Assembly (NCBI GenBank): GCA_009692615.1
Contig: SHYW01000016.1
Span: 1 to 58,789 of the forward strand
Source: Deltaproteobacteria bacterium
GTDB taxonomy: Bacteria; Desulfobacterota; Binatia; UBA9968
Length of the DNA stretch: 58,789 nucleotides
Direction of reading: 5' to 3'
The first letter of the stretch is position 1, and every line of letters begins with the position of its first letter. The notes beneath the pieces were generated by a model. It saw nothing but the letters and a program-made list of their open reading frames with translations. It was not told the origin of the DNA and did not search any database. Below are positions 1-58,789 of the stretch, one piece after another. The translations under genes and the position numbers were made by a program.

Positions 1-140
1 CATAAAGCTCCACTGTGAACATCCTTCCAGCCTCCCGATGCCATTCAATAACATCGAGACAGCCTACAGGACCGGTACACTTTTGACCCGCCATTTTCTG
101 CCAGATCTTTGCCGGTTCAGTGGTACACTTTACGCCCGCG
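1..140. mobile_element. Probable insertion-sequence terminal region (partial)
   Basis: The first 140 bases are not chemotaxis sequence. They hold two spaced copies of a short motif, GGTACACTTTT followed by GACCCGCC at 74-92 and GGTACACTTTACGCCCGCG at 122-140, about 48 bases apart. Repeated short units near an end are typical of IS21-type elements. The cheA frame loses its family signature exactly where this sequence begins. No transposase gene is in the window, so the rest of the element would lie to the left. An assembly chimera could look the same. Confidence 0.5.
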
Positions 141-1079
141 ATTTATAACTTCAATGACGATGCTGCCGCCTTCGTGGCGCGCCTGGAGCTTTAATACGCC
201 GCAGGGATTTTTGCCGCGAGCTTGCCGCGCCTGCGGCGTTTCGATGCCGTGATCCAGGGCGTTTCGGATCATGTGCGTGAGCGGGTCTTTTAGGTGCTCG
301 ATGATGCTCATGTCGACTTCGACGTCGTCGCCCTGGGTTTCCAAACGCACGAGTTTCTTTTCGCCCTGCGCCAGGTCGCGGACCTTGCGCAGGTACTGGC
401 GGAACGTCGGCCCCACCGGCACCATGCGCACGCGCATGATTTGTTCTTGCAGTTCTAGGGACAGACGCTCGACTTGGTCATGGGCTTCGAGGGCTTCGCT
501 GGTGCTCTGGCCGCGCGCCGTCAGCGTTTGGCGCAAACGGCCCTGGGCGATGGCGATTTCGCCGGCGAGATTGAGCATGCGATTGAGCTTTTCGGTATCG
601 ACGCGGATGGTTGTGGCGTAATCGACGACGGCGTCGGCGACGGCGCCGCGCTTAGTTGGAACCGGCGCGGGATTCGGATTCTCCATCGGCTCAGCGGCGT
701 CGCCGTCGGTCAGTTGTTGCTGGAGCTTTACATGCTCGGGCTTTACTTCCTCGGCGCCGGCCACTTCCGCGGCAATCATTTCGCGCAGCGCGTCCAACGA
801 GCGCAGCAATAGGGTGATGCGCTGCGAGGTCACCGGGATGGAATGATTGCGAAAACGTTGTAACAGATCCTCGAAAGCATGAGCGAAGCCGGCGACTTTG
901 GGAAAGCCCAAACTACCGGCGTTGCCCTTGATGGTATGCGCGCCGCGAAAGATCGCTTCTAAAAAACCGTCGTTGTGAGGATCGGCTTCCAAGGTGACCA
1001 GGGCTTCTTCCATGGCGGCGAGGCGCTCGTCGCATTCGGCGATGTAGGTTTTGAGAATCGCTTCGAAGTCGATTTCCAT
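117..1079 (-). CDS. cheA: Chemotaxis histidine kinase CheA, 3'-truncated
   Basis: CheA receives signals from chemoreceptors and phosphorylates CheY and CheB. The 320-residue product starts with an Hpt (P1) domain whose phospho-accepting histidine is H48 in AHTIKG. A P3-like dimerisation helix pair follows at about 155-220, then the start of the ATPase domain with the N-box (IRNALDHGIE). CheA proteins normally run well past 600 residues; here the frame departs at about base 140, just where the DDGRGL-type G1 box should appear, and ends in RGRKVYH. The remaining ATPase domain and the CheW-like domain are missing, apparently because of the adjacent IS-like end. It is last in a minus-strand run after a response regulator and cheD (10-base gap). 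Without the full ATPase domain it cannot be an active kinase. Confidence 0.88.
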   Translation of the reverse strand: MEIDFEAILKTYIAECDERLAAMEEALVTLEADPHNDGFLEAIFRGAHTIKGNAGSLGFPKVAGFAHAFEDLLQRFRNHSIPVTSQRITLLLRSLDALREMIAAEVAGAEEVKPEHVKLQQQLTDGDAAEPMENPNPAPVPTKRGAVADAVVDYATTIRVDTEKLNRMLNLAGEIAIAQGRLRQTLTARGQSTSEALEAHDQVERLSLELQEQIMRVRMVPVGPTFRQYLRKVRDLAQGEKKLVRLETQGDDVEVDMSIIEHLKDPLTHMIRNALDHGIETPQARQARGKNPCGVLKLQARHEGGSIVIEVINRGRKVYH

Positions 1080-1089
1080 GTCTTAGGCC

Positions 1090-1605
1090 CTATAACCGCT
1101 TCACCCACGCCGAACCGTCGTCGGTGTGGAAAATTAATTTACGGCCTTTGTCGCCGCCAATATCTTGGCCGATGACCGGGATATCTTCGCGCTCGAGGAT
1201 TTTTTCGGCGGTCTGGACATTTTCCCAGCCGAGGTGGGTGGCGCGGTTGCGAAACGCGGCGATCACACAGGCGCCGCCGAAGAGCTTCGCTTGCAGATCC
1301 CGTTTGCGGCAGCCGAGCGCCGTCAGTTGTTCGATCAGTTCGGCGATGGCGACGTTGCCAAAGCGCGGCGAAGCGACGCCGTCGCCGGTGAAAGCCGGTA
1401 GCAGATAGTGGTTGATGCCGCCGATCTTTTTCACCGCGTCCCACAGGCAGACCGCGACGCAGGAGCCGAGAATGGTCGTCACGGCATGGCTTTGGCGCGA
1501 GGCAAACAGCTGCCCCGGATGGAGATAAAGTTTTTCATGGGCGGCGTTCTTGACCTCAAGAACGGCCTCGCTCTGGTTTGGGTTTGGCTTTGCCGCTGAA
1601 TGCAT
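1090..1605 (-). CDS. cheD: Chemoreceptor glutamine deamidase CheD
   Basis: CheD deamidates specific glutamines of methyl-accepting chemoreceptors and in some species docks on CheC. The 171-residue product has the family hallmarks: the catalytic cysteine C49 in ILGSCVAV, the catalytic histidine H66 in GGINHYLLP, and the conserved FGG segment. Length matches the family. It lies between the response regulator and cheA on the same strand with short gaps, so the three are probably co-transcribed. The first 20 or so residues are poorly conserved and a later start is possible. It is intact although cheA next to it is not. Confidence 0.92.
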   Translation of the reverse strand: MHSAAKPNPNQSEAVLEVKNAAHEKLYLHPGQLFASRQSHAVTTILGSCVAVCLWDAVKKIGGINHYLLPAFTGDGVASPRFGNVAIAELIEQLTALGCRKRDLQAKLFGGACVIAAFRNRATHLGWENVQTAEKILEREDIPVIGQDIGGDKGRKLIFHTDDGSAWVKRL

Positions 1606-1624
1606 CGCTACACAATTTCTAATT

Positions 1625-1996
1625 TCAATCGCCGAGCAGGTTTCTTACCTTGGTGATGAGCTCCAGACTGTCGATCGGTTTAATGACGTAATCGTTGCAG
1701 CCGCTCTCGTAGCCGCATTCCATCGCGGTGGCTTCCGATTTGGTGGTCACCATGACGATCGGCACCTCGCGGGTCAGGGCATTTTCCCGCAGCCGTTTCA
1801 CGGCGGCGAAACCGTCCATCTTGGGCATCACGACGTCCATCAGGATCAGATCGGGTAGGGTGGCCAACGCCTTCGCTACGCCTTCTTCGCCATCCCGGGC
1901 GATCATCAGCTCGTAGCTATCGCGCTGGAGAATCATTTGCTCCATTTGCAAAATGGTTTCGGAATTGTCGACCAGCAGGATTTTTCGCGATGCCAC
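1625..1996 (-). CDS. Single-domain response regulator (CheY-like)
   Basis: A receiver domain with no output domain, 123 residues. The phospho-acceptor is D54 in LILMDVVMP, the acidic pocket is D10 with N11 in place of the more usual second aspartate, T84/T85 form the switch position and K106 precedes the cis-proline. I chose the GTG at 1996 rather than the upstream ATG at 2077, because an AAGGA motif sits the right distance upstream of the GTG and the receiver fold begins immediately after it. It heads the run regulator-cheD-cheA, so it is probably the CheY-type output protein of this pathway. Confidence 0.85.
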   Translation of the reverse strand: MASRKILLVDNSETILQMEQMILQRDSYELMIARDGEEGVAKALATLPDLILMDVVMPKMDGFAAVKRLRENALTREVPIVMVTTKSEATAMECGYESGCNDYVIKPIDSLELITKVRNLLGD

Positions 1997-2576
1997 AGGT
2001 TTGAATCCTTTCTTCTGGTTTGCCCGTCCGTGCGACGCGTCAATTATCGCAGCTTGCTGCCGTCGGCCCGGACTCAAATGGATTTACTCAAAGCAAGACA
2101 CCGGCCATTCGTAATCATTTAGAAACTGCCAATACATTCCGAAAAATTGACAAATCGCGTCGGCCGTTCACAAATTTGTGCAGAAAACCCTAGAAAGTTG
2201 ACCGAGAGCGAACGAACGGAGGGCGTGAGCGCTGAAGCAAATTTTTGGGGTTCAAGCGCCGATAAGAATTTAATCGCCAGTAGTTTTTCTCTTTGTTCTC
2301 AATCGCTGCTCAAACGTCGCGAGTGAAAAATTCGTTTGCGGCGGCCGATGATGACGCATCATTACCAAGAGTGGAGCGTTCCCACCTTTAACTGTCCAAC
2401 CCTGTTCAATAAGGGCCATAACTGACCAATCGGTGCGCTGAGGTTTTTGCTAACGTTGGGTTTTCCTGCAAGTTTGTCTAGCCGACAAGATGGCACATAA
2501 TTGGCTTTACATGGTGGAGTTAATATCTTGTCTGGCGCGAAACTTCGGCCGAGTTTGAAACCAAGGAGTGATTGCA
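1997..2576. other. Divergent intergenic region
   Basis: This 580-base stretch separates the minus-strand chemotaxis genes from the plus-strand coiled-coil gene. I see no convincing gene; a 78-codon minus-strand frame inside it lacks a ribosome site and any recognisable family. It holds the candidate sigma-54 promoter at 2491-2506 and a small inverted repeat TTGTC-N5-GACAA just before it (about 2474-2488). Confidence 0.5.
2491..2506 (+). promoter_or_regulatory. Candidate sigma-54 promoter (-24/-12)
   Basis: TGGCACATAATTGGCT has a perfect -24 element (TGGCAC), the obligatory GG-N10-GC spacing, and TGGCT where the -12 consensus is TTGCW, one mismatch. It lies about 70 bases before the coiled-coil gene and in the same direction. 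Sigma-54 commonly drives motility and pilus genes, which suits the context. No activator site was identified. Confidence 0.5.
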
Positions 2577-4448
2577 GTGGCACTACCCGACGAATCAAAT
2601 GAGATTACCGCACCTCAGAGTGCGACCCATCTCGGCCCCGGGACCGATGTCTTGTATGGCTGGCTCGTCGACCGAGCGGCGGCGGATCTTGGCTTGGCGC
2701 AAACCTTGGCGGCCAACGAGGCGCAGCGCCGCGAACAGATCAAAGCCCTCGAGGAGAGTTTCCAGGCGCAGATTCGCGAACTGCGTGAGCGTTCAGTCGT
2801 CAGCGGCGTTGAGCCGAGCGGTACGACAGCGATCGAGCCGCTCAAGCAGGAGCTGGAACGATTCGGCGCACACCAAGCGCAGATCGAAGCCGCGTTTAAC
2901 AGCAAACTCGGCGAGTTCGCTTCACAGTTACAACAGCAAACAGCAACTAGCTCTTCTGCTAATAGCGAAGATATAAAATTCGAAGTCAAACTTATAGCTG
3001 ACCGCATTGCCCGGGTAGAATTTGCCAGCCAGCGGGCGCAAGCCCAGGCGCTGAGCGAAAGCCAACGGCTTGAAAATACGCTCGTCGAGCGGGTTCAGGC
3101 TTTGGTCGCGAACGAAGCGGCAAGCAACAAAGTCCAACTACTTGCCGAACTCCAAGCTCATGGCGCGGTAGCTGAAGTTTCAAACCAATGGCAAGAACAG
3201 CTCAGCGATCTAACGCAGCGAATCGGCGGTCTGGAAAATTCCTCTAGTGCGCTGACCGAACAGCAGCAGCGTTGGAGTGATGGCGCGGACAGGCGCATGA
3301 GCGCGCTGGTGGACGAGGTCGGCGCGCAGCTGCGAGTTCTGGGCAGCGCCAATGTCGATCATGAAACTCATGAAGCGGCGCGGGCGGCGCTGATCGCGCG
3401 GCTCGGCCGATTGGAACAGAGCGCGTCACTCGGTGTCGCGGAACTCAAAGCCGAGATCGGTGCAATTAAATTTCGCCTCGACGAGCCGTTACGTGCGGCA
3501 CCGATCGACGACGTCGCCGTGCAGCGTTTGGACGAAATCCTCAGCGCTCGAATCGCCGAGCTCCAGGAAAAATTGGCCACAGCCTTGAACCTTGCCGCTC
3601 AGCGCGATGGCGAGCTAGTGGCGCTCCAAGGACGCATGAGCGCTTTGTCCGTTAACCTCACGGCGCTATCCGAGCGCGTCGTCGATCACGATCAAATCGC
3701 CGCGCTCAAAGCGGAACTCGGCCATGGTGAAGCACAAGCAATGCAGACGGCGCGATCATTGATGCGCCAAGTCGAAGCCAACCTCGGTGCCAAACTGAAC
3801 CAACTCGAAAGCGAACTCGGCGGCGCACTGGAACGGAGCCAGAGCCGCGACGGCGGGTTCGACGAGATACGCGGGGAGATCGAGCAGCTGGCGCAACGTT
3901 GGCTACAGAGCGAGAGCAACACCCAGCAGACCCACGGTTTGATCGCCAATGAACTGGCTCATGCCGCGCAACTGCGCGACGGCGTGATTGGCGAACTGAG
4001 CGCGTTGCAAAGTCAGTTCAGCGAACGCCAGGAGCGCGATCAGCGCATCGACAATCTCGCTGCCGATCTCAACGCCCGCTTGTTCGATGTCCAGAACCAG
4101 CTCAGTCAGAATTTGTCTTTACTGGTCAGCCGCGACGCGGAAATCTCGGCGCTCAAGCTGCAAGTCGAACATTTGATCCAAATGGCCGCGGCGAAACCTG
4201 TCATGCCGCCGCTGGCGCCGACCCGATTGCACACGGCGGCCGCGCTCGGCGGCTTGAAACCGCTGTCTGAAGCGCAGCCGGTGTTGAAGCCGGCGGCGGC
4301 GCAAGAGCCGGCGAGCTTGTTGCAGAGTTATGATGCCGATCCTGCTGCTGGGGCGAAACAGGATAAAAGACAATTGCAGGAAAAGATTTCCGCCGACATC
4401 GAGCGGGTCAGAGCGGAGCTGAGAAAACGCGCCGGAGTCAGCCGTTAA
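2577..4448 (+). CDS. Long cytoplasmic coiled-coil protein, unknown function
   Basis: I do not recognise a family. The product is about 623 residues, rich in Ala, Glu, Gln, Leu and Arg. It has long heptad-like stretches from about residue 35 to 550, no signal peptide and no membrane segment. A proline/alanine-rich linker follows (about 540-590), then a short charged C-terminal helix (QLQEKISADIERVRAEL). I chose GTG at 2577: an AAGGAG sits 8 bases upstream, whereas the GTG at 2568 overlaps that site. The next gene, a KaiC-like ATPase, starts 53 bases downstream on the same strand, so the two are likely one unit. A scaffold or positioning role next to chemotaxis genes is possible but unproven. 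Confidence 0.7.
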   Translation: MALPDESNEITAPQSATHLGPGTDVLYGWLVDRAAADLGLAQTLAANEAQRREQIKALEESFQAQIRELRERSVVSGVEPSGTTAIEPLKQELERFGAHQAQIEAAFNSKLGEFASQLQQQTATSSSANSEDIKFEVKLIADRIARVEFASQRAQAQALSESQRLENTLVERVQALVANEAASNKVQLLAELQAHGAVAEVSNQWQEQLSDLTQRIGGLENSSSALTEQQQRWSDGADRRMSALVDEVGAQLRVLGSANVDHETHEAARAALIARLGRLEQSASLGVAELKAEIGAIKFRLDEPLRAAPIDDVAVQRLDEILSARIAELQEKLATALNLAAQRDGELVALQGRMSALSVNLTALSERVVDHDQIAALKAELGHGEAQAMQTARSLMRQVEANLGAKLNQLESELGGALERSQSRDGGFDEIRGEIEQLAQRWLQSESNTQQTHGLIANELAHAAQLRDGVIGELSALQSQFSERQERDQRIDNLAADLNARLFDVQNQLSQNLSLLVSRDAEISALKLQVEHLIQMAAAKPVMPPLAPTRLHTAAALGGLKPLSEAQPVLKPAAAQEPASLLQSYDADPAAGAKQDKRQLQEKISADIERVRAELRKRAGVSR

Positions 4449-4501
4449 GTGGCGCAGGCGGATTATTTATCGCGATTGCGGCGGCAACGATTTGACGATT
4501 T

Positions 4502-5185
4502 ATGAGCGGTAAACGAATTCCCACCGGCATTCCCGAGCTCGACGCGCTGCTTGAAGGCGGCCTGCGGGAAGGCAAAACCTATCTTGTGGTGGGACAGCCC
4601 GGCACTGGCAAGTTGGTCTTCAGCTTGCAGTTTCTCGTCCGCGGCTTGCTCGAAAAAGAAAAATGTCTGTACGTCGCCATCGACGAGAAACCCGCCGATG
4701 TCATCGAGCAGGCGACTTCGCTGGGGTGGGATTTGGCGCCGTTCATCGAGTCCAAAGAGTTTCTCATTCTCGATGCCTCAGCCTATTTCGGCGGGCGCGC
4801 CGGCGATCCCGCCAAGGGCGTCGACGTGCAGCAGGTGGCCGCCGATCTCAATAATTATATCGTGCGCATGGGCGCGGTCCGAGTGGTGATCGATCCGGTG
4901 GGGCCGCTGCTGTCGGCGCGCAACTCGGAGCAGGCGCGGCTGTTGATCTACGCGCTCCAGGCGAACACCAACACGACCCATTTGCTCACGACTTACGCCG
5001 CCGAAAAGCCGCCGCGCGGCGTGGAAGAATATTTAGTCGCGGGAACCATCGTCCTGGAAATGAATCGAGTCGAAGGCCGCTATCAACGCAAATTGACCAT
5101 TGAAAAAATGCGCGCCACGGCGTTGGAACCGGCGCAGTACGACTTCAACATCGTCGCCGACCGCGGCATCGTGTTCAAAACCTAA
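4502..5185 (+). CDS. KaiC-like RecA-superfamily ATPase with altered Walker A
   Basis: A single KaiC-type domain of 227 residues. The opening RIPTGIPELDALLEGGL is the classic KaiC/RadA-like start. The P-loop is GQPGTGKL (31-38): the lysine K37 is present but the following Ser/Thr that helps bind magnesium is Leu38. An acidic pair D61/E62 sits where KaiC has its catalytic glutamates, and the Walker B aspartate is D131 in VRVVIDPVG. Two-domain KaiC is about twice this length, so this belongs with the stand-alone KaiC-like proteins that act in signalling or motility assemblies. It follows the coiled-coil gene on the same strand. Hydrolysis may be weak or lost; nucleotide binding may remain. Confidence 0.82.
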   Translation: MSGKRIPTGIPELDALLEGGLREGKTYLVVGQPGTGKLVFSLQFLVRGLLEKEKCLYVAIDEKPADVIEQATSLGWDLAPFIESKEFLILDASAYFGGRAGDPAKGVDVQQVAADLNNYIVRMGAVRVVIDPVGPLLSARNSEQARLLIYALQANTNTTHLLTTYAAEKPPRGVEEYLVAGTIVLEMNRVEGRYQRKLTIEKMRATALEPAQYDFNIVADRGIVFKT

Positions 5186-5199
5186 TTGCCCTTTCCCAT

Positions 5200-5538
5200 C
5201 TAGCCGCGAAAAACTTCAGCGTTGACCGCCGTGCCGTAGGCCAGCACTTCGGTGACGCCGGCGGCGATTTCCGTCGCGTCGTAGCGCACGCCGATGATGG
5301 CGTTGGCGCCGAGCTGGCCGGCATGCTCGATCATCAAACGATGGGCGTCGTCGCGCGCCCGCTCGCAAAGTTCGGTGTAGATGGTGATGTTGCCGCCAAA
5401 CAGCGTCTGCAAGCTGGCACCGATGTTACCGAGGAGGCTGCGCGAACGGACGATAATGCCGCGCACGACGCCTACGTTTCGCGCAATCCGGTAGCCGGGG
5501 ATTTCCTGCGCCGTGGTGATGAGCTTGCTGTCAATCAT
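5200..5538 (-). CDS. YbjQ/UPF0145 family protein
   Basis: A 112-residue cytosolic protein of the UPF0145 (YbjQ) family, which forms ring-like oligomers; its role is unsettled. Visible family features are the opening [11 protein letters not shown], the GVVRGI strand, the central helix ([13 protein letters not shown]) and the strand [11 protein letters not shown]. The start at 5538 (MIDSK) is preferred over the upstream ATG because an AAGGAG lies about 10 bases before it. It converges with the KaiC-like gene (14 bases between stops) and lies 38 bases downstream of the solute-binding-protein gene on the same strand. Confidence 0.85.
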
Positions 5539-5576
5539 GGGCAATTCTTTCTCCTTTGGGTTTACCGCATCCGCAA

Positions 5577-6635
5577 TCAACGCGCTGGCAGCGGGTCGGC
5601 GCCGGCGATTCTGTTGAAAAGTGAGATCACTTCGGTGTCGCGCGGAATGTCTTTGATCGCTTTGTCCTGGGCCTCCGGGGTCAGCGGCGTGGCGTCGTCG
5701 GCGGACAGCCGTTTGAAGTCTTTGAGAAACGCCGGGTCTCTAAAAGTCTTGCGCATCGCCTCGCGCCAGTGATTGACCGCTTCCCCCGGCGTGCCGGGCG
5801 GCAGAATGTACGGTGAGCCGACCAGCCGGAAGGTGCGGAACATGGTTAGGATCTTGCGCTCACGATCATTCTTCCCAAACGTTTCTAGCTCCGGCAGCTT
5901 GTTGAACGCGGCATGGAGATGACGATCGTCCTTAGGAATCTGGATGATCGCGTGGAAGTTTTGCAACTTTTTCTCGACGAATTCGGGATTGCGCTGCAAT
6001 ACAGTGTCGGGAATATTGGCACGGGCGTCGAGCTCGCCACGCTCCATCGCTACATCGAGCTCAAGTCCGGAATAGCCGGTGACGAATTTTGGTTCTTTCA
6101 AACCCAATATCCAGGAAAACAGCCGGCCGTTGATGTAAATGTCATGGCCGACGGTCTGGGCGCCGACGCGAATGCCGGGACGGGCGCGCAGCTTTTCCAA
6201 ATTGTCCAGGCCGAGTTTAGCCACGGTGCCGAAAACATATTGCGCCGTGCTGTTGGAGGCGCCGAGATAGATGAGCTTATCGATATCGTATTCGACTCCG
6301 GTGGAGCCGAGCACGGCGTTGGCGACTAGACCTGAGCCGACATTGCCGAGGGTCAAGCCATCCGGCCTGGCGTTGCGCGCGATGTAATTGGTCGCCTTTC
6401 TACCGCCGCCGCCGGGCATGAACTGGGTGACGATGATCGGCTCGCCGGGCAAATATTTTTTGAGAAACGGTATAGCCGCCTGGACGCGCAGGGCGCCGGT
6501 GCCGCCGGGCTCGCGGCCTTGGACCAGTAAGATGGTTTTACCCTGGAAGTAGGGTGTGGATTGAGCGAACAGCGGTGCGTTAACCGCGCTTGTGACGCCT
6601 GCGATGATAACGGCTAGGATCAAATTTGCCAGCAT
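5577..6635 (-). CDS. TTT-family (Bug-type) periplasmic solute-binding protein
   Basis: A 352-residue extracytoplasmic binding protein of the tripartite tricarboxylate transporter/Bug family. An N-terminal signal peptide (about 1-25, ending PLFAQS) is followed by the typical first strand [14 protein letters not shown], then [16 protein letters not shown], and the late motif [14 protein letters not shown]. Such proteins capture carboxylates or other small organic anions for a TctA/TctB membrane pair. Neither membrane subunit is in this window, so it is an orphan, as is common where these genes are strongly expanded. The ligand cannot be predicted. Confidence 0.85.
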
Positions 6636-6719
6636 CAGTTCTCCGTGAAGTTCTCGGTGTTAACTAAATACGTTTGATTGTAATTCCATCAAAGTAGCAT
6701 GCTGCGCTGGCGCTGCAAG

Positions 6720-7169
6720 TTACCAACCGCGCTTGGTGAACTTAGCGATATCGCGCCGGTCGCGCTTCGATGGGCGACCCGGCGAATCAAATTCCACGCC
6801 GCGCTCGAATTTCATTTGGGCCGCGACGGCTTGCCGTTTGGCGACGCTTTCAGTGGTTTCTTCATAGAGGCCTTGCGCCTGTGGCGCCGGACCGCGCAGG
6901 CGGGAAACCGCTTTGACGACGATCGCCCATTCAATAGGGCCGCGGCGAATATTCAGTTTGTCGCCGATCCGAACCACGCGGCTCGGTTTCGCACGGGCGC
7001 CGTCGATGTCAATTTTACCGCCACCGATGGCTTCGGCGGCAAGCGCGCGGGTCTTGAAAAACCGCGCGGCCCAGAGCCATTTGTCTAGTCTGATCGCTTC
7101 GTTGTCTGTGTCGTCGCGTATGTTTCGCTGGTGTTTACGGCCAAGGAAAGTGACCCAGCGGAGCTTCAT
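6720..7169 (-). CDS. hslR: S4-domain RNA-binding protein, Hsp15-like
   Basis: A small basic protein of the Hsp15/HslR type, which binds stalled 50S subunits carrying nascent-chain tRNA. The S4 domain begins at RLDKWLWAARFFKTR (about residue 28) and includes the loop RVVRIGDKLNIRRG. The lysine/arginine-rich tail (GRPSKRDRRDIAKF) is also typical. The only usual start codon is the ATG at 7169, which overlaps the end of surE by 35 bases; the domain itself starts after the overlap, so translation may be coupled to surE. E. coli HslR is about 133 residues against 149 here. Confidence 0.8.
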   Translation of the reverse strand: MKLRWVTFLGRKHQRNIRDDTDNEAIRLDKWLWAARFFKTRALAAEAIGGGKIDIDGARAKPSRVVRIGDKLNIRRGPIEWAIVVKAVSRLRGPAPQAQGLYEETTESVAKRQAVAAQMKFERGVEFDSPGRPSKRDRRDIAKFTKRGW

Positions 7170-7884
7170 TCAAAAGCTTGTGGTCGGTAAGATCGACTTG
7201 CAACGGAGTGACCGAGACGAATCCTTCGTGCACGGCGACGCAATCGGTGCCGTCGTCATGGGCGAAGCCCAAGTCGTCGCCGCCGATCCAGTAATATTTG
7301 CCGCCGCGCGGGTCGACGCGCTCGACGATGTTTTCGCTGTAGTGGCGCTTGCCCATGCGCGTCAACTTCCAGCCTTTGAGCTGCGCCTTGGGTAAATTGG
7401 GCACGTTGACGTTGAGCAAGGTGCCCGCGGGGATGCCCGGCTGTTGGATGCGCTCGATCAAGGTCGCGGTGAATTCTGCCGCGATGTGAAAATCGAAATT
7501 GCTAAACGTGACCAGAGAAACCGCGATGGCGGGAATTCCCAACAGCGTGGCCTCGATGGCGGCGGACACCGTTCCCGAATAAATAATGTCGTCGCCGAGA
7601 TTGGGCCCTTTGTTGATTCCGGAGACGACCAGATCGGGTTTGACCGGCAACAGTCCGGTAAGCGCGAGCTTGACGCAATCCACCGGCGTGCCGTCCACTG
7701 ACAGGCGCCGCGGGCCGATTTCGTGCACGCGCAGCGGCCGGTGCAGCGTCAAGGCGTGGCTCATGGAACTCTGCGCCCGGTCCGGCGCCACGGTGTAGAT
7801 CTCGCCAAGTTTTGCCAAGCTCTTTTCTAGTGCCGTCAGTCCTTCGGATTGAATGCCGTCGTCGTTGGAAAGCAGGATGATCAT
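7135..7884 (-). CDS. surE: 5'/3'-nucleotidase SurE
   Basis: SurE removes phosphate from nucleoside monophosphates using a divalent metal. The 249-residue product begins MIILLSNDDG, with metal ligands D8 and D9. It keeps the SSMSHALTL segment around the third ligand and the SGINKGPNLGDDIIYSGTV block that carries the metal-binding asparagine and substrate loop. Length equals the family norm. It lies downstream of the tgt fusion on the same strand and overlaps the S4 gene by 35 bases. Confidence 0.95.
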   Translation of the reverse strand: MIILLSNDDGIQSEGLTALEKSLAKLGEIYTVAPDRAQSSMSHALTLHRPLRVHEIGPRRLSVDGTPVDCVKLALTGLLPVKPDLVVSGINKGPNLGDDIIYSGTVSAAIEATLLGIPAIAVSLVTFSNFDFHIAAEFTATLIERIQQPGIPAGTLLNVNVPNLPKAQLKGWKLTRMGKRHYSENIVERVDPRGGKYYWIGGDDLGFAHDDGTDCVAVHEGFVSVTPLQVDLTDHKLLNEAPLGHFPWP

Positions 7885-8019
7885 GGGCGTATTGTCGCAA
7901 AGAAGATGGCGGTGGACAAGTGCGCGGTTAAGAGGAATTCACCACAGAGAACACAGAGTTCGGAAGAGATTTGCAGTAATAAATTTTTACGCTGCGCCGC
8001 GCTGGAAAAGGCGCAATTC
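7885..8019. repeat. Intergenic repeat fragment between tgt fusion and surE
   Basis: A 135-base gap. It contains TTCACCACAGAGAACACAGAG at about 7929-7949, a variant of the short CACCAC-AGGACAC-type direct-repeat motif common between genes in environmental genomes. A related CACCACGAAGGACGCGGAG lies at 20660-20678. No gene or terminator is evident. Confidence 0.35.
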
Positions 8020-10065
8020 TCACAAGCCAGCGGAAAATTGCCGGTGGTTTTCGATCATTGCGGCAAACTGCGGTTTGTCGTTTTCATGGACCGTCGCGGG
8101 AAACTTGGCCTCGCTGCGGCGCCAGCGCGCCAGCCATTTGTGATCGAGCAGTTGCGGCGCCAGGGGATGGCGCGTCACGCTTTTGGCTTGGGTGAAGGCC
8201 AGCGTGGTTTCGATTTTCGGTCCGCTGCCAATCCCTTGGGCGACAAAAAAGCCGGCGCTCAAGAGCGCCACGCGCACGGCGGTGGACGCCGAATAGGTGT
8301 AGAGTTCCGCCGGTTTGCCCGCGCAGCGGCGAAAAATCCGCGCGAAGATTTCGCCGGTCCACAGTTCAATATCGATTTTGAACGAGAAGGGGTCGTAAAA
8401 AATTAGCTCGGGAGTTGGCGCCGCATCGAGGTGAACGCGAAAGTCGCCGTTGAGCAGTTGCCAATGGAGCAGTCCCGACGGGTGCTGCCAGTTGCCAGTG
8501 GCGAGAATCTTTGTTGGCGCGCCGTGGCGCAGGTGCGGCAACTCGCCGGGATATTTGGCGGCGAGGATGAGCGGGTCGAGGTCGCGCTCGAAGCTGATCA
8601 CGCGCAGGGGCCGCAGCGCGTTGTTAAACGCGTAGCATTTCTCGAAGCAGTGAATCGCCGTCATGGCATTGGTGGCGGCGCCGAGGCCGACGTCCCAGAT
8701 CACCAACTCGTTGCTGTTACTTTGATTCAATCGTTCGGCGAGGGCCGATTGTTCGATGTAAAGTTTGTTGGCTTCCTCAATGGGCGCGATTACCGAGTGC
8801 ATGATTTCGCCGGAACTGATTTGGCGAATGCTCGAGAAACCTTGAGCAGAACGGAAAATCTCGTAATCGCCCAAACGGGCGGGCTGGCTCGACTTCGCCT
8901 TACGTGGTGCGTGGGACGGATGATCTTCGTCGCTGCGCGCCAATTCGATTCGTTTCTCGCGATAGTAAGCGGCGAATCTGCCGGCTAAAATCTGCTCGCG
9001 CATTTCGAGCATCAGTCGATGATAGAAGGCCAGATTGTGCATGCCCAAGAGATGCCAACCCAACACCTCGCCTGATTTGATCAAATGATGCAGATAGGCG
9101 CGCGAGTATTGCCGGCAACATTGGCAGTCGCAAGCGGTGTCCACTGCGTCGTCATTCAATTTATAGGCGGTGCGGCGCAATTGTAGTTTACCCAGCGAGG
9201 TAAACACCACGCCGCGTTGCGCCAATTGGGTCGGAATGATGCAATCGAACATGTCGACGCCGCGATGGACCGCTTCGAGAATATCGATCGGTGTGCCTAC
9301 TCCCATCAGATAACGCGGCAGATTTATCGGCAACAGCTCGGTGACCAGTTCGGTGAGATCGTAGCGTTCGGCGTGGGTTTCGCCGACTGCGAGACCGCCG
9401 ATGGCCAAGCCGTCGAAGGGCAGTTCGCGCAAGAATACCACGCTCTGCTTACGCAGTTCAGTATGGGCGGCGCCCTGGACGATACCGAACAACGCAGCCG
9501 CGGAATCGCCGTGGGCAGCGATCGCACGTAGCGCCCAGCGGTGGGTGAGTTCCATCGCTTCACGGGCTTCATCGTAAGCGGCGGTGGACGGGATGCACTG
9601 ATCGAGCACCATCCTGATGTCGCTGCCGATGGCCTGCTGCATTTCGATGCTCGATTCCGGTGAAAGCAAAAATGTCTTGCCGTCGACGTAGCTATTGAAG
9701 CGCGCGCCGCTTTCGTTTATCGCCCGCGAATGCGGCAGCGAAAAAATCTGAAACCCGCCGGAGTCGGTGAGCACCGGGCCGTCCCAGTTCATGAAGCGGT
9801 GAATGCCTGAGAATTTTTTGAAAACTTCCGGCCCCGGCCGCAGCAATAGATGATAGGTATTGGCCAACAACAGCCGCGCGCCGGTGGCGCGCAAACTTTC
9901 CGCGCTCTGCGCCTTGACAGTCGCTTGGGTGCCGACCGGCATGAAGATCGGCGTTTCCACTGGGCCGTGAAGAGTTTGAAATGTTGTCGCACGGGCGCGG
10001 GAACCGTTTGCTTCGGCTTCTAACGTAAACTGCAAGCGACTATTAACGCACGCTGAATCTAGCAT
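8020..10065 (-). CDS. tgt: tRNA-guanine transglycosylase fused to an MnmC-like methyltransferase
   Basis: A 681-residue two-part enzyme. Residues 10-375 are a complete bacterial Tgt, which exchanges guanine for preQ1 at position 34 of GUN-anticodon tRNAs. They include the catalytic acid D101 (TDSGGFQIFSL), the nucleophile D274 in GVDMFDCIIPT, and the zinc site C312/C314/C317/H343. After a charged linker (375-400), residues 400-665 form a class I SAM methyltransferase of the Methyltransf_30/DUF752 (MnmC-like) type: SAM loop IWDVGLGAATN at 457-467, acidic ribose loop ISFERDLDP, and FYDPFSFK. The frame is open throughout with no spare start at the junction. Both halves belong to families acting on wobble-position tRNA modification, which would explain the fusion. 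The substrate of the second half is inferred. Confidence 0.9.
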   Translation of the reverse strand: MLDSACVNSRLQFTLEAEANGSRARATTFQTLHGPVETPIFMPVGTQATVKAQSAESLRATGARLLLANTYHLLLRPGPEVFKKFSGIHRFMNWDGPVLTDSGGFQIFSLPHSRAINESGARFNSYVDGKTFLLSPESSIEMQQAIGSDIRMVLDQCIPSTAAYDEAREAMELTHRWALRAIAAHGDSAAALFGIVQGAAHTELRKQSVVFLRELPFDGLAIGGLAVGETHAERYDLTELVTELLPINLPRYLMGVGTPIDILEAVHRGVDMFDCIIPTQLAQRGVVFTSLGKLQLRRTAYKLNDDAVDTACDCQCCRQYSRAYLHHLIKSGEVLGWHLLGMHNLAFYHRLMLEMREQILAGRFAAYYREKRIELARSDEDHPSHAPRKAKSSQPARLGDYEIFRSAQGFSSIRQISSGEIMHSVIAPIEEANKLYIEQSALAERLNQSNSNELVIWDVGLGAATNAMTAIHCFEKCYAFNNALRPLRVISFERDLDPLILAAKYPGELPHLRHGAPTKILATGNWQHPSGLLHWQLLNGDFRVHLDAAPTPELIFYDPFSFKIDIELWTGEIFARIFRRCAGKPAELYTYSASTAVRVALLSAGFFVAQGIGSGPKIETTLAFTQAKSVTRHPLAPQLLDHKWLARWRRSEAKFPATVHENDKPQFAAMIENHRQFSAGL

Positions 10066-10156
10066 TGACCGTCACACTATCATCGCTGGGAGCACTTCGA
10101 AACATTAGCGGATCGCTTGGCAGGCGGGGTTGCTACAACAAAGCGTGGTTGCGATC

Positions 10157-10186
10157 TTGTGTCCACTACGCCGCCTGGGGTATAAA
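10157..10186 (+). promoter_or_regulatory. Candidate sigma-70 promoter of cinA
   Basis: TTGTGT, an 18-base spacer, then TATAAA, ending 29 bases before the cinA start. The -10 is good and the -35 fair. It lies in the 150-base region between divergent tgt and cinA. Confidence 0.4.
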
Positions 10187-10215
10187 TTTTATTCGTTGCA
10201 AGGAGAACTTTTCCC

Positions 10216-11466
10216 ATGGCAAACGCGGAAATCGTCGCGATCGGTTCGGAATTACTGCTCGGACAAATCGTCGATACCAATTCGGCTTGGATGGCGCAGC
10301 GGCTGACCGCGCTGGGTGTGAATCTCTATTTCAAATCGGTGGTCGGCGATAATCCAGCGCGTATGAAAGAAGTGATCGCGCGGGCGATCGAGCGCGCCGA
10401 CATCGTCATCACCAGCGGCGGCATCGGCCCGACCCAAGACGATCTGACCCGCGACATCGTCGCCGAAGTTACCGGCCGTAAGCTGATTCAAGACGCCGGC
10501 ATGTTGGAGCAGGTCGAAAGCCACTTTCGCCGGCGCGGCCGGCCTATGACGCCGAACAATTTGCGACAATCCTATATGCCCGAGGGCGCGATCCCGGTGA
10601 AAAATCCCAACGGCACCGCGCCGTCGTTTGTCGTCGAAGACCCGCGTGGAATTATCTTCTCCTTGCCCGGCGTGCCGGTGGAGATGAAGTGGCTGTTCGA
10701 AAACGAAGTCGAACCCTACCTGATCAAGAAATTCAATCTCGCCGAAGTGATTCACTACCGCGTGCTCAAGATCGTCGGCATCGGTGAGAGCGCGGTGGAC
10801 GACAAGGTCGGCCACTTGATCGCCAACTCGAGCAATCCCACCGTCGGCGTCTTGGCGCTGCCCGGACAGGTCGACGTACGCATTGCCGCTAAGGCGGCCA
10901 ACCGCGATGAGGCGATGAAGATGATCGCGCCGGTGGAAGCGGAGGTGCGCGGCTTGCTCGGCACGGCGATCTTCGCCGCCGACGATGAAACCATGGAGTT
11001 GGTCACGGGCAAACTGCTGCGTGAAAAAAAACAGACGGTGGCGGCGTGCGAAGATTTAACCTGCGGCCAGCTGGCGGAAAGGTTGCAGACCGCGAGCAAC
11101 GAAAATTTCGGCGCCGGTTTTATCTGCAATGGCGAGGCGGCGCTTCGCTCATTGCTAAAAAATTCTCAAGCCGCGAGCCGGATCGATGAAGTTCTCAAGG
11201 ATCCACTGGCGTTGACCGATGCCATGGCCCAGGCGGCGCGCCAGCAGTCGGGCTGCGACTTTGGCCTGGCGCTCCACGCCGTCGCCGATCCCAACAGCAA
11301 GATTCAAAATCTCGCCGGCGGCGAGACTTATGTGTCGCTCACCGACGGCAAAACCTTTTTGCGCCGCGAAAGCACCAGCGCCGGGCGCGGCGCCTATGAC
11401 CGCTCGCGCATGACGCTCAACGCGATTGATTTGCTCAGGACGGCGTTGTTGGAGGGGATGAATTGA
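10216..11466 (+). CDS. cinA: CinA family protein with a degenerate amidase domain
   Basis: A 416-residue CinA-type protein with a strong ribosome site (AAGGAG, 9 bases before ATG). Residues 1-170 are the MoCF-like COG1058 domain (IVAIGSELLLGQIVDTN, TSGGIGPTQDDLT), linked elsewhere to ADP-ribose pyrophosphatase activity. Residues 255-416 correspond to the C-terminal nicotinamide-nucleotide amidase domain. There the family's AESCTGG active-site motif reads ACEDLTCG (277-284), so the catalytic serine is replaced. The GIAGPGG-type motif expected later is also absent (HAVADPNSK in its place). The N-terminal half is probably functional; NMN deamidation is doubtful. The gene stands alone, convergent with pepF. 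Confidence 0.88.
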   Translation: MANAEIVAIGSELLLGQIVDTNSAWMAQRLTALGVNLYFKSVVGDNPARMKEVIARAIERADIVITSGGIGPTQDDLTRDIVAEVTGRKLIQDAGMLEQVESHFRRRGRPMTPNNLRQSYMPEGAIPVKNPNGTAPSFVVEDPRGIIFSLPGVPVEMKWLFENEVEPYLIKKFNLAEVIHYRVLKIVGIGESAVDDKVGHLIANSSNPTVGVLALPGQVDVRIAAKAANRDEAMKMIAPVEAEVRGLLGTAIFAADDETMELVTGKLLREKKQTVAACEDLTCGQLAERLQTASNENFGAGFICNGEAALRSLLKNSQAASRIDEVLKDPLALTDAMAQAARQQSGCDFGLALHAVADPNSKIQNLAGGETYVSLTDGKTFLRRESTSAGRGAYDRSRMTLNAIDLLRTALLEGMN

Positions 11467-11482
11467 AAATAGTTTTTAGTGT

Positions 11483-13285
11483 TTAGTTTTGAGTTTTTAG
11501 TTTCGCAAGTAGCGCCTGCAATTGGCTGAGCGGCGCTTCCAAGCTGCGGATCGCTTCACTCCAGAATTCGGTTTTCTCGATATCTCTGCCGATGGTTTGT
11601 TTGACGACGTTTTCCGCCGTGTCGCTGCCGGCGCGGCGCAGGAACTCTTCGTACTTGGGCAGGAATGAATTGCCTTCGGCTTTGAACATGGCGTAGAGCG
11701 CGCGGCTCAAAAGATAGCCGAAGGTGTAAGGGAAGTTATAAAAAGTGATGCCGGTGATATAAAAATGCAGCTTCGATGCCCAGAAGTAGGGATCCTCGCC
11801 GCCCGGTTCTAGAACGTCGCCGATAATTCTTCGCTGAGTTTCGACCATCAATTCTTTCAAACGGCTGACGCTCAACGGTCCCTTCATTCGTTCTTCATAA
11901 AAAGATTTTTCAAATTCGTAGCGCACTGGGATGTCCAAGAGATAGACCGCGCCGTGGCCGATCTCGATGTCGAGAATCATCGCCTTTTGCCGGTCGCTGA
12001 CTTGCGGGTCGTCGAGGATGCCGTTCATCAAGACGTTCTCGCCGAATGTCGACGCGGTTTCGGCCAAGGTCATTGGATAGCCGCGCGCGTAGGGACGCAT
12101 GTCGCGCATCATGGCGCCGTGATAGGCGTGGCCGGATTCATGGGCGAGGGTGAGCATGTCGCCCAGGGATTCGTTGTAGGTCATGAAAATGCGCGACTCT
12201 TTGCTGAGCATGGAACTGGTGCAGTAACCGCCGGGCCGCTTGCCGGCGCGGGGCTCCCAGTCGACCCAGTTCTTGGCGATCACTTGGCGCTCGAAAAAAC
12301 TTCCCAGCGCGGGATAAGCATGATTGAACGATGTGGCGATCATCGTTCGCGCACTGTTCCAGGAAAGTTTTTCTTGATCGGCTAAATCGAGGGGCGCGCC
12401 GAGGTCGAACCAAGCGGCTTGATCACGTCCCATTAGTTTGGCTTTGAGTTGGAGAGCGCGCCGGGGCATTTCCAAGTTCGCCAAGAGCGCTTCGAGCATG
12501 GCGTCGAGAGTTTTGCCCGTGATCGCGGCTTGAAACAGCGCGATGTCGAGAAAGTGATCGACGCCACGATGGCGGTTCAAGGTCAGCCGCGTGCCGGCGA
12601 TGGCGTTGAGCGCCGCGGCGGCGCTGTCTTCGATGCTCTGCCAAGCGGCGTTGCCACCCTCGAAGGCGGCCTGGCGCACGCGCCGATCGGGATCGTCCAG
12701 CAGAGAGCGGCGCTGGGACGCCGGCAAGCGCATGCGCCGGCCGTCGGGATAGACCATGTCGAACTCAAGTTTCGCCGAAAGCGTATCGTAGAGCCGGCCC
12801 CAGGCTTGGATGCCGTCGACGCTCAAATCGGTGGCGAGAATTTCTTTCTCCGCCGTCATGGCGCGGCGCGCTTCCGTGCGCAGGCGCTTTAAATAATTCT
12901 CCGCCCCGTTAAGTTTAGGCCGGGCGATGAATGCCGCGAACAGTTCGTCGGAAGCCGCCTTGAAGGCGCGCAGCATTTCGATTCTAACTTTGGCAAGCTC
13001 GGCGCGGGTGCGGGTGAGTTCGGCTTCTTCTTTTTGATAGCTTTCGTTGCGCGCGTCGGATGAGGCGAGGCAGCCGATGTAGGAACCGAAGTGGGACATG
13101 CGGCGCGACAGGTCTTCGTTGCGCAGTAAAATGTCTTGCCAGTCGTTCGTCGTTGCGCCATCGAGGGCGGGTAGACTCGCCGCGGTTTTTTGCAGCGCGG
13201 CGATGTCGGTGGCGATGGCTTGCTTGAATTGAAGCATCGCGGCGCCGTTGAATTCAGGAAAATAATTTGTGAGATCCCAGGTCAT
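11483..13285 (-). CDS. pepF: Oligoendopeptidase F (M3B zinc peptidase)
   Basis: A 600-residue cytosolic metallopeptidase that cleaves short peptides. The zinc motif HESGHAYHG (HExxH) lies at about residue 380, with the third glutamate expected in the following helix (MTLAETASTFGENVL). The N-terminal helical region and the C-terminal YNFPYTFGYLLS segment match the M3B family, and the length fits. It starts at ATG 13285. A GGGCGGGTTT hairpin lies between it and the upstream ornithine-cyclodeaminase-like gene. The 16-base gap to cinA holds only an A/T-rich TTTTAGT-type stretch. Confidence 0.93.
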   Translation of the reverse strand: MTWDLTNYFPEFNGAAMLQFKQAIATDIAALQKTAASLPALDGATTNDWQDILLRNEDLSRRMSHFGSYIGCLASSDARNESYQKEEAELTRTRAELAKVRIEMLRAFKAASDELFAAFIARPKLNGAENYLKRLRTEARRAMTAEKEILATDLSVDGIQAWGRLYDTLSAKLEFDMVYPDGRRMRLPASQRRSLLDDPDRRVRQAAFEGGNAAWQSIEDSAAAALNAIAGTRLTLNRHRGVDHFLDIALFQAAITGKTLDAMLEALLANLEMPRRALQLKAKLMGRDQAAWFDLGAPLDLADQEKLSWNSARTMIATSFNHAYPALGSFFERQVIAKNWVDWEPRAGKRPGGYCTSSMLSKESRIFMTYNESLGDMLTLAHESGHAYHGAMMRDMRPYARGYPMTLAETASTFGENVLMNGILDDPQVSDRQKAMILDIEIGHGAVYLLDIPVRYEFEKSFYEERMKGPLSVSRLKELMVETQRRIIGDVLEPGGEDPYFWASKLHFYITGITFYNFPYTFGYLLSRALYAMFKAEGNSFLPKYEEFLRRAGSDTAENVVKQTIGRDIEKTEFWSEAIRSLEAPLSQLQALLAKLKTQN

Positions 13286-13301
13286 GATCTTTCCAAATGA
13301 A

Positions 13302-13322
13302 GGGCGGGTTTGAAACCCGCCC
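13302..13322. repeat. Palindromic intergenic hairpin
   Basis: A perfect 10-base-pair stem, GGGCGGGTTT/AAACCCGCCC with a one-base centre, followed by CCTACG. It sits in the 58-base gap between two minus-strand genes. There is no T-run on either side, so a dispersed palindromic repeat is more likely than a terminator. The 20812-20834 palindrome shares the flanking TGTAGGGGCG style. Confidence 0.55.
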
Positions 13323-13343
13323 CTACGCTATCCGGTTCTCGTG

Positions 13344-14321
13344 CTAAATCTCCACATTCGTGCCGACGTTTTGTGCCAATGCTTTGCGATAGACAAGCTG
13401 CGCGGCGGCGACATCTTGGATCGCGATGCCCACCGACTTGTAAAGTGTGATTTCGTCACCGTTGATTCTCCCGGCTTTGGTGCCGGCGAGGACTTCGCCG
13501 ATCTCGCCGTGGATATTCGCTTCGGTGATGGACTTTTCTTTGAGCGCGAGCAATATGTCGCCGCATTCGGCCATGATCGCTGGGCGCGAATCGACGACGA
13601 CTTTGGCGCGTTTCAATGTCGCGCTATCGATCTCGCGCTGGTCGGGGCGATGGGAACCGACGGCGTTGATATGGACACCGGGTTTTAGCCACTCGGCTAT
13701 GACGATCGGCTCTTTGGCGGTGGTGACGGTTACCAACAGATCGCTGCCACGCACGACTTCTTCGGCATTCCGGCAAATCTGGATCGGAATGCCAATTTGC
13801 TTTTCCATTTCGTTCTTGATCGTCGTCGCGCTTTTGCCGGACGGGCTGTAGAGTTTAATGCGGCTCAATTTGCGTACTCGATTCAGCGCTTGAATATGCG
13901 CCCGCGCTTGAACGCCGGCGCCCAAGATTCCAAGAACCGGCGTATCTGGATTCGCCAACGCTTGGGTCGCCAATGCTGAAGCGCAAGCGGTGCGGATCGC
14001 GGTGATGTAACCGCCGTCCATGACGGCGATCATCTTGCCGGTCGCGCTGCTGAACAGCATGATGGTGGCGAGTATCGCCGGCAGATTTTGTTTAGGATTA
14101 TCTTGAAAGTAAGTCACGACTTTCATGCCGAGGGCTTTATCGTCACACAAATAACCCGGCATGCTGGTGATTCTGCCGTCAATTTGCGGCAGCGGCACGA
14201 CCAGACGCACCGGCATGACCGCTTTGCCCGTCGAATATTGAACATGGGCGCGCTCCAGCGCGGCGATCAATTCATCGATGTCGATTAAACTTTGGACTTG
14301 GGTTTCCGACAGCGCTAGCAT
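13344..14321 (-). CDS. Ornithine cyclodeaminase/mu-crystallin family protein
   Basis: A 325-residue NAD(P)-dependent enzyme of the OCD/mu-crystallin family, which includes ornithine cyclodeaminase, alanine dehydrogenase and ketimine reductases. The Rossmann loop GILGAGVQARAH is at about 130-141, and the preceding GGYITAIRTACASALA segment is a family signature. Substrate-determining residues cannot be judged from sequence alone, so no specific reaction is claimed. It is flanked by hairpin repeats on both sides and is not tightly coupled to a pathway gene. Confidence 0.85.
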   Translation of the reverse strand: MLALSETQVQSLIDIDELIAALERAHVQYSTGKAVMPVRLVVPLPQIDGRITSMPGYLCDDKALGMKVVTYFQDNPKQNLPAILATIMLFSSATGKMIAVMDGGYITAIRTACASALATQALANPDTPVLGILGAGVQARAHIQALNRVRKLSRIKLYSPSGKSATTIKNEMEKQIGIPIQICRNAEEVVRGSDLLVTVTTAKEPIVIAEWLKPGVHINAVGSHRPDQREIDSATLKRAKVVVDSRPAIMAECGDILLALKEKSITEANIHGEIGEVLAGTKAGRINGDEITLYKSVGIAIQDVAAAQLVYRKALAQNVGTNVEI

Positions 14322-14412
14322 TGTCTAATTTGATAGCATAAAGGCGCGGTTCGTTGGTAGGGTCGCGAACATAATCATCGGAAGTGTTGATCGAGGCGTT
14401 AGAGATTTTCTG

Positions 14413-14566
14413 TTTCCCCTCTTTGGAAAAGAGGGGATAGGGGAGATTTTTTTGCACTCATGCGGCTGCGTCGATTCAAAGCGGAGCCCAATTGCGACAA
14501 TGAAACCGCTCCGCCGCACAACCAAATCCCCCGTGGTCCCCCTTTTCCAAAGGGGGAAAATCTCCC
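14413..14566. repeat. Paired inverted hairpin repeat, copy A
   Basis: Two related hairpin units facing opposite ways: CCCCTCTTT..AAAGAGGGG followed by ATAGGGGAGATTT at 14413-14451, and AAATCCCCC..CCCCCTTTTCC-AAAGGGGG at 14523-14566. The second unit resembles the reverse complement of the first. The same pair recurs at 15429-15510 in swapped order. Such CCCCCTTT-type palindromes are widely dispersed in some bacterial genomes. The region between them holds no gene. Confidence 0.75.
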
Positions 14567-14607
14567 ATTGCGATTGTTCATTGAAAAGCTAGGTAGGATG
14601 TTTGAGT

Positions 14608-14811
14608 TTACTTATTTTCTTTGTCGGCTTGTTCGAGGGCGGCTTTTTGTTTGTCTTCGCTTTGGCGTAGCGAATCCTTGGCGGCGTCGAGAGTGTTGAA
14701 GGGTTGGGTGACGACTTCTTTGACCGCCTCGCGACTTTGGCTGACGGTTTCGTTTTTAGAATCGCAGGCCGACGCCATCAATAGTAACACTGCTAATAAG
14801 AAATACTTCAT
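14608..14811 (-). CDS. Small predicted lipoprotein
   Basis: A 67-residue product with a signal sequence and a lipobox-like ASAC (cysteine 16), followed by a short, highly charged, probably helical mature part (about 50 residues, many Lys, Glu and Gln). Its ATG overlaps the tsaC stop (ATGA), so translation is probably coupled and it is the last gene of the purine/tsaC run. I recognise no family. Abundant small helical lipoproteins often tether or space the outer membrane, but that is only a possibility here. Confidence 0.7.
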   Translation of the reverse strand: MKYFLLAVLLLMASACDSKNETVSQSREAVKEVVTQPFNTLDAAKDSLRQSEDKQKAALEQADKENK

Positions 14812-15422
14812 TCGATTTCGATTCCCTGTCCGAGCGCTTTTTGTAATTTTTCTCTGCCGATTTCGCCGGCGCGGATGATTTTGATCTTGTTCTCCGCCAC
14901 CGCGGCGACGGTGGAGCCGGTCTTTGAATTCAACTCGCCGCCGTCGACGAAGAGTTCTATCTTGCCGAAAAAATAATTTCGCGCTTGCTCGAGTGTCTGC
15001 GCGCCGGGTCGGCCTGAGGGATTAGCGCTGGTGGCGGTGAGCGGCCGGCCGAGCATACGGACAATCTCATTGGCAATGGGCTGGCTGGAGATGCGTACGC
15101 CGATGCCGCCCGTCGAATTCACCAGCGGCGGCGCAATGTCTTTTCGCGCCGGCAGTACCAGCGTCAATGGGCCGGGCCAAAAGCCTGCGATCAATTTTTC
15201 CGCCAATGGCGAAACCTCCGCTACCAATTTGTTTAACATGGCGCGATCGGACACCAGCACAGGAAATGGATTGTTAGGATCGCGGCCTTTGAGTTGAAAA
15301 ACTTTTTCGACGGCAGCGAAGTTGAGCGCGTCGGCGCCGAGGCCGTAGAGCGTTTCGGTGGGAAAGACGATTACGTCGCCACGAGCAAGTGCCGCTACGG
15401 CGTCGGCAATGTTATCGGTCAT
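14808..15422 (-). CDS. tsaC: Threonylcarbamoyl-AMP synthase TsaC/Sua5
   Basis: This enzyme makes threonylcarbamoyl-AMP from threonine, bicarbonate and ATP for t6A37 modification of ANN-decoding tRNAs. The 204-residue product has the YrdC-fold signatures VIVFPTETLYGLGADA, KGRDPNNPFPVLV and PLTATSANPSG. I start it at ATG 15422 (MTDNIADAV). The frame stays open upstream to 15545 only by running through a repeat element, which would add a spurious PSPFEKGGPRGIF-type extension. It lies between purE and a small lipoprotein gene. Confidence 0.92.
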   Translation of the reverse strand: MTDNIADAVAALARGDVIVFPTETLYGLGADALNFAAVEKVFQLKGRDPNNPFPVLVSDRAMLNKLVAEVSPLAEKLIAGFWPGPLTLVLPARKDIAPPLVNSTGGIGVRISSQPIANEIVRMLGRPLTATSANPSGRPGAQTLEQARNYFFGKIELFVDGGELNSKTGSTVAAVAENKIKIIRAGEIGREKLQKALGQGIEIE

Positions 15423-15428
15423 GGAGAA

Positions 15429-15510
15429 AATCCCCCTTGGTCCCCCTTTTTCAAAGGGGGAAGGTCGATTAAGTTCCCCTCTTTGAAAAAGAGGGGCTAG
15501 GGGAGATTTA
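15429..15510. repeat. Paired inverted hairpin repeat, copy B
   Basis: The same two hairpin units as at 14413-14566, in reversed order: AATCCCCC..GGTCCCCC-TTTTTC-AAAGGGGG at 15429-15461 and CCCCTCTTTG..AAAGAGGGG plus CTAGGGGAGATTT at 15475-15510. It fills the gap between purE and tsaC, so it would be transcribed in the operon and fold in the mRNA just upstream of the tsaC start. The tsaC ribosome-binding region is formed by the repeat edge. Confidence 0.75.
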
Positions 15511-15525
15511 AAAATTGCTGGACAC

Positions 15526-16041
15526 TCAGCTTTTGTTTCGTTCACTCTGAAGTTTGCGGTCGCGTTCTTCGACGCCGGCGGCCATTTCTTTTTTGAACTG
15601 AACTAATTTTGCCGCAACTGTGGCATCGGTGCGGCCGACGATCTGGGCGGCGAAGATGCCGGCGTTGGCGGCGCCGGCTTTGCCGATCGCCATCGTAGCC
15701 ACGGGAATGCCTGCCGGCATTTGCACCGTCGCGAGCAACGCGTCCAAGCCTTTCAAACTCGAGGAGTCGATGGGAATGCCGATCACCGGCAAGGTCGTGC
15801 TGGCGGCGATGGCGCCGGCCAAGTGGGCCGCGGCGCCGGCGCCGCAGATGATCGCTTGCAAGCCGCGCTGCTCGGCGCTGGCGGCGTATTTAGCGGCGAT
15901 CTCCGGTGTGCGGTGCGCCGACATGATGTGGGTCTCATAAGCGATGCCGAAGGAATCGAGGCGCTTTTCGGCTTCGCGCATGACCTCGAGATCGGAGTCG
16001 CTGCCCATGAGGATGCCGACTTTGGGTTGTGCGGTTGCCAT
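15526..16041 (-). CDS. purE: N5-carboxyaminoimidazole ribonucleotide mutase PurE
   Basis: Class I PurE, which converts N5-CAIR to CAIR in purine synthesis and forms octamers. The 171-residue product has the signatures ILMGSDSDLEVM, the catalytic histidine region ETHIMSAHRTPE, and AIICGAGAAAHLAGAIA, with GIPVATMAIGKAGAANAG near the C-terminus. It follows purD on the same strand with a 46-base gap. Its partner PurK is not in the window. The C-terminal charged tail (about 145-171) is slightly longer than in E. coli. Confidence 0.95.
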   Translation of the reverse strand: MATAQPKVGILMGSDSDLEVMREAEKRLDSFGIAYETHIMSAHRTPEIAAKYAASAEQRGLQAIICGAGAAAHLAGAIAASTTLPVIGIPIDSSSLKGLDALLATVQMPAGIPVATMAIGKAGAANAGIFAAQIVGRTDATVAAKLVQFKKEMAAGVEERDRKLQSERNKS

Positions 16042-16087
16042 GTTTGGTTCCTCCCAAGGTAATTCGTCTGGACTCTTGATGCTAGAC

Positions 16088-17356
16088 TTATTTCAACGCT
16101 TTTTGCCCAATGTCTTTGCGATAATGCATGCCGTCCCAGGAAATTTTTCTGACGGCGCCGTAAACATTGTCGACGGCGCTGGCGATATTTTTGCCACGGG
16201 CGGTGACCCCGAGGACGCGGCCGCCGGTGGTTAGCCAACGATCTTTATCTTTCGCCGTGCCGGCGTGAAAGACGAAGCCGTCGGACCAACTCTTTAAACT
16301 ATCGAGGCCGTGAATTTCTTTGCCTTTGTCGTAGGCGCCAGGATAACCATTGGCGGTTAAGACCACGCAGACCGCCGGCTCGTCGTGCCACTCGGCTGTT
16401 ACTTGGTTGAGTTTCCCGTCGATGGTCGCTTCGAGTAGGGGAATCAAATCACTTTTCAGCCGCATCATGATCGGTTGGCATTCGGGATCGCCGAAGCGGG
16501 CGTTGAATTCTATCACCTTCGGGCCATCTTTGGTGATCATCAAGCCGACGTAAAGCAGACCGCGGTAAAGAATGTTTTTTTGCTTCAAGCCAATGAGCAG
16601 CGGCGTCAAGACTTCGCGCAAAACTCGGTCATGGATTGCAGCCGTTACCACCGGTGCGGGCGAGTAGGCGCCCATGCCGCCGGTGTTAGATCCTTGGTCG
16701 TTGTCGAAGATTCGTTTGTGATCTTGCGACGTCGCTAATGGCAGAACATTGTCACCGTCTGTGAGCACCATGAACGAAGCCTCTTCACCGTCGAGAAATT
16801 CTTCGATGACGACTTTGTCGCCGGCATTGCCGAAGACTTTGCCGACGAGCATCTCATCGATGGCTGCTTCCGCTTCTTGTTTCATCGCACAGATCAGCAC
16901 ACCTTTGCCGGCGGCTAGGCCGTCGGCTTTGATCACGTAGGGGGATTTTTGCCGCGCTAAATATTGCTTCGCTGAAACCGCGTCGGTGAAAGTGCCGAAA
17001 GCGGCGGTGGGAATTCCGTTGACGCGGAGGATCTCTTTAGTGAACGCCTTGCTGCCTTCCAACTGCGCCGCGGCTTGGTTCGGTCCAAAAATTCTCAAGC
17101 CGCGCGATTCGAAAAGATCGACGATGCCGAGGGTGAGCGGCAACTCTGGGCCGACCACCGTGAGATCGATTTTTTCTCTTTCGGCGAAGTCGGCGAGCTG
17201 GTCGATTTGCTCAGGATTGATGGCGACGCATTCGGCAAGTTCGCCGATGGCCGCGCTGCCCGGCGCGCAGTAGATTTTCGTTACGCGCGGGCTTTGGCTC
17301 AACTTCCAGGCCAATGCATGTTCGCGGCCGCCGCCGCCGATGACGAGGATTTTCAT
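16088..17356 (-). CDS. purD: Phosphoribosylamine-glycine ligase PurD
   Basis: GAR synthetase, the second step of purine synthesis, an ATP-grasp enzyme of 422 residues. It begins MKILVIGGGGREHALAW and continues with VGPELPLTLGIVD, KADGLAAGKGVLIC, the SQDHKRIFDNDQGSNTGGMG segment, and EFNARFGDPECQ carrying magnesium ligands. It lies between purH and purE on the minus strand. An 82-base gap upstream holds a GTCAGTTG-type inverted repeat. Confidence 0.96.
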   Translation of the reverse strand: MKILVIGGGGREHALAWKLSQSPRVTKIYCAPGSAAIGELAECVAINPEQIDQLADFAEREKIDLTVVGPELPLTLGIVDLFESRGLRIFGPNQAAAQLEGSKAFTKEILRVNGIPTAAFGTFTDAVSAKQYLARQKSPYVIKADGLAAGKGVLICAMKQEAEAAIDEMLVGKVFGNAGDKVVIEEFLDGEEASFMVLTDGDNVLPLATSQDHKRIFDNDQGSNTGGMGAYSPAPVVTAAIHDRVLREVLTPLLIGLKQKNILYRGLLYVGLMITKDGPKVIEFNARFGDPECQPIMMRLKSDLIPLLEATIDGKLNQVTAEWHDEPAVCVVLTANGYPGAYDKGKEIHGLDSLKSWSDGFVFHAGTAKDKDRWLTTGGRVLGVTARGKNIASAVDNVYGAVRKISWDGMHYRKDIGQKALK

Positions 17357-17364
17357 GGCAAATA

Positions 17365-17432
17365 GGTGTCAGTTGTCAGTCGTCGGTTGTCAGAAAAAAA
17401 AGAAACTGGGAACTGACAACTAATAACTGGCA
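17365..17432. repeat. GTCAGTTG inverted repeat between purH and purD
   Basis: Tandem-like copies of TGTCAGT/TTGTCAG on the left, an A8 run, then ACTGACAACTAATAACTGGCAAC on the right, so the region can fold as a long imperfect hairpin. It lies between two co-directional genes and is probably a dispersed repeat rather than a terminator, since purD expression would be lost. It is too short and irregular for a CRISPR. Confidence 0.5.
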
Positions 17433-17438
17433 ACTTTT

Positions 17439-19013
17439 TTAATGTCTGAAATGCCTCATGCCGGTAAAGATCATGGCTATACCATGCTCATTCGCGGCCG
17501 CGATGACTTCGTCGTCTTTGATCGATCCGCCGGGTTGGATGATCGACTTGGCGCCGGCGTTGGCGGCTTCGTCGAGTCCGTCGCGGAACGGATAGAAGGC
17601 GTCCGACGCCACCGCCGAACCTTTGAGATCTAAACCGTGGGTGGCGGCGCGCAAGACTGCGATCTTGGTCGAATCGATGCGGCTCATCTGGCCGGCGCCG
17701 ACGCCGAGCACTTGATCCGGCGCGGCGAAGACGATGGTGTTCGATTTTACGTGGCGGCAAACCCGCCAGGCGAATTCAAGAGCACGATATTCGTCTGGCG
17801 TCGGCTTTCTCTCGGTGACGACTTTGCAGGCGCGCACGTCGACGTTACCGGTATCCCAATCTTGGATCAGCATGCCGCCGCGCACGCGGCGCAGATCGTA
17901 GCCGCCGGTTTGCGGCTGGCTCATGTCCAATTCTAAAAGCCGGATGTTGAGCAAGCGCTTGGCCGACGCCAATACGGCTTTCGCTTCCGGTGTGAAGCTC
18001 GGCGCAATGACGATTTCGAGAAAGATGTCTTTCAACTCTTTGGCGGTTTCTTCGTCCACCGGACGGTTGAAGGCGATGACGCCGCCGAAGATCGACACCG
18101 GATCGCAGGCTTTGGCTTTGCGAAACGAATCGGCCAGCGATTTGTTCGATAAGGCGACGCCGCAGGGATTGTTATGCTTGATCGCCACGGTGGCGATATC
18201 GGAGAATTCCAACACCGTGTTGAGGGCCGCGTCGGCGTCGAGAATATTATTGAACGAGAGTTCCTTGCCTTGAAACTGTTTGGCGCGCGAGATCGACGGG
18301 CCGTTGTCGCCCTTGGTGCCGTAGAACGCCGCGCTCTGGTGTGGGTTCTCGCCGTAGCGCATGTCTTGCAGCTTGCTGACTTGGATGTTGACGGTCTCGC
18401 CCCAGCGCTGCGGTTTCTTTTCTTGGTCCAACGACGAAAAGTAGTTGGAGATGGCGCCGTCATAGTGCGCGGTATGCTGGAACGCTTTGCAGAACAGCCG
18501 AAAATGGGTCGCTTGCGACAGCGAACCGCTGTTGGTTTTCAATTCGTTCACGATGGTATCGTAATCCACCGGATCGACGACCACGCCGACATGCTGATGA
18601 TTCTTGGCCGCGGCGCGCACCATGCTCGGGCCGCCGATGTCGATGTTCTCGACCACTTCTTCGAAGCTGGCGCCGCGCGCGACTGTCGCCTCAAATGGAT
18701 AAAGATTGACAACCACCAAGTCGATCGGCTTGATGCCGTGCTCTTTCATCTTCGCGACATGTTCGGGATTGTCGCGCAGCGCGAGGATGCCGCCGTGAAT
18801 TTTCGGATGCAAAGTTTTCACCCGGCCGTCCATCATTTCCGGAAAGCCGGTGAGCTCGGAGACGTCTTTAACGGGAATTTTATTGTCGCGCAAAAGCGAT
18901 GCGGTGCCGCCGGTGGAAACCAGTTCGATGCCCATTTGCGCCAAAGCGCGGGAAAACTCGACAATGCCTTGCTTGTCGGAAACGCTGATCAGCGCTCTTT
19001 CGATTCTACCCAC
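17439..19013 (-). CDS. purH: Bifunctional AICAR formyltransferase/IMP cyclohydrolase PurH
   Basis: PurH performs the last two steps of IMP synthesis. The N-terminal cyclohydrolase domain starts [13 protein letters not shown] and includes [11 protein letters not shown] and [15 protein letters not shown]. The C-terminal transformylase domain holds the active-site KHNNPCGVA and the later [13 protein letters not shown] start it at GTG 19013, because AGAAGGAG sits 8 bases upstream. The longer frame to 19103 would overlap alr and has no ribosome site. The product is 524 residues, standard for the family. It follows alr by 14 bases. Confidence 0.95.
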
Positions 19014-19027
19014 TGCTGGTACTCCTT

Positions 19028-20161
19028 CTACTGATTGATGTGAATTCGGGGAACTCGAGCACCGATGGAAGTGAAGATCTCGTACGAGATTGTGTCTGCC
19101 CAAGCGGCCATCTCGTCGGCGGAAATTTCTCCGCCGCCTTGACGGCCAAGGAGAACGACCTCATCTCCCTGTTGGACATTTCGTATATCGGTTACATCGA
19201 CGGTAGTCAAATCCATGCTCACGCGGCCGACTACTGGAACGCGTTTGCCGCGCACCAACACTTGGGCGCGATTGGATAACAATCGCCGATAGCCGTCGGC
19301 ATATCCGACAGGCAAGGTTGCGATCAGGCTATTTCGTTTGGTCACGAACGTTCGGCCATAGCCGATGCTCGTGCCAATCGGCGCGCGCTTCAACTGAATG
19401 ATGCGCGTCTTCCAGGCGAGCACCGGCTTCAAGCTGATCTGTTTTTTCAAATTCGCCGCCGGATACATGCCGTAAAGAATCAGGCCCGGCCGAACCATGG
19501 AAAAATTTGCCGCGGGCGTGGTGATCAGGGCGGCGCTCTTCGACATGTGGGCTGGCGCTTGCACGATACCGACCTCGTTCAGCCGGTCGAGCACGCGCTG
19601 AAAAGTTTTCAATTGCTTCGCTGCGTATTTTTCGTTGGCGCTTTCGGCTTCGGAGAAATGGGAAAAGACGCCGGCGAGCTTTAACGCTTTCAGTTTCGCG
19701 AGCGTCGTTAACCAGGCCTCGATTTCAGCGCTGGGAAAACCGATGCGCCCCATGCCGGTGTCGACTTCAAGTTGGAAGTTGAGCTTAATTTTGCGCCGCC
19801 TGGCCTTGCGCTCGAAGGCTGTGAGTGTGGCGCTATCGTGCAGTACCGGCGTAAGTTTGTATTCTAACAATTCGTCGAGCTGTTCGACGTAGGCGCCGGC
19901 GAGTACCAAGATCGGCTGCTTGATGCGGCTATCTCGCAGCTCGATGCCTTCTTCGACGGTGGCGACCCCGAAAGCATCGCTTCCCGATTTGGCTAGAGTT
20001 CGCGCCACTGCGACCGCGCCATGGCCATAGGCGTTGGCCTTCACCATGGAGAGAATTTTTACCCGTGGGCCGATCTTTTTTTGGATCTGGCGCAGATTCC
20101 AGCGCAGCGCCGCGTGGTCGATGTCGCTGCGAGTCGGGCGGCCTTTAAGAAACTTGGTCAT
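19028..20161 (-). CDS. alr: Alanine racemase
   Basis: A PLP enzyme that makes D-alanine for peptidoglycan. In the 377-residue product the PLP lysine is K41 in MVKANAYGHG. The glycine-rich phosphate loop follows VDTGMGRIGF, the second catalytic base tyrosine is in GTSIGYGRTF, and the C-terminal beta domain has VGRVSMDLTTVDV. It sits 31 bases downstream of the tRNA-binding-domain gene and 14 bases upstream of purH, in one minus-strand run. Confidence 0.96.
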   Translation of the reverse strand: MTKFLKGRPTRSDIDHAALRWNLRQIQKKIGPRVKILSMVKANAYGHGAVAVARTLAKSGSDAFGVATVEEGIELRDSRIKQPILVLAGAYVEQLDELLEYKLTPVLHDSATLTAFERKARRRKIKLNFQLEVDTGMGRIGFPSAEIEAWLTTLAKLKALKLAGVFSHFSEAESANEKYAAKQLKTFQRVLDRLNEVGIVQAPAHMSKSAALITTPAANFSMVRPGLILYGMYPAANLKKQISLKPVLAWKTRIIQLKRAPIGTSIGYGRTFVTKRNSLIATLPVGYADGYRRLLSNRAQVLVRGKRVPVVGRVSMDLTTVDVTDIRNVQQGDEVVLLGRQGGGEISADEMAAWADTISYEIFTSIGARVPRIHINQ

Positions 20162-20192
20162 TAAAAAACTGCGACGAAAGATATTTGAATTG

Positions 20193-20537
20193 CTATTTGA
20201 CTTGGGCGCCGGCCTGCACCGACTTTTCCGGCGTCATGATAATCACGCGGCCGTCGTCGGAGGCCGCCAGCAGCATGCCTTGGCTTTCCATGCCGCGCAG
20301 TTTAGCGGTTTCCAGATTGGTGACGACGACGATCTGCTTGCCGACCAGCTCTTCCGGCGTGTAGCTGTTGCGGATGCCGGCGCAGATCTGGCGCTGCTCG
20401 CCGCCGAGATCGATCTGCAGGACCATCAAGCGATCGGCGTTCGGATGGGGCTCCGCCGCTTTGATGGTCGCGACCTTGAGGGCGATCTTGCGAAAGTCGT
20501 CGATGGAGATTTTTGCCGGGATTGCTTCAGCTTCCAT
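20193..20537 (-). CDS. Stand-alone MetRS-type tRNA-binding domain (Trbp111/CsaA-like)
   Basis: A 114-residue OB-fold protein equivalent to the C-terminal dimerisation and tRNA-binding domain of many bacterial methionyl-tRNA synthetases. Recognisable parts are ISIDDFRKIALKVATI, PHPNADRLMVLQIDLG, ICAGI, VVVTNLETAKLRGMESQGM and LAASD. The MetRS gene in this window (49347-50879) lacks this domain, so this is its probable partner in trans. The gene is first in the run with alr and pur genes. It is complete, with no sign of being a fragment of a larger gene. Confidence 0.88.
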   Translation of the reverse strand: MEAEAIPAKISIDDFRKIALKVATIKAAEPHPNADRLMVLQIDLGGEQRQICAGIRNSYTPEELVGKQIVVVTNLETAKLRGMESQGMLLAASDDGRVIIMTPEKSVQAGAQVK

Positions 20538-20691
20538 GCCGTAGAAATATCAGAACTGCCGCGGCAAAAAAAGCCGCAGGAAGGCGAGCGCGAGATTTTC
20601 CACTTGTCAGTTTTCTTGGTGAATTGCCGAAGTGGCTGCTTTATGGGGAAAGAGTTTTTCACCACGAAGGACGCGGAGGTAGGAGCGACCC

Positions 20692-20767
20692 GTAGGATGT
20701 GGTGAGTCCGCGAACCGCATCGGGGTGCTGACCAACGATGCGGTTCCCTTTGGTCACCGCATCCTAC
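20692..20767. repeat. Long GTAGGATG palindromic repeat
   Basis: Outer arms GTAGGATG-T-GGTGA and TCACC-G-CATCCTAC pair with one mismatch. Inner arms GAACCGCATCG and CGATGCGGTTC also pair, giving a 76-base interrupted palindrome. This GTAGGATGCGGTGAG type of element is a common dispersed repeat in bacterial genomes, probably non-autonomous. No open frame crosses it. Confidence 0.65.
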
Positions 20768-20816
20768 AAAGCCAAGCCCCATATTTTCGTCCGAGAGTAT
20801 TGTAGGTTTTTGTAGG

Positions 20817-20834
20817 GGCGAAAAATTTTTCGCC
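20817..20834. repeat. Perfect 18-base palindrome
   Basis: GGCGAAAAATTTTTCGCC, just beyond the C-terminal end of the methyltransferase gene (stop at 20849 on the minus strand). Read on the minus strand it has no T-run after the stem, so it is not a typical terminator. It is preceded by TGTAGGG, the edge of another dispersed hairpin family. Confidence 0.5.
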
Positions 20835-20848
20835 GCTCTTTCGTTCGG

Positions 20849-22078
20849 TCACGGTTCGTTGGCAGTGAGGCGCCACAGCGAAGTGACTTCGGCGGCGCGG
20901 GCGAAGTGCAGCGGATCATTTATATCCGCCGCCTTGGGATGGCGCGGTTTGATGTCGCTGCGACCGACGACTTTCAAGCCGGCGGTTGCGAACGCGGCCA
21001 GCAATTCACCTCGCGAACGTAAACCGAGATGCTCCGCCAAGTCAGACAAGATCAACCAAGCCTCACCGTTCGGTACGAGGTGTGCTAACACGCCATTCAA
21101 GAATCCAAGCAACATGCGGCTGTCCTCGTCGTAAACGTTGGCGTCGATGGGCGAACTTGGGCGCGCCGGCAGCCACGGTGGGTTGCACAGGATCAATGAG
21201 GCGCGTCCATCGGGAAAAAGATTTGCGTGTTCTACTTGCACATGGTTGGTGACGCCGAGCCTGGCAAAATTTTCGCGCGCGCAGGCGAGAGCGCGCGGGT
21301 CGCGATCGGTGGCGATTATTTTTTCAATGTGTCGACGCACAAGCACGGCGGCGAGCACGCCAGTGCCCGTGCCAATGTCGAAGGCGATAAATGGCTCCTG
21401 TCCGGTGCGCGGTATCGGGGCCGTGGCGACAAGGCTCACGTATTCCCCGCGAAGCGGCGAGAAGACCCCATAGTGCGGATGAATGCAGTGGTTCGGTGCG
21501 GCGCCAAGCTCGGCAATCTCGACGCCGTTCTTGCGCCATTCGCTGGCGCTGATCATTCCCAGTAGGTCGCGCAAGGACGCCAACGAATCGCCCAGAGCTT
21601 CGTTCGCTGCGCCCCACGCTTCGGCGCAGGCTTGACGCGCATCGGGAGCACGGCGGAGCGCGATAGAATAGTCTGGGTTGAACGGAATCAGCAGCGAGCC
21701 CAACAACCGCGCCCGCTGCGACTGGGCCAGACGATGGTGGTGAAACATTTCAGCAGGGGAAAGCGCGTCGGTCGATTGCTTGCTGGTTTTTCGCTGCTTG
21801 CGCGCGGGCGTTTTGTCGATGCGCCGCACTAGCGCTTGCAGCAGCAACTTGGCGTTGTGAAAATCGCCGCGCCAGAGCAACGCCGTGCCTTCACAGGCGA
21901 GCCGATAAGCAGCGTCCGCGGTGGTGCCGTCGTCAGCCAACGCGACCCGCTTGGGCGGTGGCGCACCGCGCTCCGAGCGCCACAGCGCTGAACAGTTCTT
22001 GCCGGCTTCCGTCCAATGGATGAGCGGTAGTGGGCTGGCGATGTTTTCGTTACTGACTTGGCAAGGTGACATTGGCAT
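20849..22078 (-). CDS. Class I SAM-dependent methyltransferase with NPPW motif
   Basis: A 409-residue protein. The C-terminal half (about 215-390) is a class I methyltransferase: SAM loop FDIGTGTGVLA, acidic loop ATDRDPRALACARENF, and catalytic-type NPPW in LILCNPPWLPA. NPP[YFW] motifs mark enzymes that methylate planar nitrogens, such as HemK/PrmC and RlmF-type enzymes, so the substrate may be a glutamine amide or an adenine. The N-terminal 200 residues are helical and contain SPAEMFHHHRLAQSQRARLLG; I do not assign them. It stands alone, with repeats downstream and a low-GC island upstream. Confidence 0.8.
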   Translation of the reverse strand: MPMSPCQVSNENIASPLPLIHWTEAGKNCSALWRSERGAPPPKRVALADDGTTADAAYRLACEGTALLWRGDFHNAKLLLQALVRRIDKTPARKQRKTSKQSTDALSPAEMFHHHRLAQSQRARLLGSLLIPFNPDYSIALRRAPDARQACAEAWGAANEALGDSLASLRDLLGMISASEWRKNGVEIAELGAAPNHCIHPHYGVFSPLRGEYVSLVATAPIPRTGQEPFIAFDIGTGTGVLAAVLVRRHIEKIIATDRDPRALACARENFARLGVTNHVQVEHANLFPDGRASLILCNPPWLPARPSSPIDANVYDEDSRMLLGFLNGVLAHLVPNGEAWLILSDLAEHLGLRSRGELLAAFATAGLKVVGRSDIKPRHPKAADINDPLHFARAAEVTSLWRLTANEP

Positions 22079-22411
22079 CGGCTTGTTAAGTTGGATCAGG
22101 CGATCAGGTCACTTTTGAGTATCGACTATTTCACTCACTCGCGAAATAGCTGCTGTTCCAATTGTTCCGATCTACTTCGCACGGCGATCCGCCGTAAAGG
22201 TGCAACGTTTATCTCCCGAATGGCTTTTCAGATTGTTGCGCCGGAAAACTTGAACAAGCGACATTAAAAATTAGTATGGTATGCCCGGAATCCCGGCGCG
22301 GTCAGTACAGTGGCGAAGTCCCTGGGGCGCGTTCAGGCGAATATTGGGACGATGCTGTCTCGGTTCTCGGCGCGGCGGACGGGGAGAAGAAGTTTATAGA
22401 TTGTAAAGATT
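22079..22411. other. Intergenic region at the left edge of a low-GC island
   Basis: No gene is supported in this 333-base stretch. It carries the left copy (22116-22135, TGAGTATCGACTATTTCACT) of an imperfect direct repeat whose partner is at 23315-23335. Base composition drops from the surrounding level toward the island genes. Confidence 0.4.
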
Positions 22412-22624
22412 GTGATGTCTGACCCCATTGCTACTACTTGCAAATGGAAATTTGAAGGAACTATATCAGCGAAGGACGGTGGTGATTGGTTTAATTTTAA
22501 CGAGGGTGACAGAGTTTGGTACAAAGAATGGACTGTCACGGCGCTCCGAAATATACCTTGGGCACAGCCGTACTGGGTTTGGATAGTTGGGTCTAGGAGT
22601 GTTAGCGATAGTGGGACATGGTGA
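22412..22624 (+). CDS. Small hypothetical protein of the island
   Basis: A 70-residue frame starting GTG 22412 or ATG 22415. It is aromatic-rich (several Trp, including WFNFNEGDRVWYKEW and WAQPYWVWIVG) with no signal peptide. I recognise no family, and the ribosome site is weak. It ends 8 bases before the lipoprotein-like gene on the same strand, suggesting a two-gene unit. Codon use and GC are unlike neighbouring genes, as expected for transferred DNA. Confidence 0.4.
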   Translation: MMSDPIATTCKWKFEGTISAKDGGDWFNFNEGDRVWYKEWTVTALRNIPWAQPYWVWIVGSRSVSDSGTW

Positions 22625-22632
22625 GGTGATTA

Positions 22633-23206
22633 GTGATTGTGAAGCGTGATGCTATCAAAACCGCGGTCCAGTTATCTTCTTTGCTTGTCTTCCTGACCGC
22701 GTTAGCAGGCTGCCAGGACAAGGGGACGGCACCCTGGCGGCTAGATGCAAAGTACTCACATTACCTTACTTCGTTTGCGTCAACCTATAAGACCATCACG
22801 GGACACGGCAGTGCTAGTACGGTTGACGGCATGCTAATCTATAAGATTGTAGATGAGCACAATAGAATGTTTAGTCTTGATGATCTTTTTGATCGTGACA
22901 TTCTGTATGAGAGCCGTGACTAAGGAATTCATCCGGAAGTTTTTGGAAGCTACACAAGACGATGTCAAGCCTATTCCTTATGAAGCATGCCAAATTGATT
23001 GGAGCGAAGCCGCATATCACGTGATTCTGCTCGACAATACGTTTATGAGAGCAGGTTACTTCCTATTTAGGACGTGTAAAAACGCGGACTACGGAACTGT
23101 GTTTACCATGCGCGACACTAGTTATCGTACGAAGTCGTTACTTCCATTGATTAGGGCAATCGACCCAGTGTTGCATCACGCCCCGCCGCCGCCAGCCGCA
23201 CGTTAG
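22633..23206 (+). pseudogene. Lipoprotein-like gene, apparently frameshifted
   Basis: The first frame (GTG 22633 to 22923, 96 residues) has a signal peptide with lipobox LAGC and a mature part. A second frame continues from about 22910 to 23206 (KEFIRKFLEATQDDV onward) with no good start or ribosome site. Read together with a one-base shift near 22915 they give one lipoprotein of about 190 residues. I recognise no family. Either a real frameshift or a sequencing error fits. The region is lower in GC than its surroundings. Two independent overlapping genes are the less likely alternative. Confidence 0.5.
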
Positions 23207-23452
23207 CTGGCAGGTCAATGAGGCCAGAGCGCCCCCTTTCTTTTTCTCGCCCAGGCGGTGATCTTTCGGTAGCGCGCCCCGGTTTTCGTTTCATTCGGGG
23301 ATTGGGGTCTGGCCTGAGTATTGACTTATTTCACTTCAGCAACGGATCTTACGGATTGAGAGACTAGAAAGTTTAGGAACTCGAATGCGATTTTTATTAC
23401 TCGACAACAAAACTTTTTAAAAAAAATGCCACACGATCAGGAGGTAGCAATC

Positions 23453-23629
23453 ATGTTCGCTAACCACAACACCGAAGCCCGCAGCGCGTTCATCGCCGTA
23501 ACCATCGCCGCGCTGCTCATCGCCTTCTCCCCCAACCTCCACGCCCAGTCCCCGCTCACCGTCCAGCCGTCGACCGGCAGAGTGGGAGTCGGACCCGCCG
23601 GTGCTAACTCGCCCGGCAGTAAAAAATAA
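23453..23629 (+). CDS. Small secreted peptide (58 residues)
   Basis: A strong AGGAGG site lies upstream of ATG 23453. A clear signal peptide (about 1-32, ending LHAQS) leaves a mature part of only about 26 residues, SPLTVQPSTGRVGVG plus a Gly/Ser/Lys tail. TVQPSTGRVGVG resembles the opening of large phage-tail-fibre-like or adhesin repeats (TVQPSTGNVGIGTT type). The gene may be the 5' remnant of such a protein, or a genuine small secreted peptide. It sits 64 bases upstream of the rubrerythrin gene with its own promoter-like sequence between. Confidence 0.6.
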   Translation: MFANHNTEARSAFIAVTIAALLIAFSPNLHAQSPLTVQPSTGRVGVGPAGANSPGSKK

Positions 23630-23638
23630 TTTCCTTTC

Positions 23639-23667
23639 TTGACACGATCTTGGTGGTCTCATATTAC
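23639..23667 (+). promoter_or_regulatory. Candidate sigma-70 promoter of rubrerythrin
   Basis: TTGACA, a 17-base spacer, then TATTAC, ending 26 bases before the ATG at 23694. The -35 is perfect and the -10 moderate. An AAGGAGG ribosome site follows at about 23681. Confidence 0.55.
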
Positions 23668-23693
23668 TAACCATTATTAATAAGGAGGGGCTT

Positions 23694-24119
23694 ATGGCAA
23701 AGAGTTTAGCGGGCACACAGAGTCATGAAAATTTAAAGGGCGCATTTGCTGGCGAGTCGCAGGCGAACCGGCGTTACCTTTATTTCGCACGTGTGGCGGA
23801 TATCGAAGGTTATCCCGATGTCGGCGGTTTGTTCCGCGATACTTCGGAAGCGGAGACCGGCCACGCCTTCGGTCATCTCGACTTTCTCAAAGAGGTCGGC
23901 GATCCGTGCACCGGCGTGGCGATCGGCACCACGGCGAAAAATTTAAAATCCGCCGTCGAAGGCGAGACCTACGAATACACGGAAATGTATCCGGGCTTCG
24001 CCAAAACCGCGCGGGATGAAGGTCTGCCGGAATTGGCCGAATGGTTCGAAACGCTGGCCAAGGCGGAAAAGTCCCACGCCGGCAGATTCGCCAAGGGACT
24101 CGATACCCTCGGCAGCTGA
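23694..24119 (+). CDS. Rubrerythrin-family di-iron protein
   Basis: A 141-residue four-helix di-iron protein without a rubredoxin domain. Likely iron ligands are E21, E54 with H57, E91, E94, and E125 with H128, in the expected spacing of two ExxH-type pairs. Rubrerythrins reduce peroxide in the cytosol of anaerobes and microaerophiles. The strong ribosome site and promoter suggest good expression. DUF3501 follows after 82 bases, a known neighbour pairing in proteobacteria. Confidence 0.9.
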
Positions 24120-24201
24120 TCCGACGTTCACTTCCATCATTAGCCGGCGGAGGAGGCGAGACGGCTCGTCTTTTCCGCCGCGGCGTTTTTGGCGACTGGC
24201 A

Positions 24202-24777
24202 ATGAAAAAAATCGTTCTCGACGACATCTTGGGTTTTATCGCCTATGAAAAGGTGCGCCAAGAATTTCGCCAGGAGATCATCGAAAAGAAAAAACTTCGG
24301 CGGGTGGCGGTGGGCGATAAAGTGTCGTTGGTTTTCGAAAACCGCGACACGGTGATTTTTCAGATCCAAGAAATGTTGCGCGCCGAGCGGATCGGCGACT
24401 TGGACAAGATTCGCGAGGAGATCGCGGTTTACAATGAACTTATTCCCAAACCCGGCGAACTCAGCGCGACGATGTTTTTGGAGATCGAGGATCAATCTCA
24501 TTTGCGCGACGATTTGCTAAAATTTTTGGGCATCGACGAAGCGCTGAGTCTGCTTGTCGGTGCGCATTCCATTGCCGGCCAATTCGAAGAGGGGCGGAGC
24601 AAGGAAGACAAGATCAGCGCCGTACAGTATGTGCGCTTTCCGTTTAGCGCCGAGGCGAAGCAAGAATTCATCCGCGGTGGGCGCGCCGAGTTAGCTATCG
24701 ATCTGGCCGCCTATCGAGCGCGCGTTGCGCTCAGCGCCGCTACCCAAGCATCATTGGCGGAAGATTTAGCAGACTAA
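24202..24777 (+). CDS. DUF3501 family protein
   Basis: A 191-residue protein matching DUF3501: the opening KKIVLDDILGFIAYEKVR, then KLRRVAVGDKVSLVFENRDTV, and IQEMLRAERIGDLDKI. The function is unknown, but the family is regularly found beside rubrerythrin and iron-sulfur oxidoreductase genes, suggesting a role in oxidative stress. I use ATG 24202; the frame is open further upstream but has no match there. Confidence 0.85.
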   Translation: MKKIVLDDILGFIAYEKVRQEFRQEIIEKKKLRRVAVGDKVSLVFENRDTVIFQIQEMLRAERIGDLDKIREEIAVYNELIPKPGELSATMFLEIEDQSHLRDDLLKFLGIDEALSLLVGAHSIAGQFEEGRSKEDKISAVQYVRFPFSAEAKQEFIRGGRAELAIDLAAYRARVALSAATQASLAEDLAD

Positions 24778-24908
24778 GGCCGCCCCTCTTCAATTCGAGA
24801 TCGTCGCCATCTGCGACGACTCCATTCTAGCTCCCAGCGATTGTTGTAATCGCGCCAGGGCGGCGTTAAGCTCGGGCCAATTTCGCCGTCGGTGAGCGAG
24901 GAGGCAAG

Positions 24909-25718
24909 ATGCAGCGGCGCAGCTTTGTCGGCATGATTGTCAGTCTGTTGCTTTGGCCATTCCGTAGTGTGGTCGAAGCGTTTTGTAATCCCTCGCTAGT
25001 GCATCTTTTTCACCAGGGGCGCCAGTTGGTGCAAGCGCGCGGCGGCAAGAGCCCAACATTGGGATCGTATTTTCTCCAATGGTACGGCCACTCGAGCTTT
25101 CTGATTCAATCGGGGAGCCAAACCAAGGTGGTGGCCGATCCTAACTTCAACGTCACCCCAGGCATCCAGGCTGACGCCATCACGATCAGCAACGATCACT
25201 TCACCCATAACAATACCGGTGCGGTGACCGGCAACCCGATCATCCTGCGCGGCATCACGTTCAAGCAAACCTGGCAGCCGGTGCGCACCAGCGTCAAAGA
25301 TATCACCATCGTCAATATTCCGAGCCAGCGCAGCGCCAGTTGGGGCGCCATCGCCAACTCGATTTTCATCTACGAGATGAGCAGCCTGTGCATCGCCCAT
25401 CTGGGCAACATCGGTCATCTCTTGACTGACGAGCAGGTGAAAGTTTTGCAACGGATCGACATCATGATGATCCCCATCGATGCCATGACCAATCTGGGCT
25501 TCGACGACATCATCAAAGTCGTCGGTCAAGTGAAGCCGCCCATCGTGATTCCGATGCACTACGACGTGGCGCGCCAAGCCGAGCTGTTTGCCGCCTTCGC
25601 CAAGGAACATTATCCGGTCAAGCGGATTTCACAGTCGCAACTGACATTGAATCGCTCCATGCTGCCGAAAGCTACCGAGATCTACGTGCTCGCTTACCCC
25701 CGTTCGCTGGGCGACTGA
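24909..25718 (+). CDS. Tat-exported metallo-beta-lactamase-fold protein with altered metal motif
   Basis: A 269-residue UlaG-like MBL-fold protein. The N-terminus QRRSFVGMIV with a following hydrophobic run is a twin-arginine signal. The fold is seen in LQWYGHSSFLIQSG (58-70), VVADPNFNVTPG, and a late IPMHYD. The HxHxDH metal motif is degraded to NDHFTH (95-100): the first His is Asn and the Asp is Thr. A further His remains in IAHLGNIGH and one in MHYD. It may bind one metal or none, so a hydrolytic role is uncertain. It is a single gene between DUF3501 and dksA. Confidence 0.8.
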   Translation: MQRRSFVGMIVSLLLWPFRSVVEAFCNPSLVHLFHQGRQLVQARGGKSPTLGSYFLQWYGHSSFLIQSGSQTKVVADPNFNVTPGIQADAITISNDHFTHNNTGAVTGNPIILRGITFKQTWQPVRTSVKDITIVNIPSQRSASWGAIANSIFIYEMSSLCIAHLGNIGHLLTDEQVKVLQRIDIMMIPIDAMTNLGFDDIIKVVGQVKPPIVIPMHYDVARQAELFAAFAKEHYPVKRISQSQLTLNRSMLPKATEIYVLAYPRSLGD

Positions 25719-25825
25719 AGCGGTCTTCGCTCGATCGTCGCCTTTTGTTCAGCGCGGCGCAAAAACGATTGATGTTTTGCGCCATTCACTTATAATGCTG
25801 AAGTGATCAGCGATGCAGGCGGCCT

Positions 25826-26191
25826 GTGAAAAAAAAAGACCTTGAAATTTTTCGTACTCTGCTCAATCAACGGATTGAAGAGCTGCGTTCGAAAGCCGGG
25901 AAGACAGTGGAAACGATGGATGACGACGCCAACTTTCCCGATCCCTCCGACCGCGCCACCATGGAATCGAACCGCAATTCTATGCTGCTGATCCGCGACC
26001 GCGAGCGTAAACTGATTTTCAAAATTCAAGAAACCATCCAGCGTCTCGACGCCGGCGATTTTGGCATCTGCGAGGAGTGCGGCGAAGAGATCGGTATCGA
26101 ACGGCTCAAGGCGCGGCCGGTCACGACGCTTTGCATCGACTGCAAATCGAACCAAGAAGTCACCGAACGCAAAGCTAGACGGCTGGTCTAG
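25826..26191 (+). CDS. dksA: DksA/TraR-family zinc-finger regulator
   Basis: A 121-residue DksA-type protein that would bind the RNA polymerase secondary channel and modulate rRNA and stress promoters, often with ppGpp. A coiled-coil region (about 5-80, with DDANFPDPSDRAT near the tip) is followed by the four-cysteine zinc finger C-x2-C-x17-C-x2-C starting at ICEECGEEIG. The start is GTG 25826. Short DksA-like paralogues exist, so the exact role is inferred. galU follows after 18 bases. Confidence 0.88.
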   Translation: MKKKDLEIFRTLLNQRIEELRSKAGKTVETMDDDANFPDPSDRATMESNRNSMLLIRDRERKLIFKIQETIQRLDAGDFGICEECGEEIGIERLKARPVTTLCIDCKSNQEVTERKARRLV

Positions 26192-26209
26192 CGCCATCGG
26201 AATCCAATC

Positions 26210-27151
<942 letters not shown>

Positions 27152-27292
27152 AATTTTCCCTCGCATCGCATTTAAATTTTCACGCTCGTTGTCAATCAAC
27201 CATTCCATCGGGAAGTTGGTCGATGCAGCTTCCACGCTGTTGGCAATTCCGCGCCAAAAATAATTCTCGATCGATATTAGTGAGCCGTGGGG

Positions 27293-27633
27293 TTACGCTA
27301 AATGCGCCGGCTCAGTTTGCCCCATGGGTGTGTGGATGTTTGCCGGCGTGAACAGGCGGGGGAGAAAGCTCAGCAAACGCGGCTGGGTGAACGCGAGCTT
27401 GAAGGCCAGCGCGGTCAATTCATCGCGATTGTGATGGCCCAGCAGCCGAACCGTGGATGCGTCGATGGCGTGCAGCAGTTGGTCGTAATCGCCGGGACGA
27501 AACCGACATGGCCGTCGAGCCAAGTTTGCTGTCGGTCGGGGCCGCGGTAGGCCATCGAACCGGTGAGTTTTTGCAGTAACGCGGGATCGACCGGCGCGCC
27601 GTCAAGATTAATAATACCGACTATGCCGCTCAT
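27293..27633 (-). pseudogene. Truncated lasso-cyclase-like asparagine synthetase remnant
   Basis: The first 45 codons from ATG 27633 (MSGIVGIINLDGAPV, then MAYRGPDRQQTWLDGHVGF) match the N-terminus of asparagine-synthetase-like lasso cyclases. They have Ser where true glutamine amidotransferases have the nucleophilic Cys2. After about 27499 the match stops. A different frame (GDYDQLLHAIDASTVRLLG onward) runs to 27293, apparently the 3' end of another gene that I cannot identify. A large internal deletion joining two genes explains this. The cyclase domain is gone, so no lasso peptide could be closed by this gene. Confidence 0.7.
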
Positions 27634-27665
27634 CGAAACGCGCCTTGGTAGACTGGCGGCGGCGA

Positions 27666-27950
27666 CTAACTGTCGTCGAACTTGATGAGCCCATACTCGG
27701 CGAGGCGGGTGACTAAATTTTCCAGATCGCTTTTGAGCAGGGCGGCGTCGGCGTCATAGAGCGCCGTCAGTTGGGCCAAGGCTTGGGCGATGGAAGCCGA
27801 CGTCGTGAGCGCTTTCCACATGTCGGTGCCGACATCGTCCAAGCCGAAATAGCGTCCGCCGTCGAGGTTGAGCAACACCGACTCGCCGGCGATCTCGTTG
27901 ATCAAGACATCGGCCGGCACCGAGACGCGCTTTGAGAGAAGCTCTTTCAT
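27666..27950 (-). CDS. PqqD-like RiPP recognition element (lasso B1)
   Basis: A 94-residue PqqD-family protein. Stand-alone PqqD-fold proteins (B1) bind the leader peptide of lasso and other RiPP precursors and present it to the protease. Features are the opening strands KRVSVPADVLINEIAGESV, LLNLDGGRYFGLDDVGTDMW, and the helical C-terminal part. Its ATG overlaps the stop of the B2 gene (TAATG), so translation is probably coupled. The order B2-B1-cyclase fits a lasso cluster, here with a broken third gene and no visible precursor. Confidence 0.85.
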   Translation of the reverse strand: MKELLSKRVSVPADVLINEIAGESVLLNLDGGRYFGLDDVGTDMWKALTTSASIAQALAQLTALYDADAALLKSDLENLVTRLAEYGLIKFDDS

Positions 27951-28414
27951 TAAGATTGCTCGGAACCCGCCGCGTGCCAGCCCTGCTCCGTCCAAACTAG
28001 TAGAGGCGTATAAAGATTTTCCTCAGCCGCGCCGAGAATAATTTCTCCCTGATGCTCGACCCAGGCGTGGGCTTTGAGAGTGCCGTCAATTTCTTTTGCC
28101 GTGCCGATTTTCAGTGTGACCGGATAGCCGGCTGATATCGCCAGTCGAAGCACAGATAGACTTTGCACCAGGCAAGTCGCGCCAGGCACGAAGCGCGCCG
28201 CCGACTGCGCGGCCCAGATAATTTGCCGAAGGGTCGGCGCGCCAGGGCCGGGCACGACGGAACCCTCACGCCAGCGCGACGCAAGCGCATCTCTTAAAAC
28301 TCTCAGCGGCAGCAGTGCCAACGCTGGGCGCATGACGGCCAGCAGGCAAGCGGTTTTGATCCATAAAGATCGCTCCGCCGGTGTGAGTCGGGAGAATTTT
28401 TTTAGTCGACCCAT
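27950..28414 (-). CDS. Lasso peptide biosynthesis B2 protein (transglutaminase-like protease)
   Basis: A 154-residue protein of the lasso B2 family, the cysteine protease that removes the leader peptide. The likely catalytic cysteine is in GATCLVQSLSVLRLA and the histidine in LKAHAWVEHQG, the family's hallmark pair. The N-terminal helical part (SLWIKTACLLAVMRPALALLPLR) is typical. I chose ATG 28414 (MGRLKKF); the frame is open to 28477 but the extension has no match. The gene looks intact, whereas its neighbours in the cluster are lost or broken. Confidence 0.85.
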   Translation of the reverse strand: MGRLKKFSRLTPAERSLWIKTACLLAVMRPALALLPLRVLRDALASRWREGSVVPGPGAPTLRQIIWAAQSAARFVPGATCLVQSLSVLRLAISAGYPVTLKIGTAKEIDGTLKAHAWVEHQGEIILGAAEENLYTPLLVWTEQGWHAAGSEQS

Positions 28415-28626
28415 ATCGTTGGTGATGCGCTGGCTAATAATCGTACAAAAGATAACACCCTGGGTAGTTGGGCACAATCAAGCGCGGCTTGCTGTCGCTG
28501 CCGGCTCCGGCAAGTCGAAAGATTTCTTACGACCATCGATTTCGGCATTGACATGGCCATTCGTTTTTCGCTATCAATCGGTCGCGGTGCTTGTTATGAA
28601 GAAGGGAGTTTCTTGCTGTTGATACC

Positions 28627-28941
28627 ATGAAGTTTCTGACGGATCCAGAATTTTCGGCGCGCTGGTTGGGTATTGTCGTTCTTGACTAGAGTTTGGCCGG
28701 TGACAATGCCTTGGTCATCGCCATGGCGGCCAGGACACTGCCAAAGCGCGAGCAATTTTACGGCCGGGTCGGCGGTACCATCGGCGCAGTGGCTCTGCGC
28801 TTTCTGTTTATCGCGTTCGTTTCTCAACTCTTGAGCCTTTCCATCGTCGAAGCGCTCGGCGGCCTAGTTCTGATCTGGATTGCGATCAAATTGCTGCGCC
28901 AAGCGGCGGTGCGGAAAATTTTCACAACCGTAAAATTTTAA
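28627..28941 (+). pseudogene. TerC/YjbE-family membrane protein, broken
   Basis: Reads MKFLTDPEFSARWLGIVVLD, then an in-frame TAG (28687-28689), then SLAGDNALVIAMAARTLP and further membrane segments to 28941. TerC-type proteins have about 200 residues or more and the signature (I/L)xSGDNAxVIA, here LAGDNALVIA. This gene therefore has a nonsense codon at residue 21 and lacks the C-terminal half (ends AVRKIFTTVKF). The ribosome site upstream is poor. YkvA begins immediately after the stop. Confidence 0.75.
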
Positions 28942-28942
28942 C

Positions 28943-29287
28943 GTGATCGTCCATCGATTAGAACGACAAATGGTATTCCGTCCGAAAGCAATAGCGCAAC
29001 AGCTTGGCTGGGGCAAATTTTTTCAGCTGCTGATGCACCTGCCGAGCTTCTATAAGTTATTTTCCGGCTTGGTCAAAGATGCGCGGGTCGGCGCCGGCGC
29101 TAAACTGCTGGTGGCGGGAATTCTCGCCTACGTGATTGTGCCCACCGATTTGTTGCCGGATTTTCTCATCGGCATCGGCCAGCTCGACGATCTGGCGGTG
29201 ATTATTGGCGGGCTGAAACTGTTTTTGCGTTTATGCCCGCCGGAGGTTGTCCGCGAGCACTTGGAGCTGCTGGCGCCGCGCGGTTAA
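28943..29287 (+). CDS. YkvA/DUF1232 family membrane protein
   Basis: A 114-residue protein with the DUF1232 signature in its second half: AKLLVAGILAYVIVPTDLLPDFL followed by GQLDDLAVIIGGLKLFL, giving two short membrane helices. The function is unknown. It starts GTG 28943, one base after the terC pseudogene stop, so the two were probably an operon. The stop overlaps the end of a convergent zinc-ribbon gene by 4 bases. Confidence 0.85.
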   Translation: MIVHRLERQMVFRPKAIAQQLGWGKFFQLLMHLPSFYKLFSGLVKDARVGAGAKLLVAGILAYVIVPTDLLPDFLIGIGQLDDLAVIIGGLKLFLRLCPPEVVREHLELLAPRG

Positions 29288-29496
29288 AGTTTGGCCGCGG
29301 CTTTTTCTTCTTTGATATTGTCGTGGATCATGCGCGGTACGCCGCCGCAGCTAAAGCAGCGTGGCGGTTCGTGTTTGGTGATGCCGCCTTCGGGATAGCG
29401 CATAAAACGTTTGTAAAAAGGTTTTTCGGTGCCGACAAAGTCGTCGTAGTAAAACGCCAGCTTGCCGCACTCACTGCATTGAAGATACTTCGCCAT
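29284..29496 (-). CDS. Small zinc-ribbon protein
   Basis: A 70-residue protein with two CxxC knuckles, CSEC at 7-10 and CFSC at 47-50, separated by an aromatic region (FYYDDFVGTEKPFYKRFMRYP), and a lysine-rich tail. This is a probable four-cysteine zinc site. No family name is certain. It is convergent with ykvA and alone on its strand. Confidence 0.65.
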   Translation of the reverse strand: MAKYLQCSECGKLAFYYDDFVGTEKPFYKRFMRYPEGGITKHEPPRCFSCGGVPRMIHDNIKEEKAAAKL

Positions 29497-29676
29497 GATT
29501 TTCCTCTTCGGGTTGATGACTTCAACCTGGGTCGCAGAATACGCACGAACTCCGGCAAGGTCAACAACGTTGTCTGCCGGCGGGGTTGAGAATTCCGCGA
29601 ATTTGTTGCATGGCTTAGGGGTCAGAGACGGGATTCGATCCGATTACAATTTAACAAAGCTCAGGAGGCTAAGGAT

Positions 29677-30276
29677 ATGGCGATCAAATTATTCAATTCG
29701 CAAACTTCGATGTTCTGCGAAAAAGTCCGCGTGGTTTTCGCGATGAAAAACGTGCCCTACGAAGTCGTCGACGTGCGCAAGGACGAACGCAAGTCGCTGC
29801 TAGAATATACCAACCAACGCAAAGTGCCGACGCTCAACTACAACGGCGAATGCGTCATCGACTCGACTGTGATCTCGGCTCGGTTGGAAAAAGACTACCC
29901 GCAAAATAGCATCTATCCCGACGGCACGGTGAACAAAGGCTTGTGTTTGGCGTTGGAAGATTGGTCGGACGAAGTTTTGGTCCATGCCAATCACTCCATG
30001 CGCCGGGCCGATACCCCGGAGTTGAAGCAGAAGGCTGAGGCCGAATGGGATGCCCACTTCAACACCCTGGACCAGGTGTATTCGGGCAAGAAATTTGTCT
30101 TCGAGCGCATGTCCATCGCCGACATCTCGATCTTCACCCAACTGCACTACCTAGTGGCGGCGGTGAAGTCGGAAATCCCGGCGAAATACAAAAATGTCAA
30201 CGGCTTCATGGAAAACATGGGCCAGACGCTCAAGCTCAAATCCCTCGCCGACAGTTTCGATGCGCCGTCGCTCTAG
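29677..30276 (+). CDS. Glutathione S-transferase family protein
   Basis: A 199-residue protein with a thioredoxin-like N-terminal domain (KLFNSQTSMFCEKVRVVFA, KVPTLNYNGECVIDSTVI) and a helical C-terminal domain (FERMSIADISIFTQLHYL). The CEKVR segment and overall pattern resemble SspA/GST-like proteins. The catalytic residue is probably S9 or C13, but the substrate is unknown. An AGGAGG-like site is upstream. A free lipoyl domain gene follows after 9 bases on the same strand. Confidence 0.85.
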   Translation: MAIKLFNSQTSMFCEKVRVVFAMKNVPYEVVDVRKDERKSLLEYTNQRKVPTLNYNGECVIDSTVISARLEKDYPQNSIYPDGTVNKGLCLALEDWSDEVLVHANHSMRRADTPELKQKAEAEWDAHFNTLDQVYSGKKFVFERMSIADISIFTQLHYLVAAVKSEIPAKYKNVNGFMENMGQTLKLKSLADSFDAPSL

Positions 30277-30285
30277 GCCAGATTC

Positions 30286-30528
30286 ATGGGCAAAGACGTG
30301 ATCATTCCGCGCTTGGGATCGAGCGACGAGAGCGACGAGGTGCGCATCCTGCGCTGGATCAAGGCGCCGGGCGAGAACGTGAAAAAGGGTGACGCGCTGC
30401 TCGAAGTCGAGACCGATAAAGTCAACGTCGAGGTCGAAGCGCTGGACGACGGCACCCTCAATCAAGTGAGCGCCAAGGAAGGTGACTTTGTCAAATTCGG
30501 CGCGGTGGTCGCGGTGATAGAAAAGTAG
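30286..30528 (+). CDS. Stand-alone biotin/lipoyl attachment domain
   Basis: An 80-residue protein consisting only of a lipoyl domain: VIIPRLGSSDESDEV, a shift to IKAPGENVKKGDALLEVETDK, and the modifiable lysine K45 in ETDKVNVEV. In 2-oxoacid dehydrogenases this domain is the N-terminus of the E2 subunit. Here there is no catalytic domain; the gene ends at VAVIEK. It follows a GST-like gene by 9 bases. A carrier role is possible but the enzyme partner is not visible. Confidence 0.85.
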   Translation: MGKDVIIPRLGSSDESDEVRILRWIKAPGENVKKGDALLEVETDKVNVEVEALDDGTLNQVSAKEGDFVKFGAVVAVIEK

Positions 30529-30588
30529 CCGGCCAGTGCCGGGGATTTTCTCCGAGCGAAGCGTTTGTCATCTCACCTATGATAATTT

Positions 30589-30623
30589 CCCGCCCGCTAG
30601 CGCCTGATACGCCGGCGGGCGGG
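30589..30623. repeat. GC-rich hairpin before the glycan locus
   Basis: CCCGCCCGC(TA)GCG and CGC(CG)GCGGGCGGG form a strong stem over a 7-base loop. It lies in the 124-base gap between the lipoyl-domain gene and the membrane glycosyltransferase. No T-run follows on either strand, so it is not a classical terminator, although it may act as a transcript boundary. Confidence 0.45.
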
Positions 30624-30652
30624 TTCCCGGCCGACGAAAACCGCCAAAGCTG

Positions 30653-32434
30653 ATGGAACAGCGCTACACCCGGTTGCTCGGGCAAACCTGCGGTCTCGGG
30701 GTTTTTCTCGGCGCCGTGGCGACGGTTTATTTTCTCTTCGGTCTCGCCGGCTATGTTGGCGCACCGTTATTAGATTTCACCGTCGCCGCCGCTCTTGGCG
30801 CTGGGTTGATTTTTTTCCTGTACCATTTCGCCGGTGCGGCGCGGGGCTCGGGCTGGCTCGGTTGGTCGATTTGGTCGTTGCTACTAATCATCCTTTTAGT
30901 CGAAGCCGTGCTCGGTTTGTTGCCGCCGATCAGCCGCGATGAATTGACCCATCATTTAGCCATACCTAAACTCTACGCTAAGGCCGGCCGCGTCATCGAA
31001 GTGCCGATGGCGCACTACTCTTACTACCCGATGTTGGTCGACATGTTGTTCACGCCTTGGGTTCATTGGGGTTTGGATTTCGTGCCCAAGTGGATTCACT
31101 CGCTGTTCGGCGCGCTCACCGGACTGTTGCTTTACGCTTATCTGGCGCGGCGCATGAGCGCGCTCTACGGTTTGCTCGGCTGGTTTTTTTTTCAATCGAC
31201 GCCGGTGATTCTGCGCCTCAGCCACTGGGGTTATATCGATCTTGGCGTTACGTTTTACGCCACCGCGTCCTTGCTGTGCTTGCTCTATTGGTGCGAGTCG
31301 CGCCAGTCCCTCGGCTGGTTGGCATTGTCTGCGCTGTCGCTCGGTTTTGCTTTAGCGACGAAACCCAACGGTTTGGTGATCGCGCTAGTGATTACCGTGC
31401 TGTTTTTTCTCGCCCTCGCTAAGCTGCCACGCAAAAACATCCCGGCGCTCTGCCGTGAAACGGTTTGTTTCGGCGCACTCACGCTGTCGCCGTTTTTGCC
31501 CTGGCTGATGAAAAACTGGTGGCAAACCGGCAATCCGCTCTTCCCATTTTTCGCCGGTCTGTTCGCGACCACCGCCGCAGGCGGCCAAGCAGGGGCGGGT
31601 TTCGCCGGCATCGGTATTTTCGAAAAACGTCAGTTGCTGTTCGGCGAAAACGTTTGGCAGATCGTCGCCCTGCCGCTGCGCTTGTTTATCTCCGGCCAGG
31701 ACGACAACCCGCAATATTTCGACGGCGTGCTGACGCCAATCCTGATTCTCTTTCTGCCTTGGGCGTTTCAGGGTAAGTGGCTCGACGATAAACGGCGGCT
31801 GGCGAGTTTCTCGCTGTTATTATTGCTCTACGGAATTTTTCTCGTCGACATGCGAATTCGCTACATCCTCGCCATCGTGCCGCTGTTGGCGATTCTCACG
31901 ACCTTCGCTGTCTTCAATATTTATTTGCGCATCAAACGGCCGGCGATTTTGTTTGCCGGCTTGCTCGGCTTCGCCGTGTGGCATGGCACTTACTTGTGGA
32001 GATACGTCGGCGCGGCGCAGCCGTTCGGCTATCTCTCAGGCGCCGTGAGCCGGAGCGAATATCTCACCCGTATGCTTCCCGACTACGCCGTCTTCGATTA
32101 CATCAACCGCGAAACCGCGGCGACGGCGAAGATTTATCTTCTCTTTGTCGGACGGAGAGCGTATTATTGCCAGCGAGATTATTTCCATGACGGCGGCGAC
32201 TTGCCGGAGTTTTTACTGGAGGCGATTCGCGCCGCCAAAACCCTCGAGCAAATCGCCCAGTCGCTGAAGCAAAAAAAAATTACTCATCTAATGGCGCGTG
32301 CGGACTTGCTGGCGGAGTTTCTCTCGAACAATCTGACGCCCGATCAAGCGCGGCTGTGGAATGAATTCGCTAATCGCGGCTTGGCGCTGAGCTTTGACGC
32401 CCGTGGCTACGCGGTCTATCGATTGAATGGCTAA
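30653..32434 (+). CDS. Polytopic membrane glycosyltransferase (PMT/ArnT-like)
   Basis: A 593-residue protein with about ten to twelve hydrophobic segments from residue 10 to 445 and a C-terminal soluble domain (about 450-593). The first periplasmic loop carries an RDELTHHLAIPKLY motif, the acidic-catalytic-loop arrangement of GT39/ArnT-like enzymes that use polyprenyl-linked sugars. Substrate is unknown. Its stop overlaps the start of the GT2 pseudogene (ATGGCTAA), so they form one unit. Such enzymes often decorate lipids or proteins with a sugar made by the neighbouring GT2. Confidence 0.75.
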   Translation: MEQRYTRLLGQTCGLGVFLGAVATVYFLFGLAGYVGAPLLDFTVAAALGAGLIFFLYHFAGAARGSGWLGWSIWSLLLIILLVEAVLGLLPPISRDELTHHLAIPKLYAKAGRVIEVPMAHYSYYPMLVDMLFTPWVHWGLDFVPKWIHSLFGALTGLLLYAYLARRMSALYGLLGWFFFQSTPVILRLSHWGYIDLGVTFYATASLLCLLYWCESRQSLGWLALSALSLGFALATKPNGLVIALVITVLFFLALAKLPRKNIPALCRETVCFGALTLSPFLPWLMKNWWQTGNPLFPFFAGLFATTAAGGQAGAGFAGIGIFEKRQLLFGENVWQIVALPLRLFISGQDDNPQYFDGVLTPILILFLPWAFQGKWLDDKRRLASFSLLLLLYGIFLVDMRIRYILAIVPLLAILTTFAVFNIYLRIKRPAILFAGLLGFAVWHGTYLWRYVGAAQPFGYLSGAVSRSEYLTRMLPDYAVFDYINRETAATAKIYLLFVGRRAYYCQRDYFHDGGDLPEFLLEAIRAAKTLEQIAQSLKQKKITHLMARADLLAEFLSNNLTPDQARLWNEFANRGLALSFDARGYAVYRLNG

Positions 32435-33313
32435 CCCACCCGATATTTCTATCGTCATTCCGGCCTTCAACGAAGCCAAGTGCTTGGCCGGGGTGTTGGA
32501 ATAAATTTTCGCCCTGAAACTGTCCCAGGCCGAGATCATCGTCGTCGACGACGGCTCCACTGACGGCACGGCCGAAGTGGCGATGAAGGCCGGCGCCAAC
32601 GTGGTGCGTCATCCTTACAATATCGGCAACGGCGCGGCGGTGAAGAGCGGCATGCGTGCGGCGCAGGGAAGATTAATTGTCTTGATGGACGGCGACGGCC
32701 AACATCCGCCCGAAGATATTCCCAAGTTGCTCGCCGAAGCGGCCAACTATCACATGGTGGTGGGCGCCCGCGCCAAGGGCTCGAAGCTGCGCTTTCACCG
32801 CTACGTCGCCAACTTGGTTTACAATCTGTTGGCATCCTACGTGACGCGCTTCAACGTGCGCGATCTGACTTCCGGCTTTCGCGTGCTGTCGCGGCGCGAG
32901 GCGTTGCGTTTCATCGATCTGCTGCCGAACACGTTTTCTTATCCGACGACGCTGACTTTGGCTTTCCTGCGCTCCGGCTTGACGGTCAAGTATGTGCCGA
33001 TCCAGACGCTCTACCGGTCGGGCCAGAGTAAGATCAGCTTGATCACCGACGGCGTTCGCTTCTTTTTGATCATTACCAAGATCGCCACGTTGTTTTCGCC
33101 GCTGCGGGTGTTTCTGCCGGTGAGCCTGTTTTTTTCCTCGCCGGGATGGGAAACTATGCCTACACTTTTTTCACTCAGGGGCGTTTCACTAATATGTCGG
33201 TTTTCGCGCTGACGACTTCGGTGATCATTTTCATGCTCGGCTTGATCTCCGAGCAAATCGCGCTCTTGCGCATGGAACGGCAGCAAGCCGGAAGGCGGCA
33301 TGACGATGGGTAA
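32427..33313 (+). pseudogene. GT2 polyprenyl-phosphate sugar transferase, broken
   Basis: From ATG 32427 the frame reads SIVIPAFNEAKCL, then TAA at 32502-32504, then continues in frame with AEIIVVDDGSTDGT, VLMDGDGQHPPED and TSGFRVLSRREAL, all typical of DPM1-like GT2 enzymes. At a T7 run (33129-33135) the frame shifts: adding one base restores FFFLAGMGNYAYTFFT and a second membrane helix ending 33313. Two lesions in one gene suggest a pseudogene; homopolymer miscounting could explain the second but not the first. An intact GT2 would make the lipid-linked sugar for the upstream membrane transferase. Confidence 0.75.
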
Positions 33314-33358
33314 ATTTTACCTGCGTGAAGGGCGCCATTTGCTGACTCTCCCTAGTTT

Positions 33359-34084
33359 ATGAATCCACAACCCAAGACTCAAGAAAAGCCGGATGCGACG
33401 GCGGTACGCGATTTTTACGATCGGGTTTATTACGCCAATGCCACCGTGGCTGCTAACCTCCCTGCGCATTACCGCCGGCTCGCCAGGAAATTTCAACCTT
33501 GGAAGGGACGGCGGTTGCTCGACGTTGCCTGCGGTATTGGTGACTGGCTCACGGCGGCGGCGGCGCTCGGCGCTATTCCCACGGGAGTGGATATCTCGCA
33601 GAGGGCTTTGGCTCTTTGCCAGCAACGGTTGCCCGACGCCGATCTTCATTGTGGTCCGGCCGAGCAGTTGCCGTTTGCCGACCGGCAGTTCGACGTCATT
33701 TCAAGCTTGGGCGCGTTGGAACATTTTTTAGATCCGCAAGCGGCACTGCGCGAGATGGTGCGGGTGGCGAAACCCGGCGCGATATTCATTCTGCTAGTGC
33801 CGAATTCTGGATTTTTGCCGCTGCGCTTCGGACTGCATTCCGGAACACAGCAAGCCGATGTTCGCGAAGAGGTACGGTCACTGTCGGCGTGGCGCCAACT
33901 TTTCGAAGGCGCGGGCCTGAGAGTGAGCTACCGTTGGCGCGATCTCCATGTTGTCTCGCCGTCATGGATTTTTCGCGGCCCATGGTATGCTTGGCCGGTG
34001 CGTACCGCGCAAGCGTTTATGTTACCTTTCTGGCCGCTGGAATGGCAGTATCAGGTATATCATCTGTGCACGATCAAGAGTTGA
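33359..34084 (+). CDS. Class I SAM-dependent methyltransferase
   Basis: A 241-residue methyltransferase of the UbiE/Methyltransf_11 type. The SAM loop is LLDVACGIGDW, followed by the acidic GVDISQRAL, PAEQLPFADRQFDVISS, and LREMVRVAKPGAIFILLVP. The C-terminal half is hydrophobic and not conserved. Within a glycan locus it may methylate a sugar or a lipid carrier; this is inference. Its stop overlaps the start of the next gene. Confidence 0.85.
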   Translation: MNPQPKTQEKPDATAVRDFYDRVYYANATVAANLPAHYRRLARKFQPWKGRRLLDVACGIGDWLTAAAALGAIPTGVDISQRALALCQQRLPDADLHCGPAEQLPFADRQFDVISSLGALEHFLDPQAALREMVRVAKPGAIFILLVPNSGFLPLRFGLHSGTQQADVREEVRSLSAWRQLFEGAGLRVSYRWRDLHVVSPSWIFRGPWYAWPVRTAQAFMLPFWPLEWQYQVYHLCTIKS

Positions 34085-35241
34085 TTACCGGCGGCGTGGG
34101 TATTCTCGTCATCACGTGGAACTACCCGCCGCGGCAGGGTGGTATTGAGCAGCTGCTCGCCAGCGTCTGCGCTGGACTGAGCAAGAATCATCGGGTGGCG
34201 GTTATCACAGCTCACGCCACAGAATCGATCGCCGTTGCGGATGAAATAATATTTCGTCCCACTTCTCCCGGCCTAATCCGGTATTTTCTTTTCGCTGTCG
34301 CTAAAGGAATCGCGATACTTCGCGGCAATCGCAATATCCACGTTATTTTCGCTGGCAGCGTGTTAGCGACGCCGATTGTATTGTTGCTCGCGCGCTTGCT
34401 TCGTCGTAAGGCCGTTGTTCAGGCGCATGGTTTAGATTTGGTTTACCGCAATTCGGTGTATCAATTTTTAATCGTTCGCTGGCTTCGTTATGTTGATCGC
34501 GTCATCGCCAACAGCCGTCACACGGCGGAGCTGGCTCAGCAAAAAGGCGCCCGTGAGCAAGCCATCGCGGTCATCCCTCCGGGCGTCGACTGGCAGCGCT
34601 TCCAGAGCGCGGATAGTGCCGACGCCCTTAAGCAGGTATGGGGATTGGCGAACCGTAAAGTTATTCTTTTCGTCGGCCGGCTGGCGAGGCGCAAGGGCGT
34701 AAAAGAATTCATCGAGCGCTCACTGGTTGATATCGTTAAGCAAGTGCCGGACGTGTGTTTTGTCATCGCCGGCGACAATCCGAGGGAGTCGTTGACGCAC
34801 CACGACGATGTTGCCGGCGAGATTCGCCAAGCCATCGCGCGCCATGATCTTTCCGAGCACGTGCGCTGGCTCGGGGCTGTCAATGACGCCGAGTTGGTTC
34901 AGGTGTACGCACTTTGCGACGTTCTTGTATTGCCGGTTTTGGCTCTTGATTACGACGTGGAGGGCTTCGGCATGGTCGCTTTGGAAGCCGCGGCCGCCGG
35001 TAAACCAGTGGTTGCGGTTTGTTGCGGCGGCGTTTCCGACGCAGTCGAAGACGGCGTCACCGGCATATTGGTAGCGCCGGCCGACTACTTTACGCTGAGT
35101 GATGCAATCGTTCGCTTGCTCGACGATCCCGCCGCGCGTTTCTCAATGGGGGAAGCTGGCAGACAGCGGGCGTTGGCCGAGTTCACATGGGCGAAGATCG
35201 TGATGCGCTACGAGGGGGCCTTTTTCGATCTATCTGCGTGA
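34066..35241 (+). CDS. GT4 family glycosyltransferase
   Basis: A GT-B fold retaining glycosyltransferase, about 391 residues. The N-terminal domain opens GILVITWNYPPRQGGIEQLL. The C-terminal domain has VILFVGRLARRKGVKEFI, the donor-binding region and the EGFGMVALEAAAAGKPVVA signature with its conserved Glu. I start it at GTG 34066, overlapping the methyltransferase by 19 bases. TTG 34081 and GTG 34096 are alternatives. The frame is open far upstream, but that part is an antisense-like shadow of the methyltransferase gene. Confidence 0.85.
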   Translation: MHDQELITGGVGILVITWNYPPRQGGIEQLLASVCAGLSKNHRVAVITAHATESIAVADEIIFRPTSPGLIRYFLFAVAKGIAILRGNRNIHVIFAGSVLATPIVLLLARLLRRKAVVQAHGLDLVYRNSVYQFLIVRWLRYVDRVIANSRHTAELAQQKGAREQAIAVIPPGVDWQRFQSADSADALKQVWGLANRKVILFVGRLARRKGVKEFIERSLVDIVKQVPDVCFVIAGDNPRESLTHHDDVAGEIRQAIARHDLSEHVRWLGAVNDAELVQVYALCDVLVLPVLALDYDVEGFGMVALEAAAAGKPVVAVCCGGVSDAVEDGVTGILVAPADYFTLSDAIVRLLDDPAARFSMGEAGRQRALAEFTWAKIVMRYEGAFFDLSA

Positions 35242-35404
35242 GCACGCAGGATTGAATATGGCTATTTTCGCGCTAGTACGAAACGACATTATTTGGCGTC
35301 GCGCTGGTCAATTATCAACCGTCGAATTTAGTGTTACGATTTGACAAAGGCTGCGCGCGAGCATCGCGATGAGCCAAACCTGATCCGACTTCGATTAAAT
35401 TGAT

Positions 35405-36436
35405 TTGAAAGTACTCGTACCCATATCGGACACTCGCTCCGGTCACAGTGTTTACTTCGATCAGCTCAAACAGGCCGTTGCCGGCCATGGCATTTCGTTG
35501 GACCTTATCCGTTTCGCGCGTCATTTCGAGATCGCGCCGGCACTGGTCAGCGCTCGTCTTCGTGCCCGGTCGCGCCAAGGTGATTACGACTTGATGCATG
35601 GCAACGCCGACTACGGCAGCGCCTTCAGTCGCTCCGATAAGCCGTCCGTCGTGACCGTACTGCACAATGTTTTCGAGGACAACTATCAACGATATACCAC
35701 GCTCAGCCAGAAGGCGTTTCACTTCGGTTGGTTGAAACGGCGCATCGCCCAAGCGCTGCGTGATGCGGATCGAGTGGTCGCGATCAGTCACAGCACCAAG
35801 GCCTCCATCGAAAGAACTTTCGGCGCGCGCAACATCGAGGTGATTTATAACGGCATCGATAGCGAGATCTTCAAGCCGCTTGAAACGGGCGCCAACAACG
35901 AATTTCCCGGCAAAATTCGTCTGCTCTTCGTCGGTAACTTGACCAAGCGCAAAGGCGCCGATCTGTTGCCGGCGATCATGAAAAAGTTGGGTGACGATTA
36001 TGTTTTGGTGCATCCATCGGGCCTGCGCACCGGCGCCGATTTCGGCGCGGTGAATATCGTCAAGCGTACCGCGCCGTCGACGCAGGAATTAGTCGAACTC
36101 TACAACGGCTGCGATATTTTCCTTTTTCCCTCTCGGCTCGAAGGTTTCGGCTACGCCGTCGGCGAGGCGATGGCGTGCGGCAAGCCGGTGATTTGCACTG
36201 ACGCGTCGTCATTGCCGGAGTTGGTGGTCGACCAACAAGGCGGCTTTCTCTGCGGCCTCGACGATGTTGACGCGTTTGTCGAGCGCATTCGCTTTCTCGG
36301 CGCCCGTGCGGCCCTGCGCCAAACCATGGGCGCCTTCAATTGCCAGCGGATCGAAAAGAATTTCACCGTGGCGCAGATGGGCCGTGCCTATGCCGAGCTC
36401 TATCGAAACCTGTTAACGGCCAAGCCGAGACGCTGA
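35405..36436 (+). CDS. GT4 family glycosyltransferase
   Basis: A 343-residue GT-B glycosyltransferase starting at TTG 35405 (a weak start, no clear ribosome site). Family features are VLHNVFEDNYQRY, VVAISHSTKASIE, VIYNGIDSEIFKP, LLFVGNLTKRKGADL and the donor-binding SRLEGFGYAVGEAMACGKPVI. The N-terminal domain is short (about 165 residues). It lies 163 bases after the previous GT4, so may have its own promoter; a TTGACA at 35341-35346 lacks a good -10. Confidence 0.85.
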   Translation: MKVLVPISDTRSGHSVYFDQLKQAVAGHGISLDLIRFARHFEIAPALVSARLRARSRQGDYDLMHGNADYGSAFSRSDKPSVVTVLHNVFEDNYQRYTTLSQKAFHFGWLKRRIAQALRDADRVVAISHSTKASIERTFGARNIEVIYNGIDSEIFKPLETGANNEFPGKIRLLFVGNLTKRKGADLLPAIMKKLGDDYVLVHPSGLRTGADFGAVNIVKRTAPSTQELVELYNGCDIFLFPSRLEGFGYAVGEAMACGKPVICTDASSLPELVVDQQGGFLCGLDDVDAFVERIRFLGARAALRQTMGAFNCQRIEKNFTVAQMGRAYAELYRNLLTAKPRR

Positions 36437-36562
36437 ATTTGGGCGGGAAAGCGCCATTAGGCGGCTGTGGCGTAAGAATTGCGTTTAATAGCCATCTGGT
36501 CGTGGCGCCTATTCTAAATTTCTCAGAAATGCCATGGACGGTCCAATAAGGCTCGTAGTATC

Positions 36563-37435
36563 TTGGCAACGGTGGTGAAACACGTGCAGTTTCGGGACGA
36601 AGTCTTGCAAAGACCGCCAATCATCATTCGCCCGTCAGCGGGCTGGGTTCCGCTCAAGCTCGACGATCTGTGGGCGCACCGCGAGTTGGTGTTATTCTTG
36701 GCCTGGCGCGATCTCAAAGTGCGCTACAAACAAACCACCCTGGGAATTATCTGGGTGGTGCTGCAACCGCTGCTGATGACCTTGGTTTTCACGGTGGTCT
36801 TCGGCCGCTTCGTCGCGCCGATGAATAGTAGCGTCGCGCTGCCCTATCCGCTGTTCGCTTTCTGCGGTCTTTTGCCGTGGCAATTTTTCGCCTACGTGCT
36901 GAACAACTCTAGTAACAGTTTGATCGCCAGTCAGCAGCTGATCACCAAAGTTTATTTTCCCAGATTGGTGATTCCACTTTCCGGCGTGCTCTCGGGGTTG
37001 GTCGACTTCGCGGTGGCTTTCACGGTTTTGCTCGGCATCGTGGTTTATTACCAGGTGACGCCGTCAGCGGCGCTCTGGTTGCTGCCCGTTTTTGTGTTGC
37101 TCTCGATCGCTTGCGCCGTCGGCGTCGGCCTTTGGCTCGCGACCCTTACGGTTCAATACCGCGACGTGCGCCATATGATTCCGTTCGTTACTCAAGTGTG
37201 GTTTTTCATGTGCCCGGTTGCTTATCCGATCACTTTGGTGCCGGAAAATTGGCGCTGGCTTTACGCACTCAATCCCATGGCCGGGATAATTCATGGCCTT
37301 CGCTGGTCGCTGGTTGGCGGCGGCGATCCGCTTGGCGCTTGGGTTTGGCTATCCGTGCTGGTCACGGTGCTGCTGTTGGTGAGCGGGCTTTATTATTTTC
37401 GCGGTGTCGAAAAAACCTTCGCCGATGTGGTGTAA
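36563..37435 (+). CDS. ABC-2 type polysaccharide export permease (Wzm-like)
   Basis: A 290-residue membrane subunit with six hydrophobic segments. The cytoplasmic N-terminal part LAWRDLKVRYKQTTLGIIWVVL is the hallmark of O-antigen/teichoic-acid exporter permeases, as is the late GLYYFRGVEKTFADVV. It exports a lipid-linked polysaccharide across the inner membrane with the ATPase encoded 3 bases downstream. The start is TTG 36563; GTG 36572 and 36575 are in-frame alternatives. Confidence 0.9.
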   Translation: MATVVKHVQFRDEVLQRPPIIIRPSAGWVPLKLDDLWAHRELVLFLAWRDLKVRYKQTTLGIIWVVLQPLLMTLVFTVVFGRFVAPMNSSVALPYPLFAFCGLLPWQFFAYVLNNSSNSLIASQQLITKVYFPRLVIPLSGVLSGLVDFAVAFTVLLGIVVYYQVTPSAALWLLPVFVLLSIACAVGVGLWLATLTVQYRDVRHMIPFVTQVWFFMCPVAYPITLVPENWRWLYALNPMAGIIHGLRWSLVGGGDPLGAWVWLSVLVTVLLLVSGLYYFRGVEKTFADVV

Positions 37436-37438
37436 TAG

Positions 37439-38746
37439 ATGAGCGACATTGCCCTGCGCGCCGACCGGCTCGGTAAAAAATATCGCCTCGGCCAGCGTGA
37501 AAATTATTTCATGCTGCGCGATGTTCTGGCGCGCTCGATGGCTGGGCCATTGCGGCGGCTTTTTCCCAATCGTCAAAATGTACCCGCGCCGCCGGAACCG
37601 GCGCGTGTCGAGGACTCGATCTGGGCGCTCAAGGATGTCTCGTTTGAGATCAAGCAGGGCGACGTGGTCGGCATCGTCGGCCGCAACGGCGCCGGCAAAA
37701 GCACGCTGTTAAAGATTCTCTCGCGCATCATCGAACCGACCGAAGGCGAGGCGCGCATTTACGGGCGAATCGGGTCGCTGCTGGAAGTCGGTACCGGTTT
37801 TCATCCCGAGCTCACCGGACGCGAAAATGTTTATCTCAGCGGCGCGATCTTGGGCATGAGAAAAAGCGAGATCGAAGCCAAGTTCGATGAGATCGTTGCC
37901 TTCGCGGAAGTGGAAAAGTTTATCGACATGGTGGTGAAACATTACTCCACCGGCATGTACCTGCGCTTGGGTTTCGCCGTGGCGGCGCATTTGGAACCGG
38001 AGATTCTCATCGTCGACGAAGTGCTCGCCGTCGGCGACGCGGCGTTTCAGGAGAAATGTCTCGGCAAGATGGGCGACGTGGCGAAGCATGGCCGGACGGT
38101 ATTGTTCGTCAGCCACAACATGGCGGCGCTGCAGGTGCTCTGTACCAAAGCTCTGTTGATCGAGTCCGGCACGGTGCAGTTCGAGGGCGACAGTACCCAA
38201 GCCATCAGCCGTTACCTGCGCAGCGTCAACGCCGAACTCCCGGCCGCGGCGCCGGCGCTGGGAACGATCCCGCGCCAAAATGGTTCGCGCGCAGTTTTCG
38301 TCCAAGGTTCGCTCAATGGGCGGCCGCTCGCCACGGCGCACTGTGCCGGCGCCCGCGAGCGCTTGGATATCGAATTATCCGTCGCTCTCGAACAGCCAGT
38401 AAGACAGTGCAGCTTGGAAATTGCTTTTGAAACCGAGGCGGGGCTGCGGGTCTACGCCATCGACTCACGCTGGACGCTCAAACCCATGGACCTGGCGGCG
38501 GGCGATCATGAGCTTCATTGCGCCCTTGGCGAAATCCCCTTAGTTCCTGGCCGCTATTTTATTTCCCTGGGATTTGCGGGCGACGGACGGCAAGCCGACT
38601 GGCTGTACCGCATCGCTGCCATCGAGATCGCCGCCACCGATGTTTATGGCACCGGCGAGTTGCCGTTGGCGAGCCAGGGATATTTTTTGAGTGAGGCGAC
38701 ATGGCGTATCGGCAAGGCGCGGCTGAGTGGCAAAAAAATTGCGTAA
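37439..38746 (+). CDS. ABC polysaccharide exporter ATPase (Wzt-like) with C-terminal glycan-binding domain
   Basis: A 435-residue ATPase. Walker A is GRNGAGKST (81-89). The family-specific YSTGMYLRLGF signature and EILIVDEVLAVGD Walker B follow, with the switch His in VLFVSHNMAAL. After about residue 260 comes a Wzt-type beta-sandwich domain, which recognises the modified end of the O-polysaccharide before export. Its presence suggests a Wzm/Wzt route with a chain-terminating group, perhaps added by the locus methyltransferase. It directly follows the permease gene. Confidence 0.92.
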   Translation: MSDIALRADRLGKKYRLGQRENYFMLRDVLARSMAGPLRRLFPNRQNVPAPPEPARVEDSIWALKDVSFEIKQGDVVGIVGRNGAGKSTLLKILSRIIEPTEGEARIYGRIGSLLEVGTGFHPELTGRENVYLSGAILGMRKSEIEAKFDEIVAFAEVEKFIDMVVKHYSTGMYLRLGFAVAAHLEPEILIVDEVLAVGDAAFQEKCLGKMGDVAKHGRTVLFVSHNMAALQVLCTKALLIESGTVQFEGDSTQAISRYLRSVNAELPAAAPALGTIPRQNGSRAVFVQGSLNGRPLATAHCAGARERLDIELSVALEQPVRQCSLEIAFETEAGLRVYAIDSRWTLKPMDLAAGDHELHCALGEIPLVPGRYFISLGFAGDGRQADWLYRIAAIEIAATDVYGTGELPLASQGYFLSEATWRIGKARLSGKKIA

Positions 38747-38794
38747 TTCAAATTTGATGACTGATTCCAGCGCTGACTTCATCTTTGTAAGATC

Positions 38795-39967
38795 GTGGCA
38801 ACCTTGTTGATGAGCAAGCCGCCGAGCATAGCGATCGATATATCGCCGTTGTTGGTGCGCAACACGGGGATCAGTTACTACACGGCGAACCTGGTCAGTC
38901 AGCTGCTCGGCTTGAAGCCGGATTTTCGCTGGCGTTATTTTGCCGTGCCGGAAAGAGTTGCCACCGAAGTTAACGTTGAAAATCCAGCGGGAGATTTCAA
39001 AACGGTCGTTGCCCCTTGGTTTCTGCCGCCGCGAATCACCTCGCTGTTATTGCAGGCGCCGCTGGCGGGTTTGCTGGCGGCGGAAAAGTTTGCCGGTACC
39101 AACGATCTGTTTCACTGGACCAATTTTCTTATCTGCTCGCAAAAACATGGCAAGAAAGTGCTCACCGTGCACGATGTCAGTTTTTTTCTGTTTCCGGAGT
39201 TTCATCCATTGAAGCGCCGCTTGACCTTCAAGGCATTCTTTCCGCGCTCCCTCGAACAGGCGGATCATATCATCACCGACTCCGACAGCACGAGGCGCGA
39301 TCTGGTCGAGCATTTTCATGTTCCCGCAGACAAGATGACGACGATTCATCTCGGTGTCGATCCAAGTTTCGCGCCAGTGAGCGAACCGCAAGCGGCGCCG
39401 ATCCTGGCCGAGTATGGGCTGCGCTTCGGTGCCTATTTGCTTAACACGGGCACGGTGGAGCCGCGCAAAAACTTGCTGCGCTTGATTCAGGCGTACAATT
39501 TATTTCGCTCGAACAATTCAGCAAGCTTGCCCCTGGTGTTGGTCGGCGCCAGCGGCTGGCTCAATCAGGATTTGTTTGAAGAAATCGACAAGTCGCCGTG
39601 GAAGAGCGACATAAAATTTCTCGGCTATGTCGCGAAAACCGATCTGCCGTCGCTCTATTCCGGTGCCGTCGCGTTCGTCTATCCATCGATCTATGAAGGC
39701 TTCGGCTTGCCGCCGTTGGAAGCTATGGCCTGCGGCACGGCGGTGATTACCGCTAATAATTCGTCTTTGCCTGAGGTCGTGGGCGATGCCGCGATTCTCG
39801 TCGATGCTCACAATGTCGACGCTATCGCGAGTGCCATGCTAAAAGTTGCCGGCGATGCAACGGTGCGGGAAAATCTCAAGCAGCGCGGCTTGGCGCGGGC
39901 GAAATGTTTCAGTTGGCGGCGCACCGCCGAGCAAACCCTGGCGGTGTACGAGCAGGCGTTAGGTTGA
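38795..39967 (+). CDS. GT4 family glycosyltransferase
   Basis: A 390-residue GT-B enzyme. It opens [19 protein letters not shown], has [18 protein letters not shown] and [17 protein letters not shown], and the donor-binding [23 protein letters not shown]. The set resembles mannosyltransferases of the WbaZ/MtfB type, but the sugar cannot be fixed. The start is GTG 38795; ATG 38810 is a good alternative. It is last of the glycan locus, 48 bases after the ATPase gene. Confidence 0.88.
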
Positions 39968-39999
39968 TATTCAAGCAAACGAATTACAAGTAGGTATCC

Positions 40000-40791
40000 A
40001 TGACTCCATTTCATTTTGTCGCATTTGTTTTCGGCGCTCTGGTCGGCAGTTTTCTCAACGTTTGCATCGGCCGGATTCCCAACGGCGAGTCCATCGTCAC
40101 ACCGGGTTCGCACTGTCCCGGCTGCAAAAAACCCATCGCTTTTTACGATAATGTGCCGCTGCTCAGCTACTTGTTTCTGCGCGGCCGCTGCCGTGCCTGT
40201 CATGAAGGTATTTCACTGCGCTATTTTGTTGTCGAGTTGCTGATGGCGCTGTTCGCCATGGCGCTCTGGCACTGGTTTGGTTTGAGCTTTAGCTTTTTTG
40301 TCGGCTTTGTCTTTGTCGCCGCGCTGATCGTGATTTCTTTTATCGATCTCGACGTGCGCATTGTGCCCGACGTGATCAGTCTGCCGGGAATTATCCTCGG
40401 GTTGGTTTTCTCGTTGTTGGGATACTTTTTCTTTCGCGATGGTTCGGGTGTGATTCCCTCGCCGGTCAGTTCGCTGATCGGGATTCTTACCGGCGGGGTT
40501 TTTTTGCTCGTGACGGCATGGGCCTATGAGAAAGTTACCGGCGTCGACGGCATGGGCGGCGGTGACATCAAACTGCTGGCGATGATCGGCGCCTTTCTCG
40601 GTTGGCCGTCGATTCCGGTAACTCTCTTCATCGCGTCGTTGCTCGGTTCCGTAGTTGGCATCGCCTGCATGGCGGTCACCGGCGCCGGCCGGCGCTTGGC
40701 GTTGCCGTTCGCGCCGTTTCTCTGTTCCGGCGCGCTGCTCTATCTTTATTACGGCAACGAGATCATCGAGTTTTATCTCCCTCCCCAGTGA
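40000..40791 (+). CDS. pilD: Prepilin peptidase/N-methyltransferase PilD (A24)
   Basis: A 263-residue inner-membrane aspartic protease that cleaves and N-methylates type IV prepilins. Four zinc cysteines C39, C42, C64 and C67 lie in the cytoplasmic loop. One catalytic aspartate is in FIDLD (D116/D118) and the other is D189 in MGGGDIKLLAM. About eight membrane segments are present. It lies just ahead of the minor-pilin genes it would process, although separated from them by 210 bases and a candidate promoter. Confidence 0.95.
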   Translation: MTPFHFVAFVFGALVGSFLNVCIGRIPNGESIVTPGSHCPGCKKPIAFYDNVPLLSYLFLRGRCRACHEGISLRYFVVELLMALFAMALWHWFGLSFSFFVGFVFVAALIVISFIDLDVRIVPDVISLPGIILGLVFSLLGYFFFRDGSGVIPSPVSSLIGILTGGVFLLVTAWAYEKVTGVDGMGGGDIKLLAMIGAFLGWPSIPVTLFIASLLGSVVGIACMAVTGAGRRLALPFAPFLCSGALLYLYYGNEIIEFYLPPQ

Positions 40792-40935
40792 CCTGAAGCT
40801 CATTCTAGCGCGACAATCCGGCACTGCGACGAAATTTGTCATTCCCATGGGTTTCGTTCTCAGTACGATGGGGAGGAATTTGGCCAAATCCACCCCAACA
40901 GTGACAACTAGATTTGCCTTCTTTAAGTAGTTTTC

Positions 40936-40951
40936 TGGTCCGCGAATTGCT
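40936..40951 (+). promoter_or_regulatory. Candidate sigma-54 promoter of the first minor-pilin cassette
   Basis: TGGTCCGCGAATTGCT: the -12 TTGCT is perfect, the GG-N10-GC spacing is exact and the -24 matches five of seven positions. It lies 51 bases before the first pilin gene. PilS/PilR-type sigma-54 control of pilin genes is well known. No activator site was identified. Confidence 0.5.
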
Positions 40952-41002
40952 CTCTCCAGCAGAGGTTATCCTTAGTTCTCAATGGTCGGTGGAGCGGTTT
41001 AG

Positions 41003-41449
41003 ATGGCATTGATGGCAAAATTACCACGACGACTCACCAATGGCCGCGGCTTTACGCTGGCGGAGATGCTCGTTGCTGTGGGAATCTTCGGGATTCTCTC
41101 GGCCACCGCCGCGCCCTACTTGTTCGCCATGAAAACCCGTTTTCGCTTGGACGGCGCCACGCGCCAGGTGTTCAGCGAAATCATGTCGGCGCGCATGAAA
41201 GCGATCAACGAGAACGCCACCTACACGATCACGTTTCCGAACAACCACACGATTCAGATTGTCGGCTCGGCCACCAGAACGGTCGATCTGCAAACGCTCT
41301 ACGAGAGCGTGACACTTTCGAGTTCCGCGGCGACGATCAATATTTCCTCGCGCGGTACTTCGGATACCGCTTCGACGATCACGGTTTCCAATTCTACCGG
41401 AAGCAAAACCGTAACGCTTAAAATCACTGGATCGGCGTTGATTAGTTGA
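41003..41449 (+). CDS. fimT: Minor pilin, FimT/GspH type
   Basis: A 148-residue prepilin. PilD would cut GRG|FTLAEMLVAV, leaving a mature protein with Phe1 and Glu5 and the usual hydrophobic helix. The C-terminal domain is small and rich in Ser/Thr (TISSRGTSDTAS-like stretches), as in FimT/GspH. It is the first of the four-gene cassette. A second in-frame ATG at 41012 may be the real start. Minor pilins form the tip complex that starts pilus assembly; FimT also binds DNA in some species. Confidence 0.85.
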   Translation: MALMAKLPRRLTNGRGFTLAEMLVAVGIFGILSATAAPYLFAMKTRFRLDGATRQVFSEIMSARMKAINENATYTITFPNNHTIQIVGSATRTVDLQTLYESVTLSSSAATINISSRGTSDTASTITVSNSTGSKTVTLKITGSALIS

Positions 41450-41460
41450 GGCTCGATGAC

Positions 41461-41865
41461 ATGAAAGCGAAAATTTTACACCGAGCTTTGAGCGAAAAGG
41501 GCTTCACCCTGATCGAGCTGCTGACAGCGATTACGTTGTTAACGATTGGGCTTTTGGGGACGGCGGCACTGACGGCGGGCGTGGTGAAGGGCAATGTCGC
41601 TGGGCGAAACGTTTCCACTGCCACGGCGATCGCTCAATCGTGTTTTCAGGAAAATCGGCGAGTGGGATATACCAGTGCCGGAACCACCGGATGTACGACC
41701 ACCACCACCAACGTTACATTGGGCGGTGTGACATTCTCTCGCGCTCTGTCCATCGATTCGGCTACCACCAACTTGAAAACTCTTACCGTGACGGTCAGCT
41801 GGACCGAAGGCACGGCGGGCAGTAAGTCGATTACGATGATGACGACACTCGCATCGGGGACTTGA
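41461..41865 (+). CDS. pilV: Minor pilin, PilV type
   Basis: A 134-residue prepilin with cleavage at EKG|FTLIELLTAITLL. The mature part is short, with a Cys pair (C-x-N-type CFQENRR and GTTGCTT) that may bridge. I prefer ATG 41461 (MKAKIL) to the upstream TTG 41446. It overlaps pilW by four bases or less, so the cassette is tightly coupled. Confidence 0.82.
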   Translation: MKAKILHRALSEKGFTLIELLTAITLLTIGLLGTAALTAGVVKGNVAGRNVSTATAIAQSCFQENRRVGYTSAGTTGCTTTTTNVTLGGVTFSRALSIDSATTNLKTLTVTVSWTEGTAGSKSITMMTTLASGT

Positions 41866-41870
41866 TAGAT

Positions 41871-42476
41871 ATGCACCGCCGAGTCAATAAAACTTCAGCC
41901 GGTTTCACGCTCATCGAGATGATGGTTTCCATCACCCTCGGGATGATCGTCATTGCCGGCGTCACGGGGACGTTTACCGCCCAAACTCGGCAGAACGCCG
42001 CCGAACAGCAGGTGTCGCAGATGCATCAGAACGTGCGCGGTGCGCTCGATATGATTATGCGGGATCTGATGCAGGCTGGCTACAAAGCTCCTAGTGGCAG
42101 TGTGACGGGTGTGACGTACAGCACCACCCAACTACTGGTTCAGGCTGATCTCGATGCGAATGGGAGCATAGATACGACTAACACGAGCGTGGAATACATC
42201 ACTTACGTTTATGATTCGACGAATCAGCAAATCACGCGGAAGCTTGGGAATAGTGGAAATAGCACCACGGAAGTTCTCGCCGAGAACATTACCGCATGCA
42301 CTTTCACTTTCAAGGATGCAAGTGATACTGCGACTACAACCAGCTCCCTGATCCGCAAACTGAGCATAACGATCACTGGTCAAACGGCAAAGGTCGATCC
42401 AAGTTATTCTTCAAATAACGGTAAGCGTTCTTACTCGGTCAGCGCCGACGTTACGCCGCCGAATTTGGCTCTTTAA
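41871..42476 (+). CDS. pilW: Minor pilin, PilW type
   Basis: A 201-residue prepilin with cleavage at SAG|FTLIEMMVSITLG. The next part, QMHQNVRGALDMIMRDLMQAGY, is the typical PilW helix extension (MxRDLxxAGY), followed by a Thr/Ser-rich beta domain. I use ATG 41871, after the pilV stop. It lies between pilV and a PilX-like gene. Confidence 0.85.
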   Translation: MHRRVNKTSAGFTLIEMMVSITLGMIVIAGVTGTFTAQTRQNAAEQQVSQMHQNVRGALDMIMRDLMQAGYKAPSGSVTGVTYSTTQLLVQADLDANGSIDTTNTSVEYITYVYDSTNQQITRKLGNSGNSTTEVLAENITACTFTFKDASDTATTTSSLIRKLSITITGQTAKVDPSYSSNNGKRSYSVSADVTPPNLAL

Positions 42477-42493
42477 TTAGGGAGACAGATTTT

Positions 42494-43684
42494 ATGCAGT
42501 CCACGCGAAAAATTTTCAATTGGTTTGTGAACAAAGTCTGCGGCGGTGAGCAGGGCGTGATTCTGATCGCGGTGCTTACGTTGATGGTGACGCTGATCCT
42601 GGTCGGCGCGACGACGTATATCGTGTCGTCGAGCAACGTTAAGATTAGCGCCAACTTCAAATCGAGCGAAACCGCTTTGCAGGTGGCGATGGCGGGTGCC
42701 GAAAAGGCCCGTGAAACATTGCGGGCGCTTAACGTGGCTAGCTCGGACAAAACCGTGTTCAGTACCGAGCTTGCTGGGCGTGTTGGCGGCAATAGCGTCC
42801 TCAACGGTAATGCTACGGCCACAGATGATTTGGTTTTGGCGACCGGTACATTAGGAAGCTATACTTACAACGCCTATTTGACTAACAACAACGTTAGCGG
42901 TGGCGATACATGGAACAGTATAACTGACAACGACGGCATCGCGACGATCACTACTACGGCGACCGGTCCAAACGGCTCAAAAGCTGTGGTCACGACTCTT
43001 GTAAAAACGTACACCATACCCAGCGCACCCGGTGCGGTTTACTCAAAAGATAATGTTATCTTGAACGGCAGTTCGTTAACCATCAACGGCAACGACGCCT
43101 CGGGCTGCGGTGGAACGAATCAGCCTCCGGTTTACACGGAGAATCCAGCGTACACGTGTTATCCAGGCACGACCGAACCCAGGTGCGGCAATGTCAACAA
43201 CGCCAACGGCCCCACTTTGACCGGCAGTCCAAACGTGCCGCAGTACGGTACCATTGACATAGATATCAGTACGCTGGTCACTGAGCTTAGCAAATCCGCG
43301 ACCGATAAAGTTACGGCAGATCAAACCAACGCGACATTTGGCTCGGCCAGTGATTATCGGATCGTTTACGCCGATGCCAGCGCTCTGAACAATCAAGATC
43401 TTCGACTGAATAACGTTACCGGCTACGGCATTTTGGTGGTGCTTGGCAATTTGCAACTGGCGGGTAACCTCACGTGGAACGGACCGATTATCGTGACCGG
43501 CACTGTGACTTCGAGCGGCGGCGGTAGTAGCCCCAAAAACGTTACCGGTCAAATTATTGCGGGTAGTAGCGCGCTGGGCGACACCACTATCAGCGGCAGC
43601 ATCGTGGTCAATTACAGCAGTTGCGCCCTACGCGACGCGTATGCGGTGGCTCCTCTAAGAGTCGTTAACTGGAAGCAAAATTAA
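42494..43684 (+). CDS. PilX-like large minor pilin
   Basis: A 396-residue protein with an N-terminal pilin-like helix EQGVILIAVLTLMVTLI (no acidic residue at the usual +5) and then SSETALQVAMAGAEKAR, typical of PilX. Its large Asn/Ser/Thr-rich C-terminal part contains GYGILVVLGNLQLAGNLTWN, a motif shared with the PilX-like gene at 45911. This is probably an extracellular beta-rich tip domain. A good AGGGAG-type site precedes ATG 42494. It ends the first cassette and its stop overlaps the stop of a convergent gene. Confidence 0.8.
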   Translation: MQSTRKIFNWFVNKVCGGEQGVILIAVLTLMVTLILVGATTYIVSSSNVKISANFKSSETALQVAMAGAEKARETLRALNVASSDKTVFSTELAGRVGGNSVLNGNATATDDLVLATGTLGSYTYNAYLTNNNVSGGDTWNSITDNDGIATITTTATGPNGSKAVVTTLVKTYTIPSAPGAVYSKDNVILNGSSLTINGNDASGCGGTNQPPVYTENPAYTCYPGTTEPRCGNVNNANGPTLTGSPNVPQYGTIDIDISTLVTELSKSATDKVTADQTNATFGSASDYRIVYADASALNNQDLRLNNVTGYGILVVLGNLQLAGNLTWNGPIIVTGTVTSSGGGSSPKNVTGQIIAGSSALGDTTISGSIVVNYSSCALRDAYAVAPLRVVNWKQN

Positions 43685-44238
43685 CGTTGGTTTTGCAGCG
43701 CCGAATCAACCGCGGCGCCCATCTGTTGGAGATCGTTAAACTCGCGGCCGCGCTCGATAAAGAGTTTGGGATCTTTTTGTATCTTGGTTTTGTAGTCGAA
43801 GAGTTCCTTTGACAGCGCGCGAAGATCGTCCGGGAACATGCCGGCGACATTGTCCACTCTATCTTTTAGGCGTGCGACGTCTTTTTTGATCGGATCGTTC
43901 TCGTCTTTCACCGGCGCTGGAGCCTCGGTGGCGGGTGTTTCTTGCGCCGGTTCTTTATTGTTCTCGTCAGCAATCACCTGGGTTTTTTCCGACGGATCGT
44001 GATCGGCTGTCGTCACCATCTTAATCACTTTGTCCGTCTTCTCGATCTTGTGCACAAACGCTTTGTCGACACCGAATATCCCGCCGTCGGCGTCGAACAA
44101 GACTTGCGCGCCCTCTTGCCAGTAGCGGTTGGTGACATATTCGTTGCCGTTCTTGAGCCTGATGACGAAGGCGCCATTGGCGAGGGTCGGCGCGGTGAGG
44201 CACAGAGTTAACGCAAGATAGCTGACAGTTTTTCGCAT
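43681..44238 (-). CDS. Hypothetical exported protein
   Basis: A 185-residue protein with a signal peptide (about 1-22, ending LANGA). A small beta domain follows (FVIRLKNGNEYVTNRYWQEG, VLFDADGGIFGVDKAFV), then an acidic linker rich in Glu and Pro (about 95-125), then a helical C-terminal part. No family is recognised. It is inverted between two pilin cassettes. Convergent overlap with the PilX-like gene (4 bases) means their mRNA 3' ends could pair. Confidence 0.7.
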   Translation of the reverse strand: MRKTVSYLALTLCLTAPTLANGAFVIRLKNGNEYVTNRYWQEGAQVLFDADGGIFGVDKAFVHKIEKTDKVIKMVTTADHDPSEKTQVIADENNKEPAQETPATEAPAPVKDENDPIKKDVARLKDRVDNVAGMFPDDLRALSKELFDYKTKIQKDPKLFIERGREFNDLQQMGAAVDSALQNQR

Positions 44239-44331
44239 ACTCGACTCCCATCCCAGAACATTTGCATTTTACCATCACTTGGCGTGGCCGCCAAAGTTTT
44301 CTTTGACAAGTAGAGCAGGTTTTTTCACCCC

Positions 44332-44361
44332 TTGACACTGGATTTGCGCCGGAAGTATGGT
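44332..44361 (+). promoter_or_regulatory. Candidate sigma-70 promoter of the second pilin cassette
   Basis: TTGACA, an 18-base spacer and TATGGT, with a GGAGGGG ribosome site and ATG at 44384. The -35 is perfect and the -10 fair. It differs from the sigma-54-like sequence before the first cassette, so the two cassettes may be expressed under different conditions. Confidence 0.4.
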
Positions 44362-44383
44362 CCCAACATCTTTGGAGGGGACC

Positions 44384-44833
44384 ATGTGTCGCACCACCAC
44401 TAGGGATGGCTTCTCGACTATTGAGCTGCTTGCCGGCATGGCGGTTATGGGAATCATTGCCGCCATCGCACTGCCCAACTGGCGTGCGCTGTTTCCTAGT
44501 TTCGCTCTCAACAACTCAACCCGGCAGATTCAGTCCGAAATGCATCACCTCAAGATGCGCGCGGCGGCTGAGAATATTGGCTTTCAGTTGGCGTATCTTC
44601 AAGGCGCTAGCGGCTACACGATCCAACGCGATAGCAAGGCGCTGGTGACCAAGCCGTTGGCTGAGGGAACGACCATCACGAAGACCGGAACGATTTCCTT
44701 TACACCACGAGGAACGGCCGACAACGATCGGGTGCGACTGAGCAATGCCGAAGGGAAGTGCCGGCAAATCGTTGTCAGCGGGACAGGTAGAGTGCGAGTT
44801 TGCACGCCCAACAACTGCGCTCAGAATTGCTAA
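44384..44833 (+). CDS. Minor pilin, FimT/GspH type (second cassette)
   Basis: A 149-residue prepilin with cleavage at RDG|FSTIELLAGMAVMG. The mature domain (FALNNSTRQIQSEMHHLK, then ISFTPRGTADNDRV) and a C-terminal Cys cluster (RVCTPNNCAQNC) fit a FimT/GspH-like pilin. It starts a second copy of the four-gene minor-pilin order. The start is ATG 44384, which has a strong ribosome site, not 44357. Confidence 0.85.
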   Translation: MCRTTTRDGFSTIELLAGMAVMGIIAAIALPNWRALFPSFALNNSTRQIQSEMHHLKMRAAAENIGFQLAYLQGASGYTIQRDSKALVTKPLAEGTTITKTGTISFTPRGTADNDRVRLSNAEGKCRQIVVSGTGRVRVCTPNNCAQNC

Positions 44834-44835
44834 TC

Positions 44836-45246
44836 ATGACCGTTCACAGAAATATCATCCGACATCAAACGGGTTTTACGTTTAACGAATTGCTGGTTGC
44901 CATGAATATCGTTGCCGTGGCCGTGTTGGGATATTCGCTGAGCAGCGCCGATGCCATTCGTCGTCAAACGATTAACGGCAACTCGACGGCGGCCATTCAC
45001 CTGGCGCAGGACAAGATCGAAGAATTGCAAGCGCGCAAAAATTTGACGGACGGCGATCTTTGTCCCGGCGGCGGCGATCGCGGTCTAGCAGCGAACGGCG
45101 GCACGCCGGGGATTTACGATCGCTGCTGGCGCATCGCCGCATCGGCTCTCGGAACCAAGCTTAAGCAGATCGACGTGACGGTGTCGTGGCGCGATCATGT
45201 CGATCATCAAGTGACTCTCTCTACGTTGCTCTTTACCGGTGAGTGA
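44836..45246 (+). CDS. Minor pilin, PilV type (second cassette)
   Basis: A 136-residue prepilin with cleavage at QTG|FTFNELLVAMNIVAV: Glu5 is present, preceded by Asn. The later AIHLAQDKIEELQARKNL helix and the CPGGGDRGLAANGGTPGIYDRCW loop, with a possible Cys bridge, fit PilV. It starts 3 bases after the previous stop. Confidence 0.8.
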   Translation: MTVHRNIIRHQTGFTFNELLVAMNIVAVAVLGYSLSSADAIRRQTINGNSTAAIHLAQDKIEELQARKNLTDGDLCPGGGDRGLAANGGTPGIYDRCWRIAASALGTKLKQIDVTVSWRDHVDHQVTLSTLLFTGE

Positions 45247-45899
45247 GCGTGATGCAACGATTTGACAATCACTGCGGTGCAACTTTGATCGAACAAATGG
45301 TCGCGTTGTTACTAGGGTCGGTGATGATCACTTCTCTGTATGGCTATTTTCGTAGCAGTCTCTATCAGTTGCTCTCGATCGAGACGAAGACCGCCACCTT
45401 GGAGGATGCGCGCGGCGCATTGGATATCATGCTGCGCGATCTCAAAAACGCCGGTTCGTGGGAGAGCGGCAGCGCGCCGGCCGAAATTGGCGGCGCGGAT
45501 GATCCAGATAACGACGCCGACGCTGTTTGCAATCGAGTTTACGCAGCGACGGCGAGCATGATCCACGTCCAGATGAGTCTTAATGATAACAACAACTGCG
45601 CCGACATCGATCCGCGCGAGAATATTCGCTACGAGCTAACCGGACCGACATCAACTTGCCCCGGCACGAACATCATTCGACGCAACGGAGATTGCCTGGT
45701 TGCTAACGTCGTTCTCCCAGTGGCCGGGAAGCTATTTACTTACTTTGACGCTGACGGCACGGATCTAGGCAACACGCCAGCGCGCGATTCGATCAAGCGC
45801 GTCAGGATTGCCTTTGCCGTTCAAGTCAAGAATCCCGACCCACGACTCAACGGCAACCTGGCCTCGACGCTGTCGAGCAGCGTTGAATTGCGCAATTAG
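45243..45899 (+). CDS. Minor pilin, PilW type (second cassette)
   Basis: A 218-residue prepilin-like protein with a processing site HCG|ATLIEQMVALLLGSV: Ala rather than Phe at +1, Glu at +5. It then has EDARGALDIMLRDLKNAGSW, the PilW MLRDLxxAG signature. GTG 45243 overlaps the preceding stop (GTGA); ATG 45252 is possible. It is followed 11 bases later by the PilX-like gene. Confidence 0.82.
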   Translation: MSVMQRFDNHCGATLIEQMVALLLGSVMITSLYGYFRSSLYQLLSIETKTATLEDARGALDIMLRDLKNAGSWESGSAPAEIGGADDPDNDADAVCNRVYAATASMIHVQMSLNDNNNCADIDPRENIRYELTGPTSTCPGTNIIRRNGDCLVANVVLPVAGKLFTYFDADGTDLGNTPARDSIKRVRIAFAVQVKNPDPRLNGNLASTLSSSVELRN

Positions 45900-45910
45900 C
45901 GAGTATTTTC

Positions 45911-47077
45911 ATGATTACCAACATAGATCGGCTGCGCAGCGAGCAGGGAATGATTCTCTTCAGTTGCTTGGCGATTCTTTCGATCCTGTTGATGGTCGGC
46001 ATCGGTAGCCGGGTGATGTTGTACAACGATTATCGAGTGTTGACGAACCTGCGCGGCGGTACGGAAGCCTTTTACGTTTCAGCGGCTGGATTGGAGTGGA
46101 GCAAAAATACACTTGCCCAGATCGCGATCTTTCCGCCGGCGCCGGTCAACGGGACGGCAAGCTTTGCCAATGGGCAATTTTCGATTTCGTTTTTTCCGCC
46201 CACGGTCGCCGGTTCGCTCAGCGCCAAGATCGTCGTTCGTTCGGTGGGCACGCTCGGAACCTCTTCACAGACGATTCAAGCGCAGCTGACGAAAAGCTAC
46301 GATCTCGCCGACGCTGCCATCGGTCTTAGGGGCAATGGCGCCCAAGTGATTCTCAACGGCGCCGCGATAGCCGTTTCCGGTCTGGATCACGATCCGCTAA
46401 CTGGATTACCAATCGCCAAGGCGAAAGCACGGCCAGCGATTTCCGCCGGGGATCAATCTCTCCAAGAGTTAGTGACCGCGGCTTCAAGTAGTTTGCCTCC
46501 TGGTAGCCTGGAAAGCGGCGGCGAAATTTCACCAGTCGCGGCCAGCGAATATCTACCCGCTTCATCGGTCAGCCAGCTTGCCAACGATCTATGCGCGCTG
46601 GACGGTGCAATCGTCAGCAGCATGCCGACGACCGGTGCGTTAACTATCGAAAACCAAAGCTGGGGAAATCTCGCCAGTCCGCAGATTCGCTGCATCAACG
46701 GTTTGTCCGACTCAGGCGACGCGGTCACCTTGGCGGGAGACCTAACTGGCGCCGGGGTGCTGATCGTCCGAAATGCCGACCTGCTGCTCACCGGATCGCT
46801 TCGCTGGGATGGTTTGATTATCGTCACGGGCAACGATGTCGGCCTGAAGGTGACCGGCTCTAGCGCCAAAGAGATCTATGGCGGAGTCATCGTTAACGAA
46901 GCCGGGACTCCCAGCAGCAAAACTATTCTCGACATTCAAGGCAGCCTGCGGCTCCGCTTTAGCCGGTCGGCATTAGTCCAAGCGGCGCAGGCGATCCCGG
47001 CGACCACGTTCACTAACCTCTACGCAGCCCTGCCCTTTCAGGTCAGCCAAGACTACTGGCGCACGGTTTCACCCTAA
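45911..47077 (+). CDS. PilX-like large minor pilin (second cassette)
   Basis: A 388-residue protein with an N-terminal pilin-like helix (EQGMILFSCLAILSILLM) and AFYVSAAGLEWSKN after it. Its C-terminal region repeats the GAGVLIVRNADLLLTGSLRW motif seen in the first cassette's PilX-like protein, so the two are paralogues. The rest of the sequence has diverged strongly. It ends the second cassette. Confidence 0.8.
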   Translation: MITNIDRLRSEQGMILFSCLAILSILLMVGIGSRVMLYNDYRVLTNLRGGTEAFYVSAAGLEWSKNTLAQIAIFPPAPVNGTASFANGQFSISFFPPTVAGSLSAKIVVRSVGTLGTSSQTIQAQLTKSYDLADAAIGLRGNGAQVILNGAAIAVSGLDHDPLTGLPIAKAKARPAISAGDQSLQELVTAASSSLPPGSLESGGEISPVAASEYLPASSVSQLANDLCALDGAIVSSMPTTGALTIENQSWGNLASPQIRCINGLSDSGDAVTLAGDLTGAGVLIVRNADLLLTGSLRWDGLIIVTGNDVGLKVTGSSAKEIYGGVIVNEAGTPSSKTILDIQGSLRLRFSRSALVQAAQAIPATTFTNLYAALPFQVSQDYWRTVSP

Positions 47078-47246
47078 CAATTGCGAGCAAATCTCAATTT
47101 ACATTGGGGTCGTAAGGTGGTAAATGCCTAAACTACAACGATTTGACCATCCCAATAGCTAAATTTTGTAGACCCCAGGTCGATGCTATAAATAGCGTCG
47201 GTATATTGGGTTGATCGATCACGACGTGGTGCGAGAGGGAGAGAGC

Positions 47247-47633
47247 ATGGATACAAAGAAGACCATAATGGTGGTTGACGACAACCCGGACATAATCACG
47301 ATCGTCAAAACCATTCTGGAAGGGCGGGGATACACCGTCTTTAGCGCTTCGAGCGGTCCCGAGCTGCTGAGCATTCTACCGAATCACAAGCCCGATCTGA
47401 TTATCTTGGATATCATGATGCCCGAGATGGACGGCCTCGAAGTGTTGACCCGGCTCAAAGCCAAGACCGAAACCGCCACCACGCCGGTTATCTTGCTCAC
47501 CGCCAAAGTGCAGTATGAGGACGTGCTCGGCGGCTACAAACTTGGCGCCGACTATTATATTACCAAACCTTTCACCAGCACCCAGCTGGTCAATGGCATC
47601 AATCTGCTGCTCGGCGAAGGTAAGCCGCAATAG
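47247..47633 (+). CDS. Single-domain response regulator
   Basis: A 128-residue receiver domain: acidic pocket D11/D12, phospho-acceptor D55 in LIILDIMMPEMDG, T85, and K107 in YITKPFT. It has no output domain. I use ATG 47247 (GGGAGAG upstream) rather than the frame start at 47211. It follows the pilin cassettes by 169 bases. PilG/PilH-type regulators control pilus extension, so a role in twitching is possible, but no kinase is adjacent. Confidence 0.88.
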   Translation: MDTKKTIMVVDDNPDIITIVKTILEGRGYTVFSASSGPELLSILPNHKPDLIILDIMMPEMDGLEVLTRLKAKTETATTPVILLTAKVQYEDVLGGYKLGADYYITKPFTSTQLVNGINLLLGEGKPQ

Positions 47634-47725
47634 GTTTGCTCCTCGCTTTGCTCATTGGCAGCGCCAGTGGCAACTAGCTCTTCCCGGTTTGCAACTTCGG
47701 TGCGTTTTCTTCATTCTCCTAGGCG

Positions 47726-48361
47726 ATGGTTCGATTTGTTACCTTCGAAGGCGGCGATGGGTCGGGTAAGACCACGCAAATCCGCGCCCTTGAGCGTTAT
47801 TTAACTCAACGGGGCCGCGCTTGCCTGGTTACCCGGGAGCCGGGCGACAACTCGTTAGGTAAACCGATTCGGCAAATCTTACTGGAAGTCGCCGATCATG
47901 AAGTCGCGCAGGCGACGGAACTGTTTCTCTATCTCGCCGACCGGGCTCAGCATGTGGCGGAATTAATCAGCCCAGCGATCGCCGCCGGCAAGATCGTTCT
48001 CTGCGATCGCTTCACCGATTCGACCTTGGCCTATCAGGGCTATGGCCGCGGCATCGATCTCAAGTTGCTGCGTCAGTTAAACGACCTGGCCGACGCCGGT
48101 GAGCAGCCGGATCTGACGTTTTTGCTCGATTGTCCCGTGGCTGTTGGCCTGGCCCGCACAAGCCGGCGTCAAAGCGAAGTCGGCCAGCCGCGCGAGGACC
48201 GCTTCGAGCGCGAGAAGGTTGAGTTCCACGAAAAAATTCGCGCCGGCTTTCTCGAAATGGCCGACGCCGAGCCGGCGCGCTTTCGGATAATCGACGCGGC
48301 ACAATCGGTGGAAGCGGTTTGGCGTGACATTCAAGCGATTGTCGAACGAGAAAATTTCTAA
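47726..48361 (+). CDS. tmk: Thymidylate kinase
   Basis: Phosphorylates dTMP to dTDP. The 211-residue product has P-loop FEGGDGSGKTTQ, the DRx motif DRFTDSTLAYQGYGRG, and VTREPGDN (dTMP-binding REPG). It is the first gene of a run with holB, metG and tatD, an order widely conserved in bacteria (tmk-holB). Its TAA overlaps the holB ATG (TAATG). Confidence 0.95.
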   Translation: MVRFVTFEGGDGSGKTTQIRALERYLTQRGRACLVTREPGDNSLGKPIRQILLEVADHEVAQATELFLYLADRAQHVAELISPAIAAGKIVLCDRFTDSTLAYQGYGRGIDLKLLRQLNDLADAGEQPDLTFLLDCPVAVGLARTSRRQSEVGQPREDRFEREKVEFHEKIRAGFLEMADAEPARFRIIDAAQSVEAVWRDIQAIVERENF

Positions 48362-49347
48362 TGAGTTTCGCGGAAATCATCGGCCAGCAAAAACCGTTGA
48401 CAATCCTCCGTTCGGCATTGGCTAACGGCCGGCTGCACCATGCCTATTTGTTTCTTGGCCTTGAGGGTGTCGGCAAACATACCGTCGCCATGGCGTTCGC
48501 CAAAGCGATTCACTGCGGCGAGAGCGACCACGATTATTGCGGCGGCTGCGTCAATTGCGCGCGCATCGCCGCCGGCAACCATCCCGATGTGCGCGTGATC
48601 GAGCCGCTGTCCGGCAAGAAAGAAATCAGCATCGCGCAGATCCGCGAGCTGGAGCGGGAACTCAGCTATCGCTCGTTTACCGGCAAACGCAAGATCGCGA
48701 TCATCGACCCGGCGACATTGCTGAACTTGTCGTCGCAGAATGCTTTATTGAAAACCCTCGAAGAGCCGCCGCAGGATTGTTTGATTATTTTAATCGCCGC
48801 CAACGGCGGCGCTCTGCTGCCGACGTTGCGTTCGCGTTGTTTGCGGATTTCCTTTGCCCCGCTGGCGCGCCAAGACGTCGCGGCGATCGTCAAAACCCGC
48901 CAGGGTTTGAGCGACGGCGATGCGGCGTTTGTCGCGGCGCTCAGCATGGGCAGCATCGGCGCGGCGTTGGCACTGGAGAAGGATGAATGGATCGAGAAGC
49001 GGCGAATTTGGAGCGGTATGTTGGGCGCGCTCAAAACCCGCGACTACCAAGGGGCGATGGCCGGCGCCGAAGCGCTGGCGAGCAATAAAGACGACGCGCT
49101 CAAATTTCTCAAATGGACGGAAAGTTGGTATCGAGATTTAATGCTTTATCAAGTGAGCGATGACGTGAACGAGCTGGTCAATTTAGATATGCAGGAGCAA
49201 ATCAGTCAGCAAGCCAAGGTACACGACGTGGAGCACACGCTGCGCGCCATCGGTCAAGTGGCCGGCGCGGCGGCGCGCATCCAGCGCAATCTCAACCGAC
49301 GCATGGTTTTAGAAAAACTGCTCTTCGGTGTGGTGGGAAGGCGTTAA
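48361..49347 (+). CDS. holB: DNA polymerase III subunit delta' (HolB)
   Basis: A clamp-loader subunit of 328 residues. The AAA+ domain has GLEGVGKHTVAMAFAKAI (P-loop-like with His after the Lys), the zinc cysteines (CGGCVNC) and the TLEEPPQDCLIILIAAN segment with the sensor-1 region. The C-terminal part has the collar helices. Delta' usually does not hydrolyse ATP, so the altered P-loop is unremarkable. It overlaps both neighbouring genes by one base (TAATG). Confidence 0.92.
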   Translation: MSFAEIIGQQKPLTILRSALANGRLHHAYLFLGLEGVGKHTVAMAFAKAIHCGESDHDYCGGCVNCARIAAGNHPDVRVIEPLSGKKEISIAQIRELERELSYRSFTGKRKIAIIDPATLLNLSSQNALLKTLEEPPQDCLIILIAANGGALLPTLRSRCLRISFAPLARQDVAAIVKTRQGLSDGDAAFVAALSMGSIGAALALEKDEWIEKRRIWSGMLGALKTRDYQGAMAGAEALASNKDDALKFLKWTESWYRDLMLYQVSDDVNELVNLDMQEQISQQAKVHDVEHTLRAIGQVAGAAARIQRNLNRRMVLEKLLFGVVGRR

Positions 49348-50879
49348 TGGAACCGATTTATATCACCACGCCGCTTTATTACGTCAACGCCGAACCGCAC
49401 CTCGGCCATACCTACACCACCGTGGTGGCCGACACGCTCAAACGCTACTACCAGTCGATCGGTTACAACGCTTTCTTGCTCACCGGTACCGATGAGCATG
49501 GCGATAAGATCGCCCAAGCGGCGGCGGCCAACGGCACCGAGCCCAAAGCTTATGCCGATCGGGTGAGCGACCTGTTCCGTTCGACCTGGGATACTTGCGG
49601 CATCGTCTACGATCACTTCATCCGCACCACCGACGACTATCATAAACAGTTCGTCCAGAGCGTGCTGCAGAAGATTTTCGACAACGGCGATATTTATTTC
49701 GGCGAGTACGGCGGCTTTTACTGTTACGGCTGCGAGCGTTTCTATACCGAAAAAGAACTGGTCGACGGTAAATGTCCGGATCACCAAAAAGCGCCGGATT
49801 TTATCAGCGAGAAAAATTATTTTTTCCGCATGGGCAAATATCAGCAGCCATTGATCGACGCGCTCAACGCCAAGCCCGAGCTGATTCGGCCGGAGCGCTA
49901 TCGCACAGAGGTTTTGGCTTTTTTACGCGAACCCCTCGAAGATTTGTGCATTTCGCGCCCCACCAGCCGTTTGCAGTGGGGCATTCCGCTGCCCTTCGAT
50001 GCCAACTACGTCACCTATGTTTGGTTCGATGCCTTGCTCAATTACGTCAGCGCTTTGGAACACCGCGGCGGCGATTCGCTGACCGCGCTTTGGCCCAAGG
50101 CGAATCATCTGATCGCCAAGGACATTCTCAAGCCGCATGGAATTTTCTGGCCGACTATGTTGATGGCCGCGGGCTTGCCGCTTTACGATCAATTGAACGT
50201 GCACGGCTACTGGAACATGGACTCCGGCAAAATGTCGAAAAGTTTGGGCAACGTGATTCGACCGTTGGAAATGAAAGCGCGCTTCGGCATGGACGCCTTT
50301 CGCTATTTTCTTTTGCGCGAAATGGCCTTCGGCCAAGACGCGAAGTTTTCCGAGGAAGCGCTGGTGACGCGCATCAATGCCGACCTGGCGAACAATCTTG
50401 GCAACTTCGTCAGCCGTGCCATGGCGATGCAGCACAAATATTTTGCCGGTGTCGTGCAACCGTTAAGCGCTGACTGGGCGAAGGACGACCTCGAACTGCG
50501 CGACAAATTCGTGGCGGCTGAGGTTGAACTTAAAAGCCAGATGGAGGAGTTGCAGTTTCATCGCGGCTTGGAAGCGATTTGGTCGGCCCTCGATCACGCC
50601 AACCGCTACGTCGTGCAAATGGCGCCGTTCACGATGATCAAAGATGAGGCGAAGAAAGGCCGCGTCGGCGAAGTGCTGCACCATCTGCTCGAAGCGGTGC
50701 GCACGCTGGCGCGGGTGTTGGCGCCGTTCATGCCTGAGACCGCGGTCGAATTACGCGCACTGCTGGCGATTGGCGAGGATCGACTGAATGAGCCTTGGGG
50801 TCAAGGCTTCGCCGCTGGTCATAAGATCAACCCGCCGAAAGTCTTGTTCCCGCGCATCGAGACTGACGCGAAAAAATAA
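49347..50879 (+). CDS. metG: Methionyl-tRNA synthetase without C-terminal tRNA-binding domain
   Basis: A class I synthetase of 510 residues. The HIGH motif is PHLGHTYT (17-24), the KMSKS motif is KMSKSLGN, and knuckle cysteines lie in CYGCERF and the later CPDH. The anticodon-binding helical domain follows, and the protein ends just after it (VLFPRIETDAKK). The usual C-terminal domain, about 110 residues in many bacteria, is absent. It is encoded separately at 20193-20537. ATG overlaps the holB stop. Confidence 0.95.
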   Translation: MEPIYITTPLYYVNAEPHLGHTYTTVVADTLKRYYQSIGYNAFLLTGTDEHGDKIAQAAAANGTEPKAYADRVSDLFRSTWDTCGIVYDHFIRTTDDYHKQFVQSVLQKIFDNGDIYFGEYGGFYCYGCERFYTEKELVDGKCPDHQKAPDFISEKNYFFRMGKYQQPLIDALNAKPELIRPERYRTEVLAFLREPLEDLCISRPTSRLQWGIPLPFDANYVTYVWFDALLNYVSALEHRGGDSLTALWPKANHLIAKDILKPHGIFWPTMLMAAGLPLYDQLNVHGYWNMDSGKMSKSLGNVIRPLEMKARFGMDAFRYFLLREMAFGQDAKFSEEALVTRINADLANNLGNFVSRAMAMQHKYFAGVVQPLSADWAKDDLELRDKFVAAEVELKSQMEELQFHRGLEAIWSALDHANRYVVQMAPFTMIKDEAKKGRVGEVLHHLLEAVRTLARVLAPFMPETAVELRALLAIGEDRLNEPWGQGFAAGHKINPPKVLFPRIETDAKK

Positions 50880-50893
50880 ATTCTCTGCCAAAA

Positions 50894-51667
50894 ATGTTGA
50901 TCGACAGCCATGCCCATATCCAGGGCAAAGAATACGCCGGCGAAGCCGAAGCGGTGATCGCGCGGGCGCGCGACGCTGGGGTCGAGACGATTATCGCCGT
51001 CGGCGGTGCCGGCGATATGTCGAGCAACACCGAGGCGATCTCATTAGCCGCGAATTTCGCCAACGTCTTCGCGACGGTCGGCATGCATCCGCATGACGCC
51101 AAGGATGTCGGCGCCGACGAACTGGAAACTCTAAAAAGCTTGGCAGGGAATGCGAAAGTCGTCGCCATCGGCGAGACCGGTCTGGATTATTACTACAGCC
51201 ACTCGCCCCATGATGTGCAGCGCCGGGTGTTCGGACACTTCATCCAGATGGCGCGCCAGACCCAATTGCCGATCGTCGTTCATGAACGCGACGCCGCTCA
51301 AGATGCCGTCGAATTGTTGCGCCAGGAAGGCGGCGGTGAACTGCGCGGCGTGATTCACTGCTTCACCGGCAACTACGAAGCGGCCTGCGCCTATCTCGAC
51401 TTAGGATTCTACCTGTCGTTCACCGGCATCGTCACGTTCAAAAACGCCCAACCGCTGCGCGAAGTGGTGCGCAAAGTGCCGCTCGAAAGAATGTTCGTCG
51501 AAACCGATTCACCTTATCTCACGCCGGTGCCGCACCGCGGCAAACGCAACGAACCGGCCTACGTCCGCTTCGTCGCCGAGACCATCGCGAATGTAAAAGG
51601 CGTCACGGTCGATGAAGTGGAACGCGTGACAACGCACAACGTCCGCGAATTGTTCGACCTCATTTGA
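50894..51667 (+). CDS. tatD: TatD family metal-dependent hydrolase
   Basis: A 257-residue TIM-barrel hydrolase with metal ligands H6/H8 (DSHAHIQG), E in IGETGLDYYYS, H in VVHERDAAQDAV, H in GVIHCFTGN, and D in ETDSPYLTPVPHRG. TatD proteins act as 3'-5' exonucleases or DNases, often in DNA repair. It follows metG by 14 bases, a very common neighbour pair. The stop overlaps the stop of the convergent DUF4198 gene. Confidence 0.94.
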   Translation: MLIDSHAHIQGKEYAGEAEAVIARARDAGVETIIAVGGAGDMSSNTEAISLAANFANVFATVGMHPHDAKDVGADELETLKSLAGNAKVVAIGETGLDYYYSHSPHDVQRRVFGHFIQMARQTQLPIVVHERDAAQDAVELLRQEGGGELRGVIHCFTGNYEAACAYLDLGFYLSFTGIVTFKNAQPLREVVRKVPLERMFVETDSPYLTPVPHRGKRNEPAYVRFVAETIANVKGVTVDEVERVTTHNVRELFDLI

Positions 51668-52349
51668 GAGTTGGCCGCCAAGCGATGCCGCTGTTGGTGG
51701 TAAACGACACCGTGCTGATGTGGCGGGCGCGGTCGTATTTTGCTTCGCCATCGCTGCCGGGTTTGTTTTCGAAATAAATGATTTCGATGACGTAGCGCCC
51801 CTGCCAAGGGGTTGGCACGGTAATCCTGCCTTGATCGTCGGTGGTGAGTTTCTTTTCCCATTTGGGCGGTCCGTAAACGGTGATTTCAATTTTTGCCAGG
51901 GGCGCTTCACGCAGTAGTAATTTGAAATCGTTGCCGTTGGCTTTGGCCGGTACCAATTCAAGATCCATCTTTGCCGTCGATTCAGTTCGGCCCGCCTTGG
52001 CGTAATAGATCGTTTTGGTCGTGCCGCCTTTCTCGTTGTCCGGACGTGGCGCGATTGAGTCGTCGATCATGCGCAGATCGCCGGCGCCTTGGACTTGGAT
52101 GTCGAAACCGTCGTTGCGCTTGGCGATCGGCAACGATTCGGTCGACCCGCCGAGATACACGCGCGGTTTGTTGAAGCGGTCGAGTATGCCGCCGGCTTTT
52201 TCGTGTAAGTCGTCGACCCATTCGCCGAAGTAGGCTTTCGCCGACCCTTGGCCGTCGCGCTCGAGCCAAAGATAGTGCGCGTAAGTGTCGCTTGTGCAGG
52301 TAATCAGCGCGAATGCCGTGGCAAAGATGATCGACTTCGTTTTCAACAT
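51660..52349 (-). CDS. DUF4198 exported protein
   Basis: A 229-residue protein with a signal peptide (about 1-24, ending SDTYA). The mature part HYLWLERDGQGSAKAYFGEW is the DUF4198 opening. The later region VYGPPKWEKKLTTDDQGRITV fits its Ig-like fold. DUF4198 proteins are often near metal transport genes, which agrees with the FTR1 operon just upstream. A terminator-like hairpin lies between them, so it may have its own promoter. Confidence 0.75.
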   Translation of the reverse strand: MLKTKSIIFATAFALITCTSDTYAHYLWLERDGQGSAKAYFGEWVDDLHEKAGGILDRFNKPRVYLGGSTESLPIAKRNDGFDIQVQGAGDLRMIDDSIAPRPDNEKGGTTKTIYYAKAGRTESTAKMDLELVPAKANGNDFKLLLREAPLAKIEITVYGPPKWEKKLTTDDQGRITVPTPWQGRYVIEIIYFENKPGSDGEAKYDRARHISTVSFTTNSGIAWRPTLK

Positions 52350-52383
52350 GATTTTCCCCTCCTGGTTTTTGATTCCGACAAAT

Positions 52384-52424
52384 AAAAAAAGCCCAGTGTC
52401 ATCGCTCTCGATGACGCCCTGGGC
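52384..52424 (-). terminator. Rho-independent terminator after the FTR1/Com-like genes
   Basis: Read on the minus strand: GCCCAG-GGC-GTCATCG, a four-base loop, CGATGAC-A-CTGGGC, then seven T. This is a strong stem with a T-run, ending the FTR1-Com operon before DUF4198. It could also act as an attenuator for DUF4198. Confidence 0.85.
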
Positions 52425-52481
52425 TCTGGGTTCACGACCGCGGGCCGCAATATTTTTCTCGCCGTTAAATTTTTGCGCGCT

Positions 52482-52673
52482 TTACATTTGAATCCGTACT
52501 CCAGAGCGGGTGTCGAACGGGATGATCACTTGCCGTTTACACCTGCGACATTTTAGTTCGACGCCCTCGGCGACCACGCGGGCGAGCAGGTTGCCGCAAC
52601 CGCAACGGAGCGACTTTTCCGCTTTGGCGCTGAGGGTCACAGGGTTGCGATTTAATAACTCGTTGGGACGCAT
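52482..52673 (-). CDS. Com-like small zinc-ribbon protein
   Basis: A 63-residue protein with SLRCGCGNLLARVVAEG and ELKCRRCKRQVIIPFD: the two CxC/CxxC knuckles and spacing of phage-Mu Com-like zinc ribbons. The start (ATG 52673) lies immediately after the FTR1 stop. It may be a nucleic-acid-binding regulator of the operon; function is inferred. No prophage genes are near. Confidence 0.75.
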   Translation of the reverse strand: MRPNELLNRNPVTLSAKAEKSLRCGCGNLLARVVAEGVELKCRRCKRQVIIPFDTRSGVRIQM

Positions 52674-52674
52674 A

Positions 52675-54654
52675 TTAAGCCGCCTGTTTGCGTTGCTGCG
52701 CCAACCAAAACGAAGTGGCGACGAACGCGGCGAGCATCAACCCTTGGGCCGCCAAGGTTTCCACGGTCGGATAGATTCCCAACGTCGGTATTGCCGTCGG
52801 CGCGTTCAGCGGTGTGGTCGGCACCCACTGGGATGCTTGCAGCGCTTTGATGCCGTTGCCGGCGAAGATGAACGCGACTAGATAGAGTAATGTCCCGGTG
52901 GCGCTGAAAAAATATTTGAGCGGCAGTTTGAGGCCGAGTTTTAAGATCGCGAAGCTGGCCAGAATCAACATGCCCAGTCCCGCCGCGAGGCCCCAGAGCA
53001 CGGGCACGTGATTGCTTTCGTTCTGCATCCACAGCGCTTGATAAAACAGCACGACTTCGAAGGCTTCGCGATAAACGGCGAAGAATGAAATGCCGATGAG
53101 GCCAAAGATCCGTCGATTGGAAATTCCCGATTTAACTTTTTCTTCGATGAAGGCGCGCCAGCGCCGCGCTTCCGATCGGGTATGGAGCCAATAGCCAACG
53201 TAGAACAGCGCCAGGGCGGCGAAGACGCCGATGAAGCCCTCCATGCTTTCGCGGTTGCGGCCGCTCAGGGTCAGGAAAGTTTCAGTCGCCAGCCAAGTGA
53301 GGCCGCCGCAGATCAAAGCGAGAATCCAGCCGAGATGAATGTAGCGAATCACTTCCGGCGCGCCCATCACCCGCAGCATGGCGATGATGGCGGCGAGAAT
53401 CAGGGCTGCTTCCAGTCCTTCGCGCAGAATGATCAAGGCCGAGTTAGCGAAGGCGTAGTAGCCGGAAAAATTGTCTTCCCTGGCTATCACACGGGCGGCT
53501 TGGTCGAGACCGACTTCGATCTCCAGATGGCGTTTCTGAATCTCTTCGACGGACACGCCTTGCTTGATGGCGTTGCGTAGCTGGCCGAACAAACTTTCGA
53601 TGTGGTTGCCGAGCTGGGAATCTTTCGCTTTCAACGTCGGCTCGGCCAGTTCGTAGCCGTCGAGATAGGCTTCCACGGCTTTTTGATAGGCGGCGTCTTT
53701 GTCGCCCTTGGCGTAGATCGTCACCGCTTCGCGGATCAGGCCGCGGGCGATCGCCAGCGGTTCGCGTGTCTGCGCCGTGAGAATGCCGTAGCGCAGATGG
53801 GCGAGGAGTTTTAACGCGTCGCTTTCTTGGGTCGCGTAGGGTGTGAGTTTTTCGAGCAGCTGTTCGTCGGAGTGGGTCGCCAACAGTGCGCTGGTGGTGA
53901 ATTCTCCCGGCAAGTTTTTCGTTTGGAACAATGCCGCGCCCGCTTTGGCCGCGTCCGGTGAAAAGCGCAGAGTGAATACATAAAAGGCCACCTGCCAACG
54001 CTGTTCGTCACTCAGCGCCGCGAAGGAGGCCATCGCCGTGCCCTGAATGCCGAAGCTTGCCGCGTTGAACGCTTTGAACGGCGACAGGCCGCCAATACGC
54101 TCTGGATCGGTGAAGTTGGCTGGCGGCGGCGTTTTCGGATTCATCGAGTTGCGCCCATCGCCGTCGCCTTTGCCGCTGGCGCCATGGCATTGGGCGCAGT
54201 TTTCATCGTAAAGCTTCTTGCCGTCGGCCAACGCCGGGAGGCGGCGCGGATAGGGAACGATTTGATAGGCGGTGAGCAGTTTGTCCTTGGCACTCTTGGC
54301 AAGCTCGGCGACGGTTTTCGGATCGGCTTTGCGCTCGATCAGATCCGCCAGCGATTTTACCTCGGCTTCGACGCCGGCCTTGTCGCCCTGGTCGAGTTGT
54401 TTCAATTGATCGACTAGCTCAGCACCGCGTTTGGCGAACTCCTGCATCTCGGCGTATTCGTCTTTGCTCAGCACTTTGCCGTCTTTGACCGAGTTCTTGT
54501 AGTCGCTGCCGAGATAGTCGAGCAGGGCGACCAGTTTTTTGGCGTGATCTTGAGCGTGAGCTGGCAAACCGATCAGCAAGAAGATCGCTAGGCTCATCCA
54601 ACGCAAGCGGAGCGCAGATGGTTTCGATGGGATGCCGCGGTTGCGATGGTTCAT
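52675..54654 (-). CDS. Cytochrome c-FTR1 iron permease fusion
   Basis: A 659-residue inner-membrane protein. After a signal peptide (ending PAHAQ) comes a helical periplasmic region, then a c-type heme site C153-x2-C156-H157 in ENCAQCHGA, and then the FTR1 permease with about seven membrane helices. It has the two REGLE-type motifs: REGLEAALIL near residue 410 and REAFEVVLF near 537. FTR1 permeases import ferric iron, and the cytochrome part would couple iron oxidation to uptake, as in EfeUOB-like or P19-FTR systems. It is divergent from a DtxR-family gene. Confidence 0.92.
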   Translation of the reverse strand: MNHRNRGIPSKPSALRLRWMSLAIFLLIGLPAHAQDHAKKLVALLDYLGSDYKNSVKDGKVLSKDEYAEMQEFAKRGAELVDQLKQLDQGDKAGVEAEVKSLADLIERKADPKTVAELAKSAKDKLLTAYQIVPYPRRLPALADGKKLYDENCAQCHGASGKGDGDGRNSMNPKTPPPANFTDPERIGGLSPFKAFNAASFGIQGTAMASFAALSDEQRWQVAFYVFTLRFSPDAAKAGAALFQTKNLPGEFTTSALLATHSDEQLLEKLTPYATQESDALKLLAHLRYGILTAQTREPLAIARGLIREAVTIYAKGDKDAAYQKAVEAYLDGYELAEPTLKAKDSQLGNHIESLFGQLRNAIKQGVSVEEIQKRHLEIEVGLDQAARVIAREDNFSGYYAFANSALIILREGLEAALILAAIIAMLRVMGAPEVIRYIHLGWILALICGGLTWLATETFLTLSGRNRESMEGFIGVFAALALFYVGYWLHTRSEARRWRAFIEEKVKSGISNRRIFGLIGISFFAVYREAFEVVLFYQALWMQNESNHVPVLWGLAAGLGMLILASFAILKLGLKLPLKYFFSATGTLLYLVAFIFAGNGIKALQASQWVPTTPLNAPTAIPTLGIYPTVETLAAQGLMLAAFVATSFWLAQQRKQAA

Positions 54655-54815
54655 GGGAGTCCAAACCGGTGTAAGCTCATGGTGCAGGCAATTTTTTTGG
54701 CGCCGACTGCTACTTTTCTTCCTTGATCTAGTTCGACAAATTTAATATAAGTTGGTAAATAAAAACTAGTTTAGATATCAATCATTTCGTTCATTAGCTT
54801 AGCGCAATAATAATT

Positions 54816-54831
54816 GTTCGTATACTCGAAC
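54816..54831. promoter_or_regulatory. Candidate operator/promoter of the DtxR-family gene
   Basis: GTTCG-TATACT-CGAAC is an inverted repeat whose centre TATACT is a good -10 match, 25 bases before ATG 54852. A repressor bound here would block transcription, giving autoregulation. No good -35 is visible (CTTAGC at the right spacing). It is also close to the divergent FTR1 gene, so it could control both. Confidence 0.4.
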
Positions 54832-54851
54832 TTTAAAAGTTTGTCAATTGT

Positions 54852-55517
54852 ATGGCCGAGCCCAAAATAACCCATGTGCTAGAGGATTACCTCAAAGCGA
54901 TCTATGTGCTGACGGAAGAATCTCAGCCGGTGATCGCCGCCCGCATGGCGGCCGAGACTGGCGTGTCGGCGTCGACCATCTTCGCAACCCTGCGGCGTTT
55001 GGAAAAAGATGGTTATGTGACGGTTAACAAGCGCAAAGAGATTCATCTGACGGCTGACGGCAGGAAGATCGCCGAGAAGATTGTCCGGCGCCATTTCTTG
55101 ACTGAACGATTTTTGACGGACTTGCTCGGTTTAGATTGGGTAAAGGCCCACCAAGAAGCGCATCGTTTGGAACATGCGATTTCTCAGGAAGTCGAAGAAC
55201 GGCTGGCCAAGCTGCTCAACAACCCGACGACTTGTCCCCATGGCAATCCGATTCCAGGCGCGAGTCAGGGCGCCTTGACCAAAACCATTCCGCTCAATGA
55301 AGCGATTGACGATCAGATGGTGGAGCTGGACTATATTACTGAAGGCGGCGAGCGCGACGTGCGTTTATTGGCATTTCTCCAAGATCACGGCTTGGTGCCT
55401 GGCGCTCGGGTTCAGGTGATCGATGTCGCGCCGTCGTTGGGTATGATGACGCTCAAAGTGGCGGACGACCAATTCTCTCTGGGAATCGAGGCAGCAAAAA
55501 AGATCCGCGTGCATTAG
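54852..55517 (+). CDS. DtxR/IdeR/MntR-family metal-dependent repressor
   Basis: A 221-residue regulator: a winged helix at 1-70 (SASTIFATLRRLEKDGYVTVN), a dimerisation domain with metal-ligand-like residues (FLTERFLTDLLGLDW, HQEAHRLEHAISQEVEERL), and a C-terminal SH3-like FeoA domain (about 150-221). Iron-type (IdeR/DtxR) or manganese-type (MntR) specificity cannot be decided from sequence alone; the divergent FTR1 gene favours iron. Confidence 0.9.
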   Translation: MAEPKITHVLEDYLKAIYVLTEESQPVIAARMAAETGVSASTIFATLRRLEKDGYVTVNKRKEIHLTADGRKIAEKIVRRHFLTERFLTDLLGLDWVKAHQEAHRLEHAISQEVEERLAKLLNNPTTCPHGNPIPGASQGALTKTIPLNEAIDDQMVELDYITEGGERDVRLLAFLQDHGLVPGARVQVIDVAPSLGMMTLKVADDQFSLGIEAAKKIRVH

Positions 55518-55540
55518 CCGGGATCGGCCGCAATTAAAAC

Positions 55541-55816
55541 TTAAACCGCGCTAACCGACGGTTCCACTTCGCTGACGGCGCCGGCTTGCGCGCGCCGTTG
55601 ATCCAACTCGCCGGTGAGAAATTCGATCTGATCGCCGATCGGCGCATCGCGGTCGATTAAGATCACTTCCTGGCCATTAATCAAACAGCGGCCGCTATGG
55701 GCGCGGTAACCGGCTTCACGCAGCAGCTTTTCCGTGCGCACGAGGATATTCATTTCCTTGGCGCCGGCGATCAATTTTTGGAGGCGGATTTCCTGGCGGT
55801 TCTTGGGTTGTGACAT
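55541..55816 (-). CDS. Small hypothetical protein
   Basis: A 91-residue protein starting MSQPKNRQEIRLQKLIAG. Its body AKEMNILVRTEKLLREAGY followed by HSGRCLINGQEVILIDRDAP suggests a short helix then a two-strand unit. I recognise no family with confidence. The start is ATG 55816; ATG 55864 (MAALRDTL) is also possible. It is alone on the minus strand, convergent with the DtxR-family gene. Confidence 0.6.
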   Translation of the reverse strand: MSQPKNRQEIRLQKLIAGAKEMNILVRTEKLLREAGYRAHSGRCLINGQEVILIDRDAPIGDQIEFLTGELDQRRAQAGAVSEVEPSVSAV

Positions 55817-55945
55817 TGCTGACGTTTTCCAACGTCGAACCAAAGTATCGCGCAAAGCTGCCATGTTGTAAACCGTCTCGGCGATTTTCTTCTTGCAAAA
55901 ATAGTCCGCCCTGTTATCGTTCGGCCAACGGCAAGAGGGGGCGAT

Positions 55946-56782
55946 ATGATCAAAAACATTCTCATTCCTCTCGACGGTTCCGGGCATGCGAAAGCGGCGC
56001 TCGATTATGCGATTTGGTTGGCCCGGGGCTTCAACGGCACGCTGCTCGGCCAACATGTGATCGATACGGTGTCCATCGAAGGCACCTTCTTCCATGACAT
56101 TTCCGGTTCCTTAGGCTTCGAACCCTATCTCGATTTTTCCTCCAAGATGCGCGAGATTCTCGAAGAGCGTGGTAAGGCGATCCTCGACGATTTCGCCGCT
56201 GCCTGCGCCGCCAAGGGGCTGCGCTGCCAAACCTTTCTCGATATGGGACTGATCGCCAACGAAATCTGCGAGCGGGCGAATACCGCCGATTTGGTGGTCG
56301 TCGGTCATCGCGGCGTCAACGAGGAATTCTCCACCGGCTTGCTCGGCACCACCGCGGAATCGATTACGCGTAAATGTCCGCGGCCGATTTTCGTTTCGAC
56401 CAAGCAGTTCAAAACGATCGAACGGCCGCTGCTCGCCTACGACGGCAGCCAACGCGCGAGCTCAGCGATGAAGTCCGCGGCGGAGTTTTGTACCGTGCTG
56501 GGTCTGCCGTTAACGGTTCTCACCATCGCCAAGGAAGCCGCTATGGCGGAAAGCATTATGCGGCGCGCCAAAGGTTATCTCGGCTCCTATGCCATCGAAG
56601 TGACTTATGAGACCGCCCAGGGTTTTCCTGAGCAAAAAATTATCGAACGGCTGAACAACGCCAAAGCCGATCTCCTGTTCATCGGCGCCTACGGCCATCG
56701 GCGCATTATCGAGATGGTGCTCGGCAGCACCACCGAGTACGTACTGCGCAACGCCCCTTGTCCGGTGTTCATGAACCGCTAA
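55946..56782 (+). CDS. Tandem universal stress protein (UspA)
   Basis: A 278-residue protein with two USP domains. The first starts IKNILIPLDGSGHAKAALDYA; it has VVVGHRGVNEEFSTGLLGT, a G-x2-G-type site. The second starts RPLLAYDGSQRASSAMKSA and has GAYGHRRIIEMVLGSTTEY, a canonical ATP-binding G-x2-G-x9-G-S/T. Tandem USPs respond to stress and may bind ATP in the second domain. The next gene starts 36 bases later. Confidence 0.92.
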   Translation: MIKNILIPLDGSGHAKAALDYAIWLARGFNGTLLGQHVIDTVSIEGTFFHDISGSLGFEPYLDFSSKMREILEERGKAILDDFAAACAAKGLRCQTFLDMGLIANEICERANTADLVVVGHRGVNEEFSTGLLGTTAESITRKCPRPIFVSTKQFKTIERPLLAYDGSQRASSAMKSAAEFCTVLGLPLTVLTIAKEAAMAESIMRRAKGYLGSYAIEVTYETAQGFPEQKIIERLNNAKADLLFIGAYGHRRIIEMVLGSTTEYVLRNAPCPVFMNR

Positions 56783-56817
56783 GAGCCGTTGCCAATTCTC
56801 GCTTGAAAGAACTTGTC

Positions 56818-57624
56818 GTGAAATTTATCGCCGCCGCGGTGCAGATGGTTGCTTCCGATGATAAGGCGGCCAATCTCAAAGAAGCCGAGCATTGGCTTCG
56901 TCTCGCCGCCAAGCAAGGCGCGCGCGTGGCCGTGCTGCCGGAGGTTTTCATCTGGCGCGGCAGCAAGAAATTGGAAAGGCAATTCGCCGAAGCGATTCCC
57001 GGCCCGACCTCGACGCGGCTTGGCGAGCTGGCGCGCAAGCTCAAAATTTATCTGCTCGCCGGTTCGATCCTCGAAGCGATTCCCGACAGCCCGCAAGCTT
57101 ACAACTGTAGTCTACTTTTCGATCCGAGCGGCAATCTAATCGCGCGCTATCGCAAGATCCATCTGTTCGATGTCGATCTTGCCAATGGGGTTTCCCTGCG
57201 CGAGTCGGAAACCCGCGCCCATGGTTCCGAAGTTGTCGTGGCAAAAACTGAATTGGCGATCATGGGATTATCGGTCTGTTACGACCTGCGGTTTCCCGAA
57301 CTCTATCGCGGCCTCGCCGATGGTGGTGCTGAGTTGGTCTTCGTGCCCTCTGCCTTCACCGCCTTCACAGGTGCGGCGCATTGGGAAACCTTGCTGCGCG
57401 CCCGCGCCATTGAAAACCAAGTTTATGTGATCGCCGCCGATCAGTTCGGCAAGAGCGCCAAGAGTTTTCAAACCCACGGCCACTCAATGATCGTCGATCC
57501 CTGGGGCAAGGTGTTAGCCGAACTCGCCGACGGCGCCGGAGTTATCGCCGCTGAAATCGATCTCGACCATCTAGCTAAAGTCCGCGCCGAGCTGCCGGCA
57601 TTGAAGCACCGCAAGCTATTCTGA
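56818..57624 (+). CDS. Nitrilase-family carbon-nitrogen hydrolase
   Basis: A 268-residue amidohydrolase with the Glu-Lys-Cys triad in VLPEVF, YRKIHLFD and SVCYDLRFPELY. It belongs to the Nit1/Nit2 group, which removes deaminated glutathione or hydrolyses omega-amides. I use GTG 56818 (VKFIAAAVQM); the frame open from 56758 overlaps uspA. It follows uspA on the same strand and precedes a broken glutaminase. Confidence 0.9.
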   Translation: MKFIAAAVQMVASDDKAANLKEAEHWLRLAAKQGARVAVLPEVFIWRGSKKLERQFAEAIPGPTSTRLGELARKLKIYLLAGSILEAIPDSPQAYNCSLLFDPSGNLIARYRKIHLFDVDLANGVSLRESETRAHGSEVVVAKTELAIMGLSVCYDLRFPELYRGLADGGAELVFVPSAFTAFTGAAHWETLLRARAIENQVYVIAADQFGKSAKSFQTHGHSMIVDPWGKVLAELADGAGVIAAEIDLDHLAKVRAELPALKHRKLF

Positions 57625-57640
57625 GTTTCACGCCCAAAAA

Positions 57641-58708
57641 AACGTCACACCGTTAATTTTCTCGTCGCAAGAAATTCACGCCAAATACGCCAACAATTTT
57701 ACTGGCAAGGTAGCGACCGATATCCCGGAATTGGCCAAAGCCGACCCGAATTTGTTCGGCATCGCACTGGTCACCGCCGACGGCTATAGCTACGAAGTCG
57801 GCGATGCGGCTCATCCGTTCACGATTCAACCGATCTCGAAATCCTTCGTCTACGGTTTGGCGTCAGAAGATCACGGTACGGATTACGTTTTGACCAAGGT
57901 TGGGGTCGAGCCAACGGGCGAAGCTTTCCATTCGATTGTGTTCGATGAGCGCGACAACCGCCCGTTCAATCCGATGGTCAATGCCGGAGCGATTGCCAGC
58001 ACCGCTTTGGTCAATGGCGAGAGCGCCGAGTGACGGCTAGAGCGCGTGCCGCAAGCGGCCTATGTCAAGAACGTTTTGAGCGTCATGCACAGCTGCGGCA
58101 TGTACGACTACGCTGGCGAATGGAGCGACCGCATCGGCTTGCCGGCTAAGAGTGGCGTGAGCGGCGGGATTATCGCCGTGCTTCCCGGTCAGTTCGGCAT
58201 CGGCATTTTCTCGCCGCTGATCGATGATCAGGGTAACCGTTGTCGGGGTATTCAAGTTTGTGAAGAGCTTTCAGCGTGCTTCAAGCTCCAAATGTTCGGC
58301 GCCCGCACGACCACTGGGGTTTGCTTGCGCGGGAGTTATCGGGCCGCCACTGTGCGCTCGATACGCCAAAGGGGCAGTGTCGAACAGGCGATCCTCGATC
58401 GCAAGGGGCAGGGGATTTGCGTCTATGAACTCCAGGGAAGTCTTTTCTTTGGCGCCTTAGAACAGGTGTTGCGCAAGCTCTCGTCGGAGTTGGCAACCCT
58501 TGACTACCTCATCCTCGCCGTTAAGCGAGTGTTGGGAATCGATGAATGCGCCTTGACCTTGGTGGTCCAGTTGAACGTCTGGTTAGCGCATCAAGACAAG
58601 AAGCTCATCTTCGCCCATCTCTCGCCGCGCTTTGCCGATACGCTTAAGGAACCTCTGAACAACTGCCCTGGAAGCAGGGCAGCGGAGGATAGATCGTTTT
58701 TTTCGTAA
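57641..58708 (+). pseudogene. glsA: Glutaminase (GlsA) with C-terminal STAS domain, decayed
   Basis: The frame from about 57641 matches serine-dependent glutaminase: YANNFTGKVATDIPEL, FGIALVTADGYSYEVGD, VGVEPTGEAFHSIVFD and NPMVNAGAIA. It has no start codon near 57640. The nucleophile motif SxxK reads PISK (QPISKSF), so the catalytic Ser is lost. A TGA at 58031-58033 stops the frame, and about 100 codons are deleted there before RVPQAAYVKNVLSVMHSCGMYD resumes in the same frame. The rest ends with a STAS domain (VEQAILDRKGQGICVYELQG). Four lesions make this a certain pseudogene. Confidence 0.85.
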
Positions 58709-58789
58709 TGAGTTACAGTTTTTGCGAAGTTATATCAGATTACATTTTGCTCTCGTGGTTAATAGGGTCCTTAGTTTTGCCTCGATTTG

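Follow-up and report, generated by a model that had tools for sequence, protein, structure and literature searches.

Two tandem minor-pilin cassettes in an uncultured Binatia bacterium: candidate alternative tips for one type IV pilus machine

Introduction

How one type IV pilus machine does both DNA uptake and adhesion or motility is debated. In Myxococcus xanthus three minor-pilin clusters act on one machine, two of them suffice alone, and the sets accumulate unequally (PMC7541494). For Thermus thermophilus the pilin ComZ is the proposed DNA receptor at the tip and the model for a tip built from a beta-solenoid, which its authors related to the ice-binding fold (PMC6561018). A capping pilin is marked by the lack of glutamate at residue 5 of the mature protein (E5; PMC12040237). 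A further known distinction concerns FimT and FimU: DNA-binding FimT proteins carry a C-terminal GRxR motif, FimU has no motif or only part of it, and Legionella FimT requires GRxR to bind DNA (PMC8897410). In Vibrio cholerae the same motif is needed for DNA binding as well as for transformation (PMC12040237).

Here we describe a locus from an uncultured member of the Binatia in which a complete set of minor-pilin genes occurs twice, one after the other. We consider it reasonably probable that each set encodes a tip-priming complex and that both serve one type IV pilus machine, the first set (cassette 1) being expressed from a sigma-54 promoter and the second (cassette 2) being sigma-54-independent and DNA-binding.

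Gene organization and ancestry of the cassettes

The source bin comprises 5.05 Mb on 186 contigs and is rated 98.7 % complete. Contig C16 of this bin is the window, that is the whole stretch of 58,789 nucleotides which was analysed. The gene order FimT/GspH-PilV-PilW-PilX is found twice in the window, as cassette 1 (41003-43684) and cassette 2 (44384-47077), and an inverted gene for an exported protein, ExpP, lies between them (Table 1). This arrangement had been proposed in the initial annotation and is confirmed by the open reading frames, the family matches and the synteny in relatives. All eight cassette ORFs are intact in the window and the genes within each cassette are separated by 2-17 nt, which is an operon-like spacing; several of the gene starts used here do not coincide exactly with the mechanical ORF starts. 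Matches to the Pfam N_methyl model are clear for the pilins of cassette 1 and weak or below threshold for those of cassette 2. On the 3' side of PilX2 a single-domain response regulator gene, tmk, holB, metG and tatD follow in this order.

Table 1. Features of the locus in the window
Feature	Coordinates	Strand	Evidence and remarks
PilD prepilin peptidase	40000..40791	+	A24_N_bact and Peptidase_A24, Pfam E 4e-34 and 4e-22; directly 5' of cassette 1
Putative sigma-54 -24/-12 promoter, cassette 1	40936..40951	+	TGGTCCGCGAATTGCT, GG-N10-GC; 10/12 consensus bases
FimT/GspH-family minor pilin, cassette 1, FimU-like	41003..41449	+	PF12019 E 3.7e-7, N_methyl; no GRxR
PilV-like minor pilin, cassette 1 (GFTLIE)	41461..41865	+	N_methyl; TIGR02523 type_IV_pilV E 7.7e-6, below its cut-off
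PilW-like minor pilin, cassette 1 (GFTLIE)	41871..42476	+	N_methyl E 4e-8; homologues in relatives
PilX-like capping pilin, cassette 1, no E5	42494..43684	+	Predicted inserted beta-solenoid, ComZ-like
ExpP exported protein, between cassettes	43681..44238	-	Convergent with PilX1, stops overlap
Sigma-70-like promoter, cassette 2	44332..44361	+	TTGACA-18-TATGGT, 10/12 match (window only)
FimT with C-terminal GRVR, cassette 2	44384..44833	+	PF12019 E 1.4e-5
PilV/GspI-like minor pilin, cassette 2 (GFTFNE)	44836..45246	+	Weak N_methyl, gspI and pilV matches
PilW-like minor pilin, cassette 2 (GATLIE)	45252..45899	+	48-79 % identity to orthologues (alignment)
PilX-like capping pilin, cassette 2, no E5	45911..47077	+	Predicted inserted beta-solenoid, ComZ-like
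Single-domain response regulator	47244..47633	+	PF00072 E 1.3e-32; 3' of PilX2 in nearly all relatives

The same block of PilD, cassette 1, inverted gene, cassette 2, regulator, tmk, holB, metG and tatD occurs in G008, G012 and G014, which belong to the same family. It recurs in part in G003, and in G020 cassette 1 is located on a separate contig. Given this synteny in the relatives, the tandem order is far beyond chance. The position of ExpP between the cassettes is conserved in relatives, and the PilV orthologues of cassette 2 are found there at the same place with 34-75 % identity. A gene similar to ExpP was also found close to pilMNOPQ.

In the relatives PilD adjoins cassette 1 or, if this set is lacking, cassette 2. 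Cassette 2 follows directly after PilD in G010 and G017, with no cassette 1 at this place, and in G002 cassette 2 alone remains. The absence of cassette 1 beside cassette 2 in these three genomes indicates that cassette 1 is the dispensable set, and among the relatives cassette 2 has been lost less often than cassette 1. A divergent variant, which we call p1, occupies the first place in G007, G009, G024 and others, and several of the p1 loci possess extra PilX genes.

In a maximum-likelihood tree of concatenated FimT, PilV and PilW sequences each cassette type forms its own clade. Support is 87 for the cassette-2 clade, 99 for the p1 clade and, for the cassette-1 clade, 100 without G012 and 71 with it; pseudopilins of type II secretion systems (T2SS) fall apart from the cassette clades. 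Because the types form separate clades and recur side by side, the two cassettes are, judged by their sequences, ancient paralogues which were inherited together. A recent duplication or an assembly artefact is rejected on the strength of the tree and of a synteny shared by independent bins.

With the nearest relatives as reference, the pN/pS of cassette 1 amounts to 0.35-0.42 and that of cassette 2 to 0.19-0.39 (0.23 for tmk and 0.12 for metG), ratios which are rough because synonymous sites are near saturation, and which indicate purifying selection on both cassettes. With intact ORFs and purifying selection on both, neither cassette is consistently pseudogenised in the relatives. A PilX1 pseudogene in G003 was considered and rejected, as the contig is interrupted there by a run of N and not by a lesion.

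PilX capping pilins and their predicted fold

Class III signal peptides with glutamate at residue 5 of the mature protein are found in FimT, PilV and PilW of both cassettes (GFTLAE, GFTLIE and GFTLIE in cassette 1; GFSTIE, GFTFNE and GATLIE in cassette 2). This residue is absent in both PilX proteins, the corresponding motifs being GVILIA in PilX1 and GMILFS in PilX2. No Pfam model, including PilX_N, matched PilX1 or PilX2 of the window; PilX_N (PF14341) is matched by five of the ten members of the PilX1 alignment and by six of the ten in the PilX2 alignment. The homology of PilX1 and PilX2 spans their length (hhalign 99.9 %, E 2.8e-36). A motif GxGVLxVxxxLxLxGxLxW, noticed earlier in both proteins, holds up in the relatives, with GxG[VI]L present in 19 of 20 aligned PilX proteins, and represents one rung of the predicted solenoid.

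A PDB sequence search with PilX gave nothing useful. AlphaFold2 models, built from ten-sequence alignments, reach a pLDDT of 83 for PilX2 and of 74 for PilX1, the latter being of middling confidence, and in both a long N-terminal helix is combined with a pilin sheet and an inserted beta-solenoid. A Foldseek comparison with the PDB finds ComZ from T. thermophilus (6qvi) with E 1.3e-6 for PilX2 and 4.7e-5 for PilX1, and no other match of either model falls below E 0.001. When whole proteins are superposed the fit is loose (low TM, rmsd 14-17 A), presumably owing to a different arrangement of the two domains. VIA-align gives Z 10.9 and 9.2 for the PilX models against ComZ and places the PilX solenoid on the ice-binding (DUF3494) fold with Z 13-14. 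The latter matches are also obtained with the ComZ solenoid, and no function was deduced from them. Both PilX proteins are thus predicted to be ComZ-like pilins with an inserted beta-solenoid. Their soluble parts are acidic (pI 4.8-4.9), and therefore PilX need not bind DNA.

FimT motif and promoters

The GRxR motif separates the two cassette types. All 13 cassette-2 FimTs have it (GRVR in the window) and none of the 16 other FimTs, which comprise those of cassette 1, of p1 and outlying ones; these show GNVK, GRVN, GRVT and similar residues at this place, and TGSALI in the cassette-1 FimT of the window. Both arginines are invariant among the cassette-2 FimTs, compared to a mean column identity of 65 %. 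The split has a Fisher P of 1.5e-8, to be read as one old event in two clades and not as 29 independent ones. It suggests that cassette 2 encodes a DNA-binding tip and cassette 1 a FimU-like tip.

Sites as good as TGGTCCGCGAATTGCT are expected by chance 2.7 times per strand of the window. For comparison we used the 250 bp before the FimT pilin motif of 14 position-1 genes (cassette 1 and p1) and 14 cassette-2 genes. A TGG-type -24/-12 site that matches 8 or more of the 12 consensus bases is located before all 14 position-1 cassettes, and before 12 of them it has at least 9 of 12, with a background of 5 %, whereas none of the cassette-2 genes reaches 9/12. This recurrence in relatives argues that the site before cassette 1 is not due to chance. 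The different promoters claimed in the initial annotation are therefore borne out by the comparison of sigma-54 sites.

The genome also encodes RpoN (PF04552, E 4.4e-64, contig C108). In five relatives pilA is preceded by a sigma-54-like site (9-10/12), and the same five carry a hybrid PilS/PilR-type gene between pilC and pilA. The shared sites indicate that cassette 1 and pilA probably belong to one sigma-54 regulon which excludes cassette 2.

Both cassettes could also encode equivalent tips, duplicated for dosage or for conditional expression, without a division between DNA uptake and adhesion. The gene content and the predicted PilX architecture are indeed alike in both, and in Myxococcus either cluster 1 or cluster 3 on its own suffices for motility (PMC7541494). 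However, GRxR and promoter class split perfectly by cassette type, and a deep divergence between the types is combined with conservation within each of them, so that we regard equivalence as unlikely, if worth keeping in mind. Two different tips are the preferred reading in the following.

The pilus machine in this genome and in relatives

The bin carries pilMNOPQ (contig C39), pilD and three other pilins, with pilA-like genes present. No PF00437 (PilB/PilT/GspE) or PF00482 (PilC/GspF) gene above cut-off was found in the bin. A PF00437 gene above cut-off is present in 37 of the 39 genomes searched, the exceptions being this bin and G030. In relatives the gene order is recO-ppdK-pilB-pilC-pilSR-pilA, and in this bin 199 bp of contig C42 remain after ppdK, at the point where pilB comes next. 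The absence of pilB, pilC and pilT is therefore probably an assembly gap, to which the contig end after ppdK points; the neighbourhood of pilT is ambiguous. As to the major-pilin partner, the five relatives examined (G001, G004, G005, G007, G008) each show one pilB-pilC-pilA-type motor locus, and in G001, G004 and G008 a separate T2SS locus was seen.

PilY1 (PF05567) had no match in 29 genomes, and the control genomes gave none either. Among the window ORFs no PilY1-sized gene adjoins either cassette. The fold-match lists of PilX contain no PilY1-type beta-propeller, although one could still exist.

The motor genes of the relatives also bear on the question whether cassette 2 has a motor of its own, as part of a separate competence pilus or of a type II secretion-like pseudopilus. 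In G009 cassette 2 and the response regulator are separated by a T2SSE-type ATPase gene (L067:7283-9055), and more than two PilC/GspF loci occur in some genomes. In most relatives, however, no motor gene adjoins cassette 2, and relatives possess a distinct T2SS cluster, which has GspE/GspF and pseudopilins of its own and falls apart from the cassettes in the tree; a dedicated motor is thus quite improbable. The cassette proteins were also considered as the type II secretion pseudopilins GspHIJK, a candidate rejected on account of the GspE/F clusters elsewhere in relatives and of the tree.

That the cassettes are relics, decaying or in a motor-less role after loss of the pilus motor, would fit the missing PF00437 and PF00482 genes in so complete a bin, but is very improbable given that every ORF is intact and subject to purifying selection, that pilMNOPQ is present, that a contig stops where pilB should start and that nearly all genomes searched have a PF00437 gene; a true loss of the motor was itself judged unlikely.

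Proposed model: two tips for one machine

According to the preferred reading of two tips on one machine, FimT (or FimU), PilV and PilW of each cassette would join below the E5-less PilX cap. Each PilX-capped priming complex would start a PilA filament and remain at its tip, with the solenoid offered as contact surface. As PilX is without E5 and carries the predicted inserted solenoid, it may itself form the exposed head of the tip, a role also proposed for ComZ. Both sets probably share one machine consisting of PilMNOPQ, PilB, PilC and PilA, a shared use which we infer for this organism.

Cassette 1 would be transcribed from its sigma-54 promoter like pilA in relatives, its activator probably being the PilS/PilR-like product encoded between pilC and pilA there. 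With a FimU-like subunit that has no DNA-binding motif, it most likely provides an adhesion or motility tip. Cassette 2, which is sigma-54-independent and has a FimT with GRxR, most likely provides a DNA-binding tip, for competence or for extracellular DNA; DNA binding would follow from the FimT sequence.

The initial annotation had suggested two alternative pilus tips. Two complete tip-priming sets, conserved and intact, each with an E5-less capping pilin and with different promoters, agree with this suggestion; they may be alternatives in the strict sense, with only one of them in use at a time. A more specific picture, which we offer tentatively as possible rather than probable, comprises one machine with two whole exchangeable tips under different sigma factors, one for adhesion or motility, dependent on sigma-54/PilR and produced along with PilA, the other for DNA uptake and independent of sigma-54, both with a ComZ-like solenoid PilX as head instead of PilY1, across an uncultured Binatia family.

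The two jobs seem to be divided between complete tip cassettes whose sequences suffice to distinguish them, through GRxR and promoter class, and this opens a direct genetic test of a division between DNA uptake and adhesion or motility. Likewise, the solenoid tip of the ComZ type, known from Thermus, would be extended to a distant lineage without detected PilY1, which suggests that beta-solenoid capping pilins may replace PilY1 more widely.

Comparison with known systems

Like clusters 1-3 of M. xanthus (FimU-PilV-PilW-PilX-PilY1), the locus would combine several complete tip-priming sets with one major pilin and one machine. In M. xanthus, however, each set includes a PilY1 adhesin, whereas here none adjoins the cassettes and PilX has a predicted beta-solenoid instead. 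The second parallel is T. thermophilus, where the three pilin genes PilA1, PilA2 and PilA3 lie beside ComZ, a pilin with an inserted beta-solenoid (PMC6561018). In contrast to the two sets found here, Thermus has one, which is known for competence, and the PilX proteins of the window are shorter than ComZ and 9-19 % identical to it in structural alignment.

The distinction between a FimT with GRxR and a FimU without the full motif resembles that in gammaproteobacteria (PMC8897410; PMC12040237). In those bacteria FimT and FimU occur as single subunits, and FimT is often encoded by an orphan gene, while here each FimT type has its own PilV, PilW, PilX and promoter. Multiple tip sets (Myxococcus) and a solenoid tip (Thermus ComZ) were thus already known; new is the combination, in which two whole cassettes differ in sigma factor and in the DNA motif of FimT, their PilX proteins have a predicted solenoid and no PilY1 was found.

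Pilus motor genes and solitary pilins

Neither PilB/PilT/GspE nor PilC/GspF genes could be found in the bin to which the window belongs (completeness rating 98.7 %). Its ppdK contig (C42) stops (end 38450) at the point where pilB starts in the relatives, and pilT is not visible at the start of contig C89, which begins 324 bp ahead of the flanking gene of the pilT neighbourhood. G001, a genome of the same genus (99 % complete by rating), possesses pilB-pilC-pilA, and neither the prepilin peptidase PilD nor PilX1/PilX2, the last genes of the two minor-pilin cassettes, were found in it, which may reflect a gap or a real loss. In the window's bin, a sigma-54-like site is situated 57 bp ahead of the solitary pilin gene on C8.

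Locations of additional pilus-related and chemosensory-like genes
Feature	Location	Remark
Solitary PilA-like pilins (three; L060-L062)	G000:C8:19778, C68:8232, C93:14256	distant from other pilus genes
CheY-like response regulator	window 47244-47633	comes next after PilX2 in almost every relative
CheA fragment (Hpt, H-kinase dimer domain), CheD, CheY-like protein, KaiC-like ATPase	window 117-2077 and 4502-5185	possibly a chemosensory system
Exported protein between the cassettes	window 43681-44238 (-)
Similar protein	L127:1106-1810 (G000:C39)	close to pilMNOPQ

Cassette variants and neighbouring genes

The variant first cassette, a divergent set in the place of cassette 1 in some relatives, frequently comprises 2 or 3 tandem PilX-type genes (L067 of G009, L074 of G024, L121, L079). 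In G009, cassette 2 contains two copies of the FimT gene and is separated from the response regulator by an additional gene of the PilX type and one for a T2SSE-type ATPase. The response regulator itself shows 75-94 % identity, a conservation far above that of the pilins.

The exported protein and its counterpart close to pilMNOPQ (25 % identity, E 8e-6) share an LKNG...GG domain, which corresponds to no Pfam family; both may be pilus-associated envelope proteins.
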